In this document: positions 1-64,000 of the stretch, in pieces
Numbering within the stretch: position 1 is the stretch's first letter
Layout: each line of letters starts with the position of its first letter
Assembly (NCBI GenBank): GCA_028280845.1
Contig: JANQKZ010000019.1
Span: 124,001-188,000 of the forward strand
From: Opitutales bacterium
GTDB taxonomy: Bacteria > Verrucomicrobiota > Verrucomicrobiia > Opitutales > JABSRG01
Length of the DNA stretch: 64,000 nucleotides
Direction: 5' to 3'
Translations under genes and position numbers: made by a program
Notes under the pieces: generated by a model
What the model saw: the letters and a program-made list of their open reading frames with translations, nothing else
Databases searched by the model: none
What the model was told of the DNA's origin: nothing

Positions 1-243
1 TGCACTTCCAGGCAATAGGTATTTACGCTCTACCCCCCTGTCGCTCCCTGAGCTCCATTGCTTCGAAGTGGCCGCCACCACGGCTCTCGCCGCGGTATCA
101 AGGGTGAAACGGATGACGCCTCGACGAGTGCAGAGAGACAACACGGCCAATTTCCTATCGACATCCGCAACGAACAGTCCCGGCTGGCGCTGAAAGACTG
201 CGAATCGCTTCCCTCTTGAGATTTGGGGTTGACAAGAGAACAT
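1..243. other. Leading stretch without a recognisable gene
   Basis: I see no convincing coding frame in this stretch. The open frame on the minus strand is low-complexity and runs through the promoter of the downstream regulator. A TTGACA hexamer at 229-234 is a plausible -35 element for the efflux operon, because it lies just before the palindrome that begins at 244. Confidence 0.4.
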
Positions 244-269
244 ATGTATAGAACATTTGTTCTATACAT
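244..269. promoter_or_regulatory. Palindromic operator of the TetR-controlled efflux operon
   Basis: Two perfect 11-bp arms (TGTATAGAACA and its reverse complement) surround a TT centre at 245-268, and one further pair extends the match to 244 and 269. The palindrome starts 10 bp after a TTGACA hexamer and so covers the expected -10 region, 41 bp upstream of the TetR start. Position and symmetry are typical of a TetR-family operator. Autorepression of the whole operon is inferred. Confidence 0.75.
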
Positions 270-309
270 TTGAGCTAAACCTGAATTTTAAATCGAAAAG
301 AGATCTTAT

Positions 310-933
310 ATGGGAACCCAGAAAGATTCGGAGAAGACGAAGGCACGTCTTATTGAAGCGGCGGGGCAACTGTTCGCCGAGAAAGGACTTAAGGCGGTGA
401 CGGTGCGCGATATCGCAGCGGAAGCGGGAACTCAGATCAGTGCCTTGAACTATCATTTTCGTTCGAAAGATGAGCTTTATAAGGAGGTGCTGGTGGCGGC
501 ATGTATGAATGACCTGATCCGTGAAGAGGAGCAAACTGAGCTACGAAAACTGAAGCCGGCGAAGGCCTTGCGTCTGGTCATTGACGAAGTGGTGAAGCAA
601 CTACGCACGGAGGACGCCGATAGCTGGCAGAACAAGTTACTGGCGCGAGAGTCGCGCGACCCAAGCCCGGCTTTTGCGGAGGCCAGTGAGGTTTATTATA
701 AGCCACAAACGGATTTCATGGCGGAGTTGATCGGCGGCGTTGTGGGAAAGCCCGCCGACAATATGGAGGTGCGTCTGGCAGTTACTTCGATGTGGGCGAT
801 ATTCGATACCTTTTTTGAATACAAGCATTTGGTCGAGACCACATCGCCGGGCCTCTCGGACTATCTGGCTGAAAAGGACCGATTTAACACATGGCTGTTT
901 GAGCTGGTCGTTCATATGGCCGGTAAGAAGTAA
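310..933 (+). CDS. TetR/AcrR-family transcriptional regulator, CerR-like C-terminus
   Basis: A 207-residue ligand-responsive repressor. The N-terminal helix-turn-helix lies at about residues 14-55 and carries the usual TetR pattern (LIEAAGQLFAEKG, then TVRDIAAEAG and the LNYHFRSKDELY recognition segment). The C-terminal half resembles the CerR/DUF1956 ligand domain. The ATG is chosen because the TetR consensus starts a few residues after it; AAAAGAG upstream is a weak ribosome binding site. It is the first gene of a tight operon: only 8 bp separate it from the outer-membrane component. A long perfect palindrome upstream is the likely operator. Its role would be to derepress the efflux system when a toxic ligand binds. 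The ligand is unknown. Confidence 0.93.
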   Translation: MGTQKDSEKTKARLIEAAGQLFAEKGLKAVTVRDIAAEAGTQISALNYHFRSKDELYKEVLVAACMNDLIREEEQTELRKLKPAKALRLVIDEVVKQLRTEDADSWQNKLLARESRDPSPAFAEASEVYYKPQTDFMAELIGGVVGKPADNMEVRLAVTSMWAIFDTFFEYKHLVETTSPGLSDYLAEKDRFNTWLFELVVHMAGKK

Positions 934-941
934 AAACACCC

Positions 942-2306
942 ATGAAGGCGATTGTTTTGCTGGTCAGCGCTTGCCTGGCCACGGGTTGCACGACCCTCCA
1001 ACCGACGGAAAAGCAGGCATTGCCGGGAGGGATTCCGGAGGGCTGGGCATCGGAGGTAGTGACAACTGGGCTTCCCATCGCGTCAGGGTTCCTCGAATGG
1101 GCGGATGAGGAAACGCTGAATGAGCTGGTCCGCGAAGCGCTGGAGAACAATCCGGATCTTGGAGCAAGCGCCAAGCGCTTGGAGGCACAAGGATATTTGC
1201 TTGGCTTGACGCGCGCCCAGATGCTTCCACAAGCGCAGGCAAGCCTGAACTCCGGTCGCAACAACTTGGAAACAGGAGCGTACCAGCATCATCGCGGGAG
1301 TGCAGGGGTGAGTTGGGAGTTGGACCTTTGGGGCAAGTTGGCTGACGCGCATGTCGCTGCGCAGGAAGCGTTTATAGCGACAGAACAAGATTGGCAACAC
1401 TTACGTGACGCCTTGGCCGCCCGGGTGATTCAGACTTGGATCGAGCAGGTGGTCTTTCGTCGCGCGGTGACGATTGAAAGCGAACGGGTTGAGCTTTTGC
1501 AGAAGGTCGAGTTGCTTTTGACGGAGCGCTATCGCGATGGAACGGGAAATCTGGACGAGCTTTCCACGGCTCGTAGCCAAACAGAAATCGCAAAAGCAGA
1601 TTTGAGTCTGCAGCAGGCGGCGCTCAACGAATCCGTCCGCCGACTCGAGTTGCTGGTGGGGCGTTTTCCAGAGGGCAAATTGATGTCAGGCGCCGAACTT
1701 CCGCTTGTGCCGACAGCGGTTGCGAGCATTCCAGCGGATACTTTGGAGAACCGTCCGGATGTTCATGCGGCATTAGCACGGGTGGAATCTGCACGAGCAA
1801 CGATGCGATCGGCGAACAAGGAAGCGCTACCTTCGGTGAGGGTTTCCGGCGAGATATTTCACGAGAGTGCAATGCTGGGCGGTTTGGGTGGCGCGGGTAA
1901 TCAGTGGAGCGTCTTGGGATCGCTGTTTCAGCCCTTGTTTACCGGGGGAAGGATCCGAAGTGTAGCCAATGCTCGCGCATCCGAAGCGGATGCGGCCTTA
2001 CTGGATTTGCATTCGGTCGTACTGCAAGCGCTCAAGGAAGTGGAGGATGCCCTGGATGTTGAAGGGAGCCTTCGCGTGCAGGTTGAGGCGCTGACGGTGG
2101 CCGCACAGGAATCGGAGTCCAGTAGCCGATACTATCAGGATCGTTACCGCAAGGGGCTTGATTCTCTGCAGAGCATGCTCATCGCAAAGGAACAGGAGAT
2201 GGCGATAAAGCTGCGTCTCAACGACGTGCGGGGGAGAATCTTAATCAATCAAATTGATCTGGCGCTGGCGTTGGGAACGTCGGCCGAAACGGGAGATATC
2301 AAATGA
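942..2306 (+). CDS. NodT-type outer-membrane efflux lipoprotein (TolC family)
   Basis: A 454-residue outer-membrane channel of a tripartite efflux pump. Residues 1-16 are a lipoprotein signal ending at Cys16 (LATGC), so the mature protein should be lipid-anchored. The rest shows the two TolC-type repeats rich in long amphipathic helices (for example ENNPDLGASAKRLEAQ near residue 70 and a second ENRPDVHAALARVESA near 270). The ENxPD signature repeated at the start of each half is characteristic of the OEP family. The stop overlaps the start of the membrane-fusion gene by 4 bp, indicating translational coupling. Substrate cannot be read from this subunit. Confidence 0.93.
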   Translation: MKAIVLLVSACLATGCTTLQPTEKQALPGGIPEGWASEVVTTGLPIASGFLEWADEETLNELVREALENNPDLGASAKRLEAQGYLLGLTRAQMLPQAQASLNSGRNNLETGAYQHHRGSAGVSWELDLWGKLADAHVAAQEAFIATEQDWQHLRDALAARVIQTWIEQVVFRRAVTIESERVELLQKVELLLTERYRDGTGNLDELSTARSQTEIAKADLSLQQAALNESVRRLELLVGRFPEGKLMSGAELPLVPTAVASIPADTLENRPDVHAALARVESARATMRSANKEALPSVRVSGEIFHESAMLGGLGGAGNQWSVLGSLFQPLFTGGRIRSVANARASEADAALLDLHSVVLQALKEVEDALDVEGSLRVQVEALTVAAQESESSSRYYQDRYRKGLDSLQSMLIAKEQEMAIKLRLNDVRGRILINQIDLALALGTSAETGDIK

Positions 2307-3463
2307 AGACGATTTCTAAGAAGGTAAAAGCTGGGTTGTCACTGGCGGGCACGGTCGCCGTCTGTTTAACGGTTATAATGGCATTATCGTTTCTGGAACC
2401 GGTGGATCGAGTTCAGGAAACGCTTATAGAGGACTCGGTTGGAATGCCGGTTTCCGTCGTCACTGTGGAAGCGCGTACCCATGCCGCGAAGGTAGCGGCA
2501 TTGGGCGAAGTGATGCCTGTATGGGAGTCAACGGTTCGCGCTCAGGTTAATGGCAGAATTGAATTTATTTCCGAAACACTTCATACGGGAGCGTTGGTTA
2601 AGGAAGGTGAGGTATTGGTCCGGCTTGAGCGTAGCGCTTATGAAGCGCAGGCCGCGGATGCGAGGAGCCGACTGGCATCGGCCGAAACCGAGCTTCTACA
2701 GGAGGAGTTGCTGGGTCAGGAAGCGCAAGAGAACTGGGCACGGTCCGGAATGGGTGGACAACCGGATTCCCCGCTGACTTTGCGAACCCCGCAGTTCAAG
2801 GTGGCCCAGTCTGCCGTGGACGCGGCAAAAACGGCCTTGGACTATGCAGAGCGGCAGCTAAGTTGGACGGAAATTCGAGCTCCGTTTGATGGCGTGGTCA
2901 TTTCGCGTAGCGTGGATCTGGGTGAGTCGCTGTTTGCTGGCGATGTGGTGGGCTCTTTCTATGGACTTGATGCCGTCGAGGTCGGCATCCAGCTGGATAA
3001 TACGGAGTGGAATCTACTTCCCCAGCCGTTGATTGGGAGTGAAGCCAGGTTGCGGGAGCCGCAACAGGATTCCGAATGGGGAGCGAGTGTCATTCGCGAT
3101 AGCCAGCAAATGAATCGTCACTCGCGTTTACGGACACTCTTCCTGCGCGTGGATAACCCACTGCAACAGGATCCTCCGCTTTTGCCGGGGATGTTTGTTC
3201 GAACGGAGCTATCCGGGCGGGAGATTACCGGGTTGATACGGCTTCCGGAATCGGCATTGACCAAGGCGGGCAAGGTCTGGTTTGTCGATGCGGATAATCG
3301 ATTGGTCTCAATCCGTACAGAACCGCTTTTCCGAGGGGATGGAACAGTATACATCGAGATTTCTGCGGGGATAGCGGATAAACTCCGTGTTGCGGTGTCG
3401 CCGGATAGTAGTTTCGTATCCGGATTGCAAGTACGGCCTATTGAAGACGGAAAGGGAAGTTAG
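2303..3463 (+). CDS. RND efflux periplasmic adaptor (membrane-fusion protein)
   Basis: A 386-residue HlyD/AcrA-type adaptor. One N-terminal membrane segment (about residues 10-29) anchors it in the inner membrane. It is followed by the first half of a lipoyl-like domain (VRAQVNGRIEFI), a helical hairpin (about 110-165), the second lipoyl half (WTEIRAPFDGVVISRSVDLGE) and beta-barrel and membrane-proximal domains. It bridges the permease and the NodT channel encoded on either side. The start overlaps the previous stop (ATGA), and the permease begins 2 bp after its stop, so the pump genes are one transcript. Confidence 0.92.
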   Translation: MKTISKKVKAGLSLAGTVAVCLTVIMALSFLEPVDRVQETLIEDSVGMPVSVVTVEARTHAAKVAALGEVMPVWESTVRAQVNGRIEFISETLHTGALVKEGEVLVRLERSAYEAQAADARSRLASAETELLQEELLGQEAQENWARSGMGGQPDSPLTLRTPQFKVAQSAVDAAKTALDYAERQLSWTEIRAPFDGVVISRSVDLGESLFAGDVVGSFYGLDAVEVGIQLDNTEWNLLPQPLIGSEARLREPQQDSEWGASVIRDSQQMNRHSRLRTLFLRVDNPLQQDPPLLPGMFVRTELSGREITGLIRLPESALTKAGKVWFVDADNRLVSIRTEPLFRGDGTVYIEISAGIADKLRVAVSPDSSFVSGLQVRPIEDGKGS

Positions 3464-3465
3464 TC

Positions 3466-6400
3466 ATGCACACGCTTTCGGCCTGGTTTATACGCAATCC
3501 GGTTGCAGCCAACCTCTTGATGGGCCTCGCTTTGATCGGTGGCCTGTTCACCTTGCAGTCGATTCGCATTGAGGGTTTTCCCACTTTACCGCCCAGCTCA
3601 GTAACCGTGACAACCCTGTATCCCGGGGCGAGCGCGGAGCAGGTAGATCGCGGTGTTTCGCGGCGTATCGAAAAGGCGCTGGAAGGCACGCCCGGAGTCA
3701 AGAAACTGACCTCGCTTTCAAGCGAATCCGTTTCTTCAGTCACGGTACAAAAGAACAGCGGTTTTAATTTCGAGCGTTTTCAGAACGAAGTTACCTCACG
3801 CGTCGATTCGATCTACAATTTGCCGCGCGATGCCGAGCGCCCCATAGTAACGCGAGACGAATTCACCGTGGAGGCGCTGCTGGTGCAGGTGTATGGCGAC
3901 GCGGAACCGCTTGCCTTGCAACGGACGGCCCGCGAAATACGGGAGGAATTGCTGGGACATCCAAAGATCACGAAAGTGGAATCCTTTGGGATGCAGTCCT
4001 ATGAGATCCGTGTGGAAGTCGATGATGAGTTGCTGCGTATGCATGGCCTGTCCTTGCATGATGTTGCTGCTGCCGTGGATGCGGCTTCACTCGACTACCG
4101 TACGGGGAGTATCCGCAGCGAGCGTGGACGCGTGGTGGTACGAGCGGATTCCAGGGCGTTTGGCTACGAGGAATTTGCTTCGATTCCGCTTAAGACCTTT
4201 CCCAACGGAGCGCGCCTGCTAGTCAAAGATGTGGGTGAGGTGATTGACGGTTTTGTGGAGGAAACCAGTTTCGCCCGATTTCAAAACAGCCCGTCGGTGG
4301 GTATTCAACTCTACACGAGCAAGAAAGGACACCTGATTGAGATCAGCGACGCGGCGCACGAGATTGTTGAACGTCTGCGGCCACAGCTGCCCGAGGGTAT
4401 CCAGCTCGACATCTGGGGCGAATATAGTGTCTACATGAAAGATCGACTCCAGCTCCTGGCAACGAATGCGTGGCAGGGACTGTTGATTGTTTTCGGGTTA
4501 CTGGCGGTGTTTTTGAACTTTCGGCTGGCGTTTTGGGTGGCAATGGGAATTCCCATTTCAGTTGCCGGGACACTGATTGTGATGGGCGACCGTTTCCTCG
4601 GTCACTCGTTAAATGATATTACCACTTTCGGCATAATCGTAGTGCTGGGGATTCTGGTGGATGACGCGATCGTGGTCGGCGAGAGCGTATTTGATGCTCG
4701 CCGAAAAACCGGGGATGCGATCCAGGGCACGATTCACGGGGTGAATCGCGTATCGACCGCGACAGTGTTCGGGTGTTTTACAACGGTGGCCGCATTTTTT
4801 CCGTTACTGCTGATCGACAATGATTTGGGCAAGGTCATGGCGGCGTTTGCTGTGGTGGTGATTGTGGCCTTGCTGGTGTCCTTATTTGAAAGCAAGCTGA
4901 TTTTGCCCGCGCACCTGGCGGCGGTAAAGCTCGATGAAAAACCGCCCCGGAAGCCATGGACTCGTTTCTGGCGACGTATTCAAACATTGGCGACATCGGT
5001 GCTCGATCTCTTGAACCAGCGACTTTACCAGCCTCTACTCGAATGGGCATTACGGCATCGGTATGCTGTGTTAGTGGTTTTTGTAAGCATCCCGATTTGT
5101 ATGTCGATGATCGTCTCCAAAGGATGGATCCGAACGGTGTTTTTTCCTGAAGTACCCGGACAGTTTATATCGGTGACGCTGAACATGAATAGCGGCAGTC
5201 CGCTCAACCTGACACTGGAAAATGTTACCAAGATAGAGACCTGTGCCGAAGAGTTCAATGCCGAGGCGATGGCCGAATTGAAAACGGACGAGCCGCCGAT
5301 CGCCCGTATCATGACGGCCTTGGTCGATGAAACATCGGCTGTCATTTTTGCTGAGCTTCAACCTGAAAGGGAGCGGAAGATTGAAACGATGGAGACCTTG
5401 CGACGCTGGCGGGATCGAGTTGGCCTGCTGGAAGGCGTCGAAGAATTGACGTTCAGTGGAGCGGAGGACATGGGGGGTGGGTTTGTGGTGGCCTTGGGGG
5501 CGCGGGAAACCGCTGTGCTTGAAGCCGCGGTGGAAAGCTTTTCCCGGGAATTGGCAACAATCGATGGAGTCTACGATGTTCGTGATAATCTGCGGCAGGG
5601 TAGTCCCCAGATTCGTTTGCATCTAAAACCCGAAGCCCAGCACCTGGGATTGACCACAGCTGACTTGGCGAGGCAAATTGGCGACGCTTTTGGCGGACTT
5701 GAAGTTCAGCGGATGCAACGCGGAGCCGACGAAGTAAAGGTGAAAGTGGGCTACCTGCGCGAGCGACGCCAACATGTGCGGGATATCATGGATACGCATA
5801 TCCAGACAGTGAATGGGGATTGGGTGCCTTTATCTTTGGTAGCCACAATCGAATCGAGCTATGTGCCTGTTAATATTTTTCGAGAGAATGGCAAGCGACA
5901 GGTGTATGTCCAAGCGAACTTGAACAAGAAAGTGGTGAGCCCTTCCGAGGTGTTTTCCAGGATCAAGGCCACGATCGAACCACAGTTGCAGACCTTGTAT
6001 CCGCAGTTGGAAATCAAAGGGGCCGGCGAACTTGAAGAAATGGGAGAAATACGCGGTGGCCTCAAGCGGGCTCTGGTCATGATTGCCATTTTGATTTATG
6101 CGCTTCTGGCGGTGCCATTGAAATCCTACAGCCAGCCCTTGGTGATTATGGCGGTGGTCCCGTTCTCCTTTGTCGGCGCAATGATCGGCCATTGGGTGAT
6201 GGATTTTCCGCTCAGCCTACTTTCGTTTTTTGGCATGCTGGCTGTGATGGGCATCGTAGTGAATGATAGCCTGGTTATGATCACGCGTTTCAATCAAATA
6301 CGCGGGGAAGGCACGCCCATTCATAAAGCGCTGATCATGGCAGGCGCCAGCCGATTCCGGGCGATCCTCCTCACTACGATCACAACGGTTTGCGGATTGA

Positions 6401-6570
6401 TGCCGCTGTTGTCGGAAACGTCTGAACAGGCACAATATCTCATTCCTGCCGCGGTTTCACTTGCGTGGGGTGAGTTGCTCGCAACGCCCGTCACACTTTT
6501 CATCGTACCGTTGCTCATCGCTATTGGCAGCGACATCCGTTCACTGCTTAGGGGGGGAAGCCGACCGTGA
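3466..6570 (+). CDS. RND efflux permease (AcrB/MexB-like, HAE superfamily)
   Basis: A 1034-residue inner-membrane proton antiporter of normal family length. It has the RND plan: TM1 near the N-terminus, a large periplasmic loop, TM2-6, TM7, a second periplasmic loop and TM8-12. The proton-relay acidic pair is visible in TM4 (GILVDDAIV, Asp399-Asp400). The loop segment TLYPGASAEQVDRGVSRRIE is the standard porter-domain signature. It would collect substrates from periplasm or membrane and pass them to the NodT channel. It overlaps the next gene by 4 bp. Drug rather than metal efflux is likely because the heavy-metal CusA-type motifs are absent, but specificity is not determined. Confidence 0.95.
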   Translation: MHTLSAWFIRNPVAANLLMGLALIGGLFTLQSIRIEGFPTLPPSSVTVTTLYPGASAEQVDRGVSRRIEKALEGTPGVKKLTSLSSESVSSVTVQKNSGFNFERFQNEVTSRVDSIYNLPRDAERPIVTRDEFTVEALLVQVYGDAEPLALQRTAREIREELLGHPKITKVESFGMQSYEIRVEVDDELLRMHGLSLHDVAAAVDAASLDYRTGSIRSERGRVVVRADSRAFGYEEFASIPLKTFPNGARLLVKDVGEVIDGFVEETSFARFQNSPSVGIQLYTSKKGHLIEISDAAHEIVERLRPQLPEGIQLDIWGEYSVYMKDRLQLLATNAWQGLLIVFGLLAVFLNFRLAFWVAMGIPISVAGTLIVMGDRFLGHSLNDITTFGIIVVLGILVDDAIVVGESVFDARRKTGDAIQGTIHGVNRVSTATVFGCFTTVAAFFPLLLIDNDLGKVMAAFAVVVIVALLVSLFESKLILPAHLAAVKLDEKPPRKPWTRFWRRIQTLATSVLDLLNQRLYQPLLEWALRHRYAVLVVFVSIPICMSMIVSKGWIRTVFFPEVPGQFISVTLNMNSGSPLNLTLENVTKIETCAEEFNAEAMAELKTDEPPIARIMTALVDETSAVIFAELQPERERKIETMETLRRWRDRVGLLEGVEELTFSGAEDMGGGFVVALGARETAVLEAAVESFSRELATIDGVYDVRDNLRQGSPQIRLHLKPEAQHLGLTTADLARQIGDAFGGLEVQRMQRGADEVKVKVGYLRERRQHVRDIMDTHIQTVNGDWVPLSLVATIESSYVPVNIFRENGKRQVYVQANLNKKVVSPSEVFSRIKATIEPQLQTLYPQLEIKGAGELEEMGEIRGGLKRALVMIAILIYALLAVPLKSYSQPLVIMAVVPFSFVGAMIGHWVMDFPLSLLSFFGMLAVMGIVVNDSLVMITRFNQIRGEGTPIHKALIMAGASRFRAILLTTITTVCGLMPLLSETSEQAQYLIPAAVSLAWGELLATPVTLFIVPLLIAIGSDIRSLLRGGSRP

Positions 6571-7433
6571 AGATCCTAAATCCATTTTCGCTGTCCGGGT
6601 TGATTCGTCGTTTTTGGCGAAAGGCCATACTAACGTGGGGGATGGTCATGTTTGAATCGGTATCGCTCGTGGCATTTCCGGTGGTGATCGGATGGGCGGT
6701 GGACGACCTGCTCAACGACAGCGGGGCGGGGGTACTAAAGTTGGGAGGGCTTTGTCTTGTGTTACTGTTCGTGGGGGCTGCCCGCCGGTTTTACGACACT
6801 CGCGCCTACGCGCACATCTATCGGACCGTAGCCGACGAAGTCGTTGCGGAAGAGCGACGCAGGCAAAGTCCGCTCTCCACTACTTCAGCACGCGTTTCGC
6901 TATTCAGGGAATTCATTGAGTTTTTGGAAGAGTCGATACCCGCACTCCTCAACGAGTTTATTGGTTTGTTTGGAACGCTGGCCATTATCGCCTTAATTGA
7001 CCTGCGCGTGTTTTTTGCCTGCTTGGGAGCAGCGGGCTTCACCACGGGGGTATACTGGTTAAGCGGTGGGAGAATCTTTCGGCTGAATCAGGGCATGAAT
7101 GATGAGACAGAAAAACAGGTTGCGGTGCTGGAATCCGGTGATCGTGCGACCGTGCAACATCACTTCGGTTTACTGGCACACTGGCAGATTCGTCTGTCAG
7201 ATCTGGAGACGGGGAATTATTCGGTGATCTGGCTGGCGCTTTCGGCAGTCGTGATCTACACGATCATCGCGGTTGCAACTTCCGCTACAGCGACGATGGG
7301 GCAAGTGATTGCTGCGGTGATGTATGTCTTTGGATTTGTCGAAGCAATTTTGGCCTTCCCGCTTTACTACGCCCAACTCATTCGCTTGCGAGAAATCGCT
7401 GGACGGTTGGCTGCCCCATTTTCTGGCAAGTGA
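6567..7433 (+). CDS. ABC transporter six-TM-domain protein without an ATPase domain
   Basis: A 288-residue hydrophobic protein with about six membrane segments laid out like the transmembrane domain of an exporter-type ABC half-transporter (for example MVMFESVSLVAFPVVIGWAVDD near the N-terminus and SVIWLALSAVVIYTIIAVATS later). It stops where a nucleotide-binding domain would begin: no Walker A, signature or Walker B motif follows, and no separate ATPase gene is in the operon. The 4-bp overlap with the RND permease shows that it belongs to the efflux operon. It may be an accessory membrane subunit or a degenerate exporter half. Function is unknown. Confidence 0.8.
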   Translation: MKILNPFSLSGLIRRFWRKAILTWGMVMFESVSLVAFPVVIGWAVDDLLNDSGAGVLKLGGLCLVLLFVGAARRFYDTRAYAHIYRTVADEVVAEERRRQSPLSTTSARVSLFREFIEFLEESIPALLNEFIGLFGTLAIIALIDLRVFFACLGAAGFTTGVYWLSGGRIFRLNQGMNDETEKQVAVLESGDRATVQHHFGLLAHWQIRLSDLETGNYSVIWLALSAVVIYTIIAVATSATATMGQVIAAVMYVFGFVEAILAFPLYYAQLIRLREIAGRLAAPFSGK

Positions 7434-7506
7434 CACTCAATCCTCTCCGCCATACAATACCTTGTGTCCAACCTGGAGGTTCCGTGCATCTGTGGGGGAA
7501 CGCGTC

Positions 7507-8832
7507 CTAATCCAACACGATTCCGAACAGGGTGGCATACATAATTCGGTAGATATCCGTGTTCTGCACGGTATTGGGCAGGAGATGGCTGTTCAAGCCG
7601 TGAGCCCGGGCGATGACCCCACCGTTAAAATCGCCGTAGTCCGGCCAGACGATGGCAAAGGGAAGGCGGGTGCCCCCGGCGTTGGGAGCGGCCATGAAGG
7701 CCATGGACCCGGGCCCGTCGACCCCATCAACTGGGGAGCCACTGGGAGCATGCGTGGGCAAGGGGTTTGCCGCCATCTCAGGAACATCAATGGCGAAGAG
7801 GGCTGGGTTCCCGGCGTTGCTGTCCGCGGCGACAACAATCAAGGTATTCGGATCCTGCTGCTGATAGGCCAGAGCGTGGCCGATGGCTGCGTCAGCCCGC
7901 CGCATGGCTTCCAGCATGCCGGAGGCATTCCCGTTATTTGAAAAATTGTCAGACCCCTCCTCTTCCGCCACGAGGAAGAAACGCTCTCCTTTTGCTGAAA
8001 GAAAATCGATGGCAAAGGCAGTCATCTCGGCAAAGGTCGGCGCTTCAGGGAAAAAGAGCGGTAGGCCCGACGCCGCCAGGTCTTCCTCCGGCTGATCATT
8101 AAAGGTATGCTCATGGGCAAACACACCCAGCACTTTCATCTCCGCTTTAGGATCGAGGGCCATCAACTGCTCTCGGTCGTAGACAACCGTATAGCCGGAC
8201 TCCTTGGCTTCCTTGATCAAATTGCGGCCATCCGTCCGGGTGCCCTGCCCCCCATGAAATCCGGTCGCCGACTCAGGCAGCAGATATTGCTCTCCGCCCG
8301 AAAAGATCAAGGGCACCCCGCTGGCCATGACCTTGGCCGCAATCGCGTTCCCGTCCTTGCGAGTCAGGTGGCTGGCGGCAAAGACCCCGGTTCCAGGTTC
8401 GGCGATGTGTCCGCTATTGACAATGCCGACCGGTATCCCAGCTTCGTGGGCTTCCATCAGTATGCTCATGGAAGCTCCGGACAGTGCGGTCAGCGCTTCC
8501 TGTCCAAACATCCCATACGAATCCTTAGGAACCTTTTTCCCATAGGCATGAGCCGTCGCCCCGGCATGCGATGAGCTGGCCAGCGAATCAATGGGATGCC
8601 CACGGTAAACCCCCATTGCTTCCAGTCCATCCCAACGGGTGTGCCCATCAGGGCCATGATCCAGGAGCCTCAACGCTGCCCAATGATTGGCTGCGGCCCC
8701 ATCCGGATGGATGAAGATGACCGAGCCCCGCTCGGGGAGTTCGCTCCGTATCGCTCCATGTAGCGAACCGAGTCCTGCGACTGCCAATAACGCTACCCCT
8801 ACCCATGTTTTTAAAGAAATGTGCCAGTTCAT
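7507..8832 (-). CDS. Alkaline phosphatase (PhoA-superfamily) with altered active site
   Basis: A 441-residue exported protein. I place the start at 8832 because MNWHISLKTWVGVALLAVAG gives a clean signal peptide; the longer frame to 8874 adds 14 residues in front of it. The fold signature of alkaline phosphatase is present: a metal-binding Asp (FIHPDG, Asp44), a serine segment (ASSSHAGATA, about 85-94), and EEEGSDN with Glu292 and Asp295. Two His ligands of classical PhoA are not seen: the spot after Asp295 reads FSNN, and the usual Asp-His pair reads Asp337-Ser338. It could act on phosphate or sulfate esters, or have reduced activity. It is convergent with the efflux operon. Confidence 0.8.
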   Translation of the reverse strand: MNWHISLKTWVGVALLAVAGLGSLHGAIRSELPERGSVIFIHPDGAAANHWAALRLLDHGPDGHTRWDGLEAMGVYRGHPIDSLASSSHAGATAHAYGKKVPKDSYGMFGQEALTALSGASMSILMEAHEAGIPVGIVNSGHIAEPGTGVFAASHLTRKDGNAIAAKVMASGVPLIFSGGEQYLLPESATGFHGGQGTRTDGRNLIKEAKESGYTVVYDREQLMALDPKAEMKVLGVFAHEHTFNDQPEEDLAASGLPLFFPEAPTFAEMTAFAIDFLSAKGERFFLVAEEEGSDNFSNNGNASGMLEAMRRADAAIGHALAYQQQDPNTLIVVAADSNAGNPALFAIDVPEMAANPLPTHAPSGSPVDGVDGPGSMAFMAAPNAGGTRLPFAIVWPDYGDFNGGVIARAHGLNSHLLPNTVQNTDIYRIMYATLFGIVLD

Positions 8833-8922
8833 GTGGGCATACCAATCACAGATCCCGAGCCATATCAAGGGCATGCACGTTACAAACAGGTTAAGACAGG
8901 CCCCGGGAAGGGCTGCTTAAAC

Positions 8923-8941
8923 GGCGGGATACCATCCCGCC
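8923..8941. repeat. Short hairpin element, 8-bp stem
   Basis: GGCGGGAT and ATCCCGCC form a perfect 8-bp stem around a 3-base loop, in the gap between the rhamnosidase and the alkaline phosphatase. There is no T-run after it on either strand, so it looks more like a REP-type palindrome than an intrinsic terminator. Confidence 0.45.
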
Positions 8942-9066
8942 CTCCCGGCAAAAAACCATACAAAATCCATCCGTGGAGATCGTGCTCTTGTCCCGCCGGT
9001 GCCTAAGCGAAGGAGGATGCGCGAGCCCCCACAGGCCAATAAACATAGACGAAGCAATCCTGGGAG

Positions 9067-9085
9067 GGCTGCATGGCATGCAGCC
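9067..9085. repeat. Short hairpin element, 8-bp stem
   Basis: GGCTGCAT and ATGCAGCC pair perfectly around a 3-base loop just downstream of the rhamnosidase stop. It has the same stem and loop size as the hairpin 140 bp away. No T-run follows, so attenuation or mRNA end protection is possible but unproven. Confidence 0.45.
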
Positions 9086-9106
9086 GCAATCCACAACCCA
9101 ACCGGC

Positions 9107-11479
9107 TCAAAAAGGTCCCAGCTGGTTATCTCCTGATTTCAGCGCGATCTTATGATCCTTGTATTCAAATATTCCTGACAATCCTTCCGGCAGGGTAATG
9201 ACCGCGGTCAGCTTTTCTCCTTGCTGTTTATAGTCCACTTCAATCCGGCCCTGAGGATGCGGCATAGAAGCCTGAACTGACTTCAGATCGCCCAAATGCG
9301 GTTCGATCCGAACCGTATTGAAGCCGATATCGCCAGGTTGAATCCCACAGGTGTAAGCCAGCAGGTAGTAGGACGGGTGAGCAGCCCAGGCATGGCAATC
9401 CGATCGGTCATGGGACATGAAGCCGCTCTCACCAGCGGTAGTGAAACCTTTGTCGAGAAAAGTTTCCCAGAATCCCAGATGATCGAGGAAACGCTCTTCC
9501 ATATCGAGTTTGCCCATGGCCTTGAAGAGATAAAAGGTGAAATAGGAGCTGGCATACTCAGCGAAGATATCGGAGGAGAGCACCTTCTCCATCAGGGCGG
9601 GCTGATCAGCCGGTGGAGCGGTATCGGTTAAAATAGCAAAGAGCTGCGTATGCTGAGAGTATTGGTCTCGCCCGGGATAATCCCGAAAGAGCTCAAGCTC
9701 GGGGTTCCAGCACTGGTCGATGACGCCTTGTTGAATGATGGCAGCTACTCCTTGCCAATGGGCGGCTTTTTCATACTCGCCCATAGCAATGTAGAGCTCT
9801 GAGGTCGTTTGGAGGGCGTGCAGGTAAAAGAGGGACAATAAGGCGGAATGACGGATAGCCCGGCCTTCCCGACGCGGGATTGATCCCCGGGTTATGCTCC
9901 AGTCGAGGAAGTTTTTCACCCCGCCGTTGCCTTCCTGCCAGCCCAGGTTGGGGATGGGTCCCAGGATACCCCTGCTTTCATCGATGTGTTGCTCGTAATA
10001 CTCCAGGACGCGTTCGGTCGGGCTCACGAATTGCTCTACCCAATCCAGATCTCCCCGCAATTTCCAATAGTCGTTCAAAGTCTGAATCCAAGCGAGGGAC
10101 CAGGACCCCATAGTGAGATCCCAGTCAGCTGGATAAGCCGAATCAAACAACCCGGTCTGGTTGTCCGCGGACTGCGGATAGAGCCGCATGACTTCCCGGA
10201 ACAGGCGATCATCAGTAGAATTGTAAACCGAGTTGCTCGCGATAGGCCGGTTGTCTCCGCCGTAACTGAGCTGCTCATAGTATGGCGTATCATAATACGT
10301 CTCACCCGAACACATGGCCAGGGTCCGTAGACAGATCTCAAATATCCGGTTCAGGGTCGGGTCGTTTGAGGCAAAAGTCGCCATATCAGGATATGGGTAG
10401 CCGGAGTACTCCGTTTCGTGGGAGAGCACCTCCAGGGCCTCATCGCCGGTCGACACCTGCAGCTGCACATAGCGGAAACAGCGCTTCCACAGCGGACGGA
10501 ATGTCCGCTGCGGACCATCCGGCTTAAAGACATCCCACACGCCATACATGGTCAGGCCCTCCACCTGGTTCCGGTGGCCTTTGAGGTTCACTTCCTCATA
10601 GAGGGCTTCCGCATAATTGACTTGAATACGGCTGCCCGCCCCCCCCTTCACGACGAGATCCGGATATCCCATAGTTAACAGGCCATAATCCAGAATAAGA
10701 GTCGCTGCAGTCCTGGGAGGAATGGTCCAGGTGGACTTCCCTTCGAGAAAACGTTTAGGGGCTGGCGTCCCGATTACCTTGCGTACCGCTGCGGGTTTAA
10801 CCAAACGGTCATCCATAAACGCGATATTGCGAGGTACCAGATTCCATGGAGGGCTGCCTTCGAACCGTAACACCTCTGCTGCCTTCCAAAGGGAATCATC
10901 AAAACTCGGCTTTTCCCACCCCCAAGGGTATTTGGCGCCATCGACCCGGTCTCCGGGACCACAGGCATAATACCCGTAGAACCAGCGATCATCGAAGAGC
11001 ATTTCCTGGTAGGTCACCGGCGTGTAGGCCGGGTTTTGATAAGTGAGCCAGGATTCATCCGAATTGAGATCCGAATAACCCGGATCGACTGCCCGTAGCA
11101 TGAAAGCCGTCTGGACCGACTGCATGGACATGGGCTTGTCCTTGCCATGATTGAACACCAGGGCGGCGATCAGGTTACCGCCCGGTTTAAGATAGGGAGC
11201 CAGGTCCACCTCGTCATATTTATAGGTCTGGAGATCCCCTTTTGCCGGGCCATAGCAAACTGGAACGCCATTGACGAAAAACTGGTAGCGCAGGTCAGCC
11301 GATACATCCACCATCAACTCTTCCGGGACCTGCCGCAGCTCAAAAGCTTTGCGGAAATGGTAGACCCCGTAGTGCTTCACACTGGCCGTAGGATAGGTGA
11401 TCCAAGGCTCAACCGGGTCCTGAGCCCGGGACAAGGAAAGGGAACTAAGTAGAATAAGAAGGGAGCTAAGGATTCGCAT
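9107..11479 (-). CDS. Exported alpha-L-rhamnosidase, GH78-type
   Basis: A 790-residue enzyme predicted to cleave terminal alpha-L-rhamnose from glycans. Residues 1-19 are a signal peptide ending SLSRA. The N-terminal region (about 30-240) has beta-sandwich domains including a jelly-roll of the kind found in GH78 (YQFFVNGVPVCYGPAKGDLQTYKYDE). The (alpha/alpha)6 catalytic domain follows, with the GH78 active-site segment YYDTPYYEQLSYGGD at 395-409. Glu402 is the expected general acid and Asp409 closes the motif. The C-terminal beta domain ends with the typical FNTVRIEPHLGDL. It lies 23 bp after a secreted sulfatase read in the same direction, so the two probably act together on a sulfated rhamnose polymer. 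Confidence 0.9.
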   Translation of the reverse strand: MRILSSLLILLSSLSLSRAQDPVEPWITYPTASVKHYGVYHFRKAFELRQVPEELMVDVSADLRYQFFVNGVPVCYGPAKGDLQTYKYDEVDLAPYLKPGGNLIAALVFNHGKDKPMSMQSVQTAFMLRAVDPGYSDLNSDESWLTYQNPAYTPVTYQEMLFDDRWFYGYYACGPGDRVDGAKYPWGWEKPSFDDSLWKAAEVLRFEGSPPWNLVPRNIAFMDDRLVKPAAVRKVIGTPAPKRFLEGKSTWTIPPRTAATLILDYGLLTMGYPDLVVKGGAGSRIQVNYAEALYEEVNLKGHRNQVEGLTMYGVWDVFKPDGPQRTFRPLWKRCFRYVQLQVSTGDEALEVLSHETEYSGYPYPDMATFASNDPTLNRIFEICLRTLAMCSGETYYDTPYYEQLSYGGDNRPIASNSVYNSTDDRLFREVMRLYPQSADNQTGLFDSAYPADWDLTMGSWSLAWIQTLNDYWKLRGDLDWVEQFVSPTERVLEYYEQHIDESRGILGPIPNLGWQEGNGGVKNFLDWSITRGSIPRREGRAIRHSALLSLFYLHALQTTSELYIAMGEYEKAAHWQGVAAIIQQGVIDQCWNPELELFRDYPGRDQYSQHTQLFAILTDTAPPADQPALMEKVLSSDIFAEYASSYFTFYLFKAMGKLDMEERFLDHLGFWETFLDKGFTTAGESGFMSHDRSDCHAWAAHPSYYLLAYTCGIQPGDIGFNTVRIEPHLGDLKSVQASMPHPQGRIEVDYKQQGEKLTAVITLPEGLSGIFEYKDHKIALKSGDNQLGPF

Positions 11480-11502
11480 AATACAAAGAGGTGAGGTTCA
11501 GG

Positions 11503-12954
11503 TCAGGGTTCCCAACGGGGAATGCGGCTTCCGCCCAGGGCTTCCAACTCCTGGGTCAAACGGGTGTCGAGCTGCTCCACTGTCGGGTAAAGTTCAGGCA
11601 GTTGCTGGTTCACAAATTTGAGGATCGTCCCATAACCCCAGCCGTAGTCCACTGCCCCAATCAAATTACGAGTCTGATCAGGGTCTTGTCGCATATCATA
11701 CAGCTCCCACTTATCCCATATGCCGTGATAGGTCATATAGCTGTAGGCTTTGGTACGCAGGCCAAAGATGGTCGGTGTCTGCACCGCATTGGGATCGACA
11801 AAATACTCATAGACAAAGGCATCCCGCCACCCAATGCGTTTCCCCTGCAGCAGCGGAAGAAAGGACGCTCCATGCATGGTGTCCGGAGCCTCCAACCCGG
11901 CAATATCCAGGATGGTCGGTCCGAGATCCACGGTCAGCACGAATTCTGAAAGCCGTCTGGGCTCTTTCAATTGGGCCGGCCAATGCACAAAGGCAGGCAC
12001 GCGGATGCTCTCCTCATACATCACCCGCTTATCGATTAGCCCTTGTTCCCCCATCATGTACCCATTATCGCTATAGTAGATGATGACCGTGTCCTCAAGC
12101 TGCCCCAGTTCCTCCAAGACGTCGACGACCCGGCCCACACTCTCATCCACCCCGAGCATGCATTCACTGTAGAGCTGGAAGAAGCGTTCAAAGCTTCCGT
12201 AGTCCTGGATGCGAAAATCCCGTTCCGCCCCATGCCAGCTGGCACGCTGGCGAATCAACCATTCAGGCTTTCCCTCATAATTCTCCTCTCTCGCCCAATA
12301 GGTGTCCGGACGTGGAATTAAGAGATCCTTGTAAAAGCCTTCGTGGCGGGGGGCGGGGGTAAAATCCTCATGAATCGACTTGTGCGATAAATACAAACAA
12401 TAGGGTTGATTGGCATCCGCCTGCTCTTGGATAAAGGCCACAGCCAAGTCCGTCAGAATATCGGGAGTGTAGCCTTCGAAGGGAACCCGCTCGCCATCCA
12501 GGTTCATCACCGGGTCCATGTAGGGGCCTTGTCCCTTGAAGGACGCCCACGTGTCAAACCCCGGACGTGGCATATCGTTTGAGCCCCCCATATGCCATTT
12601 GCCCACGAAGGCCGTGGTATAGCCGCCCTCCTGCAATACCTGTGGGAAGGTGGGCGTATCCGCGGGCAACGGCGTATCATTATCGATCACCCGATGCGTA
12701 TGGGCATACTGGCCGGTCAGGATCGAAGCCCGACTCGGTGAACAGAGCGATGTCGTCACATAAGCCTCGTCCAGATAAATGCTATTTGCGGCCAGGCGAT
12801 CAATATTTGGTGTCTCGATCCAGGGATGATCCAGAAAACTTAGAAAGTCATAGCGCTGGTCATCGATTAGAATGAATATGATATTCGGTCGAGATTCAGC
12901 CCAACCAGTAGCAGACAGCAGAAGAAAGAGGAAAGGGAACAGAAAGCGGGGCAT
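11503..12954 (-). CDS. Exported S1-family sulfatase (Cys-type)
   Basis: A 483-residue arylsulfatase-type enzyme that hydrolyses sulfate esters on carbohydrates. A signal peptide (residues 1-19, ending TGWAE) sends it out of the cytoplasm. The metal-binding start of the alkaline-phosphatase fold is at IIFILIDDQRYD (Asp31-Asp32). The maturation motif is Cys71-Ser-Pro-Ser-Arg75; Cys71 would be converted to formylglycine. The distal metal motif reads IIYYSDNGYMMGEQG, with Asn in place of the more common His after Asp. It forms an operon with the GH78 rhamnosidase downstream. No sulfatase-maturing enzyme is encoded in this window. The exact sulfated position attacked cannot be inferred. Confidence 0.93.
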   Translation of the reverse strand: MPRFLFPFLFLLLSATGWAESRPNIIFILIDDQRYDFLSFLDHPWIETPNIDRLAANSIYLDEAYVTTSLCSPSRASILTGQYAHTHRVIDNDTPLPADTPTFPQVLQEGGYTTAFVGKWHMGGSNDMPRPGFDTWASFKGQGPYMDPVMNLDGERVPFEGYTPDILTDLAVAFIQEQADANQPYCLYLSHKSIHEDFTPAPRHEGFYKDLLIPRPDTYWAREENYEGKPEWLIRQRASWHGAERDFRIQDYGSFERFFQLYSECMLGVDESVGRVVDVLEELGQLEDTVIIYYSDNGYMMGEQGLIDKRVMYEESIRVPAFVHWPAQLKEPRRLSEFVLTVDLGPTILDIAGLEAPDTMHGASFLPLLQGKRIGWRDAFVYEYFVDPNAVQTPTIFGLRTKAYSYMTYHGIWDKWELYDMRQDPDQTRNLIGAVDYGWGYGTILKFVNQQLPELYPTVEQLDTRLTQELEALGGSRIPRWEP

Positions 12955-13077
12955 CCCTTACTGATAGCGGTATTCATCGAATACCCCCAAACTTTAAAAG
13001 TGAATGTTGATTCACGGGATTCTAAAATCTCTTGGCGAGCTTCGCCCTCTTCTATAATGATAATTCCCTTTACCCCC

Positions 13078-14178
13078 ATGCGACTCCTTCTGTTTCTCCT
13101 CCTTCCCCTCACCCTCATGGCCGACATCAAGCCTGAAACCCTTCCTCTGGGAGCCTCCGCCCCGGACTTTACCCTCCCCGGCGTGGATGGAAAACAATGG
13201 TCCCTGAGCGATTTTTCAGGAGCCAGGGCGCTCGTCATCATCTTCACCTGCAACCACTGCCCAACCGCCCAGTACTATGAGGAACGCCTCAAGCAGCTAA
13301 CTGCGGACTACAAAGATCGAGGAGTTAAAGTCGTCGCCATCAGCCCCAATGATCCTGAGGCGGTTCGCCTGGATGAACTGGGCTGGGCCGACATGGGAGA
13401 CACTTTTGAAGAAATGAAGATTCGGGCCCGTGATCATGCGTTTAACTTCCCCTATCTTTATGCCGGCGATCACGAAGCCCTATCCCTCGAATACGGGCCT
13501 GTGGCCACCCCCCATGCCTTTGTCTTTGATAACACCTTTAAACTTCAATACGTGGGAGCCATTGATGACTCCGAGCGAATTCAGCACGTGAAGCGACAGT
13601 TCCTCCGGGATGCGCTCGATGCGGTCCTTGCGGGCGAAACCCCTTCCATCCAACAGACCAAAGCGGTGGGCTGCTCAGTCAAGTGGTCGGACAAACGCGA
13701 AAACAACCAAGCCTTCCTCGCCAGGCTCGCCACCGAACCCGTCAGTCTCAAGCCCATCGATGCGGAAGGGCTGACCATCCTGCGAAAAAACGACTCCGGC
13801 AAATTCAGGCTCGTAAACTTCTGGGCCACCTGGTGCGCCCCCTGTGTGGCCGAATTCCCTGAGTTGGTTACGACCAACCGCATGTACCGGCATAGGGATT
13901 TTGAGATGGTCACGGTTTCCATGAATCACCCGGAGGAGCAAGCCCGCGTCCTTGAATTCCTCCAGGAAAAAGAGGCATCAAACCGCAACCTGATTTTTGG
14001 AGACTCATTCCGTGACCCGTTGATCAATGCCTTTAACGCCGAGTGGCAAGGCGTAGCCCCGTACACAGTCTTAATCAATCCCGAGGGAGAAATCGTCTAC
14101 GAAGAGGTCGGACGTATAGATCCGCTCGAGCTGAGAAGGACCATTCTGCGAGAATTAAACACCCGGAAACCCTGGTAA
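13078..14178 (+). CDS. Exported double-thioredoxin-fold protein (peroxiredoxin-like plus TlpA-like)
   Basis: A 366-residue periplasmic redox protein. The start at 13078 gives a short signal peptide (MRLLLFLLLPLTLMA); the open frame from 13000 adds 26 uncharged or polar residues before it and is less likely. Domain 1 (about 17-190) is an AhpC/TSA-like fold with a Cys58-x-x-Cys61 pair (FTCNHCPTA). Domain 2 (about 230-360) is TlpA-like with the classic WCAPC (Cys253, Cys256) and FWATW context. Two different redox folds in one chain suggest disulfide handling or peroxide defence in the periplasm. The convergent MIP channel and the nearby KatG gene fit a stress theme, though no operon links them. 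Confidence 0.85.
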   Translation: MRLLLFLLLPLTLMADIKPETLPLGASAPDFTLPGVDGKQWSLSDFSGARALVIIFTCNHCPTAQYYEERLKQLTADYKDRGVKVVAISPNDPEAVRLDELGWADMGDTFEEMKIRARDHAFNFPYLYAGDHEALSLEYGPVATPHAFVFDNTFKLQYVGAIDDSERIQHVKRQFLRDALDAVLAGETPSIQQTKAVGCSVKWSDKRENNQAFLARLATEPVSLKPIDAEGLTILRKNDSGKFRLVNFWATWCAPCVAEFPELVTTNRMYRHRDFEMVTVSMNHPEEQARVLEFLQEKEASNRNLIFGDSFRDPLINAFNAEWQGVAPYTVLINPEGEIVYEEVGRIDPLELRRTILRELNTRKPW

Positions 14179-14361
14179 AGCATTCCCTGCAGGGTACCCA
14201 TCTCCCTTGAGATTTTATTTGAGCTCTGCCACCGGCAACCCGGGGCTGCAAGAGCAGGGAACAAAGAAGAATCAGGGGATGGGCCTCACCGCTTCGAGTC
14301 GCGTAATGCAGGGTGCCCCCAATTATACACGGGGCAAACGCCTGCCCGAAAATCTCTGAAC

Positions 14362-14991
14362 TCACCCATCCGGGTTCATTATTTTAAACAGAAAGACCCC
14401 CACGAAGGCTGCAACAGCTTGCGAGGTCAAATGGACCCAGATTTGCGAAACATGAAGGAATTTCATCCCTACCATGCTGATCGCAACTGCTGGATTAAAA
14501 GCAGCCCCGGAGATTACCCCAAACAGGAACGCTCCCCCCATCACGGTGAGGCCAATCGCTACCCCATAATAGCCGTTTCCAGCTGTCCGCTTGGACACTG
14601 CCACATTCAGGATGACTGTGACCAGCATCAAGGTGCCCACCAGCTCAGCCAGAAATGCCTGGGGGATCCGGCCAGATACATCCATTTGGACAGCTTCCGG
14701 CAGGGGAAACAATATGGCCAATACGCCAAGAGCAACCCAAGCTCCCAACAACTGGGATATTATATAAATGATCGTGTCCCGGGAGGAACACTTCTTTAAC
14801 AACCAGAAGGCTAAACTCACGGCCGGATTGTAATGGGCCCGGGAAATAGGCCCTCCCATGTAAACCAGGGCAATCAGGGTTCCTCCTACCACAATTGGGC
14901 CGAGGTCCGCCGAATAACTTCCAACCACGGTAGAACCAACTGCCAGGAAGAGGAATAAGGTTCCCAGAAATTCTGTTATATATTTATTCAT
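14362..14991 (-). CDS. MIP-family channel (aquaporin-like)
   Basis: A 209-residue inner-membrane channel with six TM helices. I use the ATG at 14991 because MNKYITEFLGTLFLFLAVG is the normal family N-terminus; the frame to 15048 adds 19 unrelated residues. Both pore motifs are present: Asn55-Pro-Ala57 (HYNPAVSLAFW) and Asn166-Pro-Ala168 (AAFNPAVAISM). In orthodox aquaporins the second NPA is followed by Arg, which forms the selectivity filter; here it is Val169. That makes a plain water channel less certain and permits larger or different neutral solutes. The gene is divergent from katG, sharing a 200-bp promoter region. Confidence 0.87.
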   Translation of the reverse strand: MNKYITEFLGTLFLFLAVGSTVVGSYSADLGPIVVGGTLIALVYMGGPISRAHYNPAVSLAFWLLKKCSSRDTIIYIISQLLGAWVALGVLAILFPLPEAVQMDVSGRIPQAFLAELVGTLMLVTVILNVAVSKRTAGNGYYGVAIGLTVMGGAFLFGVISGAAFNPAVAISMVGMKFLHVSQIWVHLTSQAVAAFVGVFLFKIMNPDG

Positions 14992-15061
14992 CGCGTAAGC
15001 CCTGAATGGCCACCACCTGGCTTGGGAGAGATTCGGCGTGAGAAGCACTTACCTACAAGAC

Positions 15062-15080
15062 GTAATTATTACCCGTAATA
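15062..15080. promoter_or_regulatory. Candidate Fur/PerR-type operator between the MIP channel and katG
   Basis: Three alternating half-sites stand close together: GTAAT (62-66), ATTAC (68-72) and GTAAT (75-79) after position 15000. TATTAC and GTAATA at 15067-15080 form a palindrome around a CC centre. A further GTAATTAC palindrome lies at 15158-15165, about 26 bp before the katG start. Overlapping inverted half-sites are the hallmark of Fur-family binding sites, and PerR commonly controls katG. The assignment rests on pattern and position only. Confidence 0.4.
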
Positions 15081-15142
15081 GCGATCCTGATATGAGCTAT
15101 TTCAGTTGCAAGCGGGAACCTCCACAAAAAAACTCCTATTAA

Positions 15143-17428
<2,286 letters not shown>

Positions 17429-17521
17429 CTGAAGCGGCAAGCTCCTGTCTGAGATCAGAAAGCATTACCTGGTAGCAACAGAAGCCCGCCCAAACGGATT
17501 GGCCTGACTCACCCTTCCCCT

Positions 17522-18472
17522 CTACTGGTTTAGCCGCATCTGGCGCCGGTAGCGGGCGGGGGATATCCCGCGGTTTCTGCTGAATGCCCTGGAAAGGGTG
17601 GCCGCATCTGAGTAACCCGTACGTTCCGCAATCTGCTCCATGCCCAGTTCGGTATAGGCCAACAATTCTGAAGCCAGCCTTAATCGCAGGTAATAGAGAC
17701 GCTTTATCGGGCTCAGGCCATAGGCGAGATGACAAAGGCGGCGAAGATGCTCTTCACTGACCCGAGCGATGCTGGCCAGAGACTCGCAGGTCCAATCCCG
17801 GGAAATGTCCGCTTCCACGGCAATCCACAGTCGCCGGAGCCGTGGGTCGAGTTCGTTACCGGCCAATGCCCTCCGGGTATAGGTGATCACCAGCTGTACC
17901 CAGGATTCCATGGTCAATTCATCCTTCAAATGAATCGTTTCATTATAAAGACCCAGCAGGGGGAAGGATAAGAGATTGGGATCCACGGAAATGATATACG
18001 GCTGATCCCTTCTCATATAGGACCGAATACTTTCCGGCCCATCTCCTTCAAAAATAACCCATGAGAACTCCATTTCCTTTCCGGGAGAAGCAAAGTAAGC
18101 GTGTTGTTTTTTCCGGGGAGTGATGTACGCCATCCCGGGGCTTAAGGTGACCCAGCGGTCATCAATCAGCGCTACGGCCTCCCCAGAGCAACAGACGAGC
18201 ATCTGGGTCGTTACCGGATTTTTTCGAATGAACAGATTCCCTCTTCGAGTGACGGTATGCCCTCCCATAATGATTCCATATTTTTCCAAAAGAATGGGAA
18301 AATCCAAATGGCTGGTAATTCTAGCCCAGGTATCGGGACCCACATCGTGGGTTTCGGCTAAATTACCGGGACTTGGATAGGGACTGGCTCCTAGCCAAAC
18401 ATCCATGAACAGATTATCTCTTTGATGGGTTTCATCGTAAAAATAAGGCCTGAAGCCTTTCAATAAGAGCAT
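17522..18472 (-). CDS. AraC-family transcriptional regulator
   Basis: A 316-residue activator-type regulator. The N-terminal half (about 30-170) looks like an AraC cupin sensor (GGHTVTRRGNLFIRK, then LIDDRWVTLSPGMAYITPRKKQHAYF). The C-terminal 100 residues hold the double helix-turn-helix: CESLASIARVSEEHLRRLCH and the consensus MEQIAERTGYSDAATLSRAFSRNRGISPARYR. It is divergent from the glucuronidase-like gene at 18713, its probable target. A decayed copy of its first 60 codons lies at 22.7 kb in front of the TonB receptor, so this regulator region has been duplicated. Confidence 0.92.
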   Translation of the reverse strand: MLLLKGFRPYFYDETHQRDNLFMDVWLGASPYPSPGNLAETHDVGPDTWARITSHLDFPILLEKYGIIMGGHTVTRRGNLFIRKNPVTTQMLVCCSGEAVALIDDRWVTLSPGMAYITPRKKQHAYFASPGKEMEFSWVIFEGDGPESIRSYMRRDQPYIISVDPNLLSFPLLGLYNETIHLKDELTMESWVQLVITYTRRALAGNELDPRLRRLWIAVEADISRDWTCESLASIARVSEEHLRRLCHLAYGLSPIKRLYYLRLRLASELLAYTELGMEQIAERTGYSDAATLSRAFSRNRGISPARYRRQMRLNQ

Positions 18473-18559
18473 TCAAAGCACTGGGGTCATACAGTCTCAA
18501 GATTTCTCCCGCATTCCGGAAAAGTTAAACTAAAGACCGCCCCTAAATAAACATATAAT

Positions 18560-18697
18560 AATGTGGACTTTGGCAAAGAGTATGGGCGCATGACCAGGTT
18601 GGGCAGCGACTCCCATGCCCCCATGCGTTACGGGCCTGGAATCCTGTGCTTTACCCTCGATGAATATCACTGCGTTGTCGTGGACGAAGATATCTAA
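18560..18697 (+). pseudogene. Short coding-like remnant, family not recognised
   Basis: The frame from the ATG at 18590 reads 35 residues (MTRLGSDSHAPMRYGPG, then a hydrophobic LCFTLDEYHCVVVDEDI end) and stops at 18697, 15 bp before the next gene. It looks like the C-terminus of a larger protein whose beginning is gone. The stretch 18560-18591 is shared with 22924-22955 (AATGTGG, then TT, GGCAAAGA and GCGCAT in the same order), so it either belongs to the same ancient duplication as the AraC fragment or is a conserved control element. I cannot name the family. Confidence 0.35.
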
Positions 18698-18712
18698 TCC
18701 ATACTCCACACC

Positions 18713-20833
18713 ATGATGAAACACTACATACCACTCCTCCTATCCCTGGTCATGGTTTCCTCGCTGGCATCGCAAAGCTACCAGTTCGACTTTGAGCCGA
18801 AAACCCCAATACAAAAATACGCGGTCAACCGTTTGAAGCAGTCCCTGGCGGCGGTCGATTATCATGGAGCAAATGCCAATGCTACCTATGTAATCTCGGT
18901 CGAGTTCAATGATGCACTCACAGCCGAGGGCTACACCCTGAAAGCTGGAGTGGATTCACTCACCTTGTCAGGGGCGGATGATCGGGGATTGCTCTATGGC
19001 ATGTTGGACGTCGCGGAAAGCATTTCGCACGGAGTCCAGCTTGCGCAGATCACCTCCAAATCGGTCGCCCCGGCCAATGGATTTCGCGCCATCAAATTCA
19101 ACCTTCCCTGGCGTTCCTACCGGTTTGGCCCGGCACTCTCTCAACACATGGAGACCGCGCGCGATCTCGTGTTCTGGGAACGGTTTCTCGATATGATGGC
19201 GACGAACCGATTCAACGCCTTGTCCCTTTGGAATCTACACCCGTTCAGCTACATGATTCGGGCAAAGAACTTTCCGTTTGCCTGCGATCTGAAAACAGAT
19301 GCGGAGTTGGCCGACTGGCAGAACTTTTACCGTGAACTATTCCGCATGGCTCAGGAGCGCGGCATCGACACCTACGTGGTGAATTGGAACATTTTCCTAC
19401 CGGACGGCTTCGTGGAACACTACGGCCTGCCCCGAGACCGCAACGTCCACAAATGGAATGATTCGGTCTCACCCGAGATCGATGCTCTCATTCGTCAATA
19501 TACCCGCGAGAGCGTGACCCAAACCCTGGAGGAGTATCCCAACCTAACCGGCATAGGTCTCAGTTTGGGCGAAGCCATGAACGGTATGGATGAGGTCAAA
19601 CGACAGGAGTGGATCTCCAACACGATGGTGCGGGGCGTGCAGGAGGCGAATCGACCGGCACGCCTCATTCACCGGGTTCCGTTTTCGGGCGGTAATCGGA
19701 ATTTCGGCGACATGGATAAAGACACCGAAGTACTCACCCGGCGCACGCTCGAGAAAATCACCGGCATCGAGGACAAGATCATCGTCGAGGTGAAGTTCAA
19801 CTGGTCGCATGCCCACAGCACGCCCGAGCTGGTAAAAGTCCATGGCGGGTTCTTTTCCGACACGTATTTCAACCCGGAGCCCGACAACTACGAGCTGATG
19901 TGGATGGCGCGCAATGAGGACTTCTTCTTCCTGCGCTGGGGGCAGTCCGACTTCATTCGCGAACACATCCGCCTTAACAAACACTCCTACGTGGGCGGCT
20001 ACTTTGTCGGCTCGGAGATGTATATTCCAGCCCTGGATTATTTTACTAAACCGGAGCGCGAGGTGGATTGGGACTATGCGTTTGAGCGCCAGTGGTTGTT
20101 CTATGAAATGTGGGGCCGCCTGCTCTACGACCCGGCCACGCCGGACGAGGTGTTCGTGCGATCATTCGCCCGGCGCTACGGAGCAGACTACGCACGGTTG
20201 TTCGATGCCTATGCAGTGGCTTCGCGCGTGCCGCTGCTCATCTGTTCCAATTGGGATGTAACTAACGACCGTTCCATCTACGCGGAAATGTTCATGTCCA
20301 ATCGGCGCGAACCCGACCGCCGGGCCAACCTCATCACTGTGCAGAACCTTATCGCGGACCGGCCGCTCGACCCGCAGTTTGTCTCTATCCGGGACTACGT
20401 GGCCGCCGACCTTTCCGGCCTACCCTTCGCCACCGACCGCGTGACGCCCCCGGCTTTGGCGGACGAATTTGAGTCAGTCGGCCATCGGGCATCCAGATTG
20501 ATCGCAGGTCTGGTTCCTGAGAACGACTCCCTTGCCTACGAAATCGGCGATGTGCAGGCCTGGTCTCATCTTTCCCTCTACATGGCCGACAAAATCCGGG
20601 GTGCCACGGCGTTTCATTTTTATGAGCAAACCGGAAAGACTGCCTACCAGCAGCAGGCAATCACCCACCTGACCGCAGCCCGTGATCATTGGCTCGAATT
20701 GGTCGCCATCACCACCGATCTTTACCCGGAAACCTACTGCCAGATTCTGCCCAATGGCTTAGAGGAGAAATGGCATTGGTCGAAATTACTGCCGGTTGTG
20801 CAGGCCGACATCGATTTCGTCGTCGATCAATAA
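18713..20833 (+). CDS. Exported glycoside hydrolase, alpha-glucuronidase-like (GH67/GH20-type fold)
   Basis: A 706-residue exported protein (signal peptide about residues 1-19, ending SSLASQ). Residues 25-125 resemble the small alpha/beta domain that precedes the barrel in GH20 and GH67 enzymes (GYTLKAGVDSLTLSGADDRGLLYGMLDVAE is diagnostic of that domain). A TIM-barrel region follows (MMATNRFNALSLWNLHPFSYM, VVNWNIF, TGIGLSLGEAMNG with a candidate catalytic Glu). This layout fits alpha-glucuronidase-type or hexosaminidase-type hydrolases. Exact activity is not resolved; a uronic-acid substrate is inferred. It is divergent from the AraC regulator and upstream of a secreted sulfatase. Confidence 0.65.
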   Translation: MMKHYIPLLLSLVMVSSLASQSYQFDFEPKTPIQKYAVNRLKQSLAAVDYHGANANATYVISVEFNDALTAEGYTLKAGVDSLTLSGADDRGLLYGMLDVAESISHGVQLAQITSKSVAPANGFRAIKFNLPWRSYRFGPALSQHMETARDLVFWERFLDMMATNRFNALSLWNLHPFSYMIRAKNFPFACDLKTDAELADWQNFYRELFRMAQERGIDTYVVNWNIFLPDGFVEHYGLPRDRNVHKWNDSVSPEIDALIRQYTRESVTQTLEEYPNLTGIGLSLGEAMNGMDEVKRQEWISNTMVRGVQEANRPARLIHRVPFSGGNRNFGDMDKDTEVLTRRTLEKITGIEDKIIVEVKFNWSHAHSTPELVKVHGGFFSDTYFNPEPDNYELMWMARNEDFFFLRWGQSDFIREHIRLNKHSYVGGYFVGSEMYIPALDYFTKPEREVDWDYAFERQWLFYEMWGRLLYDPATPDEVFVRSFARRYGADYARLFDAYAVASRVPLLICSNWDVTNDRSIYAEMFMSNRREPDRRANLITVQNLIADRPLDPQFVSIRDYVAADLSGLPFATDRVTPPALADEFESVGHRASRLIAGLVPENDSLAYEIGDVQAWSHLSLYMADKIRGATAFHFYEQTGKTAYQQQAITHLTAARDHWLELVAITTDLYPETYCQILPNGLEEKWHWSKLLPVVQADIDFVVDQ

Positions 20834-20865
20834 ACTGACCTTTTTCCATGTGAATTCCTCAGGCC

Positions 20866-21055
20866 ATCGTTTTCACTTACCAGGAGGGCAAGCATGGCCT
20901 ACGCTACCGGCGACGGTTCAGCCGGATTTTACGATATGGTGGCCGAGCCTAAGCAACTGACCAACCTCGCCACCGAACCGTCCCGTGCGGTTGAAGTTGC
21001 CCGGCATGATACCATGCTCGAAGCATGGCTCACCGATCCCGTAAACAATCAATAA
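20866..21055 (+). pseudogene. Decayed C-terminal fragment of a sulfatase
   Basis: Frame one reads IVFTYQEGKHGLRYR from 20866, like the late strand of S1 sulfatases. The adjacent frame then reads GFYDMVAEPKQLTNLATEPS and ends in LEAWLTDPVNNQ with a stop at 21053-21055. That second part is the standard sulfatase C-terminus (YDL..DP.E..NLA..P). The two pieces are in different frames, and the front 400 residues are missing. A complete sulfatase gene starts 17 bp later, so this is probably the leftover of a tandem copy. Confidence 0.7.
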
Positions 21056-21072
21056 ACTCCAAATCCTCTCCA

Positions 21073-22440
21073 ATGACCCGCATTCTATCTCTCGCCCTGC
21101 TGTTTGCCCTCGTTTCAGCGGTTTCCGCTGGACCGCCCAATATTCTGTTTATCATTTCCGATGATCTTGGCACCAATGGCGTGGGCTATCTTGGCAATCC
21201 GGAGGTGCGCACGCCGGCAGTCGATGCCTTGGCCGCGCGGAGCCTTTCACTGGAACGTATGTATGTGGCCTCGCCCAGCTGCGCACCGTCCCGCGGTGCC
21301 ATGCTTTCGGGCATCATGCCGGCGCGTAACGGAGCCGAGCCCAACCACACCTACGTGCGGGACGATGTGCGGCAGCTCCCCTCCTACATGCGCGAATTGG
21401 GCTATGAAATCGTGGCCATCGGCAAGATACAGCACGGCCGGGCGAGTGGCGCGAACTTCGACCACGAGGACCGCGCGATTTCCGTGGAATCCATAGGCAA
21501 AGTAGAGGATTTCCTGGCGGCCCGTGAATCCACTAAACCTCTGCTGCTCATGGTGGGTATCCGGGATCCGCATACACCGTGGCCAACACCGGCCTTCGAG
21601 CACTACGACCAGCCTGAATTGACTCTGCCGCCGCGATTCATCGATACACCGGAATCACGGGCTCGCTTTGCCAGCTACTACTCTGATGTGGAAATGATGG
21701 ACGACCAGGTGGCAGCCACGTTGGCGGCCGTCGAAAAACACCTTGGCCCGGATACGATCATTTTCTTCACCAGCGATCACGGCGCCCAATTGCCGTTTGG
21801 CAAATGGAACAACTACGAGTCCAGCCTGCGGGTCCCAACGCTGGCCTATGTGCCAGGAGTGACCGAGGCGGGCACCAAATCCGACGCCTTGATCTCATTT
21901 GTCGACTGGGTGCCCACACTGATCGAGTTGGCCGGAGGCGAAGCACCGGAATCGGGATATGGTGACGGCCAGATTGACGGCCGGTCCTTTGTCGACCTGC
22001 TGCACGGCAAAACGGATCACCACCGCGACTACGTATTTGGCACCAATTCCTCCGCGGCCCACCACACCTACCCGCTGCGCTCCGTGGTAAACAAGCGCTA
22101 CCGCTACGTGCGCAATGTCTACCCCGAGCTCAATTTCACGGTGCAATCTGACCACAATCCGGCCGCCGGTGGGCACCCCATGTGGCGGTCATGGGTCGCA
22201 CTGGCCCAAACCGACGATGCTGCTCGTAACTTCATTTTGAACTACCACCAACGCCCCGCGGAGGAGCTCTATGATCTCTATACTGACCCGACCGAGCAAA
22301 ACAATCTGGCCGGCGATCCCGCCCATGCCCAGACCCTGCGCAAACTCCGGGCGGTCACCGACGGTTGGGTTCGTCAAAGCGGCGACCAACTGCTCATGTA
22401 TGGCCGGCCGATGGACGTGCTCCTGCCCGTAGGGGACTGA
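21073..22440 (+). CDS. Exported S1-family sulfatase (iduronate-2-sulfatase-like)
   Basis: A 455-residue Cys-type sulfatase. The start at 21073 gives a signal peptide (MTRILSLALLFALVSAVSAG); the frame from 21025 runs through the remnant sulfatase tail and is rejected. Metal-binding residues are in ILFIISDDLG, the maturation motif is Cys70-Ala-Pro-Ser-Arg74, and the distal metal motif is FFTSDHGAQLPFGKW. The sequence style (KIQHGRASGANFDHED, DDQVAATLAAVEKHLG) is closest to the iduronate-2-sulfatase group, which fits a uronic-acid-containing substrate. It would act in the periplasm or outside the cell. It lies 240 bp after the glucuronidase-like gene. Confidence 0.92.
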   Translation: MTRILSLALLFALVSAVSAGPPNILFIISDDLGTNGVGYLGNPEVRTPAVDALAARSLSLERMYVASPSCAPSRGAMLSGIMPARNGAEPNHTYVRDDVRQLPSYMRELGYEIVAIGKIQHGRASGANFDHEDRAISVESIGKVEDFLAARESTKPLLLMVGIRDPHTPWPTPAFEHYDQPELTLPPRFIDTPESRARFASYYSDVEMMDDQVAATLAAVEKHLGPDTIIFFTSDHGAQLPFGKWNNYESSLRVPTLAYVPGVTEAGTKSDALISFVDWVPTLIELAGGEAPESGYGDGQIDGRSFVDLLHGKTDHHRDYVFGTNSSAAHHTYPLRSVVNKRYRYVRNVYPELNFTVQSDHNPAAGGHPMWRSWVALAQTDDAARNFILNYHQRPAEELYDLYTDPTEQNNLAGDPAHAQTLRKLRAVTDGWVRQSGDQLLMYGRPMDVLLPVGD

Positions 22441-22692
22441 CCCGGCGTGGGCCAGGCTCACCCCAAAGCGAAAGCCGTCATCGGAACAGCCCGCACCGGT
22501 AAAACCGGGGTCTTCCCGGAAGCCGGCACTTCCGACGATTTTTAGATCGTAGCAAAATCTCGCTGGAGTAGCTTCAGCTGAACCGGGCTACTCGACGTCT
22601 ATCACCACGCGGCGGGAAGCAAACAACGAAGTGATCGGACTACGATCCTTTACTTCTCAGATCAGGTGTATTGGCTTTCCCGATTCTCCCAG

Positions 22693-22850
22693 GCATCAGG
22701 TCACACTTCGTGGGTTTCGGCTAAATTATATGGATCTGCATAGGGACCGAGCCCCAACCGGATATTCATTTCCAGGTCATCATTTCTTCGGGTCTCACAG
22801 TAGCTATTAGATTTCAAAGCCTTTTCTTAGGGGAATCACAGGAAAATCAT
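22693..22850 (-). pseudogene. Decayed N-terminal fragment of an AraC regulator
   Basis: Read on the minus strand it gives Y-C-E-T-R-R-N-D-D-L-E-M-N-I-R-L-G-L-G-P then YADPYNLAETHEV, closely matching residues 12-42 of the AraC protein at 17522-18472 (YDETHQRDNLFMDVWLGASP, then YPSPGNLAETHDV). It is broken by an in-frame TGA (22701-22703), two stops near the former start, and a one-base frameshift. The rest of the gene is absent. The same orientation and distance to the shared element show that the block 18.3-18.6 kb was duplicated. Confidence 0.8.
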
Positions 22851-22923
22851 GTACGCCGCCTCCTTAAAGCAGCAGTGTTTTGCGTAAACTGAATTGGGCA
22901 AAATTCGAGAATAATTAATCTAA

Positions 22924-22955
22924 AATGTGGGTTTAGGCAAAGAACCTGTGCGCAT
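22924..22955. repeat. Second copy of the element at 18560-18591
   Basis: AATGTGG, a T-run, GGCAAAGA and TGCGCAT follow in the same order and nearly the same spacing as upstream of the glucuronidase-like gene. It lies about 160 bp before the TonB receptor start. It may be a binding site for the AraC regulator kept after duplication, or simply undecayed duplicated DNA. Confidence 0.45.
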
Positions 22956-23113
22956 GGACTATGGATGAGAATAAGCACGTCTGATATGATTAAGCAGAAA
23001 TCTATTTCTTGAATCTCTTACCCCGCCCCTGAGTAACCATCGAAAAGCAAAACCAAATCAGGCTGTTTTCCTGATCTGGACTGCTCGCCGATGAGCTTAA
23101 CAACCCCTCAGAA

Positions 23114-26100
23114 ATGATGAAACCACTGCAACAAGCTATCTATCTACTCCCCAGCCTGTTATTGGCTGTTGTTACTCCATTGTTGGCCCAGGAAAACGAT
23201 GAAGATGAAGTCGAAGAGCTGTCTCCCTTCGTGATCAGTGAAAGTGCAAACGTTGGATATCTCGCCAATTCGACCCTGGCCGGAACCCGATTAAAGACAC
23301 CGCTACGGGATGTAGGCGCCTCCGTCTCTGTGATGACTTCGGAATTTTTAGAGGATGTCGGAGCTACCGATTCCAGCACCCTGCTCACCTATGGTCTCAA
23401 CACTGAAACTTCGGGAAGCTACGGGAATTTTGCCGGCGGCAACGATGCGGTCAAGGGTGGCGAACGGGTGGATCTATCTGATGCCCGCACCAATCCACAA
23501 CGTGGCCAGCGTGTCCGGGGCCTGGCCCAAGCTGACCTGACGAGGAACTACTTTGAAACGGACATCGCCTTCGACTCCTACAACACGGAGCGAGTCACCA
23601 TTAATCGCGGCCCCAACTCCTTGCTCTTCGGAATTGGCAGCCCGGGGGGAATCATAAACAACGGCACGCTGCAGGCTTCACTGTCCAGGAATTACGGAGA
23701 GGCCAGCCTGAGAATCGGCGAACGCTCCAGCCACCGCGAGTCCTTTCAGTATAATCACGTCTTACTTGAGGATCGGCTGGCGGTAAGAGTCGCTGCCATG
23801 AATGAACGCTTTAACCACCAACAGCGCCCCACCTACGATAATCAGCACCGCTTTTATGCCGCCTTTGAGGGCGTCCTGCTGAAAAATGAGAACAGCAACA
23901 TTTTCGACCGAACCATCATTCGAGGAAATTTCGAAGGAGGCTCTATGGAAAGCAACCCACCGCAAATCACCCCCCCGGGTGATGGGATCTCCGCCTGGTT
24001 CGAACTCCCCGGTGCCTCCAAGGTCGCCGAACTGGAAGCCATTACCGGCGAAACGTTTCCGGATTTCTTCACGGATGGCAGCTTCTCCCCCAAAGCCACC
24101 TATGACCAGCGGGACCCGGGCACCGCAAGGAGCGACTACAATAACGTAGTCGATATTCCCAACTTCATCCAAATCTCTCTGATCTATGAGCAACTCGGTG
24201 GGAATACCGCCCCCGGGTTAACCGGCTCTGACCTGGATGGCAGTGTCATGCGGGTTCAGTACAATCGGAACGATGACTTCCCAGGGCGCCTCGTCTGGGA
24301 CTACTTTGTGGCCAGCTCGCTCTACAGTGCCGACTATCTTCCGGGATTTATAACCCAATCTCTTCCCCTCAGTGTTTTTGATAATGAAAACATGGCCCTG
24401 CATGGAAACACCAACCTGGTAAACCGCGACTTTGACGCCCAGAACTATACGCTCGAACAGACCTTCTTTGGGGGCAGAGCCGGGATCGAACTCGCCTACG
24501 ACTCCCAGAACTATTCCACATTTCGCCGGTTTCCCTTTAATGCCGGAGGGTTCGCCATCGCATTTAATGATATCCTCGTCGACATTCAGGAATACCGCAA
24601 TGATGACACCCCCAACCCCAACCTGGGCCGTCTCATGGCGGTGAGCTCGCAGAGCGCGCTGCAGAGCATTCTCGGGGGAGAAGTTCAGGATATTGAACGG
24701 GAAGCCACACGATTGACCGCATTTTATGATCTCGATTTCACCGGCGCAGACAATGGACTGAAATGGTTGGGCAGGCATGTCTTCACCGGCGTCCTCAGTA
24801 AGCAATCCCGCGATATCCGCGACCGGGAAGAAGGAGCGGCCTGGGTCTCAGACGTTTTAGATATCGGCGGAAGTAATTTCCATTTCCATGACATCGCCGG
24901 CAGTCGCCGACAAGTCGTTTCCCAGGTGTATTTGTCAGATCCAATCCACAGCAACTCGTCGATTAATTCCCTGAGTGACCTGAAAATCAGCAACTATGTA
25001 AATATTGATCTTCCCCGGAACGGCCAGACTTACAATGTGGCGGTGTATGATCGTTTCAATGGCGGCTTTTCCTACATCCCGGCCAGAACCGTCGTTTACG
25101 ATCGAGAATTTAAACGGACCAGAAGAGAAGTAGAGACTCAAGTAATCAGCCTGCAAAGTTACCTGCTGGGTGGAAATATAGTGGGGTTGATTGGATACCG
25201 GACCGACGAACAAACGACCTGGCAGCACATCCCCAATGTGGAAAATCCGGATGGGTCGCTGAATATCCCCGAATCAGATGTGCTGGAGCGCTCGAGGGAC
25301 CCCCTCACCGGAGAGGTCCTCGCTCCTGAAAAAGGGGACACATTGACATGGAGTATTGTCGCCCACACCCCCGCAAGCTGGACAGAGGATATATGGAGCC
25401 GTCCCCGTTTCAGTGTCCATTACAATGACTCTGAAAACTTTAACCCGATCGGGGCCCGGACCGATATCGATGGAAACGCCATTGCCTCCCCCTCCGGCAC
25501 AACGGAGGAATACGGTTTCTCCGTAGAACTGTTTGATAATAAATTGAACGCCCGCGTGAGCTGGTATGAAACCGCCATCGCCAATGATTCGGCCTCTATT
25601 GATCCACTCACGATTCCCAACCGGATTGGAAACTGGCTGAGTCGATGGCAGGAAGGGATCAATGACCAGCAAACCATAGAGTGGATGCTGGCCCAGACCC
25701 CGGGTGATCCGCAAAACGGGTTGTGGAGTTCCTACGAGGAGGCCTTCAATGCCTTCACCGACTTGCTGCCGGCGAGAACCCAAGCGCTCTACAACTACCG
25801 GGTCGAGCCGTTGAATACGATTGGAGCAGATATTGAGGACGATACCGACCTCTATCCCAATGTCGTTGCCACCCGCCAATTTGTCTCGAAGGGAATGGAA
25901 ATTGATTTGATTGCCAATCCCACACCAAACTGGCGACTGATGCTCAATGTCGGCCAACAGGAAACGGTCCAAAGCAGCATTGCTCCAGCGTTGGCCGCAG
26001 TGGCCTCAGAAATCGACACCAATTTGCGGGCCTCTGATTTCATTGACCTGCGCGACGCCCCGACCCTCGGAGAGGCCTCCACCTTCCGGTCCCGGTGGGC

Positions 26101-26539
26101 AGGAACCTACGGTGTGCTTCTGGCTGAGCTGGCCCAGGAGGGAACCGCCTCCCTCGAACAACGAGAATGGCGGGTAAATCTCATCTCATCCTACGACTTC
26201 TCCGAAGGCACCTTGAAGGGACTGGGAGTGGGCGGCGCATACCGCTGGCAGAGTGAAGTGGCCACCGGCTACCCCCTGGAAGACCCCGATAATGACGGAA
26301 TAAACACCCCCGACCTCACCCGACCCTTCTTTGGAGATCCGGAATGGAATATGGATTTCTGGATGAGTTATAGTCGCAGAATTTCCGACAAAGTGGATTG
26401 GAAAATCCAACTCAATGTGAGGAATCTCCTTGGTGGAGACGATGTAATCCCTGTGATTACCAACCCGGATGGCGAAATGGCCGTATTCAGAAACTCACTA
26501 CCCACCGAGTTCTTCCTAACCAATACCTTCCGCTTTTAA
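23114..26539 (+). CDS. TonB-dependent outer-membrane receptor
   Basis: A 1141-residue outer-membrane importer. It has a signal peptide (about 1-25, ending PLLAQ), then an acidic stretch leading into VEELSPFVISE, a segment at the position of a TonB box. The plug follows (about 50-190; ASVSVMTSEFLEDVGATDSS, and RVTINRGPNSLLFGIGSPGGIIN is the conserved end of the plug). The remainder is a beta-barrel with the C-terminal strand ending NTFRF. It would move oligosaccharides into the periplasm using energy from TonB. There is no SusD gene beside it, as usual outside Bacteroidota. A symporter and cytoplasmic sulfatases follow on the same strand. The second codon is also ATG (23117). Confidence 0.93.
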   Translation: MMKPLQQAIYLLPSLLLAVVTPLLAQENDEDEVEELSPFVISESANVGYLANSTLAGTRLKTPLRDVGASVSVMTSEFLEDVGATDSSTLLTYGLNTETSGSYGNFAGGNDAVKGGERVDLSDARTNPQRGQRVRGLAQADLTRNYFETDIAFDSYNTERVTINRGPNSLLFGIGSPGGIINNGTLQASLSRNYGEASLRIGERSSHRESFQYNHVLLEDRLAVRVAAMNERFNHQQRPTYDNQHRFYAAFEGVLLKNENSNIFDRTIIRGNFEGGSMESNPPQITPPGDGISAWFELPGASKVAELEAITGETFPDFFTDGSFSPKATYDQRDPGTARSDYNNVVDIPNFIQISLIYEQLGGNTAPGLTGSDLDGSVMRVQYNRNDDFPGRLVWDYFVASSLYSADYLPGFITQSLPLSVFDNENMALHGNTNLVNRDFDAQNYTLEQTFFGGRAGIELAYDSQNYSTFRRFPFNAGGFAIAFNDILVDIQEYRNDDTPNPNLGRLMAVSSQSALQSILGGEVQDIEREATRLTAFYDLDFTGADNGLKWLGRHVFTGVLSKQSRDIRDREEGAAWVSDVLDIGGSNFHFHDIAGSRRQVVSQVYLSDPIHSNSSINSLSDLKISNYVNIDLPRNGQTYNVAVYDRFNGGFSYIPARTVVYDREFKRTRREVETQVISLQSYLLGGNIVGLIGYRTDEQTTWQHIPNVENPDGSLNIPESDVLERSRDPLTGEVLAPEKGDTLTWSIVAHTPASWTEDIWSRPRFSVHYNDSENFNPIGARTDIDGNAIASPSGTTEEYGFSVELFDNKLNARVSWYETAIANDSASIDPLTIPNRIGNWLSRWQEGINDQQTIEWMLAQTPGDPQNGLWSSYEEAFNAFTDLLPARTQALYNYRVEPLNTIGADIEDDTDLYPNVVATRQFVSKGMEIDLIANPTPNWRLMLNVGQQETVQSSIAPALAAVASEIDTNLRASDFIDLRDAPTLGEASTFRSRWAGTYGVLLAELAQEGTASLEQREWRVNLISSYDFSEGTLKGLGVGGAYRWQSEVATGYPLEDPDNDGINTPDLTRPFFGDPEWNMDFWMSYSRRISDKVDWKIQLNVRNLLGGDDVIPVITNPDGEMAVFRNSLPTEFFLTNTFRF

Positions 26540-26581
26540 CCCCTTCGATCAGTTTCCTGGCTTTTCACGTACTTGTAGTTG

Positions 26582-26618
26582 TTATGGTGCCCCGGGCCGC
26601 CGGCCCGGGGCACCATAA
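26582..26618. terminator. Perfect 17-bp palindrome after the TonB receptor
   Basis: TTATGGTGCCCCGGGCC and its exact reverse complement face each other across a 3-base loop, 43 bp after the receptor stop and 25 bp before the symporter start. There is no U-tract, so it is either a Rho-independent-like attenuator of unusual type, an mRNA-stabilising hairpin that separates receptor from symporter expression, or a REP-like element. Confidence 0.5.
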
Positions 26619-26642
26619 TTCAACAACCCCATTCCCTCTTTC

Positions 26643-28061
26643 ATGGAAAAACCGTCTACCCAGACCCGAAAATATGTCTCCACCCGGGAAAAAGCCCTCT
26701 ACGGGGTCGGCGGTTTCGTCAACAATCTGCTCGATAATGCGGTCTCCAGACTGACTAATCCGGTCCTGAACATGACCCTGCATATCAGCCCCTCGCTGAT
26801 TGCCATCCTCATCCTGGTTCCGCGGGTCTGGGACGCCCTGTCTGACCCCATCATGGGGCAGATTTCGGACAACGCACGGACCCGGTGGGGTCGCCGGAAA
26901 CCATTCATCGTGGCGGGCGCGGTTTGGAGTGGGATGGCCATCGGAGTCCTGTGGCTCCTTCCATCAGGTATGTCGGAGATGCAAACCTTCTGGTGGTTTT
27001 TGTGCTTCTCGCTGATCTTCTTTACCGGAGCCACTGTATTCATTGTTCCCTACCTCGCCCTGGGAAAAGAGATGACCCCTGATTACCACGAGCGGACTTC
27101 CATCGCCGGTTTCCGTATGGCTGCTGCCAAATTCTCTGGCCCAATCAACCAGGGGCTCCCCTGGTTTGCCGCTCTTCTGGCTGGAGCCGCCGGGACGATG
27201 GTAGATGGCGCGCGCATCATCGGCCTCATCCTGATGGTCCTGATTATCGGGGTGGGCGTTATCTCCGGCTTGGCACCCAAGGAACGGTACTTCAACATCG
27301 CCAAAGCCGAGGGACAAGTGCCCCTCAGGAAGGCCCTGGTCGAAACCTTCAAAAACCGCCCCTTTATTGTCCTCGCCCTCACCAATCTACTGTTTTGGGT
27401 AGGCATCGCGATGGTCGATTACCTGGGTTCCTACATCAACGTGTACTACATCGCAGGTGGCAAAACGACTGTCGGTTTAGGTTACCAGACGGCATACGGG
27501 CTGGCTCAGCATTTGATTGCCCTCGCCTTGATCCCAGTCATCACACGGCTATCCGTTCGCTTTGGAAAAAAAACAACGGTTCTGGCCGGACTGATCACCG
27601 TGGCGTGGGCCAGCTTCCTCAAGTTCTTCTGCTATACCCCTGCCGCCTGGCAGTTGCAGTTTGTGGTCGCACTCTTTATGGGCCCCGGCCAGGCATGCCT
27701 GAACGTGGTGCTACAATCCATGATGGCAGACATATGCGACTTCGATGAGTGGAAACTACACAAGAGACGGGAGGGCATGTATGGTGCCGCCCTCAGCTGG
27801 CTGACCAAAATGGGCATCGCCCTTGCCGTGGCCATAAATAATATCCTTCTGGTTTGGACCGGCTTTGACGCATCACTTGGAGGCAATCAATCCGAAGACA
27901 CGTTGTTGGGCTTGCGCCTGGCATTTACAATCGTGCCCATCATTTCCTGCGCCATTGCTTACCTGGTTTTCCGGAGATACACCTTGAGTGAAAAACAGCT
28001 GCTGGATATCCGCAACGAACTGGAAGCCCGTCGCGGCAAGGTGGAAGGGGGTGAGGAGTAA
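26643..28061 (+). CDS. MFS sugar:cation symporter, GPH (MelB-like) family
   Basis: A 472-residue inner-membrane transporter with 12 predicted TM segments. The glycoside-pentoside-hexuronide family signature is seen in the first half (DALSDPIMGQISDNARTRWGRRKPFI). The second half has GRRKP-like basic motifs replaced by RFGKKTTVLAG. Members import glycosides, pentoses or hexuronides with a cation. It stands between the TonB receptor and two sulfatases that lack signal peptides, with only 5 bp to the first of them. The likely cargo is therefore a sulfated mono- or oligosaccharide that is desulfated after import. Confidence 0.9.
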   Translation: MEKPSTQTRKYVSTREKALYGVGGFVNNLLDNAVSRLTNPVLNMTLHISPSLIAILILVPRVWDALSDPIMGQISDNARTRWGRRKPFIVAGAVWSGMAIGVLWLLPSGMSEMQTFWWFLCFSLIFFTGATVFIVPYLALGKEMTPDYHERTSIAGFRMAAAKFSGPINQGLPWFAALLAGAAGTMVDGARIIGLILMVLIIGVGVISGLAPKERYFNIAKAEGQVPLRKALVETFKNRPFIVLALTNLLFWVGIAMVDYLGSYINVYYIAGGKTTVGLGYQTAYGLAQHLIALALIPVITRLSVRFGKKTTVLAGLITVAWASFLKFFCYTPAAWQLQFVVALFMGPGQACLNVVLQSMMADICDFDEWKLHKRREGMYGAALSWLTKMGIALAVAINNILLVWTGFDASLGGNQSEDTLLGLRLAFTIVPIISCAIAYLVFRRYTLSEKQLLDIRNELEARRGKVEGGEE

Positions 28062-28066
28062 CCCGC

Positions 28067-29563
28067 ATGGCAAGGTCCCCCAATATCCTTCTCATCTGCA
28101 CCGATTCGCTGAGAACCGATGCACTGGGTTTTATGGGAAATCCGCATGCGATCTCCCCCCATGCGAATCAACTGGCCCGGGAAGGCGTTTGGTTTGAACA
28201 GGCCCATACCGTGTCTCCCGTTTGCATGCCGGCGAGGTGCAGCCTGATCACTGGTGTATATCCGCCCGTCCACGAATGCCTGGAAAACGGAATGGGACGC
28301 AGGCAGGATCTGGAAACCTTTGTGGAAAAGCTAAACGCTTCGGGCTACACCACCATCATGGCAGGCAAGCAACACTTTGGCGCCTGCCCCCGTTTTGATA
28401 GGATCATCCATCCGGAGGCCTCGGAGTTAAGCAGGCTCTCAATGGATGGAAAATTTCCCACAGATCGATCTTTCGCAAATACATCACAGATCATTCCTGA
28501 TGCGGTTGTTGTCCAGCAAACCATAGACGCCATGAGGGAACACCAGAAGAGGCAGAGCCCTTTTTTCGCTTTTTGCTCACTGGAAGCCCCTCATGTCCCC
28601 CTCATTCCTCCCTCACGATGGATGGACAAAATGATGGATTTTCCCCTTCCCGACCTGAATCTAAGTCCGGGAGAGGAAAGCAAGCTTCCCCATCACCAAA
28701 AGAAGCTCCTCGGGCTGAATGCAAATGAAGGCGTTGAAAATGACGATCTCAAAGAGAATCCGGAATACTGGATAGAGGCCGCAGGACGCTCCTATGATGC
28801 CAGGTTTGCGACCGCCATTAATGCCTGGCGGCGCAGGTATTATGCGTTTGCGGCTTATGCGGATGAGTTGCTGGGCAGATTACTAAATGCTCTCGATGAA
28901 CTGAATCTCACTCAAGATACGGTCGTGGTTTTCACATCCGACCACGGCCAGCAGTATTTCGACCACGGATTTAACGACAAGCATTGCTGGTATGATGAAT
29001 CGTGGCGCATCCCCTTAATCATCCGCCATCCACAGGTTCTACCGGCTGGTAAGCGGGAGCAATTCGCTAATTGGACTGACCTCACCGCCACCATCCTGGG
29101 AATCGCCGGAATAAAAAGTGAAAATGTTCAAGGATACGACCTCTACACCCCCCTCATCACTGGAGAGCCGAATCCTCGTTCCTGTGTTGCCGCTACCCTC
29201 TTCCAATCCTGCGCCCTAGCCACCCGTGAGTGGAAAATTGAATACTATGTTGAGGAGCACACCGGTCGACTGTTTGATCGAGTCTCCGACCCAAAGGAGC
29301 AGAAAAACCAATGGGATTCTCCTCAACATCAACCCATTAAACAGCACCTCCTACTTTCCTTGCTACGTTGGCAAGGCGAGTTGATCTCCGTAGAAAAGGC
29401 CAGGCAAAACCTGACTGCCCAAGCCCCTGACAAGGGGAAGGACACCGTCCTTGTGGCCAACCGGGTCGCCGCAGCCGTCCAGAACTGGAAGGGAATCGAT
29501 CCGGATAACCACCTGCACGCCATGATCTCCACCCTCAACCTGAATCCCATTCCAAGGAATTGA
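28067..29563 (+). CDS. S1-family sulfatase without signal peptide
   Basis: A 498-residue Cys-type sulfatase starting directly with the fold (MARSPNILLICTDSLRTDAL), so it is predicted to be cytoplasmic. The maturation motif is Cys53-Met-Pro-Ala-Arg57 (SPVCMPARCSL). The distal metal motif is VVFTSDHGQQYFDHG followed by DKHCWYDESWRIP. It begins 5 bp after the symporter gene, which ties it to import. It should remove sulfate from a carbohydrate after uptake; formylglycine formation must then also occur in the cytoplasm, by an enzyme encoded elsewhere. Confidence 0.92.
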   Translation: MARSPNILLICTDSLRTDALGFMGNPHAISPHANQLAREGVWFEQAHTVSPVCMPARCSLITGVYPPVHECLENGMGRRQDLETFVEKLNASGYTTIMAGKQHFGACPRFDRIIHPEASELSRLSMDGKFPTDRSFANTSQIIPDAVVVQQTIDAMREHQKRQSPFFAFCSLEAPHVPLIPPSRWMDKMMDFPLPDLNLSPGEESKLPHHQKKLLGLNANEGVENDDLKENPEYWIEAAGRSYDARFATAINAWRRRYYAFAAYADELLGRLLNALDELNLTQDTVVVFTSDHGQQYFDHGFNDKHCWYDESWRIPLIIRHPQVLPAGKREQFANWTDLTATILGIAGIKSENVQGYDLYTPLITGEPNPRSCVAATLFQSCALATREWKIEYYVEEHTGRLFDRVSDPKEQKNQWDSPQHQPIKQHLLLSLLRWQGELISVEKARQNLTAQAPDKGKDTVLVANRVAAAVQNWKGIDPDNHLHAMISTLNLNPIPRN

Positions 29564-29595
29564 TCCCGATCCATAACCGGACCCCTTTCCATCAG

Positions 29596-31053
29596 ATGTC
29601 ATCAACCCAACCCAGAGCCATTGTATTGATAACGACGGACCAACAGCGCTGGGACACGCTGGGGATCTACGGGTGTGAAGCTATCCAGACTCCCCATATA
29701 GATAGCATCGGAATCCGTGGGAGGTGTTTCGACAATGCCCGAGTGGTCAGCCCGTGGTGCCTGCCCAGCCGCTGCTCACTCCTGACCGGCTTATACCCCA
29801 AAAACCACGGGGCATATAGCAACTTTGGGGAGGTAAATTTAGACCCCGAAATCCCCAATCTCTATCAGGCCGCCAGGGAGGCGGGGTTTTCCACCGCTCA
29901 TTTTGGCAAATGTCATTACGAATCCGTGGCCTACGGGTCTTTCGCTCCCAACCAAACACTGAATAACCCCCTTACACGGGACTCCTACCTCAAGCTGGGC
30001 ATCGACCACCTTGCCCTGCAGGACGACAAGAATGTATCCGTCTGGCAATTCGATGATTACAGTCGGGAACTGGACAAAGCGGGATTCCTCGAAACCTACC
30101 GAAAGGAGGCATGGAATAAAAGTCAGGGGGGGGTGTTTCCCTTCCCCGGACCGAAAGATTGGCACCCGGATTCCTGGGTGGGCAATCAAGCCGCAGACTT
30201 CATTCAGGAATGGGATGGGGAGGAAAATCTGTTCATCTGGGTATCTTTCTCCGGACCCCATTACCCGATCGATCCGCCTGCTGAATACCTGGAACGCGTA
30301 GATGCGGATAAATTGCCGCCTATGGAATTCAGGGACCACGAATGGTCTGATCCCTCCCAAATCCACTACCAGAGTTTCCATGGAGGGGGCCGCATCGATG
30401 GATGTGCTTACACCAGGAATAAAGCATGTGGAAACTATGATGAGGCATACTGGAAAAAAATGCGCACCTACTACCTGGCTAATGTGGCCCTGATTGATGA
30501 TATGGTGGGACGTGTCCTGCAGGCCTTGACGAAGAACTTTGGAGATGACGCATGGATTACCTTTTGTTCGGATCATGGTGATTTATTGGGGAATCACCGT
30601 CTGTGGGGAAAACATAACTGCGGGTATGAAGAAGTGCTCAAGGTGCCCTTTCTCCTCTATCAACCGGGAGATGAAGCCCCGGGCCAACGGATTTCTGAGT
30701 GTGTCCAATCCATCGATCTCTATCCCACCCTGAGAAGGGCAATGGGCTTGCCTGACCTGCCAGTCGATGGAGCGCATCTCGATGACGTGATTCAACAAGG
30801 GGGATACCGGTATACCATGGCGCAGGCTGAGAACTTTGTCTCCATTGATGACGGGCGCTTCAAACTCATCCGGGCTCGGGTATTTCCCGGTGAATCTTCC
30901 CGCTTTGAATTATTCGATCTCTCCAAAGATCCCCATTGTTTTGATAACATTTATGCTGATCCCGCCATGAGATCCGTTATCCAGCGCCTCCTCGACGCAG
31001 TCTGGGATGAAGATGCCGAAGCGACGCTCTTCCCCGGCGAATCCCACGCTTAA
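29596..31053 (+). CDS. S1-family sulfatase without signal peptide
   Basis: A 485-residue Cys-type sulfatase. I use the ATG at 29596 (MSSTQPRAIVLITTDQQRWD); an overlapping TTG at 29560 is less likely. No signal peptide is present. The maturation motif is Cys55-Leu-Pro-Ser-Arg59 and the distal metal motif is ITFCSDHGDLLGNHRLWGKH, the common arylsulfatase form. It directly follows another signal-less sulfatase, from which it differs throughout, so the pair probably removes sulfates at two positions or from two sugars. It is followed at 23 bp by a cytoplasmic GH5-like hydrolase. Confidence 0.92.
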   Translation: MSSTQPRAIVLITTDQQRWDTLGIYGCEAIQTPHIDSIGIRGRCFDNARVVSPWCLPSRCSLLTGLYPKNHGAYSNFGEVNLDPEIPNLYQAAREAGFSTAHFGKCHYESVAYGSFAPNQTLNNPLTRDSYLKLGIDHLALQDDKNVSVWQFDDYSRELDKAGFLETYRKEAWNKSQGGVFPFPGPKDWHPDSWVGNQAADFIQEWDGEENLFIWVSFSGPHYPIDPPAEYLERVDADKLPPMEFRDHEWSDPSQIHYQSFHGGGRIDGCAYTRNKACGNYDEAYWKKMRTYYLANVALIDDMVGRVLQALTKNFGDDAWITFCSDHGDLLGNHRLWGKHNCGYEEVLKVPFLLYQPGDEAPGQRISECVQSIDLYPTLRRAMGLPDLPVDGAHLDDVIQQGGYRYTMAQAENFVSIDDGRFKLIRARVFPGESSRFELFDLSKDPHCFDNIYADPAMRSVIQRLLDAVWDEDAEATLFPGESHA

Positions 31054-31076
31054 CCCTCAAATCGATTGACTTGGCT

Positions 31077-32144
31077 ATGTGGTCTAAACAAGAAATCCAT
31101 GCCTGGTATGAAAACCAGCCCTACCCATTCGGTTGCAATTTTATTCCCAGCAATACCATCAACCAACTGGAAATGTGGCAGGCATCCAGTTTTGACCCGG
31201 ACACGATCCAGCGCGAGCTGAGCTGGGCCTCCAAATTAGGGATGAACGTCATGCGAGTTTACCTGCATGACCTGTTATGGCAGGAGGATTCCGAGGCCTT
31301 TTGCAGTCGGATAAACACCTACCTGCAGATTTCGTATAAGTTGGGGATCCGAACCATGTTCGTCCTCTTCGATGATTGCTGGAACCAGGAATTCGCCTTG
31401 GGTCAACAGCCGGAGCCCGCCCCCTTCACCCATAATTCCGGATGGGTCCAATCACCCGGGGTAGCGGTGGTCAACGACCCCAATCAATGGGATCGCCTCG
31501 AGGCCTATGTCGCAGGCCTCCTGAACTACTTCAAAGCAGATGAACGCATTTTTGCCTGGGACCTTTATAATGAACCGGGAAACGGATCAGCGGGCGACGA
31601 CTCCTCCGAAAAAACCATGCAGATAGAGGCTTCCCTCCCCCTGCTCAAAGCCGTTTTTTCCTGGGCCCGATCAGTCAACGGTCTAATCCAGCCAGTGACC
31701 ACCGGAGCCTGGAATTTCGATGAAACCTTTACCAACATGAATGCGTTCGTTTTAAACCACTCTGACTTTAATTCTTTTCATTGCTACCTCCCGCCTCAGC
31801 AGCTGGTCGGTCGGATCCGCCAGGTCGAACAGTACAGCCGCCCGGTGATTTGCACCGAATACATGGCCCGGGGGAACGGAAGCTCTTTTCCCTACTGTCT
31901 TCCGGTCCTCAAAAAGCACAAGGTAGGTGCTATCCACTGGGGCCTGGTGGCAGGGAAAACCCAGACCATTTATCCGTGGAATTGGTCAAAATCCAAGGGA
32001 GAACCCGATGTCTACTTCCATGATGTTTTCTGGCCGAATGGGTCTTTTATCTACCCCGAAGAGGAAGGTTCTATAAACCGTACCATTCAGGGGCTACGCC
32101 CTATTACCAAGGAAGGAGACGGCGGCCACATCGACTTGGAGTAG
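31077..32144 (+). CDS. GH5-like cytoplasmic glycoside hydrolase
   Basis: A 355-residue TIM-barrel hydrolase without a signal peptide (ATG at 31077; a TTG two codons upstream is also open). The clan GH-A catalytic pair is visible: acid/base Glu166 in FAWDLYNEPGN and nucleophile Glu261 in RPVICTEYMARG. The barrel start SKLGMNVMRVYLHDLLW and the FHCYLP strand agree with the GH5/GH39-like class often annotated as endo-glycosidases or xylanases. Its position after two cytoplasmic sulfatases suggests it cuts imported desulfated oligosaccharides. The specific linkage is not inferred. Confidence 0.82.
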   Translation: MWSKQEIHAWYENQPYPFGCNFIPSNTINQLEMWQASSFDPDTIQRELSWASKLGMNVMRVYLHDLLWQEDSEAFCSRINTYLQISYKLGIRTMFVLFDDCWNQEFALGQQPEPAPFTHNSGWVQSPGVAVVNDPNQWDRLEAYVAGLLNYFKADERIFAWDLYNEPGNGSAGDDSSEKTMQIEASLPLLKAVFSWARSVNGLIQPVTTGAWNFDETFTNMNAFVLNHSDFNSFHCYLPPQQLVGRIRQVEQYSRPVICTEYMARGNGSSFPYCLPVLKKHKVGAIHWGLVAGKTQTIYPWNWSKSKGEPDVYFHDVFWPNGSFIYPEEEGSINRTIQGLRPITKEGDGGHIDLE

Positions 32145-32168
32145 GGTAACCCTTAACTCCCACATCTT

Positions 32169-33965
32169 TTATTCAAATAAAGAAACGATCTCCATCTGTG
32201 GAACCAACACCAGGCCTTTATCGGTGATCCGTATCTCCGGGATGACGGATAGCGGAATCAGGTTAAAACCCATGTAAGGCAAAGTCAGCCCAAGGCTTTC
32301 CCAGGCCCGTTTCAGCAGGGAACTTTCCTCAGCCACCGCGCCGGCGCGCTTATCACTCAGCAGGCCCGCCACCGGAAGCGGCACCGAGGCCAGAACTTCG
32401 CCTCCCTGCACCACCACCACGGCCCCCTGGTGTCGCTTGATTTCGGCGAGAGCAACCTGCATGTCTTCCTCGTTGGTCCCGGCGATGACCAGATTGTGCG
32501 CATCGTGACCCACGGAGGAGGCCACGGCTCCATCCCTCAACCCAAAGTTTTGGAACAATCCATGCGCGACCACTCCCGATTGGCCATAGCGCTCTACCAC
32601 GGAGATGAAACAGAGATCGTGCGCCTCGAACAGGTCCGACCAGCTGGCGGGGGCAGCATCCAACTCGATGGTTTTATGGAGTGTGATGATGCCTGGCAGT
32701 TCGGTCCGGATAATATTCAATTTGCATGGCAAGGTTGGCAGCTCGGGAGTCAGTTGCACCGAATCCGGCACATTGACAGTGTGATATCCAGGCTCCGGAT
32801 ATTGATACCGGTGCGACTCCAGCTGTTCCTCCAGCACAGGGGTAATGGTTTTATCCTTCACCACCTGCACCCCGCCATACCAGGTCGACTGGGGTTCTAG
32901 GTCATCATTGAGCAGAACAATATCTGCCCGACGGCTATGACCTAAAGCGCCCAACTCGGCATCAAAGCCAAACCGAGTCGCCCCGTGCAGGCTCCCCATC
33001 GACCAGGCCGTCTCGGGGGATAAACCCGCCACCACGGCCTGACGTACCACCCAATCCTGTCCAAATAAAAAGAGATCATCCGCATCCCGGTCATCCGTGC
33101 AGACACATACACGTTTCGGGTTCGCCCCCAGCTCGGTCACAGTCTTGATCGCTTCCGGAAGGCTGTGCCAGGGGGTCGTGGGCGGCCCCCCGCGAAGAAA
33201 GATCCAGATACCGGCTTCAAGAAAATCATCCGCAATATCGCGGTCAATCGACTCATGCGTATCCGTCACCCCGCTCGCCGCATAGGCCGCCACAAACTCC
33301 CGGCCATAAATATGCCCCGAAACCGGGCGACCCCGCTTCAAGGCCTCGCCTAAGATCGCATGGCTGCGCTCATCCCCCAGGCATACCTGAACGAAATCCA
33401 TTTTCTCCCCCAGAGCTACCGCCTCCGGCCATTTATCAAACAGAGCCCCAATTTTTTCTGCGGTCAGGTCTCCCCCAGCGGTTTCAAACGCCGACGACGT
33501 GGCCGGCACCGTACTGGGGACTGTAAGGAAAATGTTGAGCGGAGCCTGGCACGCATCCTCCAACATCCATTCCACCCCCGCCTGATCGCAGACATTCCCA
33601 ATCTCATGACTGTCGCAGAATAGCGTGGTTGTCCCGTTCAACAGAGCCGCCTCCGCATAGGCACAGGCCGTCATCATCGAGCTCTCAATATGGATATGCG
33701 GATCCACCAGGCCCGGGGCCAGGATCCCACCTCCCACATCCAGAACGGCAGCAGCCCCCTGATAGGTACCGGCCGGCTTCACCGCCGCAATCCGGCCATT
33801 CGCAATCCAAAGCTCTTTGCCATCATGGATGCGCTCCGTATAAGTCGACAGCACCCGCCCTCCGGTCAAAACCAGATCGGGATCGATGGATCCCATGGCC
33901 ACTCCAGCAAGCTGGCGCGTAACTTGATGCAGCGGAGGGACAGAGAATCGGGTAAGCATAGGCAT
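32169..33965 (-). CDS. Adenine deaminase homologue (amidohydrolase)
   Basis: A 598-residue metal-dependent amidohydrolase of the Ade type, which turns adenine into hypoxanthine. The metal site is at DPHIHIESS (His90 and His92), with [21 protein letters not shown] and DTHESID matching the successive Ade motifs. The C-terminal domain with [19 protein letters not shown] is also typical. One motif deviates: after [10 protein letters not shown] the family usually has a Gly-His-Ile-Asp-His segment, here FGQDWVVRQ. The activity may therefore be altered. No signal peptide. It is convergent with the GH5-like gene and lies 178 bp after the G8 protein on the same strand. Confidence 0.83.
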
Positions 33966-34143
33966 ATTTTCAGGCTGCAGCAGGAATTATACACCGCAAA
34001 TGAAATTCTATTGAATAGGTTGAGGTTTTTTAGTCGGGTCAATCCATCCGCTCTTCCAGGAGCCCGTCATCGGCTTGGGGTTTGAAAGTTTTATGATCCG
34101 AGCTCAGGGGGACACTCCAGTCGAACCCTCGGGAGGATGCGAT

Positions 34144-36900
34144 TCACAGACCTGTCACTTCAAACCATTGGCGGGTGGAAAAGTTGTAAAACCACGACGG
34201 GCTCGAGGTTCCTCGAGAATAATACAGCCAAGAGGATCGGTTAACGCTGTAGAGATAGGGGTATGCGGTACGATTGGTCCACAGCCAACCCAGTATGGGC
34301 GAATAGAACCAAACAGAATCTGGAGAAGTATCCGTGGAATATAGCCAACGGAGGGTCGAATGGTAAAACCATGGATCTGTCGCTACGTAGACATACCCCA
34401 TCCAAGAGGAGTTGAGCCAACCCTGAGTCACCAGAGATTCCGAAAACAAAGTAGATGGGCTGCTGGCAGGCTTGAGCGGGTGCTCATACACCGGGAGCGT
34501 TCCCGCCACCAGAGTGTCTCCAGCCTGTTGTATGCATGCATTGATCTGCTCAATTTCAGTTTCTTTTGCGACGTCGATACAGACCGGAAGGTTTAAAGTT
34601 TCGTTCTGCCAGGGATGAATCAACCCACCGTCAATACCTGGAACAGAAGTAGCCGCATCGGGAAGAATCGACCCCCCAAAGGACATCTGATAGGTAGCCT
34701 GAAGCTCGGCATTGGATTTATTGGCAAATTTGGCCAGAACGTAGCGTGTTTCCTCAAAAAACGTGTAAGGCGCGCTATCTGAAGGGAGAGGTTTATAGGA
34801 GCCGGCCTGCTCAGAAAAGTAGAGGCGCTGATTCTCATAGGCACCGTAGTTCAGAATCACTTTATCGGGCAGGAGGAAATAGGCGGGGAATTTATCGTCC
34901 GGAGGAGAAAACGAGGCCTCCAGCTTGATCTCTATAGGATTGCTGAACGAAGTATCCGGCTCGGTGGTTACACCATCAATTCGCAAGTCTCGGAAGGACA
35001 GCCCCGGCGAGGGAAGGTAAAAATTCGTTCCGTTCTTCAAATTTCCCTTGCTCACCGTGACCTGGCCTTGTGGAGGAAGGGCCAGGCCCGTCCCAAACCC
35101 TTGAATATCGATGTTATCAAAAATGATTTTATTTTTCGCACGATAATGACTCGCCCAGATCCCGGTGGAAGTCAGGTCCTGGTCGGCATTGACAAGCCGG
35201 AAGTTTTTGAGAGTGACCCGCTCGGTAAAGTGGAGCTGCACCCCGTCCTGTTCAAGATTCCACCCCGTAAATCCGTCAAAGGTGGAATGAACCGTGGCGA
35301 TATAGGTGGGATCGTAATCCGCCAGGTCGTCGAAAAATGTGGTATGCAAATAATAGGTCGCCAGGCCAACACTGGCAGAATACGCCTCATTATCCTTAAA
35401 ACCGGTTACAGAGTACCATCCTGTGGCAAGCACTCCAGCTTCACTGAGATTGATTGAATCCGATAGTCCGAGATTGGATGGCACATAGGTGTTCTGGTAA
35501 GTGCCGGTTGGTTCTCCAGGCTCAATCAACCCTTCCGGCCAATAGATAAATCCATGGCCGGACGCCCCGGAAGCGACATTTCCGGTTAAGGAAACCCCAC
35601 CCCCATGAATCCAAAAGCCATCCCCCTGGAAGGCAAAATCCTGGGCGGATTCCCGCGTATCCGGTGCATTATCCGGTTTTTCAAAACGGAGAGAATACTC
35701 GGGATTGACCGTTCGGATGGCAATATTGTTGGTGAACGAACCAATTTCATCTCCAGCCTCAGTTTGAAAGCCACCACCGATAACATTGTAGGAAACATTT
35801 CGGTCAAAGTGCACGAAAGCAGAGTGATTGACGAAGGCCCAACCGGGATCATCTTCCACTACACATCCTCGCACGTATGCCGGCGACAGGGCCTGGCTTA
35901 CCCCGCCCCGATGGAAGTGGATAGAATACCTTCCCCGGATATTGGAACGAAGCCCATTAACGAATTGATCCTGATCCCCCAGAGTCCAATCATCGATGGG
36001 TTTATCTTTTCGAGTCCGACCCATCCGGTGAACACGGACATAGTTCATATCTACATTCAAGGTGTGCATGAACATAATGTGGCCACGCTCCAAGCCATTG
36101 TTGGACACTCCATTTTCCGACTCGATGGTGATATTTCGGCTCAGGTTGGCTACATGAACAAAGAGATCTGGGGCGGGTGATATGTGGCTTTTGGTCAACG
36201 GCTGCGCAAAGAAAATGGTGCTTCCTGAAATCGATTGGATTACGGCTACTTCGTCGCTAGCCGCATCAACCGGATCGGTCCCGGTGATGACAATTCGATC
36301 GCCAGGCATCCAACCAGTAGGAGCAGAGGCCAGAGTCAGGCTCGTTGCACCAAGGGCCGGATTGGCCGCAACCGCTTTCCAGGAATCTTTGGCCGCCCCA
36401 TAGGCAACGGTTTTTCCCATGAGAATTAGCCCTTTTTCGAACTGGTCAGTATTGAAGGCAATGTTCCCTTCATCAATTATCGTAATGGTGCACTTGAGGC
36501 CCGCAGGGATCGGATTCTGCGATGTTCCAATCTCCAGCTCCCCCGTCATCCCTTGAACGATCGTTTCTACGTTCAGGGCGGTGTTTGAACTGGTTGAAAA
36601 CACCAACTTTCCTTCATTCCTGATAATTTTGATGCGGGTCTCGATTGTCGTATCAATGGTCAACGTTTTTCCCGCAGGGATCAGAACCTTGGCGAGGTCA
36701 TTGGGAATCTGCCCGCCTTGCCAAGTATTCGGGTCTGTCCAATCACCAGAACTCTCTACAACGTGAGTGGCTTCATTTGCGGGCAATAAATCCAGCGGAG
36801 AGGATTGAGGAAGGGGAAATTGAGCCTGCAAGGCAGAACCGCAGACGAGCGGTATGGTACTGGCCCAGAAAATCCTAAGAGCGCGCGCGAACGATTTCAT
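34144..36900 (-). CDS. Exported G8-domain/parallel beta-helix protein with Trp/Tyr-rich repeats
   Basis: A 918-residue exported protein. Start at 36900 gives the signal peptide MKSFARALRIFWASTIPLVC...LQAQ; the longer frame adds 11 residues. Residues about 40-160 form a G8 domain (WTDPNTWQGGQIPNDLAKVLIPAGKTLTI, the CEMIP/polyductin-type repeat of conserved glycines). A right-handed beta-helix region follows (HIMFMHTLNVDMNYVRVHRMGR, SGHGFIYWPEG). G8 proteins bind or process polysaccharides such as hyaluronan in animals. The last 90 residues hold about four imperfect repeats of W-[FL]-Y motifs. Function here is unknown; polysaccharide binding or cleavage is inferred from context. Confidence 0.8.
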   Translation of the reverse strand: MKSFARALRIFWASTIPLVCGSALQAQFPLPQSSPLDLLPANEATHVVESSGDWTDPNTWQGGQIPNDLAKVLIPAGKTLTIDTTIETRIKIIRNEGKLVFSTSSNTALNVETIVQGMTGELEIGTSQNPIPAGLKCTITIIDEGNIAFNTDQFEKGLILMGKTVAYGAAKDSWKAVAANPALGATSLTLASAPTGWMPGDRIVITGTDPVDAASDEVAVIQSISGSTIFFAQPLTKSHISPAPDLFVHVANLSRNITIESENGVSNNGLERGHIMFMHTLNVDMNYVRVHRMGRTRKDKPIDDWTLGDQDQFVNGLRSNIRGRYSIHFHRGGVSQALSPAYVRGCVVEDDPGWAFVNHSAFVHFDRNVSYNVIGGGFQTEAGDEIGSFTNNIAIRTVNPEYSLRFEKPDNAPDTRESAQDFAFQGDGFWIHGGGVSLTGNVASGASGHGFIYWPEGLIEPGEPTGTYQNTYVPSNLGLSDSINLSEAGVLATGWYSVTGFKDNEAYSASVGLATYYLHTTFFDDLADYDPTYIATVHSTFDGFTGWNLEQDGVQLHFTERVTLKNFRLVNADQDLTSTGIWASHYRAKNKIIFDNIDIQGFGTGLALPPQGQVTVSKGNLKNGTNFYLPSPGLSFRDLRIDGVTTEPDTSFSNPIEIKLEASFSPPDDKFPAYFLLPDKVILNYGAYENQRLYFSEQAGSYKPLPSDSAPYTFFEETRYVLAKFANKSNAELQATYQMSFGGSILPDAATSVPGIDGGLIHPWQNETLNLPVCIDVAKETEIEQINACIQQAGDTLVAGTLPVYEHPLKPASSPSTLFSESLVTQGWLNSSWMGYVYVATDPWFYHSTLRWLYSTDTSPDSVWFYSPILGWLWTNRTAYPYLYSVNRSSWLYYSRGTSSPSWFYNFSTRQWFEVTGL

Positions 36901-37127
36901 AAGGGATAATGCTTTTAACTTACAACGCCCCAAAGTAGATTTTTACTAATTTAATTTCAGTATTTTTCGTTCCTCCAGGCTCATTTGGGAGTAGATACAC
37001 GTTTTTTACAGATAAAGCGGGGCGGGACCCCAAGGACCCTCTCCCCAAGGATGTTTTACTTAAGCTGCTCCGTTTCCGGAGTGAAATCTCGGACCGTGTT
37101 GACGGCTAGCTCTGGCCATAAGGCTGT

Positions 37128-37140
37128 TGGAACAGTTGCA
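37128..37140. promoter_or_regulatory. Candidate LacI-type operator upstream of the sulfatase-GH106 pair
   Basis: TGGAAC-A-GTTGCA fits the palindrome TGNAAC-N-GTTNCA exactly. It lies 51 bp before the sulfatase start at 37192. The same pattern occurs next to the LacI gene at 50.3 kb and twice at 61.3 kb. Confidence 0.5.
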
Positions 37141-37191
37141 AAAGGGGGGCAATCGCCTCGAAGGCCCCCATTGGGCACAATGGGAAACGCT

Positions 37192-38685
37192 ATGAAATCA
37201 ATCTGCCTATTCTGGCTCACCTTGCTCGTTGGCTCCACCACACTAAATGCAGCCAAGCCCAACATCCTCTACATCTTTACCGACGATCAGAGCATCCGGA
37301 CCGTCAGCGCCTACACCGAAGCGCAGCCCTGGATCGAGACCCCGAACCTGGATCGCTTGGCGGATCAGGGTCTCCGGTTTCGCTACTCCTACACGGGCGC
37401 AAAATGTGTACCTTCGCGTGGTAGCGCATTAACCGGCCTGTTTCAGCATAACTACAACAGGGAAACGGCCTACTGGCCAACCCACTTTCGTGCAAATGGC
37501 TACTACACCGGCATGATCGGGAAGTGGCACTGGAGTGAGCCCCGCTACCAAACGGCCTGGGATTGGTCTGCAATCTGGGAGCACCACTTGCCGCGCCCGC
37601 CGGGGGTGCCAAAGAACAACTATTACTGGAATCAATCCCTGCGCATGCATGGCGAAGAGCTCGTGAAACTTGAGCAATACAGCACGGATGCCTACACGGA
37701 CCTAACCATTGAATTCCTGAAAGAACGGGCGAAAGAGCCGGATCAACCCTGGTTTTTCTGGCTGTGTTATGGGGCTGTGCATGGGCCCTATACCCCCGCG
37801 GATCGTCACATTGGTGCGCTGGCCGACGCTCCTGAGATGGATTACCCCACAGACATGTGGCCCCCCCGACCGGACAAACCCGAGCACATGGTGGATCTGG
37901 TGATGATGGAACCCCATCCGGAAACCGGGAAACCGATGAAGCGCTATGGCTCCCTGGATGAGATGGTGAAGATGTATCACGAGGCCGTGATGGCTGTGGA
38001 TGAAGGCGTCGGGCGCATCATGGAAGCACTGGAAGAGACCGGGCAGCTGGAAAATACCCTGGTGGTTTTTACCTCAGATCAGGGTTATGCGATGGGGCAA
38101 CATGGATTCACCCTTAAAGTCGCCCCCTACGATGCCAATCTGCTTGCGCCCCTCCTGGTGCGCTGGCCTGGAAACGTCCCTGCCAACACCCGGACCTCCG
38201 TTCCAGTCAACGGAGTGGATTTAATTCGGACCTTTCACAGCGTTGCCGGAATCGAACCGTCGATACAGCTGGATGGACGCGATCTGACCGATCTGTTCTT
38301 CAATCCGCAAAACCGAAACTGGGATGATGAGCCCGTCCTCCAGACCTATTTCGGAACCCTATATGGAGGGGAGCCGCTGATCATTGAAGAACTTACAAAA
38401 GCTCATGAAACCGGAGATTGGAGTGCTTTCATTACGCACAAGACAGGGGTTCGCGCCTGGCTGATGGTGCGTAAAGGGAAATTCAAATACATCCGCTATG
38501 TGTATGCGGATTACCTGGATGAACTTTACGATATGGAGGCCGATCCCGAAGAGCTCCACAACCTGGCAGTCCGTCCCGAATACCACGAAATCAAAATGGA
38601 AATGCGGGCACTGCTGTCGAGTGAGTTGGAAAAACGAGGGGCGCGCTTTCTGCCCCTCCTTCCAGAGCCAAAACAGCGATATTGA
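37192..38685 (+). CDS. Exported S1-family sulfatase
   Basis: A 497-residue Cys-type sulfatase. The start at 37192 gives a signal peptide (MKSICLFWLTLLVGSTTLNAA); the open frame continues to 36985, but that part is unrelated to sulfatases and contains the operator-like site. The motif is Cys72-Val-Pro-Ser-Arg76, metal residues are in ILYIFTDDQ, and the distal motif is VVFTSDQGYAMGQHG, with Gln in place of His after Asp. It would desulfate substrate outside the cytoplasm for the GH106 rhamnosidase, which begins 41 bp after its stop in the same transcript. Confidence 0.92.
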   Translation: MKSICLFWLTLLVGSTTLNAAKPNILYIFTDDQSIRTVSAYTEAQPWIETPNLDRLADQGLRFRYSYTGAKCVPSRGSALTGLFQHNYNRETAYWPTHFRANGYYTGMIGKWHWSEPRYQTAWDWSAIWEHHLPRPPGVPKNNYYWNQSLRMHGEELVKLEQYSTDAYTDLTIEFLKERAKEPDQPWFFWLCYGAVHGPYTPADRHIGALADAPEMDYPTDMWPPRPDKPEHMVDLVMMEPHPETGKPMKRYGSLDEMVKMYHEAVMAVDEGVGRIMEALEETGQLENTLVVFTSDQGYAMGQHGFTLKVAPYDANLLAPLLVRWPGNVPANTRTSVPVNGVDLIRTFHSVAGIEPSIQLDGRDLTDLFFNPQNRNWDDEPVLQTYFGTLYGGEPLIIEELTKAHETGDWSAFITHKTGVRAWLMVRKGKFKYIRYVYADYLDELYDMEADPEELHNLAVRPEYHEIKMEMRALLSSELEKRGARFLPLLPEPKQRY

Positions 38686-38726
38686 ATGACGATGGCCCGG
38701 TGCCATTAGCTAACTCCCGAGACCGA

Positions 38727-41693
38727 ATGAAAACCAACTGGAAATCCCGTCTTTTTTTGTCCGCTGGAATGCTGCTGTGGATCGGCGGGTTCACGTTCAC
38801 GACATCCGCAATCGCTGCGGAGGAAATCCAACGGGCTGAAATATCTGCAGTCAGAAAGAACTTCTCAGCTCCTCACTCCGATACGGGCGTCAACTGCTGG
38901 TGGTGGTGGTTAAATGGAAACGTGACCAAAGCGTCCATCACCAAAGACCTGGAGGCCATGGAGTCCAAAAACTTTCAGGGTGCGATGGTGTTCGATGCGG
39001 GGGGGTATAATTCACGCGGCTACCACCGCGACGTTCCGGCGGGACCGGTTTTTGGATCTCCTGAATGGAATGCACTGTTTATCCATGCCCTGGATGAAGC
39101 CAGACGCCTGGGGCTGGAAATCGGGCTCAATATCCAAAGCGGGTGGAATCTTGGCGGCCCCACCGTGCCCCCCGAAATGGCGGCCAAAGAAATCGTATTC
39201 ACCGAACAAACCATCAGTCCGGGCACGAATATTCCTATCCAGTTGGCTAAGCCTGCGACCCGGTGGGGGTTTTATCAGGACATCGCAATTCTGGCCTTTC
39301 CCGACCGCAGAAGTCAGATGATCGAAGCGGGGATTTCCGATCTCATCTATAAAGCAGGCTTTGATGAACCGGGGAACTCCGCCCTCGATACGCGATTTCT
39401 GCTGTCGGATGCCGAACCCCGTCAACAAGAGACGCCTGAGCCCACCCAACAAATCCGGTTGGCGGACGTCGTCGACATCACCGAGCATCTGGATGCTGAG
39501 GGAAACTTGAACTGGCATCCGGAATTCGGACGGTGGAGGGTGTTACGCTTGGGCTACACCTGCACCAGCACACCGGTCAGCACATCCAGTGATACCTGGA
39601 AAGGGAAGGTGGTCGATTACCTGAAACCAGAGGCTTTTGATTTCTACTGGAATGATGTGGTGGAGCCCATTCTGGCTGAGGCGGGTGACCATGTGGGGAC
39701 GACACTGAAGTTCCTCGAAACGGATAGCTGGGAGTGCGGGGGAATGAATTGGACAGACCATTTTCGCGAGGAATTCATCCACTACCGAGGGTATGACCCG
39801 CTCTTTTACCTGCCCATCATTGCCGGATACGTGATCGACAATTTGGATACATCTCACGCCTTCCTGGCTGACTTCCGGAAGACCCAGGGTGACCTTGTGG
39901 CCTATAATCATTATGCCCGCTTCCAGGAGCACGCCCATCGCTACAATATGGGAATCCAACCGGAGTCGGCGGGTCCCCATGCTGGCCCCTTTGATGGGAT
40001 AAAAAACTACGGTTTCAGTGATATTGTGATGAGCGAGTTTTGGTCTCCCTCTCCACACCGACCCACCCCGGAGCGCCGTTTCTTCATTAAACAGGCCTCC
40101 TCTGCCGCACATATCTATGGAAAAAAACTAGTCGGCGCGGAATCGTTCACCACCGTCGGCCCCCACTGGAACGACGAATTGTGGCACGACCAGAAATCCG
40201 CCTTTGACCATGAAATCTGCGCCGGCTTGAACCGCACCTATTTTCACACCTTTGTCAGTTCTCCCGAAGCCATGGGGCTTCCCGGACAAGTCTACTTTGC
40301 CGGGACCCACATGAACCCCCAATTGACCTGGTGGGACCAGTCCGGGGCGTTTATCAACTACCTTCATCGGGTTCAAAGTGTAGTCCAGGAAGGACGCTTC
40401 ATTGCCGACGTGCTCTACTACTATGGTGACCATGTCCCCAATATATTCCCCAACAAACAGTCGGATCCTGCCGGGGCGCTTCCCGGATTTGATTATGATG
40501 TCACGGATGAAACGATCTTCCTTCAGTTAAAGGTATCGGACGGGAAAATCATCGTTCCCGGCGGAATCGAGTATCGTGTGTTGGTTTTACCCGACCATAA
40601 AGTCTTGTCCCTGGCCGTTTTGGAAAAAACGGAGGAATTGCTCTTAGCGGGCGCCACGGTCCTTGGGCCGAAACCGGAACACCTGGTCAGCCTCGTCGGT
40701 GGCAGTCATGCCCAAAAAACCTTTTCTGCGCTCGCTTCCAAACTCTGGGGGGCCCAACCGGCCTCCCAAGGAGTAAAGCGATATGGAAAGGGTACCTTGG
40801 CCTGGGGACGAACCGCTCGGGAACACCTGATCTCAACGGGCCTGTCCCCGGACTGCGATCTCATAGGATCGAGCGATAACGCCCAGTTCGATTACATCCA
40901 TTACACCATCGATGGAGCGGATGTGTATTTTATATCAAATCAAACCCCCAAGCGACAGGAGCTCCGGGCCAAGTTTAGAGTGACGGGCAAACAACCCGAG
41001 CTGTGGGATGCCGTGTCTGGTACGATCCGCCTCGCCCAGGCATATACCCAAGAACTGGATACCACGACTCTCCCTCTGAACCTCGACCCTTATGGTTCGA
41101 TCTTTGTCGTGTTCGATCAAAGCATTTCCCAAGACCAACAGGGCACCCGCCTCCGCAATCAACCGACCTATAGTACCTTGTTGGAGTTGCAGGGTGGATG
41201 GTCGGTGGAATTTGACCCCAAATGGGGAGGACCGAAGCACATAGAATTCCCTCAGCTCATGGATTGGACGCAGCACCCCGATCCCGGAATAAAATACTAC
41301 TCTGGAGAAGCCACTTATCGGAAATCGTTTTCCCTCGAAGGATCTCCGCTTTCTGGTCAGCCGCTGTTTGTGGAACTAGGAGGAGTCAAAGATATAGGGA
41401 TTGCCGAGATTAAACTCAATGGAACGAATCTAGGTATTGTATGGACTCCCCCATTCCGGGCAAAAGTTCCCCAAGGCCTCCTGCATAGAGAGAATGAATT
41501 GGAAATCAAAGTCATCAATTCCTGGTTCAACCGCGTCGCCGGAGATGCGGAATATCCCGATTCCAAACCGTTTACCTCCACCAACATTAACCTAAAAGTT
41601 GATCGCAGAGGAGCGGTTATTGAAACGATTCCCTTGGAGCCCTCCGGCCTGCTCGGGCCAGTCCGTTTGAAAGTAGCAGAATCAACCGACTAG
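38727..41693 (+). CDS. Exported alpha-L-rhamnosidase, GH106-type
   Basis: A 988-residue exported hydrolase. The start at 38727 precedes a signal peptide that ends TSAIAA. The N-terminal catalytic region shows the GH106 opening (NCWWWWLNGNVTKASITKDLEAM with Trp58-61, then GAMVFDAGGYN and GLNIQSGWNLGGPTVPPEMAAK). A C-terminal galactose-binding-like beta domain (about 850-930; LFVELGGVKDIGIAEIKLNG, LGIVWTPPFRAKV) is also typical. GH106 enzymes release alpha-L-rhamnose from pectic or algal glycans. Its pairing with a secreted sulfatase suggests a sulfated rhamnose polymer. Large size and lack of transporter partners fit surface or periplasmic action. Confidence 0.87.
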   Translation: MKTNWKSRLFLSAGMLLWIGGFTFTTSAIAAEEIQRAEISAVRKNFSAPHSDTGVNCWWWWLNGNVTKASITKDLEAMESKNFQGAMVFDAGGYNSRGYHRDVPAGPVFGSPEWNALFIHALDEARRLGLEIGLNIQSGWNLGGPTVPPEMAAKEIVFTEQTISPGTNIPIQLAKPATRWGFYQDIAILAFPDRRSQMIEAGISDLIYKAGFDEPGNSALDTRFLLSDAEPRQQETPEPTQQIRLADVVDITEHLDAEGNLNWHPEFGRWRVLRLGYTCTSTPVSTSSDTWKGKVVDYLKPEAFDFYWNDVVEPILAEAGDHVGTTLKFLETDSWECGGMNWTDHFREEFIHYRGYDPLFYLPIIAGYVIDNLDTSHAFLADFRKTQGDLVAYNHYARFQEHAHRYNMGIQPESAGPHAGPFDGIKNYGFSDIVMSEFWSPSPHRPTPERRFFIKQASSAAHIYGKKLVGAESFTTVGPHWNDELWHDQKSAFDHEICAGLNRTYFHTFVSSPEAMGLPGQVYFAGTHMNPQLTWWDQSGAFINYLHRVQSVVQEGRFIADVLYYYGDHVPNIFPNKQSDPAGALPGFDYDVTDETIFLQLKVSDGKIIVPGGIEYRVLVLPDHKVLSLAVLEKTEELLLAGATVLGPKPEHLVSLVGGSHAQKTFSALASKLWGAQPASQGVKRYGKGTLAWGRTAREHLISTGLSPDCDLIGSSDNAQFDYIHYTIDGADVYFISNQTPKRQELRAKFRVTGKQPELWDAVSGTIRLAQAYTQELDTTTLPLNLDPYGSIFVVFDQSISQDQQGTRLRNQPTYSTLLELQGGWSVEFDPKWGGPKHIEFPQLMDWTQHPDPGIKYYSGEATYRKSFSLEGSPLSGQPLFVELGGVKDIGIAEIKLNGTNLGIVWTPPFRAKVPQGLLHRENELEIKVINSWFNRVAGDAEYPDSKPFTSTNINLKVDRRGAVIETIPLEPSGLLGPVRLKVAESTD

Positions 41694-41702
41694 AGCAATC
41701 AG

Positions 41703-41727
41703 GTAGGGGCTCCGCTCGCGGAGGCCC
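41703..41727. repeat. REP-like palindrome, left flank of the RAYT gene
   Basis: GTAGGGGCTCCGC and GCGGAGGCCC form an imperfect stem around a short TC loop. In reverse complement it ends in CCCCTAC like the elements at 42305 and 43275. It lies just outside the 3' end of the broken transposase and in the opposite orientation to the element on the other side. Confidence 0.65.
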
Positions 41728-41734
41728 AAACAAA

Positions 41735-42283
41735 CTATTCCAAATAATCCAAATCCTTGACTCGACCTTCCCACTCCTGAAGGGGGATCCCTTTTTCACC
41801 CATAGCCTTCTCAAAATGAAATTCCGGATATCCCGTGCGATCCCAAAACTCCCATTTTTGATCGTACCTGACCAGTTGGGCACGATAGGGGTTTAGTACG
41901 CAATAGAGAGCAAAACTTTCCAGAGATTCGCGGGGTCTCACGCGATGCTCGAAGAAATTTCTCTGCCAGGCAAAGCCAAGGTCCTTCATTGGGCCTTTGG
42001 ATTTCGCCTTCAGCTTCGAAACCACTTGAGATATCGATAAGCGATCACCGAGTTAGATAAGCGAATGGAAGTGGTCCGGCATCAAAACCATCCAGTAAGC
42101 CAGCATATCTTTGGCTAGCAAACCTTCGCTAAAATGACCTTTCAAATGTTCCCAAAGCGCTAAACCGACCAAGCTCTTTTTCCGTTCATCCGTCACAATC
42201 GTTACAAAGTAATTCGAGTACGCATAAGACTCTCGATACTTACTTAAAAAAGCAGTTTTTCGCCGTAGTTTCCTCCCGTCCAT
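41735..42283 (-). pseudogene. REP-associated tyrosine transposase (RAYT) broken by a stop codon
   Basis: The minus strand encodes one Y1/HUH-type transposase-like frame interrupted once. The first part, from ATG at 42283, contains YFVTIVTDERKKSL and the HUH motif in MVLMPDHFHSLI. An in-frame TAA follows (42053-42055). The same frame then continues with VVSKLKAKSKG, WQRNFFEHRVR and YCVLNPYRAQLV, the usual RAYT second half. No frameshift is needed, only suppression of the stop. The segment that usually carries tyrosines (WQxxYYDH) reads WQRNFFEH, perhaps a second lesion. RAYTs are domesticated enzymes that move REP palindromes, which flank this gene. Confidence 0.82.
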
Positions 42284-42304
42284 ATTGTAAGAATAAAAGC
42301 TATT

Positions 42305-42330
42305 GGGGCTCGTGCAAGCACGACCCCTAC
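42305..42330. repeat. REP-like palindrome, right flank of the RAYT gene
   Basis: GGGGCTCGTGC and GCACGACCCC pair around an AA centre and the element ends in CTAC. It is inverted relative to the element at 41703-41727, so the two bracket the transposase, the common arrangement for RAYT genes. Confidence 0.7.
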
Positions 42331-42431
42331 AGAAATACCGAAAAGACAGGGACTCCGCCGGCAGAGACCCAACCATCTGGCAGCGCCAACGTAGGGCGGA
42401 CGACTCGACCAGCCTTAAGAAAGCTTCCCAC

Positions 42432-42475
42432 TCCGACTTCCGCCTTCTGACTTCCGACCTCCGCCTTCCGACCCC
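42432..42475. repeat. Short degenerate tandem repeat
   Basis: The unit CTTCCGCCTTCTGA or close variants (CGACTTCCGCCTT, CTTCCGACCTCCGCCTT) recurs about three times directly after the PIN-domain gene end. It has no coding frame and no recognised function. Confidence 0.4.
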
Positions 42476-42478
42476 ATC

Positions 42479-42880
42479 CTATCCCGGCCACCGCTCAAAA
42501 CCCGCCAGCACAAAATGACGGTCAAAGGTAAATACTCGATCAATCCCCCGCTCGATCATCAATGCAAAGGAAACACAATCCGTAAAACTGACCTGCTGGT
42601 CTGAAAACTTTGACATCCACCCGAGCGCAGAAATCTCGTGCTCGGCCTTGGGCCTGAGGATGTTCAATCGTGACGATGCGTAGATATACTTTCCACGCTC
42701 TACTGCAAATGCTGCTCCTGCCACACGTCCAAGGTAAGTGAAGACTTCATCGAGAACAAAGTTGCTCGTATATAATCTTCGCTCCTCGACCAAGCGTTCC
42801 CAATATTCCTTTGCCGCTTTGTGGTATTGGTCACGCTTTACATAGCGCGCAATAAAGGGACCTGTATCGACAAAGATCAC
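42479..42880 (-). CDS. PIN-domain ribonuclease toxin (VapC-like)
   Basis: A 133-residue PIN-domain protein, the expected size for a VapC toxin, which cleaves RNA using an acidic metal site. The four acidic residues are visible: Asp5 (MIFVDTGPFIA), Glu45 (FVLDEVFTYL), Asp101 (VSFTDCVSFALM) and Asp120 (VFTFDRHF). Its start overlaps the antitoxin stop by 4 bp, so the two are co-translated. It sits between a broken RAYT transposase and REP-like repeats in a small accessory island. Confidence 0.88.
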   Translation of the reverse strand: MIFVDTGPFIARYVKRDQYHKAAKEYWERLVEERRLYTSNFVLDEVFTYLGRVAGAAFAVERGKYIYASSRLNILRPKAEHEISALGWMSKFSDQQVSFTDCVSFALMIERGIDRVFTFDRHFVLAGFERWPG

Positions 42881-43116
42881 CGCTCGTCGTAAAGAAAAGA
42901 ATCATGATGAGAGGCACCATCAATGGGGGCTTTACCTTTGTATACAGCTTGGTCCTCAAAGAGTCGGTCCCTCCCTTGCGCCACTTTACCCTGTAGCTTC
43001 GCTTCCATCGCTTCACGAATAAATTCTCCCAGGGATTGCCCAGCCTCCAGAGCCTCCAGCTTCGCCCGTTGTTTCAAGTCCCTGGGCAACATAATGGTCG
43101 TCCTATCCATATGCAT
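42877..43116 (-). CDS. Ribbon-helix-helix antitoxin (VapB-like)
   Basis: A 79-residue protein whose first 45 residues form a ribbon-helix-helix DNA-binding domain (DRTTIMLPRDLKQRAKLEAL, then GQSLGEFIREAMEAKL). The C-terminal tail (AVYKGKAPIDGASHHDSFLYDE) is the likely toxin-binding part. Two ATG codons are possible, 43116 and 43110; both lie inside a perfect 20-bp palindrome. It would neutralise the PIN toxin and repress its own promoter. A TATAAA at 43134-43139 and TTGGAT at 43155-43160 on this strand suggest a leader of only about 10-17 bases. Confidence 0.85.
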   Translation of the reverse strand: MHMDRTTIMLPRDLKQRAKLEALEAGQSLGEFIREAMEAKLQGKVAQGRDRLFEDQAVYKGKAPIDGASHHDSFLYDER

Positions 43117-43128
43117 AATTATGCATAT
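43109..43128. promoter_or_regulatory. Perfect 20-bp palindrome over the antitoxin start
   Basis: The arm ATATGCATAA is followed directly by its exact reverse complement, with no spacer. It covers both possible antitoxin start codons and probably the transcription start. Ribbon-helix-helix antitoxins bind such palindromes to autoregulate. A site overlapping the start codon itself is unusual and could also fold in the mRNA. Confidence 0.75.
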
Positions 43129-43274
43129 AGCCTTTTATATTTCAATCCTAAATCATCCAAGCCCCTTCCTCCCTCTCATTTCCATAATCGAATACCCAGT
43201 GGGAAGAGATCAGAATCCAGAACCCAGACACTAGACATTAGACACGATCTACCCTCCACAATCGACCAATCACC

Positions 43275-43300
43275 AGGGCCTTCGCAAGCAAAGCCCCTAC
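43275..43300. repeat. REP-like palindrome beside the toxin-antitoxin pair
   Basis: AGGGCCTTCGC-AAGCAAAGCCCCTAC has the same core (GCAAGC) and the same CCCCTAC end as the element at 42305, in the same orientation. It marks the right border of the island, 24 bp before the phosphatase stop. Confidence 0.65.
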
Positions 43301-43323
43301 GACGGCCCACCGACCACCGCTCC

Positions 43324-45333
43324 CTACTCCGGCTTCACCAGATCCAGGTAGTCCCGAAGACGCCCCTCGAGGTCGCGAGTCTCCAGCCGCAGACGGCTCC
43401 CGATGATCCGGACCATGACATAATGGTGCCCGGTATAGGTCTTGGCGCTCCGGTTGTTCCGAGTCGGGGCGAAGTCTTCCAGGTTACCCCCGGCGCCGCC
43501 CGCCTGCACATAGATTGGTCCATCGGCTGATCCCATCATGGAAAACCCGATGGCCTCATCCTGCAACACGGGCCAACTCCGCTCATAGGAGTGGAGATGC
43601 CCAAAAAAATTGAAGTCGACCCCATACTGCTCAAAGAGCGGGACAAGCTGCCGGACATTCTCATCACCGCCAAAAGACGGCCCGCGCCAGCTGTTCCCGT
43701 AGTCGTTTTCGTCGGAGGAATAGGATCCATGGTGCTGGCAAACAAATTTCCAGGTGGCCTGGCTATTGGCCAGGGATCGCTCCAGCCATTGGTATTGGAC
43801 CGAACCGGGCCCCAGATCCTGGTTGCTGTCCAGCATGAAAAACTCTGCGTTTCCGTATTGGAAAGAATAGTGCGACTCATCCCCGGGAAGCCGGTGATAG
43901 TGTCGATACCAGACGAGGTCCTTTTCCCCATTTCCGGGAACCGGGAAGACCGGGACCCGGCTGTGCAGTTGGGTCATGGCCAGAAAGTACTCGTGGGTCC
44001 ATTCAAAGCGCCGGGGCTCCCGCCCTCCATCCGTCATATCTCCCAGGTTCAGGGCGAAGTGAGGCCGCTCCGACCAGATCTGCTTGGCCGCCTTATCATT
44101 CACATGCGGACGGGTTTCCGTGTCTCCAATCACCGCAAAGATAAAAGACTGGTCGGGCTCGACCGCAGTCTGAAACGTCAGGTATCCGGCATCCAGGATT
44201 TCGGAGGACTCCAGTCCCGAATCCCCAGGACGGGCCACCACCCGGTAGAAATATTTGGTGTCCGGAGTCAACCCATCCAGGGTGAGCTCGTGGAGGCGAT
44301 CCAGGGAGGGGAGGGGATACACCTTCCGGTAATGGAAGGGGCTGGGGATTTCATCATCGGCCATCGCGCTGGACCGGTCCAGAAAGAGCGCCTCCGCCTC
44401 TACCTCATCCTTGGGGTCCTCGGGCAACTGGCGCACCACTTCCACTACCGCCTCCATGGGACGGTCGGTTTCAAACAAGACATTGATGCTCGTTTCCGTG
44501 GCATAGTTTAAATAGGGCCCAACCGTAAAGTGCGGCCGATCGGGAAACAGTTTCCCATCCAGGATGCCCTCCTGTCGTTTGAGAAAGGACTGCTCGACCT
44601 CCGCCGCCGTCAAGGCACGAGGATGCGCTGCCACATATTGCGTAAAGTTTTCCAGCATATAGCCAGGGTCATTGGCAAAATATCCACTTAACTCGAGCAG
44701 GGGACGGGACGGCCAGGCATGCCCCTGCCATGTGCTCAATTCGCCAGCGAGTGCGCCCGCTTGGGGTTCCCCGTTAAAATAGTAAACCAATTCGTCCCCG
44801 TCATAGGTCAGCACGAGGTGATAGTAATAACGCGACCATCCATGGTGGGGCAAAGCTATTGGCTGACTTTTGACCAAGACCTGCTTTCCGTCTGATGATG
44901 AAGATGCTCCCCGGACGCCAATAAATGCTTCGCCCGCCCAGGTGCCCAACGTGGCCAGCGGTTGCTGCAGCCCCCCAGGTTCACGTATGGTCATAAATGC
45001 ACCAAGCGGTTGCTTTCGCTGGTATTTCAAATGGTCGAATACCCAGAGCTCCAGCGTGAAAGTTCGGTTCATCCCGGATTCCCAGGGCAAGCTGAAATAA
45101 CGGTGATCCGTGGGCTCTGCCTGGTTCCACAACAGGGGAAGCGGTTGGGAAACCAAGGTCCACTTGCCTCCATCCTCGATCGGCGGGACACCGAGATTTT
45201 GCAAATCTCGGGATGCGCTCCCAGGCAGGGTGTAATTCGGTAACAGCTTCAGTTCAAAGCTGTCCTCAGCCTTCACGGCTAGAAGGGAAACGAATAGCAA
45301 AAGAGAGGGAAAAAAACAGACGGATGGGTTCAT
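43324..45333 (-). CDS. Exported LamG-like/purple-acid-phosphatase-type metallophosphoesterase
   Basis: A 669-residue exported protein. The start at 45333 gives the signal peptide MNPSVCFFPSLLLFVSLLAVKA. Residues about 50-240 resemble a concanavalin/LamG-like domain (WESGMNRTFTLELWVF, YYHLVLTYDGDELVYYFNG). A fibronectin-III-like strand set follows (INVLFETDRPMEAVVEV, LTLDGLTPDTKYFYRVVA). The calcineurin-like domain (about 395-650) shows FAVIGDTE, LNLGDMTDGG, CQHHGSY and FFGHLHSYERSW. The canonical GNHE motif reads Gly-Asn-Gly-Glu at 467-470, so the catalytic His is missing. It may hydrolyse phosphate esters poorly or bind a different substrate. Confidence 0.85.
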   Translation of the reverse strand: MNPSVCFFPSLLLFVSLLAVKAEDSFELKLLPNYTLPGSASRDLQNLGVPPIEDGGKWTLVSQPLPLLWNQAEPTDHRYFSLPWESGMNRTFTLELWVFDHLKYQRKQPLGAFMTIREPGGLQQPLATLGTWAGEAFIGVRGASSSSDGKQVLVKSQPIALPHHGWSRYYYHLVLTYDGDELVYYFNGEPQAGALAGELSTWQGHAWPSRPLLELSGYFANDPGYMLENFTQYVAAHPRALTAAEVEQSFLKRQEGILDGKLFPDRPHFTVGPYLNYATETSINVLFETDRPMEAVVEVVRQLPEDPKDEVEAEALFLDRSSAMADDEIPSPFHYRKVYPLPSLDRLHELTLDGLTPDTKYFYRVVARPGDSGLESSEILDAGYLTFQTAVEPDQSFIFAVIGDTETRPHVNDKAAKQIWSERPHFALNLGDMTDGGREPRRFEWTHEYFLAMTQLHSRVPVFPVPGNGEKDLVWYRHYHRLPGDESHYSFQYGNAEFFMLDSNQDLGPGSVQYQWLERSLANSQATWKFVCQHHGSYSSDENDYGNSWRGPSFGGDENVRQLVPLFEQYGVDFNFFGHLHSYERSWPVLQDEAIGFSMMGSADGPIYVQAGGAGGNLEDFAPTRNNRSAKTYTGHHYVMVRIIGSRLRLETRDLEGRLRDYLDLVKPE

Positions 45334-45432
45334 CGGAGGAGTAAAATGGAGAGCGTTTTTATTCCATAAACTTTGCCAAAAGGGAACCAGCCTGACCACG
45401 GAAATCCTCCTGAAATACAGGAAAATACAGGG

Positions 45433-45445
45433 TGTAACAATTGCA
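45433..45445. promoter_or_regulatory. Weak candidate LacI-type operator
   Basis: TGTAAC-A-ATTGCA differs from TGNAAC-N-GTTNCA at one fixed position. It lies 99 bp upstream of the phosphatase start and upstream of the divergent propeller gene. Reported as tentative because of the mismatch. Confidence 0.3.
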
Positions 45446-45562
45446 GCGATTTAGGATGGAGAATTTCACATCGACCCGCTTAGCTTGAGGGCTCTCTGCC
45501 TCTATGAATCCTGATAAATCGGTTGACCCGAATGGCCCTAAGTAAACTCCTTTTCAGGGGTT

Positions 45563-45617
45563 GGCGGCCATCCTGCAAGCAGGAGGCCCTACGAAATAAG
45601 CCCAGTTGTAGGGCCCA
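45563..45617. repeat. Pair of inverted REP-like elements
   Basis: One element ends in CTGCAAGCAGGAGGCCCTAC (to 45592), and a second begins GTAGGGCCC (45608) in the opposite orientation, 15 bp away. Both share the CCCTAC end and a CAAGC core with the elements around the RAYT gene. They lie in the region before the propeller gene, whose open frame runs artificially through them. Confidence 0.55.
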
Positions 45618-45753
45618 TTGCTTGTCACCGTGGCTAGAAAATTTGGATATTTACCTTAACTTAGGGCCATTCTCGGTGGCCCCCTATCCGCTATCCGAAG
45701 GGAACATCACCGGAGCCCAATCGGAAGAACAACTCAGCTCCGCCAATAAAGCT

Positions 45754-47337
45754 ATGAAATCACCTCACCCCTATTGGATACTTTCCGCCTGGCTTCTCTG
45801 GGTTACCCACCCCGCCCTCGCCACCGAGGCAATTTCCCCACTGGACATTTCATTTACACGGCAGGCGGTGCAGCGCCTGATTTTTGATCCCGACCAGGCG
45901 ATTCCCCTATCCATGTTGAGGCCGGAAACCTCGATCACCCTCGCCGTCGAACATCCCACCATACCTGTCTCAGGCGGAGATACGGTTTACCAAATGGACA
46001 GGGGAAGCTTAACCGCATCTGCGGAGGAGCCCTCGGAGTCCGCTCTCTGGATCGGTGGCTTTAACCCCTTTGCTACCTACGATGTCCACTTCGAAGGCTG
46101 GACCGGCGATGCGCTGGAAGCCGGCGTGGAGCTTGCCACCCCCACCAATGAACACCGGGTCATCCTGCTCGCCAGATTTCATGACAACCGGTGCACCTCC
46201 CTGCGTTGGCAAGTCTTCGTTGGCGGAGAGGAACAAATAAATGAAACGATCCCGTTGGAAACGCCGGTCTCCAAGCCCTTCGTCTTCCGGGTACAAATGC
46301 TGGGATCGGGCCTGAATGTTTTCGTGGAGCAGCATGGTGTCAATCAGCTCGTGCTCACGCGGGACTACACGGAGATGATCGACCTCCGCCGCAAGGAGCA
46401 TATCCGGTCGTTCGAGTTTCGTCTGCTCACCCGCTTGAGTGAGCGCCAATCCGTGACCGTGCGACAAGCTTCGGGCGCCTTGACCACCGGGGTAGGCCAG
46501 GCCGATATCCGGGCCATCACCTACGAAGACGGATCCACCTTCATGGATCAGGGGCGCCTCTGGTTCACCATGTCGGTTCGCGGGCGACGCCTCCCTCACC
46601 CCATGCAGGGGATCTTCAGCCTGAACCCCTCCGTCTTCGATCTCCGCTTTGAAGGGATTGTCGTCTTTGATCGGGGCGATGGTCTCCTGCGCAACGATAT
46701 GGCCTCGCACCTCTTCTACGACCGGAACGCAAAAGAATGGAGAGGCCTCACCGTCGGCTTCTCCGTTTACGGAGATCCCGGGTCGAGAGAACGCAAAGTC
46801 ATCTGGTCGGCCCAATCGCCACGCGACCCGCGCTTCGGATTTTCCATCATGCATTCCGGCCCCGTCAGCATGCCGCTTCGCGGAGAGGACCCCCATATCA
46901 TTTATGATAATGAAGTAGGTAAGTGGCGAGTCCTCGCCTGCTCTAAGGGCGACCCCGGGTGGCCCGCCACCCTCTACGAAAGCGACCGCTGGAATGGTCC
47001 CTACGAACTGATCGCGGGCCCCGCCACTGTCAACGGCACCGGTTGCCAGCTCCAGAAATTCGGGGGAAAATGGTACGCCCTCTTCGGCAGCTCCGATCGG
47101 AAATTCTATGTCTATTCTTATCCGGAGCTGGAACCGCTAGGAGCCCTCGACATGCACCGCCCCCCATGGGATGACACCGCCAATACCCGCTGCTGGCCCA
47201 ACGTCATCCCCCTCCCCGAAGGCTACCCCGCCCCCTATATTGCCCTGTCCATGGACCGCTCCAATTTTCCCAATATGGGCAAAAGCTGGACCTACGGTTC
47301 CCTGTATCTATATCATGGATACACCAAGGAGAATTAA
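45754..47337 (+). CDS. Exported protein with a glycosidase-like beta-propeller domain
   Basis: A 527-residue exported protein (signal peptide MKSPHPYWILSAWLLWVTHPALA). I start at 45754 because the longer frame from 45523 runs through REP-like repeats. The C-terminal half has repeated propeller-blade phrases used by GH32/GH43-type enzymes: DPHIIYDNEVGKWRVLACSKGD, ATLYESDRWNGPYELI and GTGCQLQKFGGKWYALFGS. The N-terminal half (about 30-230) looks like a beta-sandwich. I cannot assign a family; a retaining or inverting carbohydrate-active role is inferred from the blades and from the SASA/CE6-type esterase that follows. Its last 70 bases begin a block that is duplicated at 49.3 kb. Confidence 0.6.
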   Translation: MKSPHPYWILSAWLLWVTHPALATEAISPLDISFTRQAVQRLIFDPDQAIPLSMLRPETSITLAVEHPTIPVSGGDTVYQMDRGSLTASAEEPSESALWIGGFNPFATYDVHFEGWTGDALEAGVELATPTNEHRVILLARFHDNRCTSLRWQVFVGGEEQINETIPLETPVSKPFVFRVQMLGSGLNVFVEQHGVNQLVLTRDYTEMIDLRRKEHIRSFEFRLLTRLSERQSVTVRQASGALTTGVGQADIRAITYEDGSTFMDQGRLWFTMSVRGRRLPHPMQGIFSLNPSVFDLRFEGIVVFDRGDGLLRNDMASHLFYDRNAKEWRGLTVGFSVYGDPGSRERKVIWSAQSPRDPRFGFSIMHSGPVSMPLRGEDPHIIYDNEVGKWRVLACSKGDPGWPATLYESDRWNGPYELIAGPATVNGTGCQLQKFGGKWYALFGSSDRKFYVYSYPELEPLGALDMHRPPWDDTANTRCWPNVIPLPEGYPAPYIALSMDRSNFPNMGKSWTYGSLYLYHGYTKEN

Positions 47338-47482
47338 TCGAATCCGAATTTCCTATCAGGAATCCCTTTCTCTTTCCCCTTCCTTTTCTTTTTCATATCC
47401 GAAATCCGAATCTCAAATCTGATATCCCCCAATGCCCCATCTGCTTATCCTCCTGCTTGCCCTGGGGTTAGCCTCAGCCCCC
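47271..47482 (+). repeat. Left copy of a ~210-bp direct repeat flanking the helicase
   Basis: It comprises the last 67 bases of the propeller gene, the intergenic stretch and the first 17 codons of an esterase gene. The same order and wording recur at 49288-49497 (for example CTACGG, TATATCATGGATACA, CAAGGAGAA, CTCAAATCT, and ATGCCCCA at the start codon), with scattered differences. The match ends in the esterase signal peptide. Confidence 0.85.
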
Positions 47483-47611
47483 GAGATGAGGGTTGTGAAG
47501 GATCCTTCCCTTCTCTCCGTTTCCTCCTGTGAAAGGAAAGATACCTTTCTAGAGCATTCTGCGTTTCGAAAATTTCGTGATTCCGATAGTCGGCAACGGA
47601 CATCCTCTTAA
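47432..47611 (+). pseudogene. Truncated start of an acetylesterase gene
   Basis: It opens with MPHLLILLLALGLASA, nearly identical to the signal peptide of the complete esterase at 49442. After residue 16 the sequence becomes unrelated (PEMRVVKDPSLLSVSS) and stops after 59 codons. The downstream remainder of the esterase is missing here. It is the left-hand stub left when the helicase segment entered this junction. Confidence 0.75.
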
Positions 47612-47808
47612 TGCGGATACTGGAAGTGCCGATAAAAAACCTTGCACGGGAAAAGGAAACCTGTCCTATTCCTCACTTTTGCGGGTAGCTCGCCTTCTTC
47701 AGTAGCGGCAATCCCCCCTGATTCGGTCTGTCATCGGTGAGCGATTGTTTTTTGGGATAACACATACGCATTTCATCGAACGCCCGATGCCGGCATAACC
47801 CAGAAAAC
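47483..47808. other. Helicase leader region
   Basis: It follows the truncated esterase start and precedes the helicase. Apart from the tail of the stub frame I see no gene. It is part of the inserted segment because it has no counterpart near 49.5 kb. It may carry the helicase promoter; I recognise no clear -35/-10 pair. Confidence 0.4.
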
Positions 47809-49149
47809 ATGGCATCTAGATTGATCATGACTCCGAATTCCTTCGAAGCGTTGCCCTTGGCTACGCCTATTCAAACCGCCCTGAAACAGGCGGGATACAC
47901 CACCCCCTCCCCCATTCAAGCGGAAGCCATTCCATCTCTGCTGGAAGGGACTGACCTCCTTGGCTGTGCACAAACCGGAACGGGAAAAACGGCCGCCTTT
48001 GCCCTACCTATTCTAAACCATATTCTTCAGGACTCCGACCAGCCTTCACCCAAAGCGGTACACCATTTAATCCTCGCTCCAACCCGAGAACTGGCGGTTC
48101 AGATTGCGGACAGTATTCTGAAATACGGGAAGGATGTCGACTTTTCCCTGGGATTAGTGCACGGAGGGGTATCCCAGCGTCCGCAAGTAAAAGCGCTTTT
48201 GGAAGGCCTTGATATCTTGGTAGCCACCCCCGGCCGCTTGTTGGATCTTATGGACCAAGGCTTTGTGGACCTATCCCGCGTGGACAGCTTTGTCCTCGAT
48301 GAAGCAGATCGGATGCTGGACATGGGATTCATCAACGACATCAGAAAAATTGCTCAGGAACTTCCCGAGGACCGACAGTCCATTATGTTTTCAGCAACCA
48401 TGGCACCCGCCATAAAGAAGCTGGCCGATTCGCTGTTAAACGTCCCCGTAGAAATTCACATCGCACCGGAACACAAAACCGCCGAAAAAGTTGACCATTG
48501 TATTCGATTCATTGACCCGAAGGATAAGGAGGCATCTTTGCGGAATTTGCTGAGCTCACAATTGGAATCCAAAGAGAGGAACCTGAGCCTGGTCTTTTGC
48601 CGCACAAAACATGGGGCGCGCAAATTGGCACTCAAATTGAATCGCAAGGGAATCGCCTCCGATTCCATCCATGGGAATAAAACCCAAGTAGCTCGCCAGA
48701 AAACTTTGGAGCGTTTCCGCAAGGGCAAGATCGATGTTCTGGTAGCCACGGATGTTGCCGCCCGGGGCATTGATGTAAAAAACATCACCCTGGTGGTGAA
48801 TTACGACCTACCCATGGAACCGGAAAACTACATTCATCGCATCGGTCGGACTGCAAGGGCGGGAGAACAAGGCAAGGCGGTCTCCCTCTGTTCTTCCAAT
48901 GAAATCAAGCTGCTGAAGTTTATCGAAAAAGATTTGAATACCCCCGTGCGGGTCGATCCGGATCATGAACATCATGATGCCTTGGCCGCCAAGCGGGCCA
49001 GTGGAGAGGGGCCATCCTTTCGGTCCTCTCATTCAAGGACTACATCGGGCAGGAAAAAGGCGTTTGTTCCCTTTCATAAGCGTGGCAAGTCGAGTGGAAG
49101 AGAAGACTTCCGTAAAAGGGGAAAACGCAATAGACGAACAGCTGCCTAA
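47809..49149 (+). CDS. DEAD-box ATP-dependent RNA helicase (RhlE-like)
   Basis: A 446-residue cytoplasmic helicase that unwinds structured RNA; RhlE-type members help ribosome assembly and cold adaptation. All motifs are present: Q motif (SFEALPLATPIQTALKQAG), motif I AQTGTGKT (54-61), PTREL, VATPGRLLDL, DEAD at 164-167, SAT, and in the second domain VATDVAARGIDV and HRIGRTARAG. A basic tail (RKKAFVPFHKRGKSSGREDFRKRGKR) probably binds RNA. A second ATG at 47827 is a possible start. It interrupts a carbohydrate gene pair and is flanked by direct repeats of that junction, so it was inserted. Confidence 0.95.
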   Translation: MASRLIMTPNSFEALPLATPIQTALKQAGYTTPSPIQAEAIPSLLEGTDLLGCAQTGTGKTAAFALPILNHILQDSDQPSPKAVHHLILAPTRELAVQIADSILKYGKDVDFSLGLVHGGVSQRPQVKALLEGLDILVATPGRLLDLMDQGFVDLSRVDSFVLDEADRMLDMGFINDIRKIAQELPEDRQSIMFSATMAPAIKKLADSLLNVPVEIHIAPEHKTAEKVDHCIRFIDPKDKEASLRNLLSSQLESKERNLSLVFCRTKHGARKLALKLNRKGIASDSIHGNKTQVARQKTLERFRKGKIDVLVATDVAARGIDVKNITLVVNYDLPMEPENYIHRIGRTARAGEQGKAVSLCSSNEIKLLKFIEKDLNTPVRVDPDHEHHDALAAKRASGEGPSFRSSHSRTTSGRKKAFVPFHKRGKSSGREDFRKRGKRNRRTAA

Positions 49150-49287
49150 GGCCACCCCTAACCGGTTCCGTTTCCCCCGGGGAGCATGAACGGGCTGTGG
49201 GAGATGAGCAACTGCATGACTCCTACCCTTCTCAAAAGATCAGGCATCAAACATCGCCTGCCAAACCACCATAGCTAAATTCACGTC

Positions 49288-49497
49288 CAATATGGGTAGT
49301 TGCCAACCTACGGCTCCCTCCACTATATCATGGATACATCAAGGAGAACTAAACCCATCCGAATTCCCTACCCGAACTCCCTTTCGCTTTCCCCTTTCCT
49401 TTTCCTATCCCATTCCAAATCTCAAATCTACTACCCCCCCCATGCCCCACCTGCTGCTCCTCCTCCTTGCCCTGGGGCTGGCGTCAGCCTCGCCTGA
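49288..49497 (+). repeat. Right copy of the ~210-bp direct repeat flanking the helicase
   Basis: It starts with the remnant of the propeller gene end (CAATATGGG, CCTACGGCTCCCT, TATATCATGGATAC) with no propeller gene before it, and continues through the intergenic stretch into the esterase start. The unmatched remainder on the other side of each copy shows that the repeats mark the two ends of the inserted segment. Confidence 0.85.
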
Positions 49498-50233
49498 CAT
49501 TCCCCCGATCAAATCTTACCCTAAAGACCAGGTCCACCTCTTCCTCCTGGCTGGCCAATCCAACATGGCGGGCCGAGGCGAGTTAAACCCGGAGTCGGAT
49601 CCCATCCATCCGCGCATTTTCGCTTTGTCCGAAGACGGAACATGGGTTCCTGCCCAACACCCAATCCACTACGATAAACCCATCGCCGGCGTCGGCCTGG
49701 CCAAATCCTTCGCCCTCAGGCTGGTAGAGGAAGATCCAGACCTCGTGATCGGACTGATCCCCACGGCCTGCGGGGGGTCGCCCATCTCCTCATGGGAGCC
49801 CGGCGGTTACCACAAGGGAACACAGAGCCATCCCTATGACGACGCTATGGCACGCACTGCCCGCGCCCGCAAAGATGGAACCCTCAAAGCCATTCTCTGG
49901 CACCAGGGCGAGGCCGACAGTAAACCAGGGCTGGCCTCTAAATACCAAGACCGCCTCCAACAACTCATTCTTCGGTTCCGGCAGGAATTAGACTTAGCCG
50001 AGTTACCCTTCATCATGGGCCAACTGGGTCAGTTTCCCGAAAATCCTTGGGATGAATTTAAGCATCGGGTGAATGCAGCCCACATAACACTCGCCGAAAA
50101 AATGGAGGCCGTCGCCTTCGTCCCCTCCGACCAGCTTACCTCCAAGCCGGACAACATCCACTTCAACACAGAGTCTTTAAGGGAGTTTGGTCGCCGCTAT
50201 GCTCAAGCTTACCTGAAGGTGAAAAGGGAATAA
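49442..50233 (+). CDS. Exported SGNH-fold acetylesterase (SASA/CE6-like)
   Basis: A 263-residue exported esterase. The start at 49442 gives MPHLLLLLLALGLASA; the frame from 49292 would run through the repeat and is rejected. The nucleophile segment is LLAGQSNMAGRG (Ser40), the second block LIPTACGGSPISSW, the third LWHQGEADSKPG, and the His block DNIHFNTESLREFG. These are the sialate-O-acetylesterase/CE6 acetylxylan-esterase motifs. It would remove acetyl groups from polysaccharide before glycosidases act. It originally followed the propeller gene, before the helicase was inserted. Confidence 0.88.
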   Translation: MPHLLLLLLALGLASASPDIPPIKSYPKDQVHLFLLAGQSNMAGRGELNPESDPIHPRIFALSEDGTWVPAQHPIHYDKPIAGVGLAKSFALRLVEEDPDLVIGLIPTACGGSPISSWEPGGYHKGTQSHPYDDAMARTARARKDGTLKAILWHQGEADSKPGLASKYQDRLQQLILRFRQELDLAELPFIMGQLGQFPENPWDEFKHRVNAAHITLAEKMEAVAFVPSDQLTSKPDNIHFNTESLREFGRRYAQAYLKVKRE

Positions 50234-50290
50234 TAGAAACCTTAGGTCACGCTCCTCGAAAAAAAAGAAGCCGCATCACGCATCCAGGCC

Positions 50291-51328
50291 TCAGCCCCCC
50301 CTCACCGTAACGCCTTCTTTCCATTCCCCTTCAATAAGAATCCAGAGAGGATCGTTGGGAACCCCGCTTTCGTTGCGAGTCAGTTGGTCTACGACGAGGT
50401 CCACCGCCACCTTACCCGCACTCGCCCATTTCGGATTCATCCCTGCAATCTTCCCATAGGACGAATGCCATCCCAGGTGAGCGTAACTGATCTTCCCGGG
50501 TTGGTCGTAGCCGAGACGATCCAGCTGGTGAGGTAAGTCTTTTCCAACTCCAAGGACACAGTCGGGCTCATACGTTTTGATCCAGGCGTCCAAGCGATCC
50601 AGGTCACTTTTGTCATCCGTACGCTCGCGATAAAACAGTGGGATCAAGTCTTCCTTGGCAATATTGAGATCTTCAGAATGCAAAGCGGCGCTGCGTTTAA
50701 AATCTGAGGAACGCTCGAAGATTTTCGGGATCACGACCCCAAACCGACGGTACCCTCGCGACTGCAGCAGCTTGATGACAAAAATTAGGTTCCCGTAGTG
50801 ATTCACCTCAATCCGATGTAATTTCGGATGGAAGATTGCTCCCCCAATTGAAGCCATGGCCAATTCACTGAGATCAAGCCCATCCAAGTTGACCTCACGC
50901 TCCATGAAATTCTCAAAAATGACTCCTCGAATCCCTCGGGCTCGAATAATATCTAACAAGCGCTTCGGGTTCATGCCTGGTTCATACCAACGAAACTCCT
51001 CCACCTTGAGACCCAGAAATTCCGCCTGGCGGTGGATGCTCTGCCGCATCGATTCTGGATTCCCCTCCGGATCATAGTCTGGAGGTTGGCAATGAATCTC
51101 GGCAATGACAGGAGAAATCGAAGAGGGGTGCTTGTAGCGTACGCTCGACATGACAGCGGATACTATCGGGTGCGCCTCATATCCCAATTCTTCGGCCGCC
51201 TCCATGATCCGATCCCGCGTCTCCGGCTTATGTCCCGGTAATCCCCGCAAGACACGGCTGACCGTGGCCTTGGACACGCCAACCTTGTCGGCAATGGCTT
51301 GAATACTGGGGAGAGGTCGTTGGGGCAT
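50291..51328 (-). CDS. LacI-family transcriptional regulator
   Basis: A 345-residue repressor. Residues 8-30 are the LacI helix-turn-helix (SIQAIADKVGVSKATVSRVLRG), with the hinge following (TRDRIMEAAEELGYEA). The rest is a periplasmic-binding-protein-like sensor (IRARGIRGVIFENFME, GYRRFGVVIPKIFER, DCVLGVGKDLPHQLDRLG) that would bind a sugar. It is divergent from the sulfatase-symporter-hydrolase operon at 51.6 kb. A candidate operator lies in that gap, and three more precede the receptor/sulfatase pair at 61 kb. It is the best candidate regulator for the sulfated-sugar genes in this half of the window. Confidence 0.93.
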   Translation of the reverse strand: MPQRPLPSIQAIADKVGVSKATVSRVLRGLPGHKPETRDRIMEAAEELGYEAHPIVSAVMSSVRYKHPSSISPVIAEIHCQPPDYDPEGNPESMRQSIHRQAEFLGLKVEEFRWYEPGMNPKRLLDIIRARGIRGVIFENFMEREVNLDGLDLSELAMASIGGAIFHPKLHRIEVNHYGNLIFVIKLLQSRGYRRFGVVIPKIFERSSDFKRSAALHSEDLNIAKEDLIPLFYRERTDDKSDLDRLDAWIKTYEPDCVLGVGKDLPHQLDRLGYDQPGKISYAHLGWHSSYGKIAGMNPKWASAGKVAVDLVVDQLTRNESGVPNDPLWILIEGEWKEGVTVRGG

Positions 51329-51426
51329 GGAGTAGAAGCGATAAGCCTGTATAATGGGTATTTAGACGGGGTAAACCCGGGGTCAACCCGAATCGATGTG
51401 TGGACGCGATGCTGGCGGCCTGGAGA

Positions 51427-51439
51427 TGTAACAGTTACT
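51427..51439. promoter_or_regulatory. Candidate LacI-type operator between lacI and the sulfatase
   Basis: TGTAAC-A-GTTACT matches TGNAAC-N-GTTNCA except for the last base. It lies 98 bp upstream of the LacI start and 158 bp upstream of the sulfatase, so one site could control both directions, including the regulator itself. Confidence 0.5.
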
Positions 51440-51597
51440 TTTCCGGACGACTGACTCTTTGTTGTCGGAAACCCACCCTATGGCAATTCTTCAATCCACC
51501 GAGTCCGACCCCAACAGAACGATTGGGCCGTTTTTGGACCCGCCCGTATATGGACAAATATAACTCTGTTTCTACCCACAGCCCCCGTCTCTGAATC

Positions 51598-52974
51598 ATG
51601 GCATCTAACAAACACCCCAATGTGATTGTTTTCCTCACGGATCAACAGCGCCATGATACGACCGGCGCAGGAGGCAGCCCGTTGGGGCTCACTCCGAATT
51701 TCGACCGCATCGCTCATCAAGGCACGCATTTGACCCACAGCTTTACCTGTCAACCGGTGTGTGGACCGGCCCGGGCCTGCTTGCAGACAGGAGTGTACGC
51801 CACTGAACATGGGGTCTGGCGCAATGGGTTCGAACCGCATCCTCATCTCGACACTCTAGCTGACCACTTCAATGCTGCCGGCTACCATACCGGTTATATT
51901 GGCAAGTGGCATTTGGCAGCAGCCAACCATCATGGACCCGTCCCCAAACACTTGCAGGGAGGCTACCAGAGCTGGTTGGGAGCCAATATCCTGGAGTTTG
52001 TCTCCGATGCTTTCCACACTCGGATGTGGGATGAAAACGACCAGGAACACCGCTTTCCCGGTTATCGGGTCGATGCGGTGACCGACGCAGCCATCCGTCA
52101 TGTTCAGCAGCGCAGCGAGCAGGATAATCCCTTCTTTCTTTTTCTATCTCTGCTGGAGCCCCACCACCAGAACAGCTCCGATTCCTACCCCGCCCCCCCC
52201 GGGTATGAGCAGCAGTATCAATCGGCCGATCTCCCACCGGACCTCCGGGTGCCCGGAGGAACCGCAGTGCAGCATTGGCCGGGGTATTGCGGCATGATCA
52301 AACGGATCGATGAAGCCTTTGGTCGTCTCATGGATGCTCTGGCCAGCCTGGGCATCAAAGACGATACCGTCGTTATGTTCACCTCGGACCATGGGAACCA
52401 TTTCAAAACCCGCAACCAGGAATACAAACGCTCCTGCCACGACGCCTCCATTCGAGTACCCACTGCCATCTGTGGTCCCGGCTTCGATGGCGGAGGCGCC
52501 ATTCGCAATCTGACCAGCTTGATCGATCTTCCCCCCACGCTTCTGGATGCTGCAGGAATTGAGGTTCCGGACATGATGCAGGGCCGCTCGCTGCTTCCGC
52601 TTGTCCGAGATCCTGATCACTCCTGGCCGGATGAGGTATTCGTCCAGATCAGTGAAAGCCAGACGGGTCGCGCGGTGCGCACCGCGCGTTGGAAGTATTC
52701 CGTCAGGGCCCCAGGCACGGATGAAGAAGGCCAGCCCATTTCTCAGCCGTCTTCCGACCTCTATATGGACGATTGTCTTTATGACTTGGAAGCGGACCCC
52801 TGGGAATTGACCAACCTTGCCGGCTTCACCTCACATACCGAAGTGGTCCGGGTCATGCGGGAACGTTTGGTCAAACGCATGCTAGCGGCAGGGGAACTTG
52901 AGCCAAAATTTGTCGACGCTCCACCTAATTCACCCTACGAACATGTAGTGACTCCAGAAGAAGCTTTCCTTTAA
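51598..52974 (+). CDS. S1-family sulfatase without signal peptide
   Basis: A 458-residue Cys-type sulfatase starting MASNKHPNVIVFLTDQQRHD, with no export signal. The maturation motif is Cys55-Gly-Pro-Ala-Arg59 (CQPVCGPARACL), and the distal metal motif is VMFTSDHGNHFKTRN. It is the first gene of an operon with an SSS symporter (57 bp later) and a glucuronidase-like hydrolase, and lies opposite the LacI gene. The arrangement suggests that the symporter brings in the sulfated sugar and this enzyme desulfates it in the cytoplasm. Confidence 0.92.
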   Translation: MASNKHPNVIVFLTDQQRHDTTGAGGSPLGLTPNFDRIAHQGTHLTHSFTCQPVCGPARACLQTGVYATEHGVWRNGFEPHPHLDTLADHFNAAGYHTGYIGKWHLAAANHHGPVPKHLQGGYQSWLGANILEFVSDAFHTRMWDENDQEHRFPGYRVDAVTDAAIRHVQQRSEQDNPFFLFLSLLEPHHQNSSDSYPAPPGYEQQYQSADLPPDLRVPGGTAVQHWPGYCGMIKRIDEAFGRLMDALASLGIKDDTVVMFTSDHGNHFKTRNQEYKRSCHDASIRVPTAICGPGFDGGGAIRNLTSLIDLPPTLLDAAGIEVPDMMQGRSLLPLVRDPDHSWPDEVFVQISESQTGRAVRTARWKYSVRAPGTDEEGQPISQPSSDLYMDDCLYDLEADPWELTNLAGFTSHTEVVRVMRERLVKRMLAAGELEPKFVDAPPNSPYEHVVTPEEAFL

Positions 52975-53031
52975 AGCCCCCACCTCACCCCGCCCCATCC
53001 TGAGGTCTCCCCCACGGCCTTCACTCCCGCT

Positions 53032-54729
53032 ATGGGAACCTTTTTATCCTTTCTCTTTTTCACTGCTCTCGTAGGCGCCATCACCTACTGGCGGACTCAC
53101 TCCGAGAAATTGGGAAGCCGCAAAGGGTATTTTCTTGCCGGTCGCAGCCTGAATGGCTGGGTCATCGCGGGCTCGCTCATGCTGACGAACCTGAGCGCAG
53201 CCAACATCACCGGAATGACCGCCCAAGTCTATGGAGGCAGCCTGGCTCCCATTGCCTGGACGGTTACCGTAATCCCGCCCCTCATCCTCTTTGCCGCCGT
53301 CATCTTACCCGTTTTCTTGAAAAACGGATACGCCACAATCCCTGAGTTTTTGGAAAACCGCTATGGGACCAGTACCCGCCAGATCGTTACCGGCCTCTTC
53401 CTCTTTAACTATATCCTCGGCGGCATGCCCGTGGCCCTCTATGGCGGAGCCATCGCCATCATCCACCTCTTCGACGTCCCCGCCCTGCTCAACCTGAATG
53501 AAACCGCCTGCGTCTGGATCATTGTCTGGGCCCTGGGTATCGTCGGCGGCCTCTATGCCCTGTTTGGTGGCCTTAAGGGGGTCGCCATTTCCGACACCTT
53601 AAATGGGATTGGTCTCCTGATTGGGGGCTTACTCGTTTTCATCTTTGGGGCGATTGCCATCGGTCAGGGCCACTTCGGCTCCGGTTTGGAAAAGATGTTT
53701 ACCGAAAACACGGAAAAACTGAATGCTATCGGAGATCAGGCCGACCTCGTCCCCTTTTCCGTCCTCTTCACCGGCATGCTGGTACACAACCTGTTTTACT
53801 GGTGCGCGAATCAATTTATCGTCCAGCGCTGTTTTGGGGCGCGCAGCTTGAAAGAGGGACAGAAAGGTGTCTTGATTGCTGGCTACTTCAAAATCCTCAA
53901 TGTCTTTTACATTGCCATCCCCGGCGTAATTGCCTTTCACCTCTTCGGCCCGGGGCACTTTGACAATAACGACTGGGCCTACCCCACTCTCGTCCGCGAG
54001 GTGATGCCCGGTATCTTTGTCGGCTTTTTTGCTGCCGTCATTTTTGGCGCCGTCCTGAGTACCTTTAACAGCGTCCTCAACAGCTCTGTTACCCTCTTCG
54101 CTCTCGATATCTATAAACCCCTCTGGGGGAAGCAGGCAGACGAGGCCCAGCTGGTCCGTACCAGCAAGCGGGTGGGGTCCATCCTGGTCATCGTCACCCT
54201 CTTTGTCGCCCCTTTGATCATGTATTTTGAGCAGGGCATTTTTCAATACATGGTGAAGACCGAGATCCTGTTTGGTTCTCCCATCTTCCTGGTCCTCTTC
54301 ATGGGCTACTTTTCCAAGTCGGGTTCCACCCGGGCAGCCAACATCACCCTGATTTCCTACCTCGTTTCCCTGGTCCTGTTTCAGCATATCCTGTCGATCC
54401 ACCTGCACTTCCTCCACATCCTGGCGATCCTGTTCTCCCTGCATGTCGGTCTCTATCTTTTACTCTCCAAAGCTTTTCCCCGCGGAGATATTCACCCAAC
54501 TCAACCCGACACCGGAGGAATCGACCTTCGCCCCTGGCGCTGGTTACCTCATGTGAGTATCGGGGGCTTGCTCTTTATGCTCCTCACCTATGTCGCGTTC
54601 TCCCCGCTGGGTCTGGTCCGGGAATCGATGTCCATCTCCGTGGACTACCTGTTTATCGGCGGCGGGCTCCTCATGGCTGCTGGCATCTTTGGGATCCCTA
54701 CCCTCCTTCGCCTGCGGGGTCGGGCCTGA
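53032..54729 (+). CDS. Sodium:solute symporter (SSS family)
   Basis: A 565-residue inner-membrane transporter with about 13-14 TM segments. The SSS pattern is present: GYFLAGRSLNGWVIAGSLMLTNLSAANITGMTAQVYGG near the N-terminus (TM2 with the Na+ site), and VIFGAVLSTFNSVLNSSVTLFALDIY in the TM8 region, which forms the second half of the Na+ site. SglT-type relatives import sugars. Its place after a signal-less sulfatase and before an exported hydrolase suggests uptake of a monosaccharide, possibly sulfated. Length is normal for the family. Confidence 0.93.
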   Translation: MGTFLSFLFFTALVGAITYWRTHSEKLGSRKGYFLAGRSLNGWVIAGSLMLTNLSAANITGMTAQVYGGSLAPIAWTVTVIPPLILFAAVILPVFLKNGYATIPEFLENRYGTSTRQIVTGLFLFNYILGGMPVALYGGAIAIIHLFDVPALLNLNETACVWIIVWALGIVGGLYALFGGLKGVAISDTLNGIGLLIGGLLVFIFGAIAIGQGHFGSGLEKMFTENTEKLNAIGDQADLVPFSVLFTGMLVHNLFYWCANQFIVQRCFGARSLKEGQKGVLIAGYFKILNVFYIAIPGVIAFHLFGPGHFDNNDWAYPTLVREVMPGIFVGFFAAVIFGAVLSTFNSVLNSSVTLFALDIYKPLWGKQADEAQLVRTSKRVGSILVIVTLFVAPLIMYFEQGIFQYMVKTEILFGSPIFLVLFMGYFSKSGSTRAANITLISYLVSLVLFQHILSIHLHFLHILAILFSLHVGLYLLLSKAFPRGDIHPTQPDTGGIDLRPWRWLPHVSIGGLLFMLLTYVAFSPLGLVRESMSISVDYLFIGGGLLMAAGIFGIPTLLRLRGRA

Positions 54730-54798
54730 TCTCCCGGGCGCGCCAACGCGACCCAGCCTTCTGTTCTCATGCTAATTCAGCCCAATAAATTATCCTCC

Positions 54799-56604
54799 AT
54801 GTTTCCCTGGCACCTTCCCATCAGTCTGGTATTTACCTTCTCGGTCACCGCAACCGCTCTACTGGCAGGACCCCTCCCCGAGGGCGTGCCTCTCCGGGGA
54901 TGGACCCTCCTCTCCGACGATGAATCCAAAGCCATGAAGGCGATCGAAGCGGCGGCGGAGTATGACATCAACCACCTCCAGCTCTCCCATAGGATCATCC
55001 ATGATCTCTACGAAGTAGACGATCCCAAGACCCGGGACCTGGTCAACCGCTTGATCGATGCCGCTCATGAGGTCGGTATCGAGGAGGTCGTCCTCTGGGA
55101 CCACGCCTTATATCCACTGGAGTACTACCCGGAAGAATTCCGCACCGGTCCCGGAGGCCTGATCAATCTCGACAACCCCGAATTCTGGGAGTGGCTCAAG
55201 GCGGATTATCGCCGGATGCTGGACCTCGTCCCCAAAACCGATGGCATCATCCTCACCTTTATCGAGACGGGGGCCTACGTGGAGGATCAGTATTCCGAAA
55301 GCATGTCCACGGAAGCTGAACGGCTTGCCGCCGTGGTCAACGCCGTCGCCGATGTCGTCATTGGTGAACGCGGCCTCTCCCTCTATGCCCGCACCTTCTC
55401 CTACACCCGGGAGGAGTTTGCCAGCGTCCTGGCTGCCGTGTCCCTGTTTGAACGTCCGGAAGTGCGGCTCATGATGAAGGAGACCCCTCACGACTTTTTC
55501 ATCTTCCATCCCCCCAATGAATCCATCGGCTCCATCGACCGCCCCACCCTCGTGGAATACGATGCCGCCGGTGAATATTTCGGACAGGCCGTGATCGCCC
55601 CTACCATGCCTGAACTCGTCCTCAACCGCTGGCGGGCCGTCGGTTCCCGTCCCAATGTGATGGGCTACGTGGCCCGGACCGACCGCTATGGACTCACGCA
55701 GATCGTGGGCCGGGCCGGGGAGATCAACTTGTGGGCCCTCCACCGCGCCAATCAGGATCCGCAGGTCACCGCCGAGCAGATCTACGACGAGTTCATTACC
55801 AAACGCTACGGAGCCGAAGCCATCCCTTACCTGAAACCAGCTTTTCGCCGAGCCCTGGACATTGTTTCCGCCTCCCTCTACACCTTGGGGACAGACAAAG
55901 GGAACCGGCACTCCCGGTTAAATTATGATACCCACACGTCAAGCTATGTCCGTCATGTATCGGGAAAGTGGATCGAGCCTCCCATCGTCTTTATCCGGCA
56001 CGGCCTGAACCGGGAGTTCCACTTCTGGCGCGACGTGGTCGATTTCCTCGCACCCGGCTATATCAAGGACATGGACCTTCCGTATTGGGAGGAAGTCCCG
56101 GAGGTGCAGACCTCCGGCTGGATTCGTCCTGGCGATCAGCTGAATGAGGATTACCTGCGGCTCATCCTTGCCGAAAAGGACTATGGCCTCTCCCAGGCCA
56201 AGGCCGCCCTGGCCGACATTGAGCAAGCTAAATCCGTCTTAGCCACCGCAGATTACGAAGAGCTTCACGGTCTTTTCGAGCGCACCCTCCTCACCGCCCA
56301 GCTGCACCGCGCGGTCGCCGGCGCCTACTTTGGCTTTCGCATCTGGTGCAAGGGAGAGGATTACCGCAGCGAATTCGTCATCCACACGATCCAGAAAGGC
56401 CTGGAAGGCATCCAGGATTTGGCGCCCAAGGTCAGAGACTACCCCGGCCAGGTCCCCTCCGGCCAATGGAATTGGCGCGCCGACGCCGACCGCGCCATCC
56501 GCTACTTACGAGGAATCGCCATCGAGGGCTGGCCCGCCGAGACCAACGGCCACCCCAACCCCGAGGCCGGCATGCGTTTCCCCTACCAGCAATCAGACGA
56601 GTAA
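54799..56604 (+). CDS. Exported hydrolase with an alpha-glucuronidase-like barrel
   Basis: A 601-residue exported protein. The start at 54799 gives a hydrophobic signal (MFPWHLPISLVFTFSVTATALLA); 10 further residues are open upstream. A TIM-barrel-like core follows (YDINHLQLSHRIIHDLYEV, EEVVLWDHALYPLEYYPEEF, TDGIILTFIETGAYV, LSLYARTFSYTREEFASVL), then a helical C-terminal region (KDYGLSQAKAALADIEQAK). The layout and the helical tail recall GH67 alpha-glucuronidases, but no motif makes this certain. It closes the lacI-opposed operon. It lacks the small domain found in front of the barrel in the 18.7-kb protein. Confidence 0.55.
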   Translation: MFPWHLPISLVFTFSVTATALLAGPLPEGVPLRGWTLLSDDESKAMKAIEAAAEYDINHLQLSHRIIHDLYEVDDPKTRDLVNRLIDAAHEVGIEEVVLWDHALYPLEYYPEEFRTGPGGLINLDNPEFWEWLKADYRRMLDLVPKTDGIILTFIETGAYVEDQYSESMSTEAERLAAVVNAVADVVIGERGLSLYARTFSYTREEFASVLAAVSLFERPEVRLMMKETPHDFFIFHPPNESIGSIDRPTLVEYDAAGEYFGQAVIAPTMPELVLNRWRAVGSRPNVMGYVARTDRYGLTQIVGRAGEINLWALHRANQDPQVTAEQIYDEFITKRYGAEAIPYLKPAFRRALDIVSASLYTLGTDKGNRHSRLNYDTHTSSYVRHVSGKWIEPPIVFIRHGLNREFHFWRDVVDFLAPGYIKDMDLPYWEEVPEVQTSGWIRPGDQLNEDYLRLILAEKDYGLSQAKAALADIEQAKSVLATADYEELHGLFERTLLTAQLHRAVAGAYFGFRIWCKGEDYRSEFVIHTIQKGLEGIQDLAPKVRDYPGQVPSGQWNWRADADRAIRYLRGIAIEGWPAETNGHPNPEAGMRFPYQQSDE

Positions 56605-56627
56605 TACCGCTATAATAAAATGCTGAA

Positions 56628-56688
56628 GGAGCGACCTTGCGTCGCGATAGAATAACCCAAAGATTTTATCGTGACGCAAGGTCGCTCC
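56628..56688. terminator. Long inverted repeat between convergent genes
   Basis: GGAGCGACCTTGCGTCGCGA at 56628 and its reverse complement, which ends at 56688, pair over 22 bp with a single mismatch around a 17-base loop. It separates the glucuronidase-like gene from the convergent phosphatase, where a bidirectional terminator would be expected. The GGAGCGACCTTGCGTC wording is also typical of REP-type elements, so it may be mobile. Confidence 0.6.
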
Positions 56689-56711
56689 CACAATCCCACA
56701 CCTTACCCACA

Positions 56712-58187
56712 TCACCTCAAATCATCCCACCGAATATACTTACCCGTATTGTGGTAAGACTTGACCGGCTCCTTGGCGGAGGGACCATTCACCAGGGTCT
56801 TTTTACCGGAATCATCTTTCGTAAGGGTAAAGGTGTCGTAGATCTCGCCCACCGCATCGATGGCTTCGTAGCTCAGGGTTTCCTCATCCAGACGGAATCG
56901 TGAAAAGAGGGGCGTATTATCTCCGTGACGCAAGAGCTCAAAAGCTCCCTCTGTCCACTCGGAATACCGGTCCCATCCTTCAACTTTAGTCTCCCCGCGT
57001 TTCGTTGAGCTCGCCGTGACAATGGTCACCGTCTGAATTTCCTGCTCATCCCCAATCGCATAGCGGACGACGTCATCGCCAAACGAGGCACGCTGGTAAG
57101 TGTGACGATGGCCCGTGATCACGATGTCGATATCCTGCTTCTCCATCACATCCACCATGGCCAACCGCATTTTCTTGTGGCTCGGATGCTCCGTCCCCCC
57201 CACGAAGGAATACACCGGGTGGTGCATGGTCACCAGCTTCCACTTCGCATCACTGGCTTCCAGCTTTTCACTGAGCCAGGCAAGTTGCTCATCAAACACG
57301 ATCCCCGAAGAATCCAGAACAAAGATGTGCAGGTCCTCACCGTAGCGGACATCATAAACCGTTTCATGTAACCACTCGGGGAGGGCGGATTCTACGGGAA
57401 GGGCAAACTGCGGTCGCCAGATGGGGCTGACCCGTTTCTTTTCCATCATGAAGAGCTTATCATCTTCTGGATCGTCTTCGATCTTGCTCAGGTTGATGTA
57501 ATCGTGATTCCCAGACACGGGGATCGAGGGAATCATGAGATGCATGGATCCCACAGCCTCAAACCACTCCGCCCACTCCTGGTCGTAAAATGCAGTATTC
57601 ACCAGGTCGCCTCCGTGAATGGCAAAGCGGGCATCCGGGGCCACCTTCCCCGCCATATCGAAGATACGGGTGATATGAGAACGTATCCCCGTTTGGGCAT
57701 CCCCGAAAAACAGAAACTCAAAGGGCCCGGTCTCCGGCGCGGTTCGAAACTGGCGCCAGGCACTCCACTTCCCCCGGTTGCCCCGCACCCGATAGGCATA
57801 CAGGGTGTCCGGTTCCAGCCCGCTAAAGGTAACAGAGTGAAAATGCACCAGGGGCAGCCCATGGTTTTGGGGAACGGCAATGCGGTTGTCCTGCGTCCCA
57901 AAAAAATGGTCCAGCGCCAGGGGTGTCGTCACTGCCTTCCGGGTTGTGGCATTGAGGTCAAAGCGCGCATCTGAACTCGCCGGGGCAATCTGGGCGATGG
58001 CCTCCCCCACCGACATATCCGTTCGCCAGCTCACCGCGAACCCGGTCGTGGGGTCTCCCGGCAAGGTCGTCACAATCCGGTCTGGCCAGGCCGTAGCCAT
58101 TTGCCAGGGCGGGATATCCACCCCGGGATGAGCCCGAAGCGCAATGGGCAAAGATAGAATGAAGAGAAAGAAGCAAGATGGTTTCAT
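56712..58187 (-). CDS. Exported purple-acid-phosphatase-type metallophosphoesterase
   Basis: A 491-residue exported phosphatase. The start at 58187 gives MKPSCFFLFILSLPIALRAHPG. A fibronectin-III-like domain (about 30-160; VSWRTDMSVGEAIAQIA, TFSGLEPDTLYAYRVRGNRGKWS) precedes the calcineurin-like domain. All metal motifs look intact: LFFGDAQTG, IHGGDLVN, Gly226-Asn-His-Asp229, TMHHPVY and ITGHRHTYQR. This contrasts with the homologue at 43.3 kb, where the motif His is Gly. It would release phosphate from organic esters outside the cytoplasm. It shares no operon with the receptor gene, which lies upstream on the same strand with a strong terminator between. Confidence 0.9.
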   Translation of the reverse strand: MKPSCFFLFILSLPIALRAHPGVDIPPWQMATAWPDRIVTTLPGDPTTGFAVSWRTDMSVGEAIAQIAPASSDARFDLNATTRKAVTTPLALDHFFGTQDNRIAVPQNHGLPLVHFHSVTFSGLEPDTLYAYRVRGNRGKWSAWRQFRTAPETGPFEFLFFGDAQTGIRSHITRIFDMAGKVAPDARFAIHGGDLVNTAFYDQEWAEWFEAVGSMHLMIPSIPVSGNHDYINLSKIEDDPEDDKLFMMEKKRVSPIWRPQFALPVESALPEWLHETVYDVRYGEDLHIFVLDSSGIVFDEQLAWLSEKLEASDAKWKLVTMHHPVYSFVGGTEHPSHKKMRLAMVDVMEKQDIDIVITGHRHTYQRASFGDDVVRYAIGDEQEIQTVTIVTASSTKRGETKVEGWDRYSEWTEGAFELLRHGDNTPLFSRFRLDEETLSYEAIDAVGEIYDTFTLTKDDSGKKTLVNGPSAKEPVKSYHNTGKYIRWDDLR

Positions 58188-58310
58188 TGACGATAACCCG
58201 TTGTGTAGTCCGACCTTGGTCGTGGCCAGAAAGTAGAATAGAATAAGCAGATTGCGGAAAAATTGTTTCTCATCAGGCTGCGACCGAAATCGGAAACTAG
58301 GATGTAAATT

Positions 58311-58349
58311 AAAAAAAAGCCGGCCATCACACAAACATGATGGCCGGCT
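58311..58349 (-). terminator. Intrinsic terminator of the TonB receptor gene
   Basis: On the minus strand AGCCGGCCATCA and TGATGGCCGGCT form a perfect 12-bp GC-rich stem with an 8-base loop, followed immediately by a run of T residues. It is 34 bp after the receptor stop codon. This is a textbook Rho-independent terminator. Confidence 0.92.
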
Positions 58350-58382
58350 AACGACTACTACATAAAGAGAGAGTTTATTTGA

Positions 58383-61040
58383 TCAGAAGGTATACCCTAC
58401 ACCCAAGGTGTAGATCACCCCTTCAAATTCGAGCTGATCCTGGCGCTCAAGAATATCGTAATAGCGATATTGCTGCTCCTCCGTCAGGTTGATCGCGTCG
58501 AAGGTGATCTTCAGACCATTGGCGAAGCGATAACGCAGACCAAGATCGAGGCGCCCGGCACCTTCTGTAAACCGATTGTTGACCCCAGTACCAGATGGCT
58601 CCTGGAGGAAATCATCCCGGTAGTTGTAAGCCAGACGAGCTGAGAATCCTTCGTAATCATAAAACAGGATTGCGTTGTAAGTGTTTTCCGACGTCCCGGG
58701 GAAGGAAAGGGTTAACCCGGAAGCGTCGGTAAACTCGGAGTCGATGTAGGTGTAGTTGACCATCCCGCCCAAACCGGAGAACGCACCAGGCAGGTTGAAG
58801 GTCGACTGAAGGGACACCTCCACTCCGGTGATGGATGCATCCCCTCCGTTCACGAAGGTGCTCACCGTATATTCCTGAGCGGGGATTCCCAGCTCAGGGA
58901 ATTCGTAAGTTTCCATGAAGGTGGAGGCCGTGACGAAGTTCTCCACATCCTTGTGGAAGCCATTCACACTGAACATGCCCTGGCCGGCATCTCCGAAGTA
59001 ATACTCAAAACCGAGGTCATACTGCCAGGCCATGAAGGGATCCAAGCCGGGATTCCCAGTTTCGATTTCGGCGTCATCCGCGTCAATCGAGGCCGAAGGG
59101 GCCATTTCCCGAATGCGAGGACGGGTCATCGCCTGCGTGATCGCACCTCTGAACAAGAAGTTCGTGTTCGCCGGAGAAACGACAATGTTAAAGGAAGGCA
59201 GGGCCTTGGTGTAATCCGTATTCAGCGGGCTGCTGAAGTCGTCGATCGTCGTATCCACGCCACCCGGCGTGTAAAGAATGGAAGTCCGGCCGATTCCGTC
59301 GACCTTGGTATTCACCACACGAACACCAAAGTTTCCGCGGACCGAAACGTTATCCGACTGGTTGTCGAAATTGGCCATCAGGTAACCGGCCAGGGTCTCT
59401 TCCACCACATCGTAGAAGTTGCCATCGTTAAAGGTGATGGGGTTACTCAGCGGATATTGATCCAACAGAGAGATGGGGTTCACCACTTGCCATTCCTGCA
59501 GGAAACCTTCAGGTCCCTGCCCAAACCCAAAGGGCTCACCCTTACCGAAGGCCCAGTTGTTGTCTCCATCCGCAAAAGTGATGTCGTCTCCATTAGGTTT
59601 TTGCAGCGGTGCGGTTTCGCGGCCCTGTCGACGAACAAACTGGGTATCACTCCAGCGGACGCCGGCGGCAACCGAGGTGATGAATCCCCATTCCGTCTCG
59701 CGGTCGGCATCGAGGGTAAAGACGTTTTCCTCATAGCTGATAATCCGCTTCTGCTGGGAGAGGTCCTGCAGGGGCATGTCGGAAAGGGCCAAGTCAAAGG
59801 TCGGGCTGTCGAGTAGCGGACGACGGAAATCCTGGGTGTAATCATAAGTGGACGCTCCATCCCGATTTTCCCGGAATCGAGCCCGGGCTTCGAGGAAGTC
59901 TTCCGCGCCATCGCTAAAGCTGTACTCCCCGCGAACCGTCCAAGTGCCATTATCCCATTCCAGACCACCGCCGATGGTGTTGGAATCCACTTCCGTGTCG
60001 CGGAAACGGGTGTCCATTTCCGTCCGGTGACGGGAGAATTCACCGGCGAGAAGGGTCCCATCGGCACTCGCGGTCCCGGAGGCCAGATCGACCCCATTCC
60101 GGTCCCAGGTGAGCTGCAGGCGGGCCCGCTCCTCATCCCGTTGTTCCCGGGTGAAGTAACTTTTGGTAAAGAACTCCAACTCCGGGTTGATCATCCACTG
60201 GAAGTTTACATTGAGGTTCGTCCGTGGGTTGTCCCCGGCCCGGATATCAAAACGGGAGCGAGCATTAAAAGCTGAGCTTCCCAGTTCTGCCGGAAAGTTA
60301 CGGAGTTCATCTTCCACCAGGAGAAAGCCGTTGCCTTCAATTTTGTCCACACGCCGGTCACGGTCTTCATGCGTAATCCCAACCAGGATACCCATCGTGC
60401 CGTTATTGAAGGTGTTCCCATAGAGGGCATTCAACTTATACTGTGGATCATCCTTATACTTGGACCAGGTATAAGTACCATTGGCCGCCCAGGTCAGGCC
60501 GCCAAAGTCGAGGGGGTCTTTTGTATTCAAACGCACAATACCGCCCACTCCACCTTCAACGTCAGCCGCGGTGGGTGACTTTACCACTTCAATCGAGGAA
60601 ATAAGGTCGGAAGAAAAGACTGACATCTGCGCGTCCCGCTCCGGAGCATTGTCGTCTGCTGTCACCATCGAGGACCGACCGTCCAGCTCGACACGGGTGA
60701 AGTTCGGGGAAAGGCCACGAACCGAAACTTTCTCCCCTTCACCGTTGGTCCGGGTAATGCTTACCCCGGTGATCCGTTGAATGGCTTCCGACACGTTCTG
60801 GTCGGGAAACTGTCCCATTTCTTCCGAGTTGATCGTATCGATCACCTGGTTGGCTTCTCGCTTCTCTTCAATCGATTGCGCCAGGGAACTGCCGAATCCA
60901 ACCGACACCATGGTCTCCAGCGTTTCAATGTTATCTTCTTCAGAATTCGAGGTTGTCTGGGCATCTACCACCAGGGTGGATACCAGCGCCATGAGCATTC
61001 CGCCCAGCGCGAGTCTAGTGAGGGGCTGTTTTGTTTTCAT
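58383..61040 (-). CDS. TonB-dependent outer-membrane receptor
   Basis: An 885-residue receptor. The start at 61040 (MKTKQPLTRLALGGMLMALVS) gives a normal signal; four extra residues are open upstream. The plug is conventional: EKREANQVIDTINSEEMGQF, NVSEAIQRITGVSITRTNGEGEKVSVRGLSPNFTRVELDGR and SSIEVVKSPTADVEGGVGGIVRLNTKDPL. The barrel ends GVIYTLGVGYTF with the C-terminal aromatic. It belongs to the long TBDT group that imports glycans in marine bacteria. It is divergent from a signal-less sulfatase and an MFS transporter, and three LacI-type operator candidates lie in the shared promoter region. No SusD homologue is present. Confidence 0.94.
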   Translation of the reverse strand: MKTKQPLTRLALGGMLMALVSTLVVDAQTTSNSEEDNIETLETMVSVGFGSSLAQSIEEKREANQVIDTINSEEMGQFPDQNVSEAIQRITGVSITRTNGEGEKVSVRGLSPNFTRVELDGRSSMVTADDNAPERDAQMSVFSSDLISSIEVVKSPTAADVEGGVGGIVRLNTKDPLDFGGLTWAANGTYTWSKYKDDPQYKLNALYGNTFNNGTMGILVGITHEDRDRRVDKIEGNGFLLVEDELRNFPAELGSSAFNARSRFDIRAGDNPRTNLNVNFQWMINPELEFFTKSYFTREQRDEERARLQLTWDRNGVDLASGTASADGTLLAGEFSRHRTEMDTRFRDTEVDSNTIGGGLEWDNGTWTVRGEYSFSDGAEDFLEARARFRENRDGASTYDYTQDFRRPLLDSPTFDLALSDMPLQDLSQQKRIISYEENVFTLDADRETEWGFITSVAAGVRWSDTQFVRRQGRETAPLQKPNGDDITFADGDNNWAFGKGEPFGFGQGPEGFLQEWQVVNPISLLDQYPLSNPITFNDGNFYDVVEETLAGYLMANFDNQSDNVSVRGNFGVRVVNTKVDGIGRTSILYTPGGVDTTIDDFSSPLNTDYTKALPSFNIVVSPANTNFLFRGAITQAMTRPRIREMAPSASIDADDAEIETGNPGLDPFMAWQYDLGFEYYFGDAGQGMFSVNGFHKDVENFVTASTFMETYEFPELGIPAQEYTVSTFVNGGDASITGVEVSLQSTFNLPGAFSGLGGMVNYTYIDSEFTDASGLTLSFPGTSENTYNAILFYDYEGFSARLAYNYRDDFLQEPSGTGVNNRFTEGAGRLDLGLRYRFANGLKITFDAINLTEEQQYRYYDILERQDQLEFEGVIYTLGVGYTF

Positions 61041-61160
61041 GAGATGTACCAATTTTGAGTAGTGGGTCGTTTACCGACTTGGTGATCGGTTTGAGCCGTC
61101 AGAAGACGAGTCAGCTTGTGGTTGTAGAGAGATTCAATTTTGGGGCAGAACTATTTTCCA

Positions 61161-61185
61161 TGTAACTGTTGCGCAGTGTGTTACA
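61161..61185. promoter_or_regulatory. Candidate LacI-type operator on the receptor side
   Basis: TGTAAC-T-GTTGCG matches the palindrome except for its last base. A second half-site, GTTACA, lies at 61180-61185, so the two half-sites may extend the binding region. It is about 121 bp upstream of the TonB receptor start on that strand. Confidence 0.4.
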
Positions 61186-61290
61186 AAAGCGTGACAGAAC
61201 ATAAGCTTCCACTGAAGTTGGAGATAGGGTCATCGGTGAAATGCGGTATTATGCTGACCCCGTCCGGAGTCTTTAGCCAAACCCCGTCCA

Positions 61291-61333
61291 TGAAACCGTT
61301 ACATAGGAGATCATAATAAATGTAACCGTTTCA
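61291..61333. promoter_or_regulatory. Two exact LacI-type operators three helical turns apart
   Basis: TGAAAC-C-GTTACA at 61291-61303 and TGTAAC-C-GTTTCA at 61321-61333 both fit TGNAAC-N-GTTNCA without mismatch. Their centres are 30 bp apart, close to three turns of DNA, as expected for cooperative binding on one face. They lie about 70-113 bp before the sulfatase start and could also act on the receptor. Confidence 0.7.
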
Positions 61334-61403
61334 AGGCATAGAACTGGCAAGCAGCGGAGGGGTAGCTAAGCTGTGGCATACCTTTCTACGATAGTTCCCC
61401 TTC

Positions 61404-62882
61404 ATGCGTGCAGTACTCGTCTTATTCGATTCCCTCAACCGGAAATGGCTTTCTCCCTATGGTGGCAATCCGAATGATACCCCCAATTTCCAACGGCTCG
61501 CCGGGCGGGCGGTAACCTTTGACCAGTCATATGTCTGCAGCATGCCTTGTATGCCCGCCCGACGCGACTTGCATACGGGCCGGCCCGATTTTCTGCACCG
61601 ACCATGGGGGCCTCTGGAGCCCTTCGACGCGTCGTTTCCCGATATCCTGAAACAGAACAACATCGCCTCTCATCTCATCACGGACCACTATCATTACTTT
61701 GAAGAGGGCGGACAAAACTATCATACCAAATACCAGACATGGGATTTCATCCGCGGGCAGGAAGGCGATCCCTGGATACCCGATTTTCGTGAAGATAAAG
61801 ACCTTCCCCCACATGACCAACGGGGAGGTCGACCAGATCAACAAATCCAGGACCTGATCAATCGGAAACAAACCGGCAGGCCCGGGCAACACACCCAGAC
61901 CTTATGCTTTGATGCGGCCGAGGCCTTTCTTCAACGCCATGCAGAAACAGACCATTGGTTCCTCCAGATTGAATGCTTCGATCCGCATGAGCCCTTTTTT
62001 GCCGAACAGGAAACACCCGGCCCGGATCAAGATCCGGTCACATGCGATTGGCCAAAGTATGGGCATGTGGATAAAACCGGGCAACGAGGCCTTATCGAAA
62101 AATATCGCGCGGCCTACGGAAACCTCCTTCGCCAATGCGATGCGTCTCTTGGGCGAATTCTGGATCACTTTGACCGGCACAATCTTTGGGAAGACACCAT
62201 GCTGATCGTGGGAACCGACCACGGCTTCCTCCTCGGGGAACACGACCACCTCGCCAAAAATGTCATGCCTCTATGGGAAGAGATCGCCCATACGCCCCTG
62301 TTTGTTTGGGATCCACGGACCCCTGACGCATCCGGACAACGCAGAGACGGGTTGACCCAGATCATCGACTGGGCCCCCACCCTGCTCAACTTTTTCCAGC
62401 TCCCAGTCCCCGATTCCATGCTGGGGAAGCCCCTCCATTCCCTTATTCAGAACGGAACCCCGGTACGTGATGCCGCCATCTTCGGCTATTTCGGCCTGTA
62501 TGCCAATGTGACCGATGGTCGCTACGTCTATATGCGATCCCGCGTGAGCCAACAGGATGTGCCACTCTATGCCTACACTCTGGATCCGGCTCACATGGCA
62601 AGACGATATCCACAGGAGGTCTTACAGAGCGCCGAATACCACCCCGGTTTTTCCTTTACTCAGGGTATTCCTCTCATGCGCTACCAGATCGACACTGTCT
62701 ACGAGGATCCCTCTCAGCTCTGGGGGACCCTGCTGTATGACTTAACTACCGATCCGGCTCAAAGGAATCCGATCCGGAATGTCGAGGTAGAAGACCGCCT
62801 GCAGCGGTCCCTGGCTGATTTCATGCGAACGTGTGAAGCCCCTCCGGAACAGTGGGATTCTCTTAAGGTTCGACAAGCCTGA
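61404..62882 (+). CDS. S1-family sulfatase without signal peptide
   Basis: A 492-residue Cys-type sulfatase starting MRAVLVLFDSLNRKWLSPYGG, which is the first metal strand of the fold, with Asp9 in place of the usual Asp-Asp pair; there is no room for a signal peptide. The maturation motif is Cys49-Met-Pro-Ala-Arg53 and the distal metal motif is LIVGTDHGFLLGEHDHLAKN. It is divergent from the TonB receptor and followed by an MFS transporter 41 bp later. Two exact LacI-type operators precede it. Together this again suggests import of a sulfated sugar followed by cytoplasmic desulfation. Confidence 0.92.
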   Translation: MRAVLVLFDSLNRKWLSPYGGNPNDTPNFQRLAGRAVTFDQSYVCSMPCMPARRDLHTGRPDFLHRPWGPLEPFDASFPDILKQNNIASHLITDHYHYFEEGGQNYHTKYQTWDFIRGQEGDPWIPDFREDKDLPPHDQRGGRPDQQIQDLINRKQTGRPGQHTQTLCFDAAEAFLQRHAETDHWFLQIECFDPHEPFFAEQETPGPDQDPVTCDWPKYGHVDKTGQRGLIEKYRAAYGNLLRQCDASLGRILDHFDRHNLWEDTMLIVGTDHGFLLGEHDHLAKNVMPLWEEIAHTPLFVWDPRTPDASGQRRDGLTQIIDWAPTLLNFFQLPVPDSMLGKPLHSLIQNGTPVRDAAIFGYFGLYANVTDGRYVYMRSRVSQQDVPLYAYTLDPAHMARRYPQEVLQSAEYHPGFSFTQGIPLMRYQIDTVYEDPSQLWGTLLYDLTTDPAQRNPIRNVEVEDRLQRSLADFMRTCEAPPEQWDSLKVRQA

Positions 62883-62923
62883 CCCCCTACTGAAAGGCTA
62901 ATTCACACCTGTTACCCTCACCC

Positions 62924-64000
62924 ATGTCCAAGGACCATAATCTGGAAGAACCCGCCACAAAGCAACGTGCTCGCTGGCCCCTGATTCTGATTTTCGCGCT
63001 GATGTGGTTTGGGGTAAGTTTCAATTCTTCGATGTCGGGCTATATGTTGCCCACCACGATCGAGAGAATTACACCGGACCCTTTTGTTATTGGCCTCATC
63101 CTCGCCTTAAACCCGCTCTTCGGATTCATCGCCCAGCCGCTTGTTGGCGTGCTCAGCGACCATATCTGGACCCCTCTCGGCCGCCGCGCATTCTTCATCA
63201 TTGTCTGCGCCCCGATGATTGCGGTCTCACTCATCTTCCTTCCCCGAGTGGATGTCCTGTGGCAGCTCATCATCCTGGTCGTCATTTTCGAGTTTTGCCA
63301 TGACATGGTGATCGGTTCCGACCACCCCCTCTTGGCCGACCTGATCCCGCCCGAGCAACGCCTGTTTGTCAGTGGTATTATCCTCACCGCTAAGGAGGTC
63401 GGGTCCATGGTCATGCTATTCGTCGGGATGAACATCATCCTCGACCGCTTTGGAGATAATGCGACCTACGCCTTCGGCGCAGCCTCCGTCCTCCTCTTCA
63501 TCATGCTGCCGGCCTTTTTCCTCAATGAGAAGCCGGTCGTCAAAAAGGATCGCCCGAAGCTGACCCCCAAACGCTACATCTCCGACTTTATCAGCCGCCC
63601 CATGCTGCGTCGCCTTGGGTTGATGAACTTTCTTCACGCTCTCTTTGATAACCTGATCAAAACCTTCGTCGTCCTCTTCGCCATCCAGTCCATTGGGATT
63701 ACCCGGCCTGAATTCGGCACCCAGTGGATGATCACCCATGTCATTGCCCTCGCCCTGGCTATCCCCACCGGGATTTTTATTGAGCGCAAACTCCCCAAAC
63801 ACATCGCCCTCGCTATCGGTTTCGGCTTTGGCATGATCGCTTGCGTCCTTGCTCTGCGCGCAGACTCCCTCGACGACATCGGCATGATCGCTATCTTTTT
63901 TGGCCTCAACACCATGATCAAAGAGACCACCATCAAACCTTTTTTCACCGAGTATTTCCCCAGCGACCTTATCGGCCAACTCTCCGGGGCCATTAATATT
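62924..64000 (+). CDS. MFS transporter, partial at window end
   Basis: The frame opens at ATG 62924 (MSKDHNLEEPATKQRARWPL) and remains open for 359 codons to the last base, so its C-terminus is outside the window. At least nine membrane segments are visible. The MFS motif A appears as GVLSDHIWTPLGRRAFFII after TM2, resembling the GPH/SLC45 sugar transporter groups. It begins 41 bp after a signal-less sulfatase, the third transporter in this window with such a neighbour. It is likely the inner-membrane importer for the sugar taken up by the TonB receptor at 58.4 kb. Confidence 0.88.
   Translation, partial: MSKDHNLEEPATKQRARWPLILIFALMWFGVSFNSSMSGYMLPTTIERITPDPFVIGLILALNPLFGFIAQPLVGVLSDHIWTPLGRRAFFIIVCAPMIAVSLIFLPRVDVLWQLIILVVIFEFCHDMVIGSDHPLLADLIPPEQRLFVSGIILTAKEVGSMVMLFVGMNIILDRFGDNATYAFGAASVLLFIMLPAFFLNEKPVVKKDRPKLTPKRYISDFISRPMLRRLGLMNFLHALFDNLIKTFVVLFAIQSIGITRPEFGTQWMITHVIALALAIPTGIFIERKLPKHIALAIGFGFGMIACVLALRADSLDDIGMIAIFFGLNTMIKETTIKPFFTEYFPSDLIGQLSGAINI

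Follow-up and report, generated by a model that had tools for sequence, protein, structure and literature searches.

The araI half-sites of Escherichia coli are 17 bp in length, recur with a period of 21 bp and overlap the -35 element of the promoter. On induction, E. coli AraC moves to araI1 and araI2, nearer the RNA polymerase, according to one published account (PMC6018408). In the open-access literature, none of the matches listed reported, in the title or the start of the abstract, an operator of the type described below from Verrucomicrobiota, Opitutales or Pelagicoccus. Here, a 64,000-nucleotide stretch of an Opitutales bacterium genome (the window) was analysed, in which a TonB-dependent receptor gene is preceded by a putative operator and promoter and by the remains of a regulator gene. 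We suggest, with a probability of roughly 0.8, that positions 22922-22990 represent the AraC-type operator-promoter of the receptor operon, which would have stayed at the ancestral location when the neighboring AraC copy died. The features on the receptor side are as follows:

22677..22769, minus strand: AraC relic, in which the start codon and roughly 30 codons persist, interrupted by one stop and a 2-base deletion
22922..22953, plus strand: predicted AraC-type operator, with half-site 1 (ATGTGGGTTTAGGCAAA) and half-site 2 (GTG at 22948-22950), period 21
22962..22990, plus strand: sigma70-like receptor promoter (-35 TGGATG, 17-nt spacer, -10 TATGAT), 123 nt to the receptor ATG
23114..26539, plus strand: TonB-dependent receptor with a Plug domain, the likely regulated gene; five orthologs at 54-61%
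26643..29563, plus strand: sugar (GPH-like) transporter and sulfatase, 3′ of the receptor, in an order kept in relatives

The candidate regulator is encoded about 4.5 kb from the receptor:

17522..18472, minus strand: intact AraC/XylS-family regulator gene, with HTH_18 and AraC_binding domains

Its start is probably the ATG at 18406, in a reading frame that opens at 18472, since the N-termini of its homologs are short. The translated product carries the C-terminal double helix-turn-helix of the AraC family (HTH_18, PF12833: 67.2 bits, cut-off 33.6; PF00165: 37.4 bits, cut-off 26.6) and an N-terminal cupin-like ligand domain (AraC_binding, PF02311: 23.1 bits, cut-off 21.1), and it scores 26.7 bits with Cupin_2, just below the cut-off of 27.2. 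It weakly matches the AraC, RhaR and RhaS models, and none of the 21 NCBIfam matches listed for it reached its cut-off. Homologs were sought in 384 genomes of the class and 372 genomes of the order, and in a scan of named genome contigs. Eight distinct close loci were found at 46-62% amino acid identity, weaker matches (≤37%) being left out of this count; class matches below 46% were excluded as close homologs, two of which (L056 and L057) served as outgroups. The contig scan gave no match with the single AraC protein and eight loci with a four-row AraC profile, five of them on contigs also reached by the genome search. An N-terminal ETHxxGPDT-like motif is kept across the group, and in the tree the AraC of the window is sister to that of locus L064 (support 97/94).

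In seven of the eight loci (L053, L054, L055, L066, L067, L068 and L070), the AraC gene and a TonB receptor gene are direct neighbors in divergent orientation, while in L064, which has the closest AraC (62%), it faces a sulfatase gene. The named relatives belong to the Opitutaceae and to Pelagicoccus (Verrucomicrobiota), L067 being Pelagicoccus mobilis, and two near pairs are found among them, L053/L066 and L055/L070. Five of the seven receptors are clear orthologs of that in the window (54-61% identity), each directly divergent from its AraC homolog, and the receptors found in L055 and L070 are more remote (35-37% identity across approximately 300 amino acids). The order receptor-transporter-sulfatase is retained in L054, L067 and L105, and receptor-transporter in L068 and L106. 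In the window, the AraC-receptor pair is separated by a hydrolase and a sulfatase gene, so that the window is the exception, and the relic is most simply read as marking the ancestral place of AraC.

A duplication of the AraC start together with its upstream element, as proposed in a preliminary description of this DNA, is borne out by the comparison of the two copies. The decayed copy spans 22677-22955 and corresponds to the start of the intact AraC gene with its upstream element; the two align locally with a score of 67, and none of 500 dinucleotide shuffles scored higher than 27. In a DNA search of the genome against itself, the copy already described was the sole second copy of note (81% identity; e-value: 7e-10), the next match having an e-value of 0.37, and in the corresponding protein search the relic matched AraC codons 6-53 at 44% identity, one TGA included. 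A 20-base core pattern, designed on the two copies, has two matches in the 64 kb at up to three mismatches (0.01 expected) and exactly two in the whole assembly (4.79 Mb), where the three further matches, each with three mismatches, equal the number in the control (3). The three stops and the frameshift originally reported for the decayed codons reduce to one in-frame stop (a TGA after NLAETHEV) and, further on, a 2-base deletion, the other stops lying outside the homologous stretch; no AraC sequence was found beyond 22677-22769. Across the codon columns, the relic agrees with the intact copy at 50/71 positions, and the two agree with L064 at 40/71 and 36/71, as would be expected if the duplication took place within this lineage; for a tree, the relic is too short.

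The same comparison removes the argument on which a function for the element had originally been based, namely its preferential conservation over the decayed codons. The two copies are identical at 25 of the 32 positions of the element (78%) and at 66 of the 89 positions of the codons from ATG 18406 (74%), with one codon block, NLAETH, reaching 21/22 (95%), and at 47/85 positions (55%) in the non-coding spacer. The element is thus better kept than the spacer (Fisher P 0.03) and no better than the codons, and because its identity is close to that of dead codons, the conservation argument fails.

The case for an operator is instead built on the relatives. An element with a GTG-to-GTG distance of 21 bp, forming a direct repeat, is shared by the site at 22922 and the AraC/receptor gaps of all seven relatives examined, five of which have clearly orthologous receptors. 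Expectation-maximization (EM) motif search in these seven gaps, with the window excluded and gene ends trimmed, recovered the element in 7/7 with a score of 133.5, compared to a mean of 85.1 and a maximum of 92.6 for 20 shuffled gap sets searched with equal effort, a significance that is overstated because the relatives share ancestry. With one member of each near pair removed, the element was found in 5/5 gaps (score 93.0; shuffles: mean 76.4, maximum 84.3). In untrimmed gaps, which included some AraC codons, 300 starts recovered it in 7/7 (score 129.9, the shuffles having been searched with less effort), but when only 150 starts were used, the search settled on a lower optimum (123.4), mostly aligning homologous AraC codons. 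With a matrix derived from the seven relatives alone, the best match in the 64-kb window was the site at 22922 (25.45 bits), followed by 62999 (14.6 bits) and 18558 (13.15 bits). In leave-one-out scans, the site ranked first in L054, L055, L068 and L070, second in L053 behind the site of a second receptor, third in L066 behind the site of a second receptor and another near AraC, and second in L067 (6.8 bits, against 8.3 for an unexplained match). The best matrix matches of L064 lay elsewhere in its AraC gap (15.5 and 13.6 bits) or were weak.

Downstream of half-site 2, a promoter is found at a conserved spacing: its GTG is followed by 11 nt, a -35-like hexamer, 17 nt and a -10-like hexamer, which puts the proximal half-site near the -35. 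This spacing was spotted by eye in eight sites and subsequently scored on 16. The 11 main sites are 22922, those of the seven relatives and three that had played no part in spotting it, which precede the second receptor gene in each of L105 and L106 and a glycosyl-hydrolase-2 (GH2) gene of L104; hexamers were weighted according to general knowledge of bacterial promoters. The 11/17-nt arrangement ranked first of 86 offsets in 11/11 main sites. When eight less related sites were considered, the combination of offset 0 and spacer 17 was the best of 875 cells (7.38; mean -6.29, sd 1.97).

A composite pattern of operator and promoter, allowing up to one mismatch, matched seven sites in 4/372 genomes of the order, one each in the genome of the window (22922), G622 and G278 and four in G313, and its reversed control matched none. 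An AraC profile at an e-value of 1e-60 detected five of the 372 genomes, comprising the four composite carriers and G670, whose site differs from the composite by three mismatches, as does the Pelagicoccus site (L067). The composite is therefore present in 4/5 genomes with the AraC homolog and in 0/367 without it; the nominal Fisher probability of 6e-9 is a guide only, because carrier sites had served to define the pattern and the genomes are related. For the former reason the matches in the carriers are also partly a matter of construction, and the informative part of the scan is the absence from AraC-negative genomes together with the empty reversed control.

The second tandem receptors of L105 (9582) and L106 (5329) possess their own operator-promoter with no AraC gene directly beside them. 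Taken together with the element in 7/7 gaps, this makes a regulator-binding site at the receptor well supported by comparative sequence data, so that this half of the original proposal, which had made the element common to the receptor and the hydrolase at 18.7 kb, is retained. In L104, at 5085 (G313:C68), operator and promoter precede the GH2 gene on a contig other than those of the AraC loci, and this gene is likely a distant member of the regulon. A gene whose start resembles that of the L104 GH2 gene adjoins the receptor in L070. Among the secondary sites, 62999 in the window has no promoter where the spacing predicts one (rank 31 of 86), the promoter of L104 at 238 ranks 65, and that of L066 at 5926, facing AraC, ranks 4. 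L109 has a strong, 26-bit operator match at 3017 (G278:C31), immediately beyond its AraC gene, at which a promoter at the usual spacing is absent (rank 30). A wider regulon in the genome of the window itself was considered and rejected, as the composite finds 22922 only and a loose operator pattern (up to one mismatch) gives five matches, compared to seven in the control. Over six genomes, the loose pattern gives 66 matches against 26 in the control; its places in L107 and L108 score low (4.8 and 10.1 bits), the surroundings of a few having been inspected.

The second copy of the element lies beside the intact AraC gene, at the edge of the segment that separates regulator and receptor:

18558..18586, plus strand: truncated operator beside the intact AraC gene, with half-site 1 kept, half-site 2 reading GGG rather than GTG, and the promoter absent
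18587..18697, plus strand: C-terminal tail of a glycosyl-hydrolase-43 (GH43) gene, 36 codons plus stop, immediately abutting the element
18713..20833, plus strand: hydrolase, distantly alpha-galacturonidase-like (NCBIfam NF049878: 150.8 bits, far below the cut-off of 1300)
20894..21055, plus strand: probable (weak) C-terminal leftover of a sulfatase, between two intact genes
21025..22440, plus strand: sulfatase (Pfam Sulfatase: 139.6 bits)

At the conserved spacing, the 18558 copy has a promoter score of -10.8 (rank 64 of 86), and it holds neither a complete half-site pair nor a promoter. Codons beginning RMT start right after the position of half-site 2 (18584-18586), and the encoded tail shares 57% and 54% identity over 35 amino acids with the ends of GH43 genes in G421 and G482. 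On these comparisons the junction at 18587 is read as a rearrangement breakpoint, at which GCGCATG, common to both copies at the join, may represent microhomology. In G482, that GH43 gene is followed by two homologs of the hydrolase (25%, then 38% identity), so that the tail looks like the remnant of a former upstream neighbor carried along with the hydrolase segment, and the join would have severed the operator from its promoter. Hydrolase homologs adjoin the GH43 gene in L114. A plasmid origin of the hydrolase was considered and set aside, the search having given five distant plasmid matches only. The stretch 20894-21055, which has no Pfam match, resembles sulfatase-like reading frames in L104 (37% over 35 amino acids; e-value: 2e-4) and L111 (63% over 19 amino acids; e-value: 0.005) and may represent another gene remnant within the inserted segment.

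These observations bear directly on whether one functional element serves both hydrolase and receptor, with AraC driving the two from equivalent sites. The core pattern matches both copies, having been derived from them, and 18558 ranks third in the window by the relatives-only matrix; however, its second half-site and promoter are missing, the tail of a GH43 gene lies behind it, and the receptor copy is the only composite in this genome. Sharing with the hydrolase, the remaining half of the original proposal, is thus not upheld, and we regard such a common element as rather unlikely. A role of the 18558 copy in autoregulation of the AraC gene alone, on the minus strand, is a tentative possibility that falls short of an even chance: the distance between element and NLAETH block is alike in the two copies (216 and 217 bp), half-site 1 is identical at 15/18 positions, and in L066 an additional operator-like site faces AraC, but the 18558 site itself is degraded.

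That the two copies are similar merely through residual homology of the duplication, neither being functional, would agree with an element identity no higher than that of the dead codons. It is nevertheless highly improbable, since element and promoter spacing recur at receptors whose gaps are otherwise divergent, and the element is also found at second receptors and at the GH2 gene and co-occurs with the regulator. The carrier genomes other than that of the window hold 41-109 loose AraC-profile candidates each, any of which might supply a different regulator that travels with the receptors and binds in place of the adjacent AraC. We consider this unlikely in view of the regulator co-occurrence, with the reservation that the pattern was made from the carriers, of the AraC gene divergent across the site in seven loci, and of the AraC-like arrangement of a 21-bp direct repeat close to the -35, a likeness partly drawn from general knowledge.

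The preferred reading, an AraC-type operator-promoter retained in front of the receptor, can be arranged into a putative sequence of events. In the ancestral state, the AraC gene would have been divergent from the receptor across the operator. The AraC start and operator would then have been duplicated in this lineage, the hydrolase-sulfatase segment coming to lie between the copies; the receptor-side AraC copy would have been reduced to a stub, its operator-promoter being retained, and the operator copy by the living AraC may have lost half-site 2 and the promoter at the join to the GH43 tail. The intact AraC is predicted to activate the receptor in trans through the operator, whose half-site 2 lies close to the -35, and the promoter would drive the receptor gene and probably those of the transporter and sulfatase. 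As sulfatases, a GPH-like transporter and a distantly galacturonidase-like hydrolase adjoin, we suggest that a sulfated or uronic polysaccharide is the source of the signal. The locus would provide a concrete unit of regulator, operator and promoter, open to testing, that controls receptor, transporter and sulfatase genes in Opitutaceae and Pelagicoccus relatives, as well as an example of a regulatory relic, in which a promoter outlives the neighboring regulator copy and the operator copy of the living regulator is cut off by rearrangement.

The codons of the AETH motif (18341-18362 in the window, and the AraC starts of the relatives), read on the opposite strand, resemble the operator half-site (GTGGGTTTC). 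A second half-site in the NLAETH codons, 216-217 bp from the first and working like araO2 in a repression loop, seems quite improbable; if true, it would explain why this block is the best-kept piece of the dead copy, still serving the receptor promoter. A test of synonymous codons in nine rows gave a Fisher P of 0.002 with the lower-P member of each near pair and 0.015 with the other members, and 0.003-0.027 without the two outgroup rows. General codon bias is a possible cause, because a similar result came from outgroup AraC genes that encode the ETH motif (seven rows, 30 loci inspected: P 0.007; 0.017 for the five not in the first test). Codon block and operator are separated by 215-218 bp in four regions, and elsewhere by 211, 158, 106 and 104 bp (counted by hand; 216 and 217 verified), and no clear helical phase was observed.

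As in E. coli araBAD, paired half-sites are located upstream of a sigma70-like promoter, and in the relatives of the window the regulator gene is divergent from the regulated gene, as is that of E. coli AraC. The C-terminal helix-turn-helix family (HTH_18, 67.2 bits) is likewise that of RhaS and RhaR, from which the AraC group of the window differs in its conserved N-terminal ETHxxGPDT-like motif. In contrast to araI, the half-site reads ATGTGnGTTT and the host group is Verrucomicrobiota, and unlike in araBAD, the predicted target comprises a TonB receptor, a transporter and a sulfatase.

Follow-up and report, generated by a model that had tools for sequence, protein, structure and literature searches.

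The helicase gene and the repeats around it

In the stretch analysed here, a gene for an RhlE-like DEAD-box RNA helicase lies between two genes for carbohydrate-active proteins, a secreted protein (P) and an esterase of the SASA family (E), and a copy of a P-E junction is found on either side of the helicase. All coordinates refer to the window, i.e. the whole stretch of 64,000 nucleotides that was analysed. The features of the locus, with the basis for each in brackets, are as follows.

45523..47337, plus strand: P, secreted carbohydrate-active protein, complete, likely start about 45760 (ORF, AlphaFold/Foldseek)
47270..47479, plus strand: left repeat copy, spanning the P 3' end, the intergenic part and codons 1-16 of E (alignment, self-BLAST, genome search)
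47432..47611, plus strand: truncated esterase start, the frame continuing for 43 unrelated residues to a stop, 59 aa in total (translation)
47480..47808, no strand: left spacer from repeat to helicase, 329 bp (single copy in the genome; no Rfam match)
47809..49149, plus strand: RhlE-like DEAD-box RNA helicase with a basic C-terminal tail, intact (Pfam, NCBIfam, tree)
49150..49286, no strand: right spacer from helicase to right repeat, 137 bp (resembles P and E no more than shuffles do)
49287..49489, plus strand: right repeat copy, spanning a decayed P tail, the intergenic part and codons 1-16 of E (alignment, self-BLAST, translation)
49442..50233, plus strand: E, SASA-family carbohydrate esterase with a signal peptide, intact (Pfam SASA 5e-62)

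Local alignment of the two repeat copies gave a score of 191, while the best of 200 shuffles reached 33; in a self-BLAST of the window the copies are 78.7% identical over 211 columns (E 2e-40), which makes them by far the strongest repeat present, the runner-up having an E value of 6e-10. The duplication of about 210 bp around the helicase, proposed in a preliminary description of this DNA, is thus confirmed, with borders that shift by a few bases. Across the 4.79 Mb and 62 contigs of the genome the junction repeat occurs just twice, and a dispersed-repeat origin of the intergenic stretch was therefore rejected. Allowing up to 3 mismatches, a search for the 19-base motif CCGAATCTCAAATCTGATA gave four matches compared with one for the reversed control, and two of the four are the repeat itself. 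The window also holds a 67-base direct repeat, 81% identical, at 18318-18384 and 22683-22747.

Each repeat copy runs from the final 22-23 codons of P across the intergenic stretch and ends 16 codons into E. In the left copy the end of P is intact, with its stop at 47335-47337, and is followed by the esterase start MPHLLILLLALGLASA; in the right copy the P tail carries two one-base gaps as well as several non-synonymous substitutions, while the esterase start MPHLLLLLLALGLASA continues into the complete esterase from 49442. P is thus complete on the left side only and E on the right side only, and translation bears out the earlier reading of a 16-residue esterase start on the left and a propeller-end remnant on the right. 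The truncated esterase frame has no Pfam match. Past 47479 no E-like DNA is detectable beyond the left copy, and no P remnant is detectable ahead of the right copy, where the spacer matches P or E no better than shuffles do.

Between the two copies, 19.5% of the aligned intergenic bases differ, in addition to 8 gap columns, and the coding divergence is similar, at 15-17%. The longest exact match between them is 16 bases. This is too short for the usual k-mer misjoin during assembly and speaks against the view that the locus is an assembly artefact or a chimera of two strains, as does its position in the interior of a 223-kb contig with a composition inside the range of the window. The assembly does consist of 62 contigs and may be metagenome-derived, but we regard an artefact as extremely improbable.

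The gene cluster into which the helicase is set contains sulfatases, the SASA esterase, a LacI regulator and a sodium:solute symporter; it is a polysaccharide cluster in which the helicase is the odd gene. E is a SASA esterase, passing PF03629 with 209.9 bits against a cut-off of 24.8, and its homologues reach 66% identity. For P, no Pfam or NCBIfam family scores above cut-off. Its AlphaFold model is of moderate confidence (pLDDT 68.8), and the Foldseek matches of the model are to CBM66 and galectins as well as to the propellers of GH43, GH62, GH117 and BT_0996. The resemblance to these propellers makes the earlier label of P as a propeller plausible at the level of predicted structure. Judged from the model, P probably has a five-bladed propeller preceded by a galectin/CBM66-like domain, and it might represent an undescribed glycoside hydrolase family. 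The 611-aa protein encoded at 54769-56604 is, like P, without a Pfam or NCBIfam family above cut-off. A few kb before P, at 42479-43116, there is a VapBC-like pair of a PIN-domain toxin and a likely ribbon-helix-helix antitoxin, the match of the latter being under the Pfam cut-off. Self-complementary stretches that are probably terminators follow cluster genes at 26582-26618 (37 bases) and 56628-56688 (61 bases).

Content and origin of the insert

Apart from the helicase, the ORF list and Pfam give no plausible gene of appreciable size in the insert. In the helicase both the DEAD (9.4e-49) and the Helicase_C (7.2e-33) domains are present, in agreement with its earlier naming as a DEAD-box helicase. 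The best NCBIfam model is RhlE with 420 bits, under the equivalog cut-off of 743, and we therefore call the protein RhlE-like only. A tree of 30 homologues from the order places it in a supported group of seven (99/97) together with helicases of families f1, f10, f20 and f21, among them that of the one other genome of the host's family that was included. Because it groups with related families, the helicase looks like a native housekeeping gene of the resident type. We rejected a foreign origin, as the GC3 of 0.557 is low yet inside the range of the window's genes and the tree places the gene with related families; a plasmid-borne origin was rejected as well, the only matches being below 60% identity. 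The neighbourhood of the helicase differs between families and is shared only by two genomes of a single genus, so that its position appears to be free.

The ORFs of the insert include no gene for a transposase, integrase or other recombinase, and a comparison of the borders for terminal inverted repeats gave a score of 13 against a shuffle mean of 14.8, with none above shuffles; the absence of both, noted in the preliminary description, is hence borne out. In the search of the host's own genome the left spacer matched only itself, no structured RNA was recognised in the insert by Rfam, and promoter- and terminator-like sites did not rise above shuffles.

A single gene flanked by direct repeats, with the 3' end of a host gene restored as at integrase attachment sites, could be the remnant of a small mobile element that was driven by an integrase or transposase and carried the helicase; the 210-bp repeats would then be its attachment sites or a target duplication. 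Such an origin is very unlikely, however, given an insert that lacks a recombinase gene and borders that lack an inverted repeat, a left spacer present once in the genome, a helicase of native appearance, and repeats far longer than the usual target duplications.

Related clusters and the presumed ancestral junction

We found no genome of the same genus, and the one genome of the same family has neither P nor E. Searches in sampled genomes of the order, the class and the phylum returned relatives of P with up to 68% identity, but in none of the sampled genomes does P lie beside E. The adjacency was also sought around P relatives from Rikenellaceae and Planctomycetaceae (37-39% identical), where no neighbour matches E. 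The closest P relative found (68%) is in a genome from another class of the phylum (G598, L125); it has one TAG inside the matched stretch and sits among several short toxin-antitoxin-like ORFs.

Two related clusters are informative on the position of the helicase, which is present in neither. In G313 (L126) there are homologues of the sulfatase (77%), the LacI regulator (82%), E (66%) and the gene at 54769 (71%), the last of these coming after E. In G883 (L129) a homologue of the 54769 gene (73%) is directly followed by P (60%). Since the P-E adjacency is missing in both, these clusters are not true empty sites. The preliminary description had looked to sister genomes for the history of the locus: related clusters without the helicase do exist, and the position of the helicase is unconserved, while the undisturbed P-E junction was not found. 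As P was never found beside E, an intact ancestral junction, and with it the ancestral gene order P-E, is something we infer rather than observe.

The identity of ribosomal protein L2 to that of the host is 64% for G313, 62% for G883 and 59% for G598. Within 50291-56604, LacI (82%), the sulfatase (77%) and the 54769 gene (71-73%) are thus closer to their counterparts in other families of the order than is L2 (62-64%), and this greater likeness suggests, with L2 as the one marker of comparison, that the cluster genes have been exchanged horizontally.

Origin of the duplication and comparison with known systems

We favour, with some reserve, the explanation that homologous recombination or break repair, as opposed to a transposase, placed a resident helicase gene within the P-E pair and duplicated the junction in the process. 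The RhlE-like gene, about 1.8 kb together with the spacers on both sides, would have entered the P-E pair of a polysaccharide-degradation cluster, placing one copy of the junction of roughly 210 bp on either side of the helicase. The 3' end of P would have been preserved in this way, as would the start of E and the region upstream of it, while the orphan halves, the E start on the left and the P tail on the right, would then have decayed. That both flanking genes are whole is accounted for by the repeats, each copy making good what the insertion would otherwise have severed. Repair- or recombination-driven insertion with duplication of the junction is the simplest account of the locus. Of the earlier proposal of an insertion with a long target duplication, or a recombination between tandem duplicates, it can be said that it agrees with the anatomy and that the lack of a transposase or inverted repeat was verified; the undisturbed junction was not found. 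The recombination route and, from context alone, the direction of the event (helicase into the pair, as opposed to units of the pair around the helicase) are what we infer here.

It is also conceivable, though we consider it less probable, that two P-E units already about 20% diverged came to flank the helicase, after which the redundant copies of E on the left and P on the right were lost almost completely. The units could have been tandem paralogues, or the second version could have been imported from a related bacterium, for example on an integrated circle bearing the helicase and a P-E junction. The similar divergence of intergenic and coding parts is in line with this reading, as are the cluster genes that exceed core identity, with LacI at 82% and the sulfatase at 77% vs 64% for L2 in G313, and P at 68% vs 59% for L2 in G598; because these genes are closer than the core protein, diverged versions of the cluster DNA probably move between species. 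The 16 codons of the E start differ at 7 bases, of which 5 are third positions, and one residue is altered. Had all of these changes fallen on one unconstrained copy, the chance of such a pattern would be 0.007, but with a realistic split between a free and a constrained copy it is 0.05-0.31, and the codon test is therefore weak. The codon-level evidence thus leans weakly towards copies that diverged before the event, as opposed to copies identical at birth. Against pre-diverged units, the two gaps and several non-synonymous changes in the right P tail are as expected from plain decay, no further trace of the second E or P extends beyond the repeat, and more steps are needed.

In either case the locus is an old rearrangement scar of a known, ordinary kind; nothing in it points to a new element or system, and the helicase scar alone alters no general view. 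It does show how a core gene can enter an exchangeable polysaccharide cluster with both separated genes unharmed.

As in Campbell-type integration of circular DNA by a single crossover, a homologous segment is repeated on both sides and both flanking genes are preserved; unlike in that case, there are no vector or replicon genes. The islands that tyrosine recombinases insert at the 3' ends of genes likewise leave the host 3' end twice, one intact and one orphan, but here there is no integrase, the repeat reaches across the intergenic stretch into the following gene, and the cargo is one housekeeping-type helicase.

No bacterial precedent of exactly such a scar was found among the listed papers of the literature searched. 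In Arabidopsis, transposed genes frequently lie between direct repeats that derive from genes and correspond to the target site; this was explained by excision of a circle, followed by reintegration through homologous recombination, and the case was made by a donor site and an empty site (PMC2869330). The present locus differs from the plant one (PMC2869330) in its bacterial host and in the divergence of about 20% between the repeat copies; neither an empty nor a donor site was found here. The likeness is one of anatomy: a single relocated gene, direct repeats of the target gene that measure tens to hundreds of bases in both cases, and the lack of transposon ends (PMC2869330). By analogy, bacterial housekeeping genes might relocate as excised circles that reintegrate through short (about 200 bp), imperfect homology, which we consider unlikely; if true, it would amount to a transposase-free movement of genes that leaves gene-derived direct repeats behind, like that proposed for plants.
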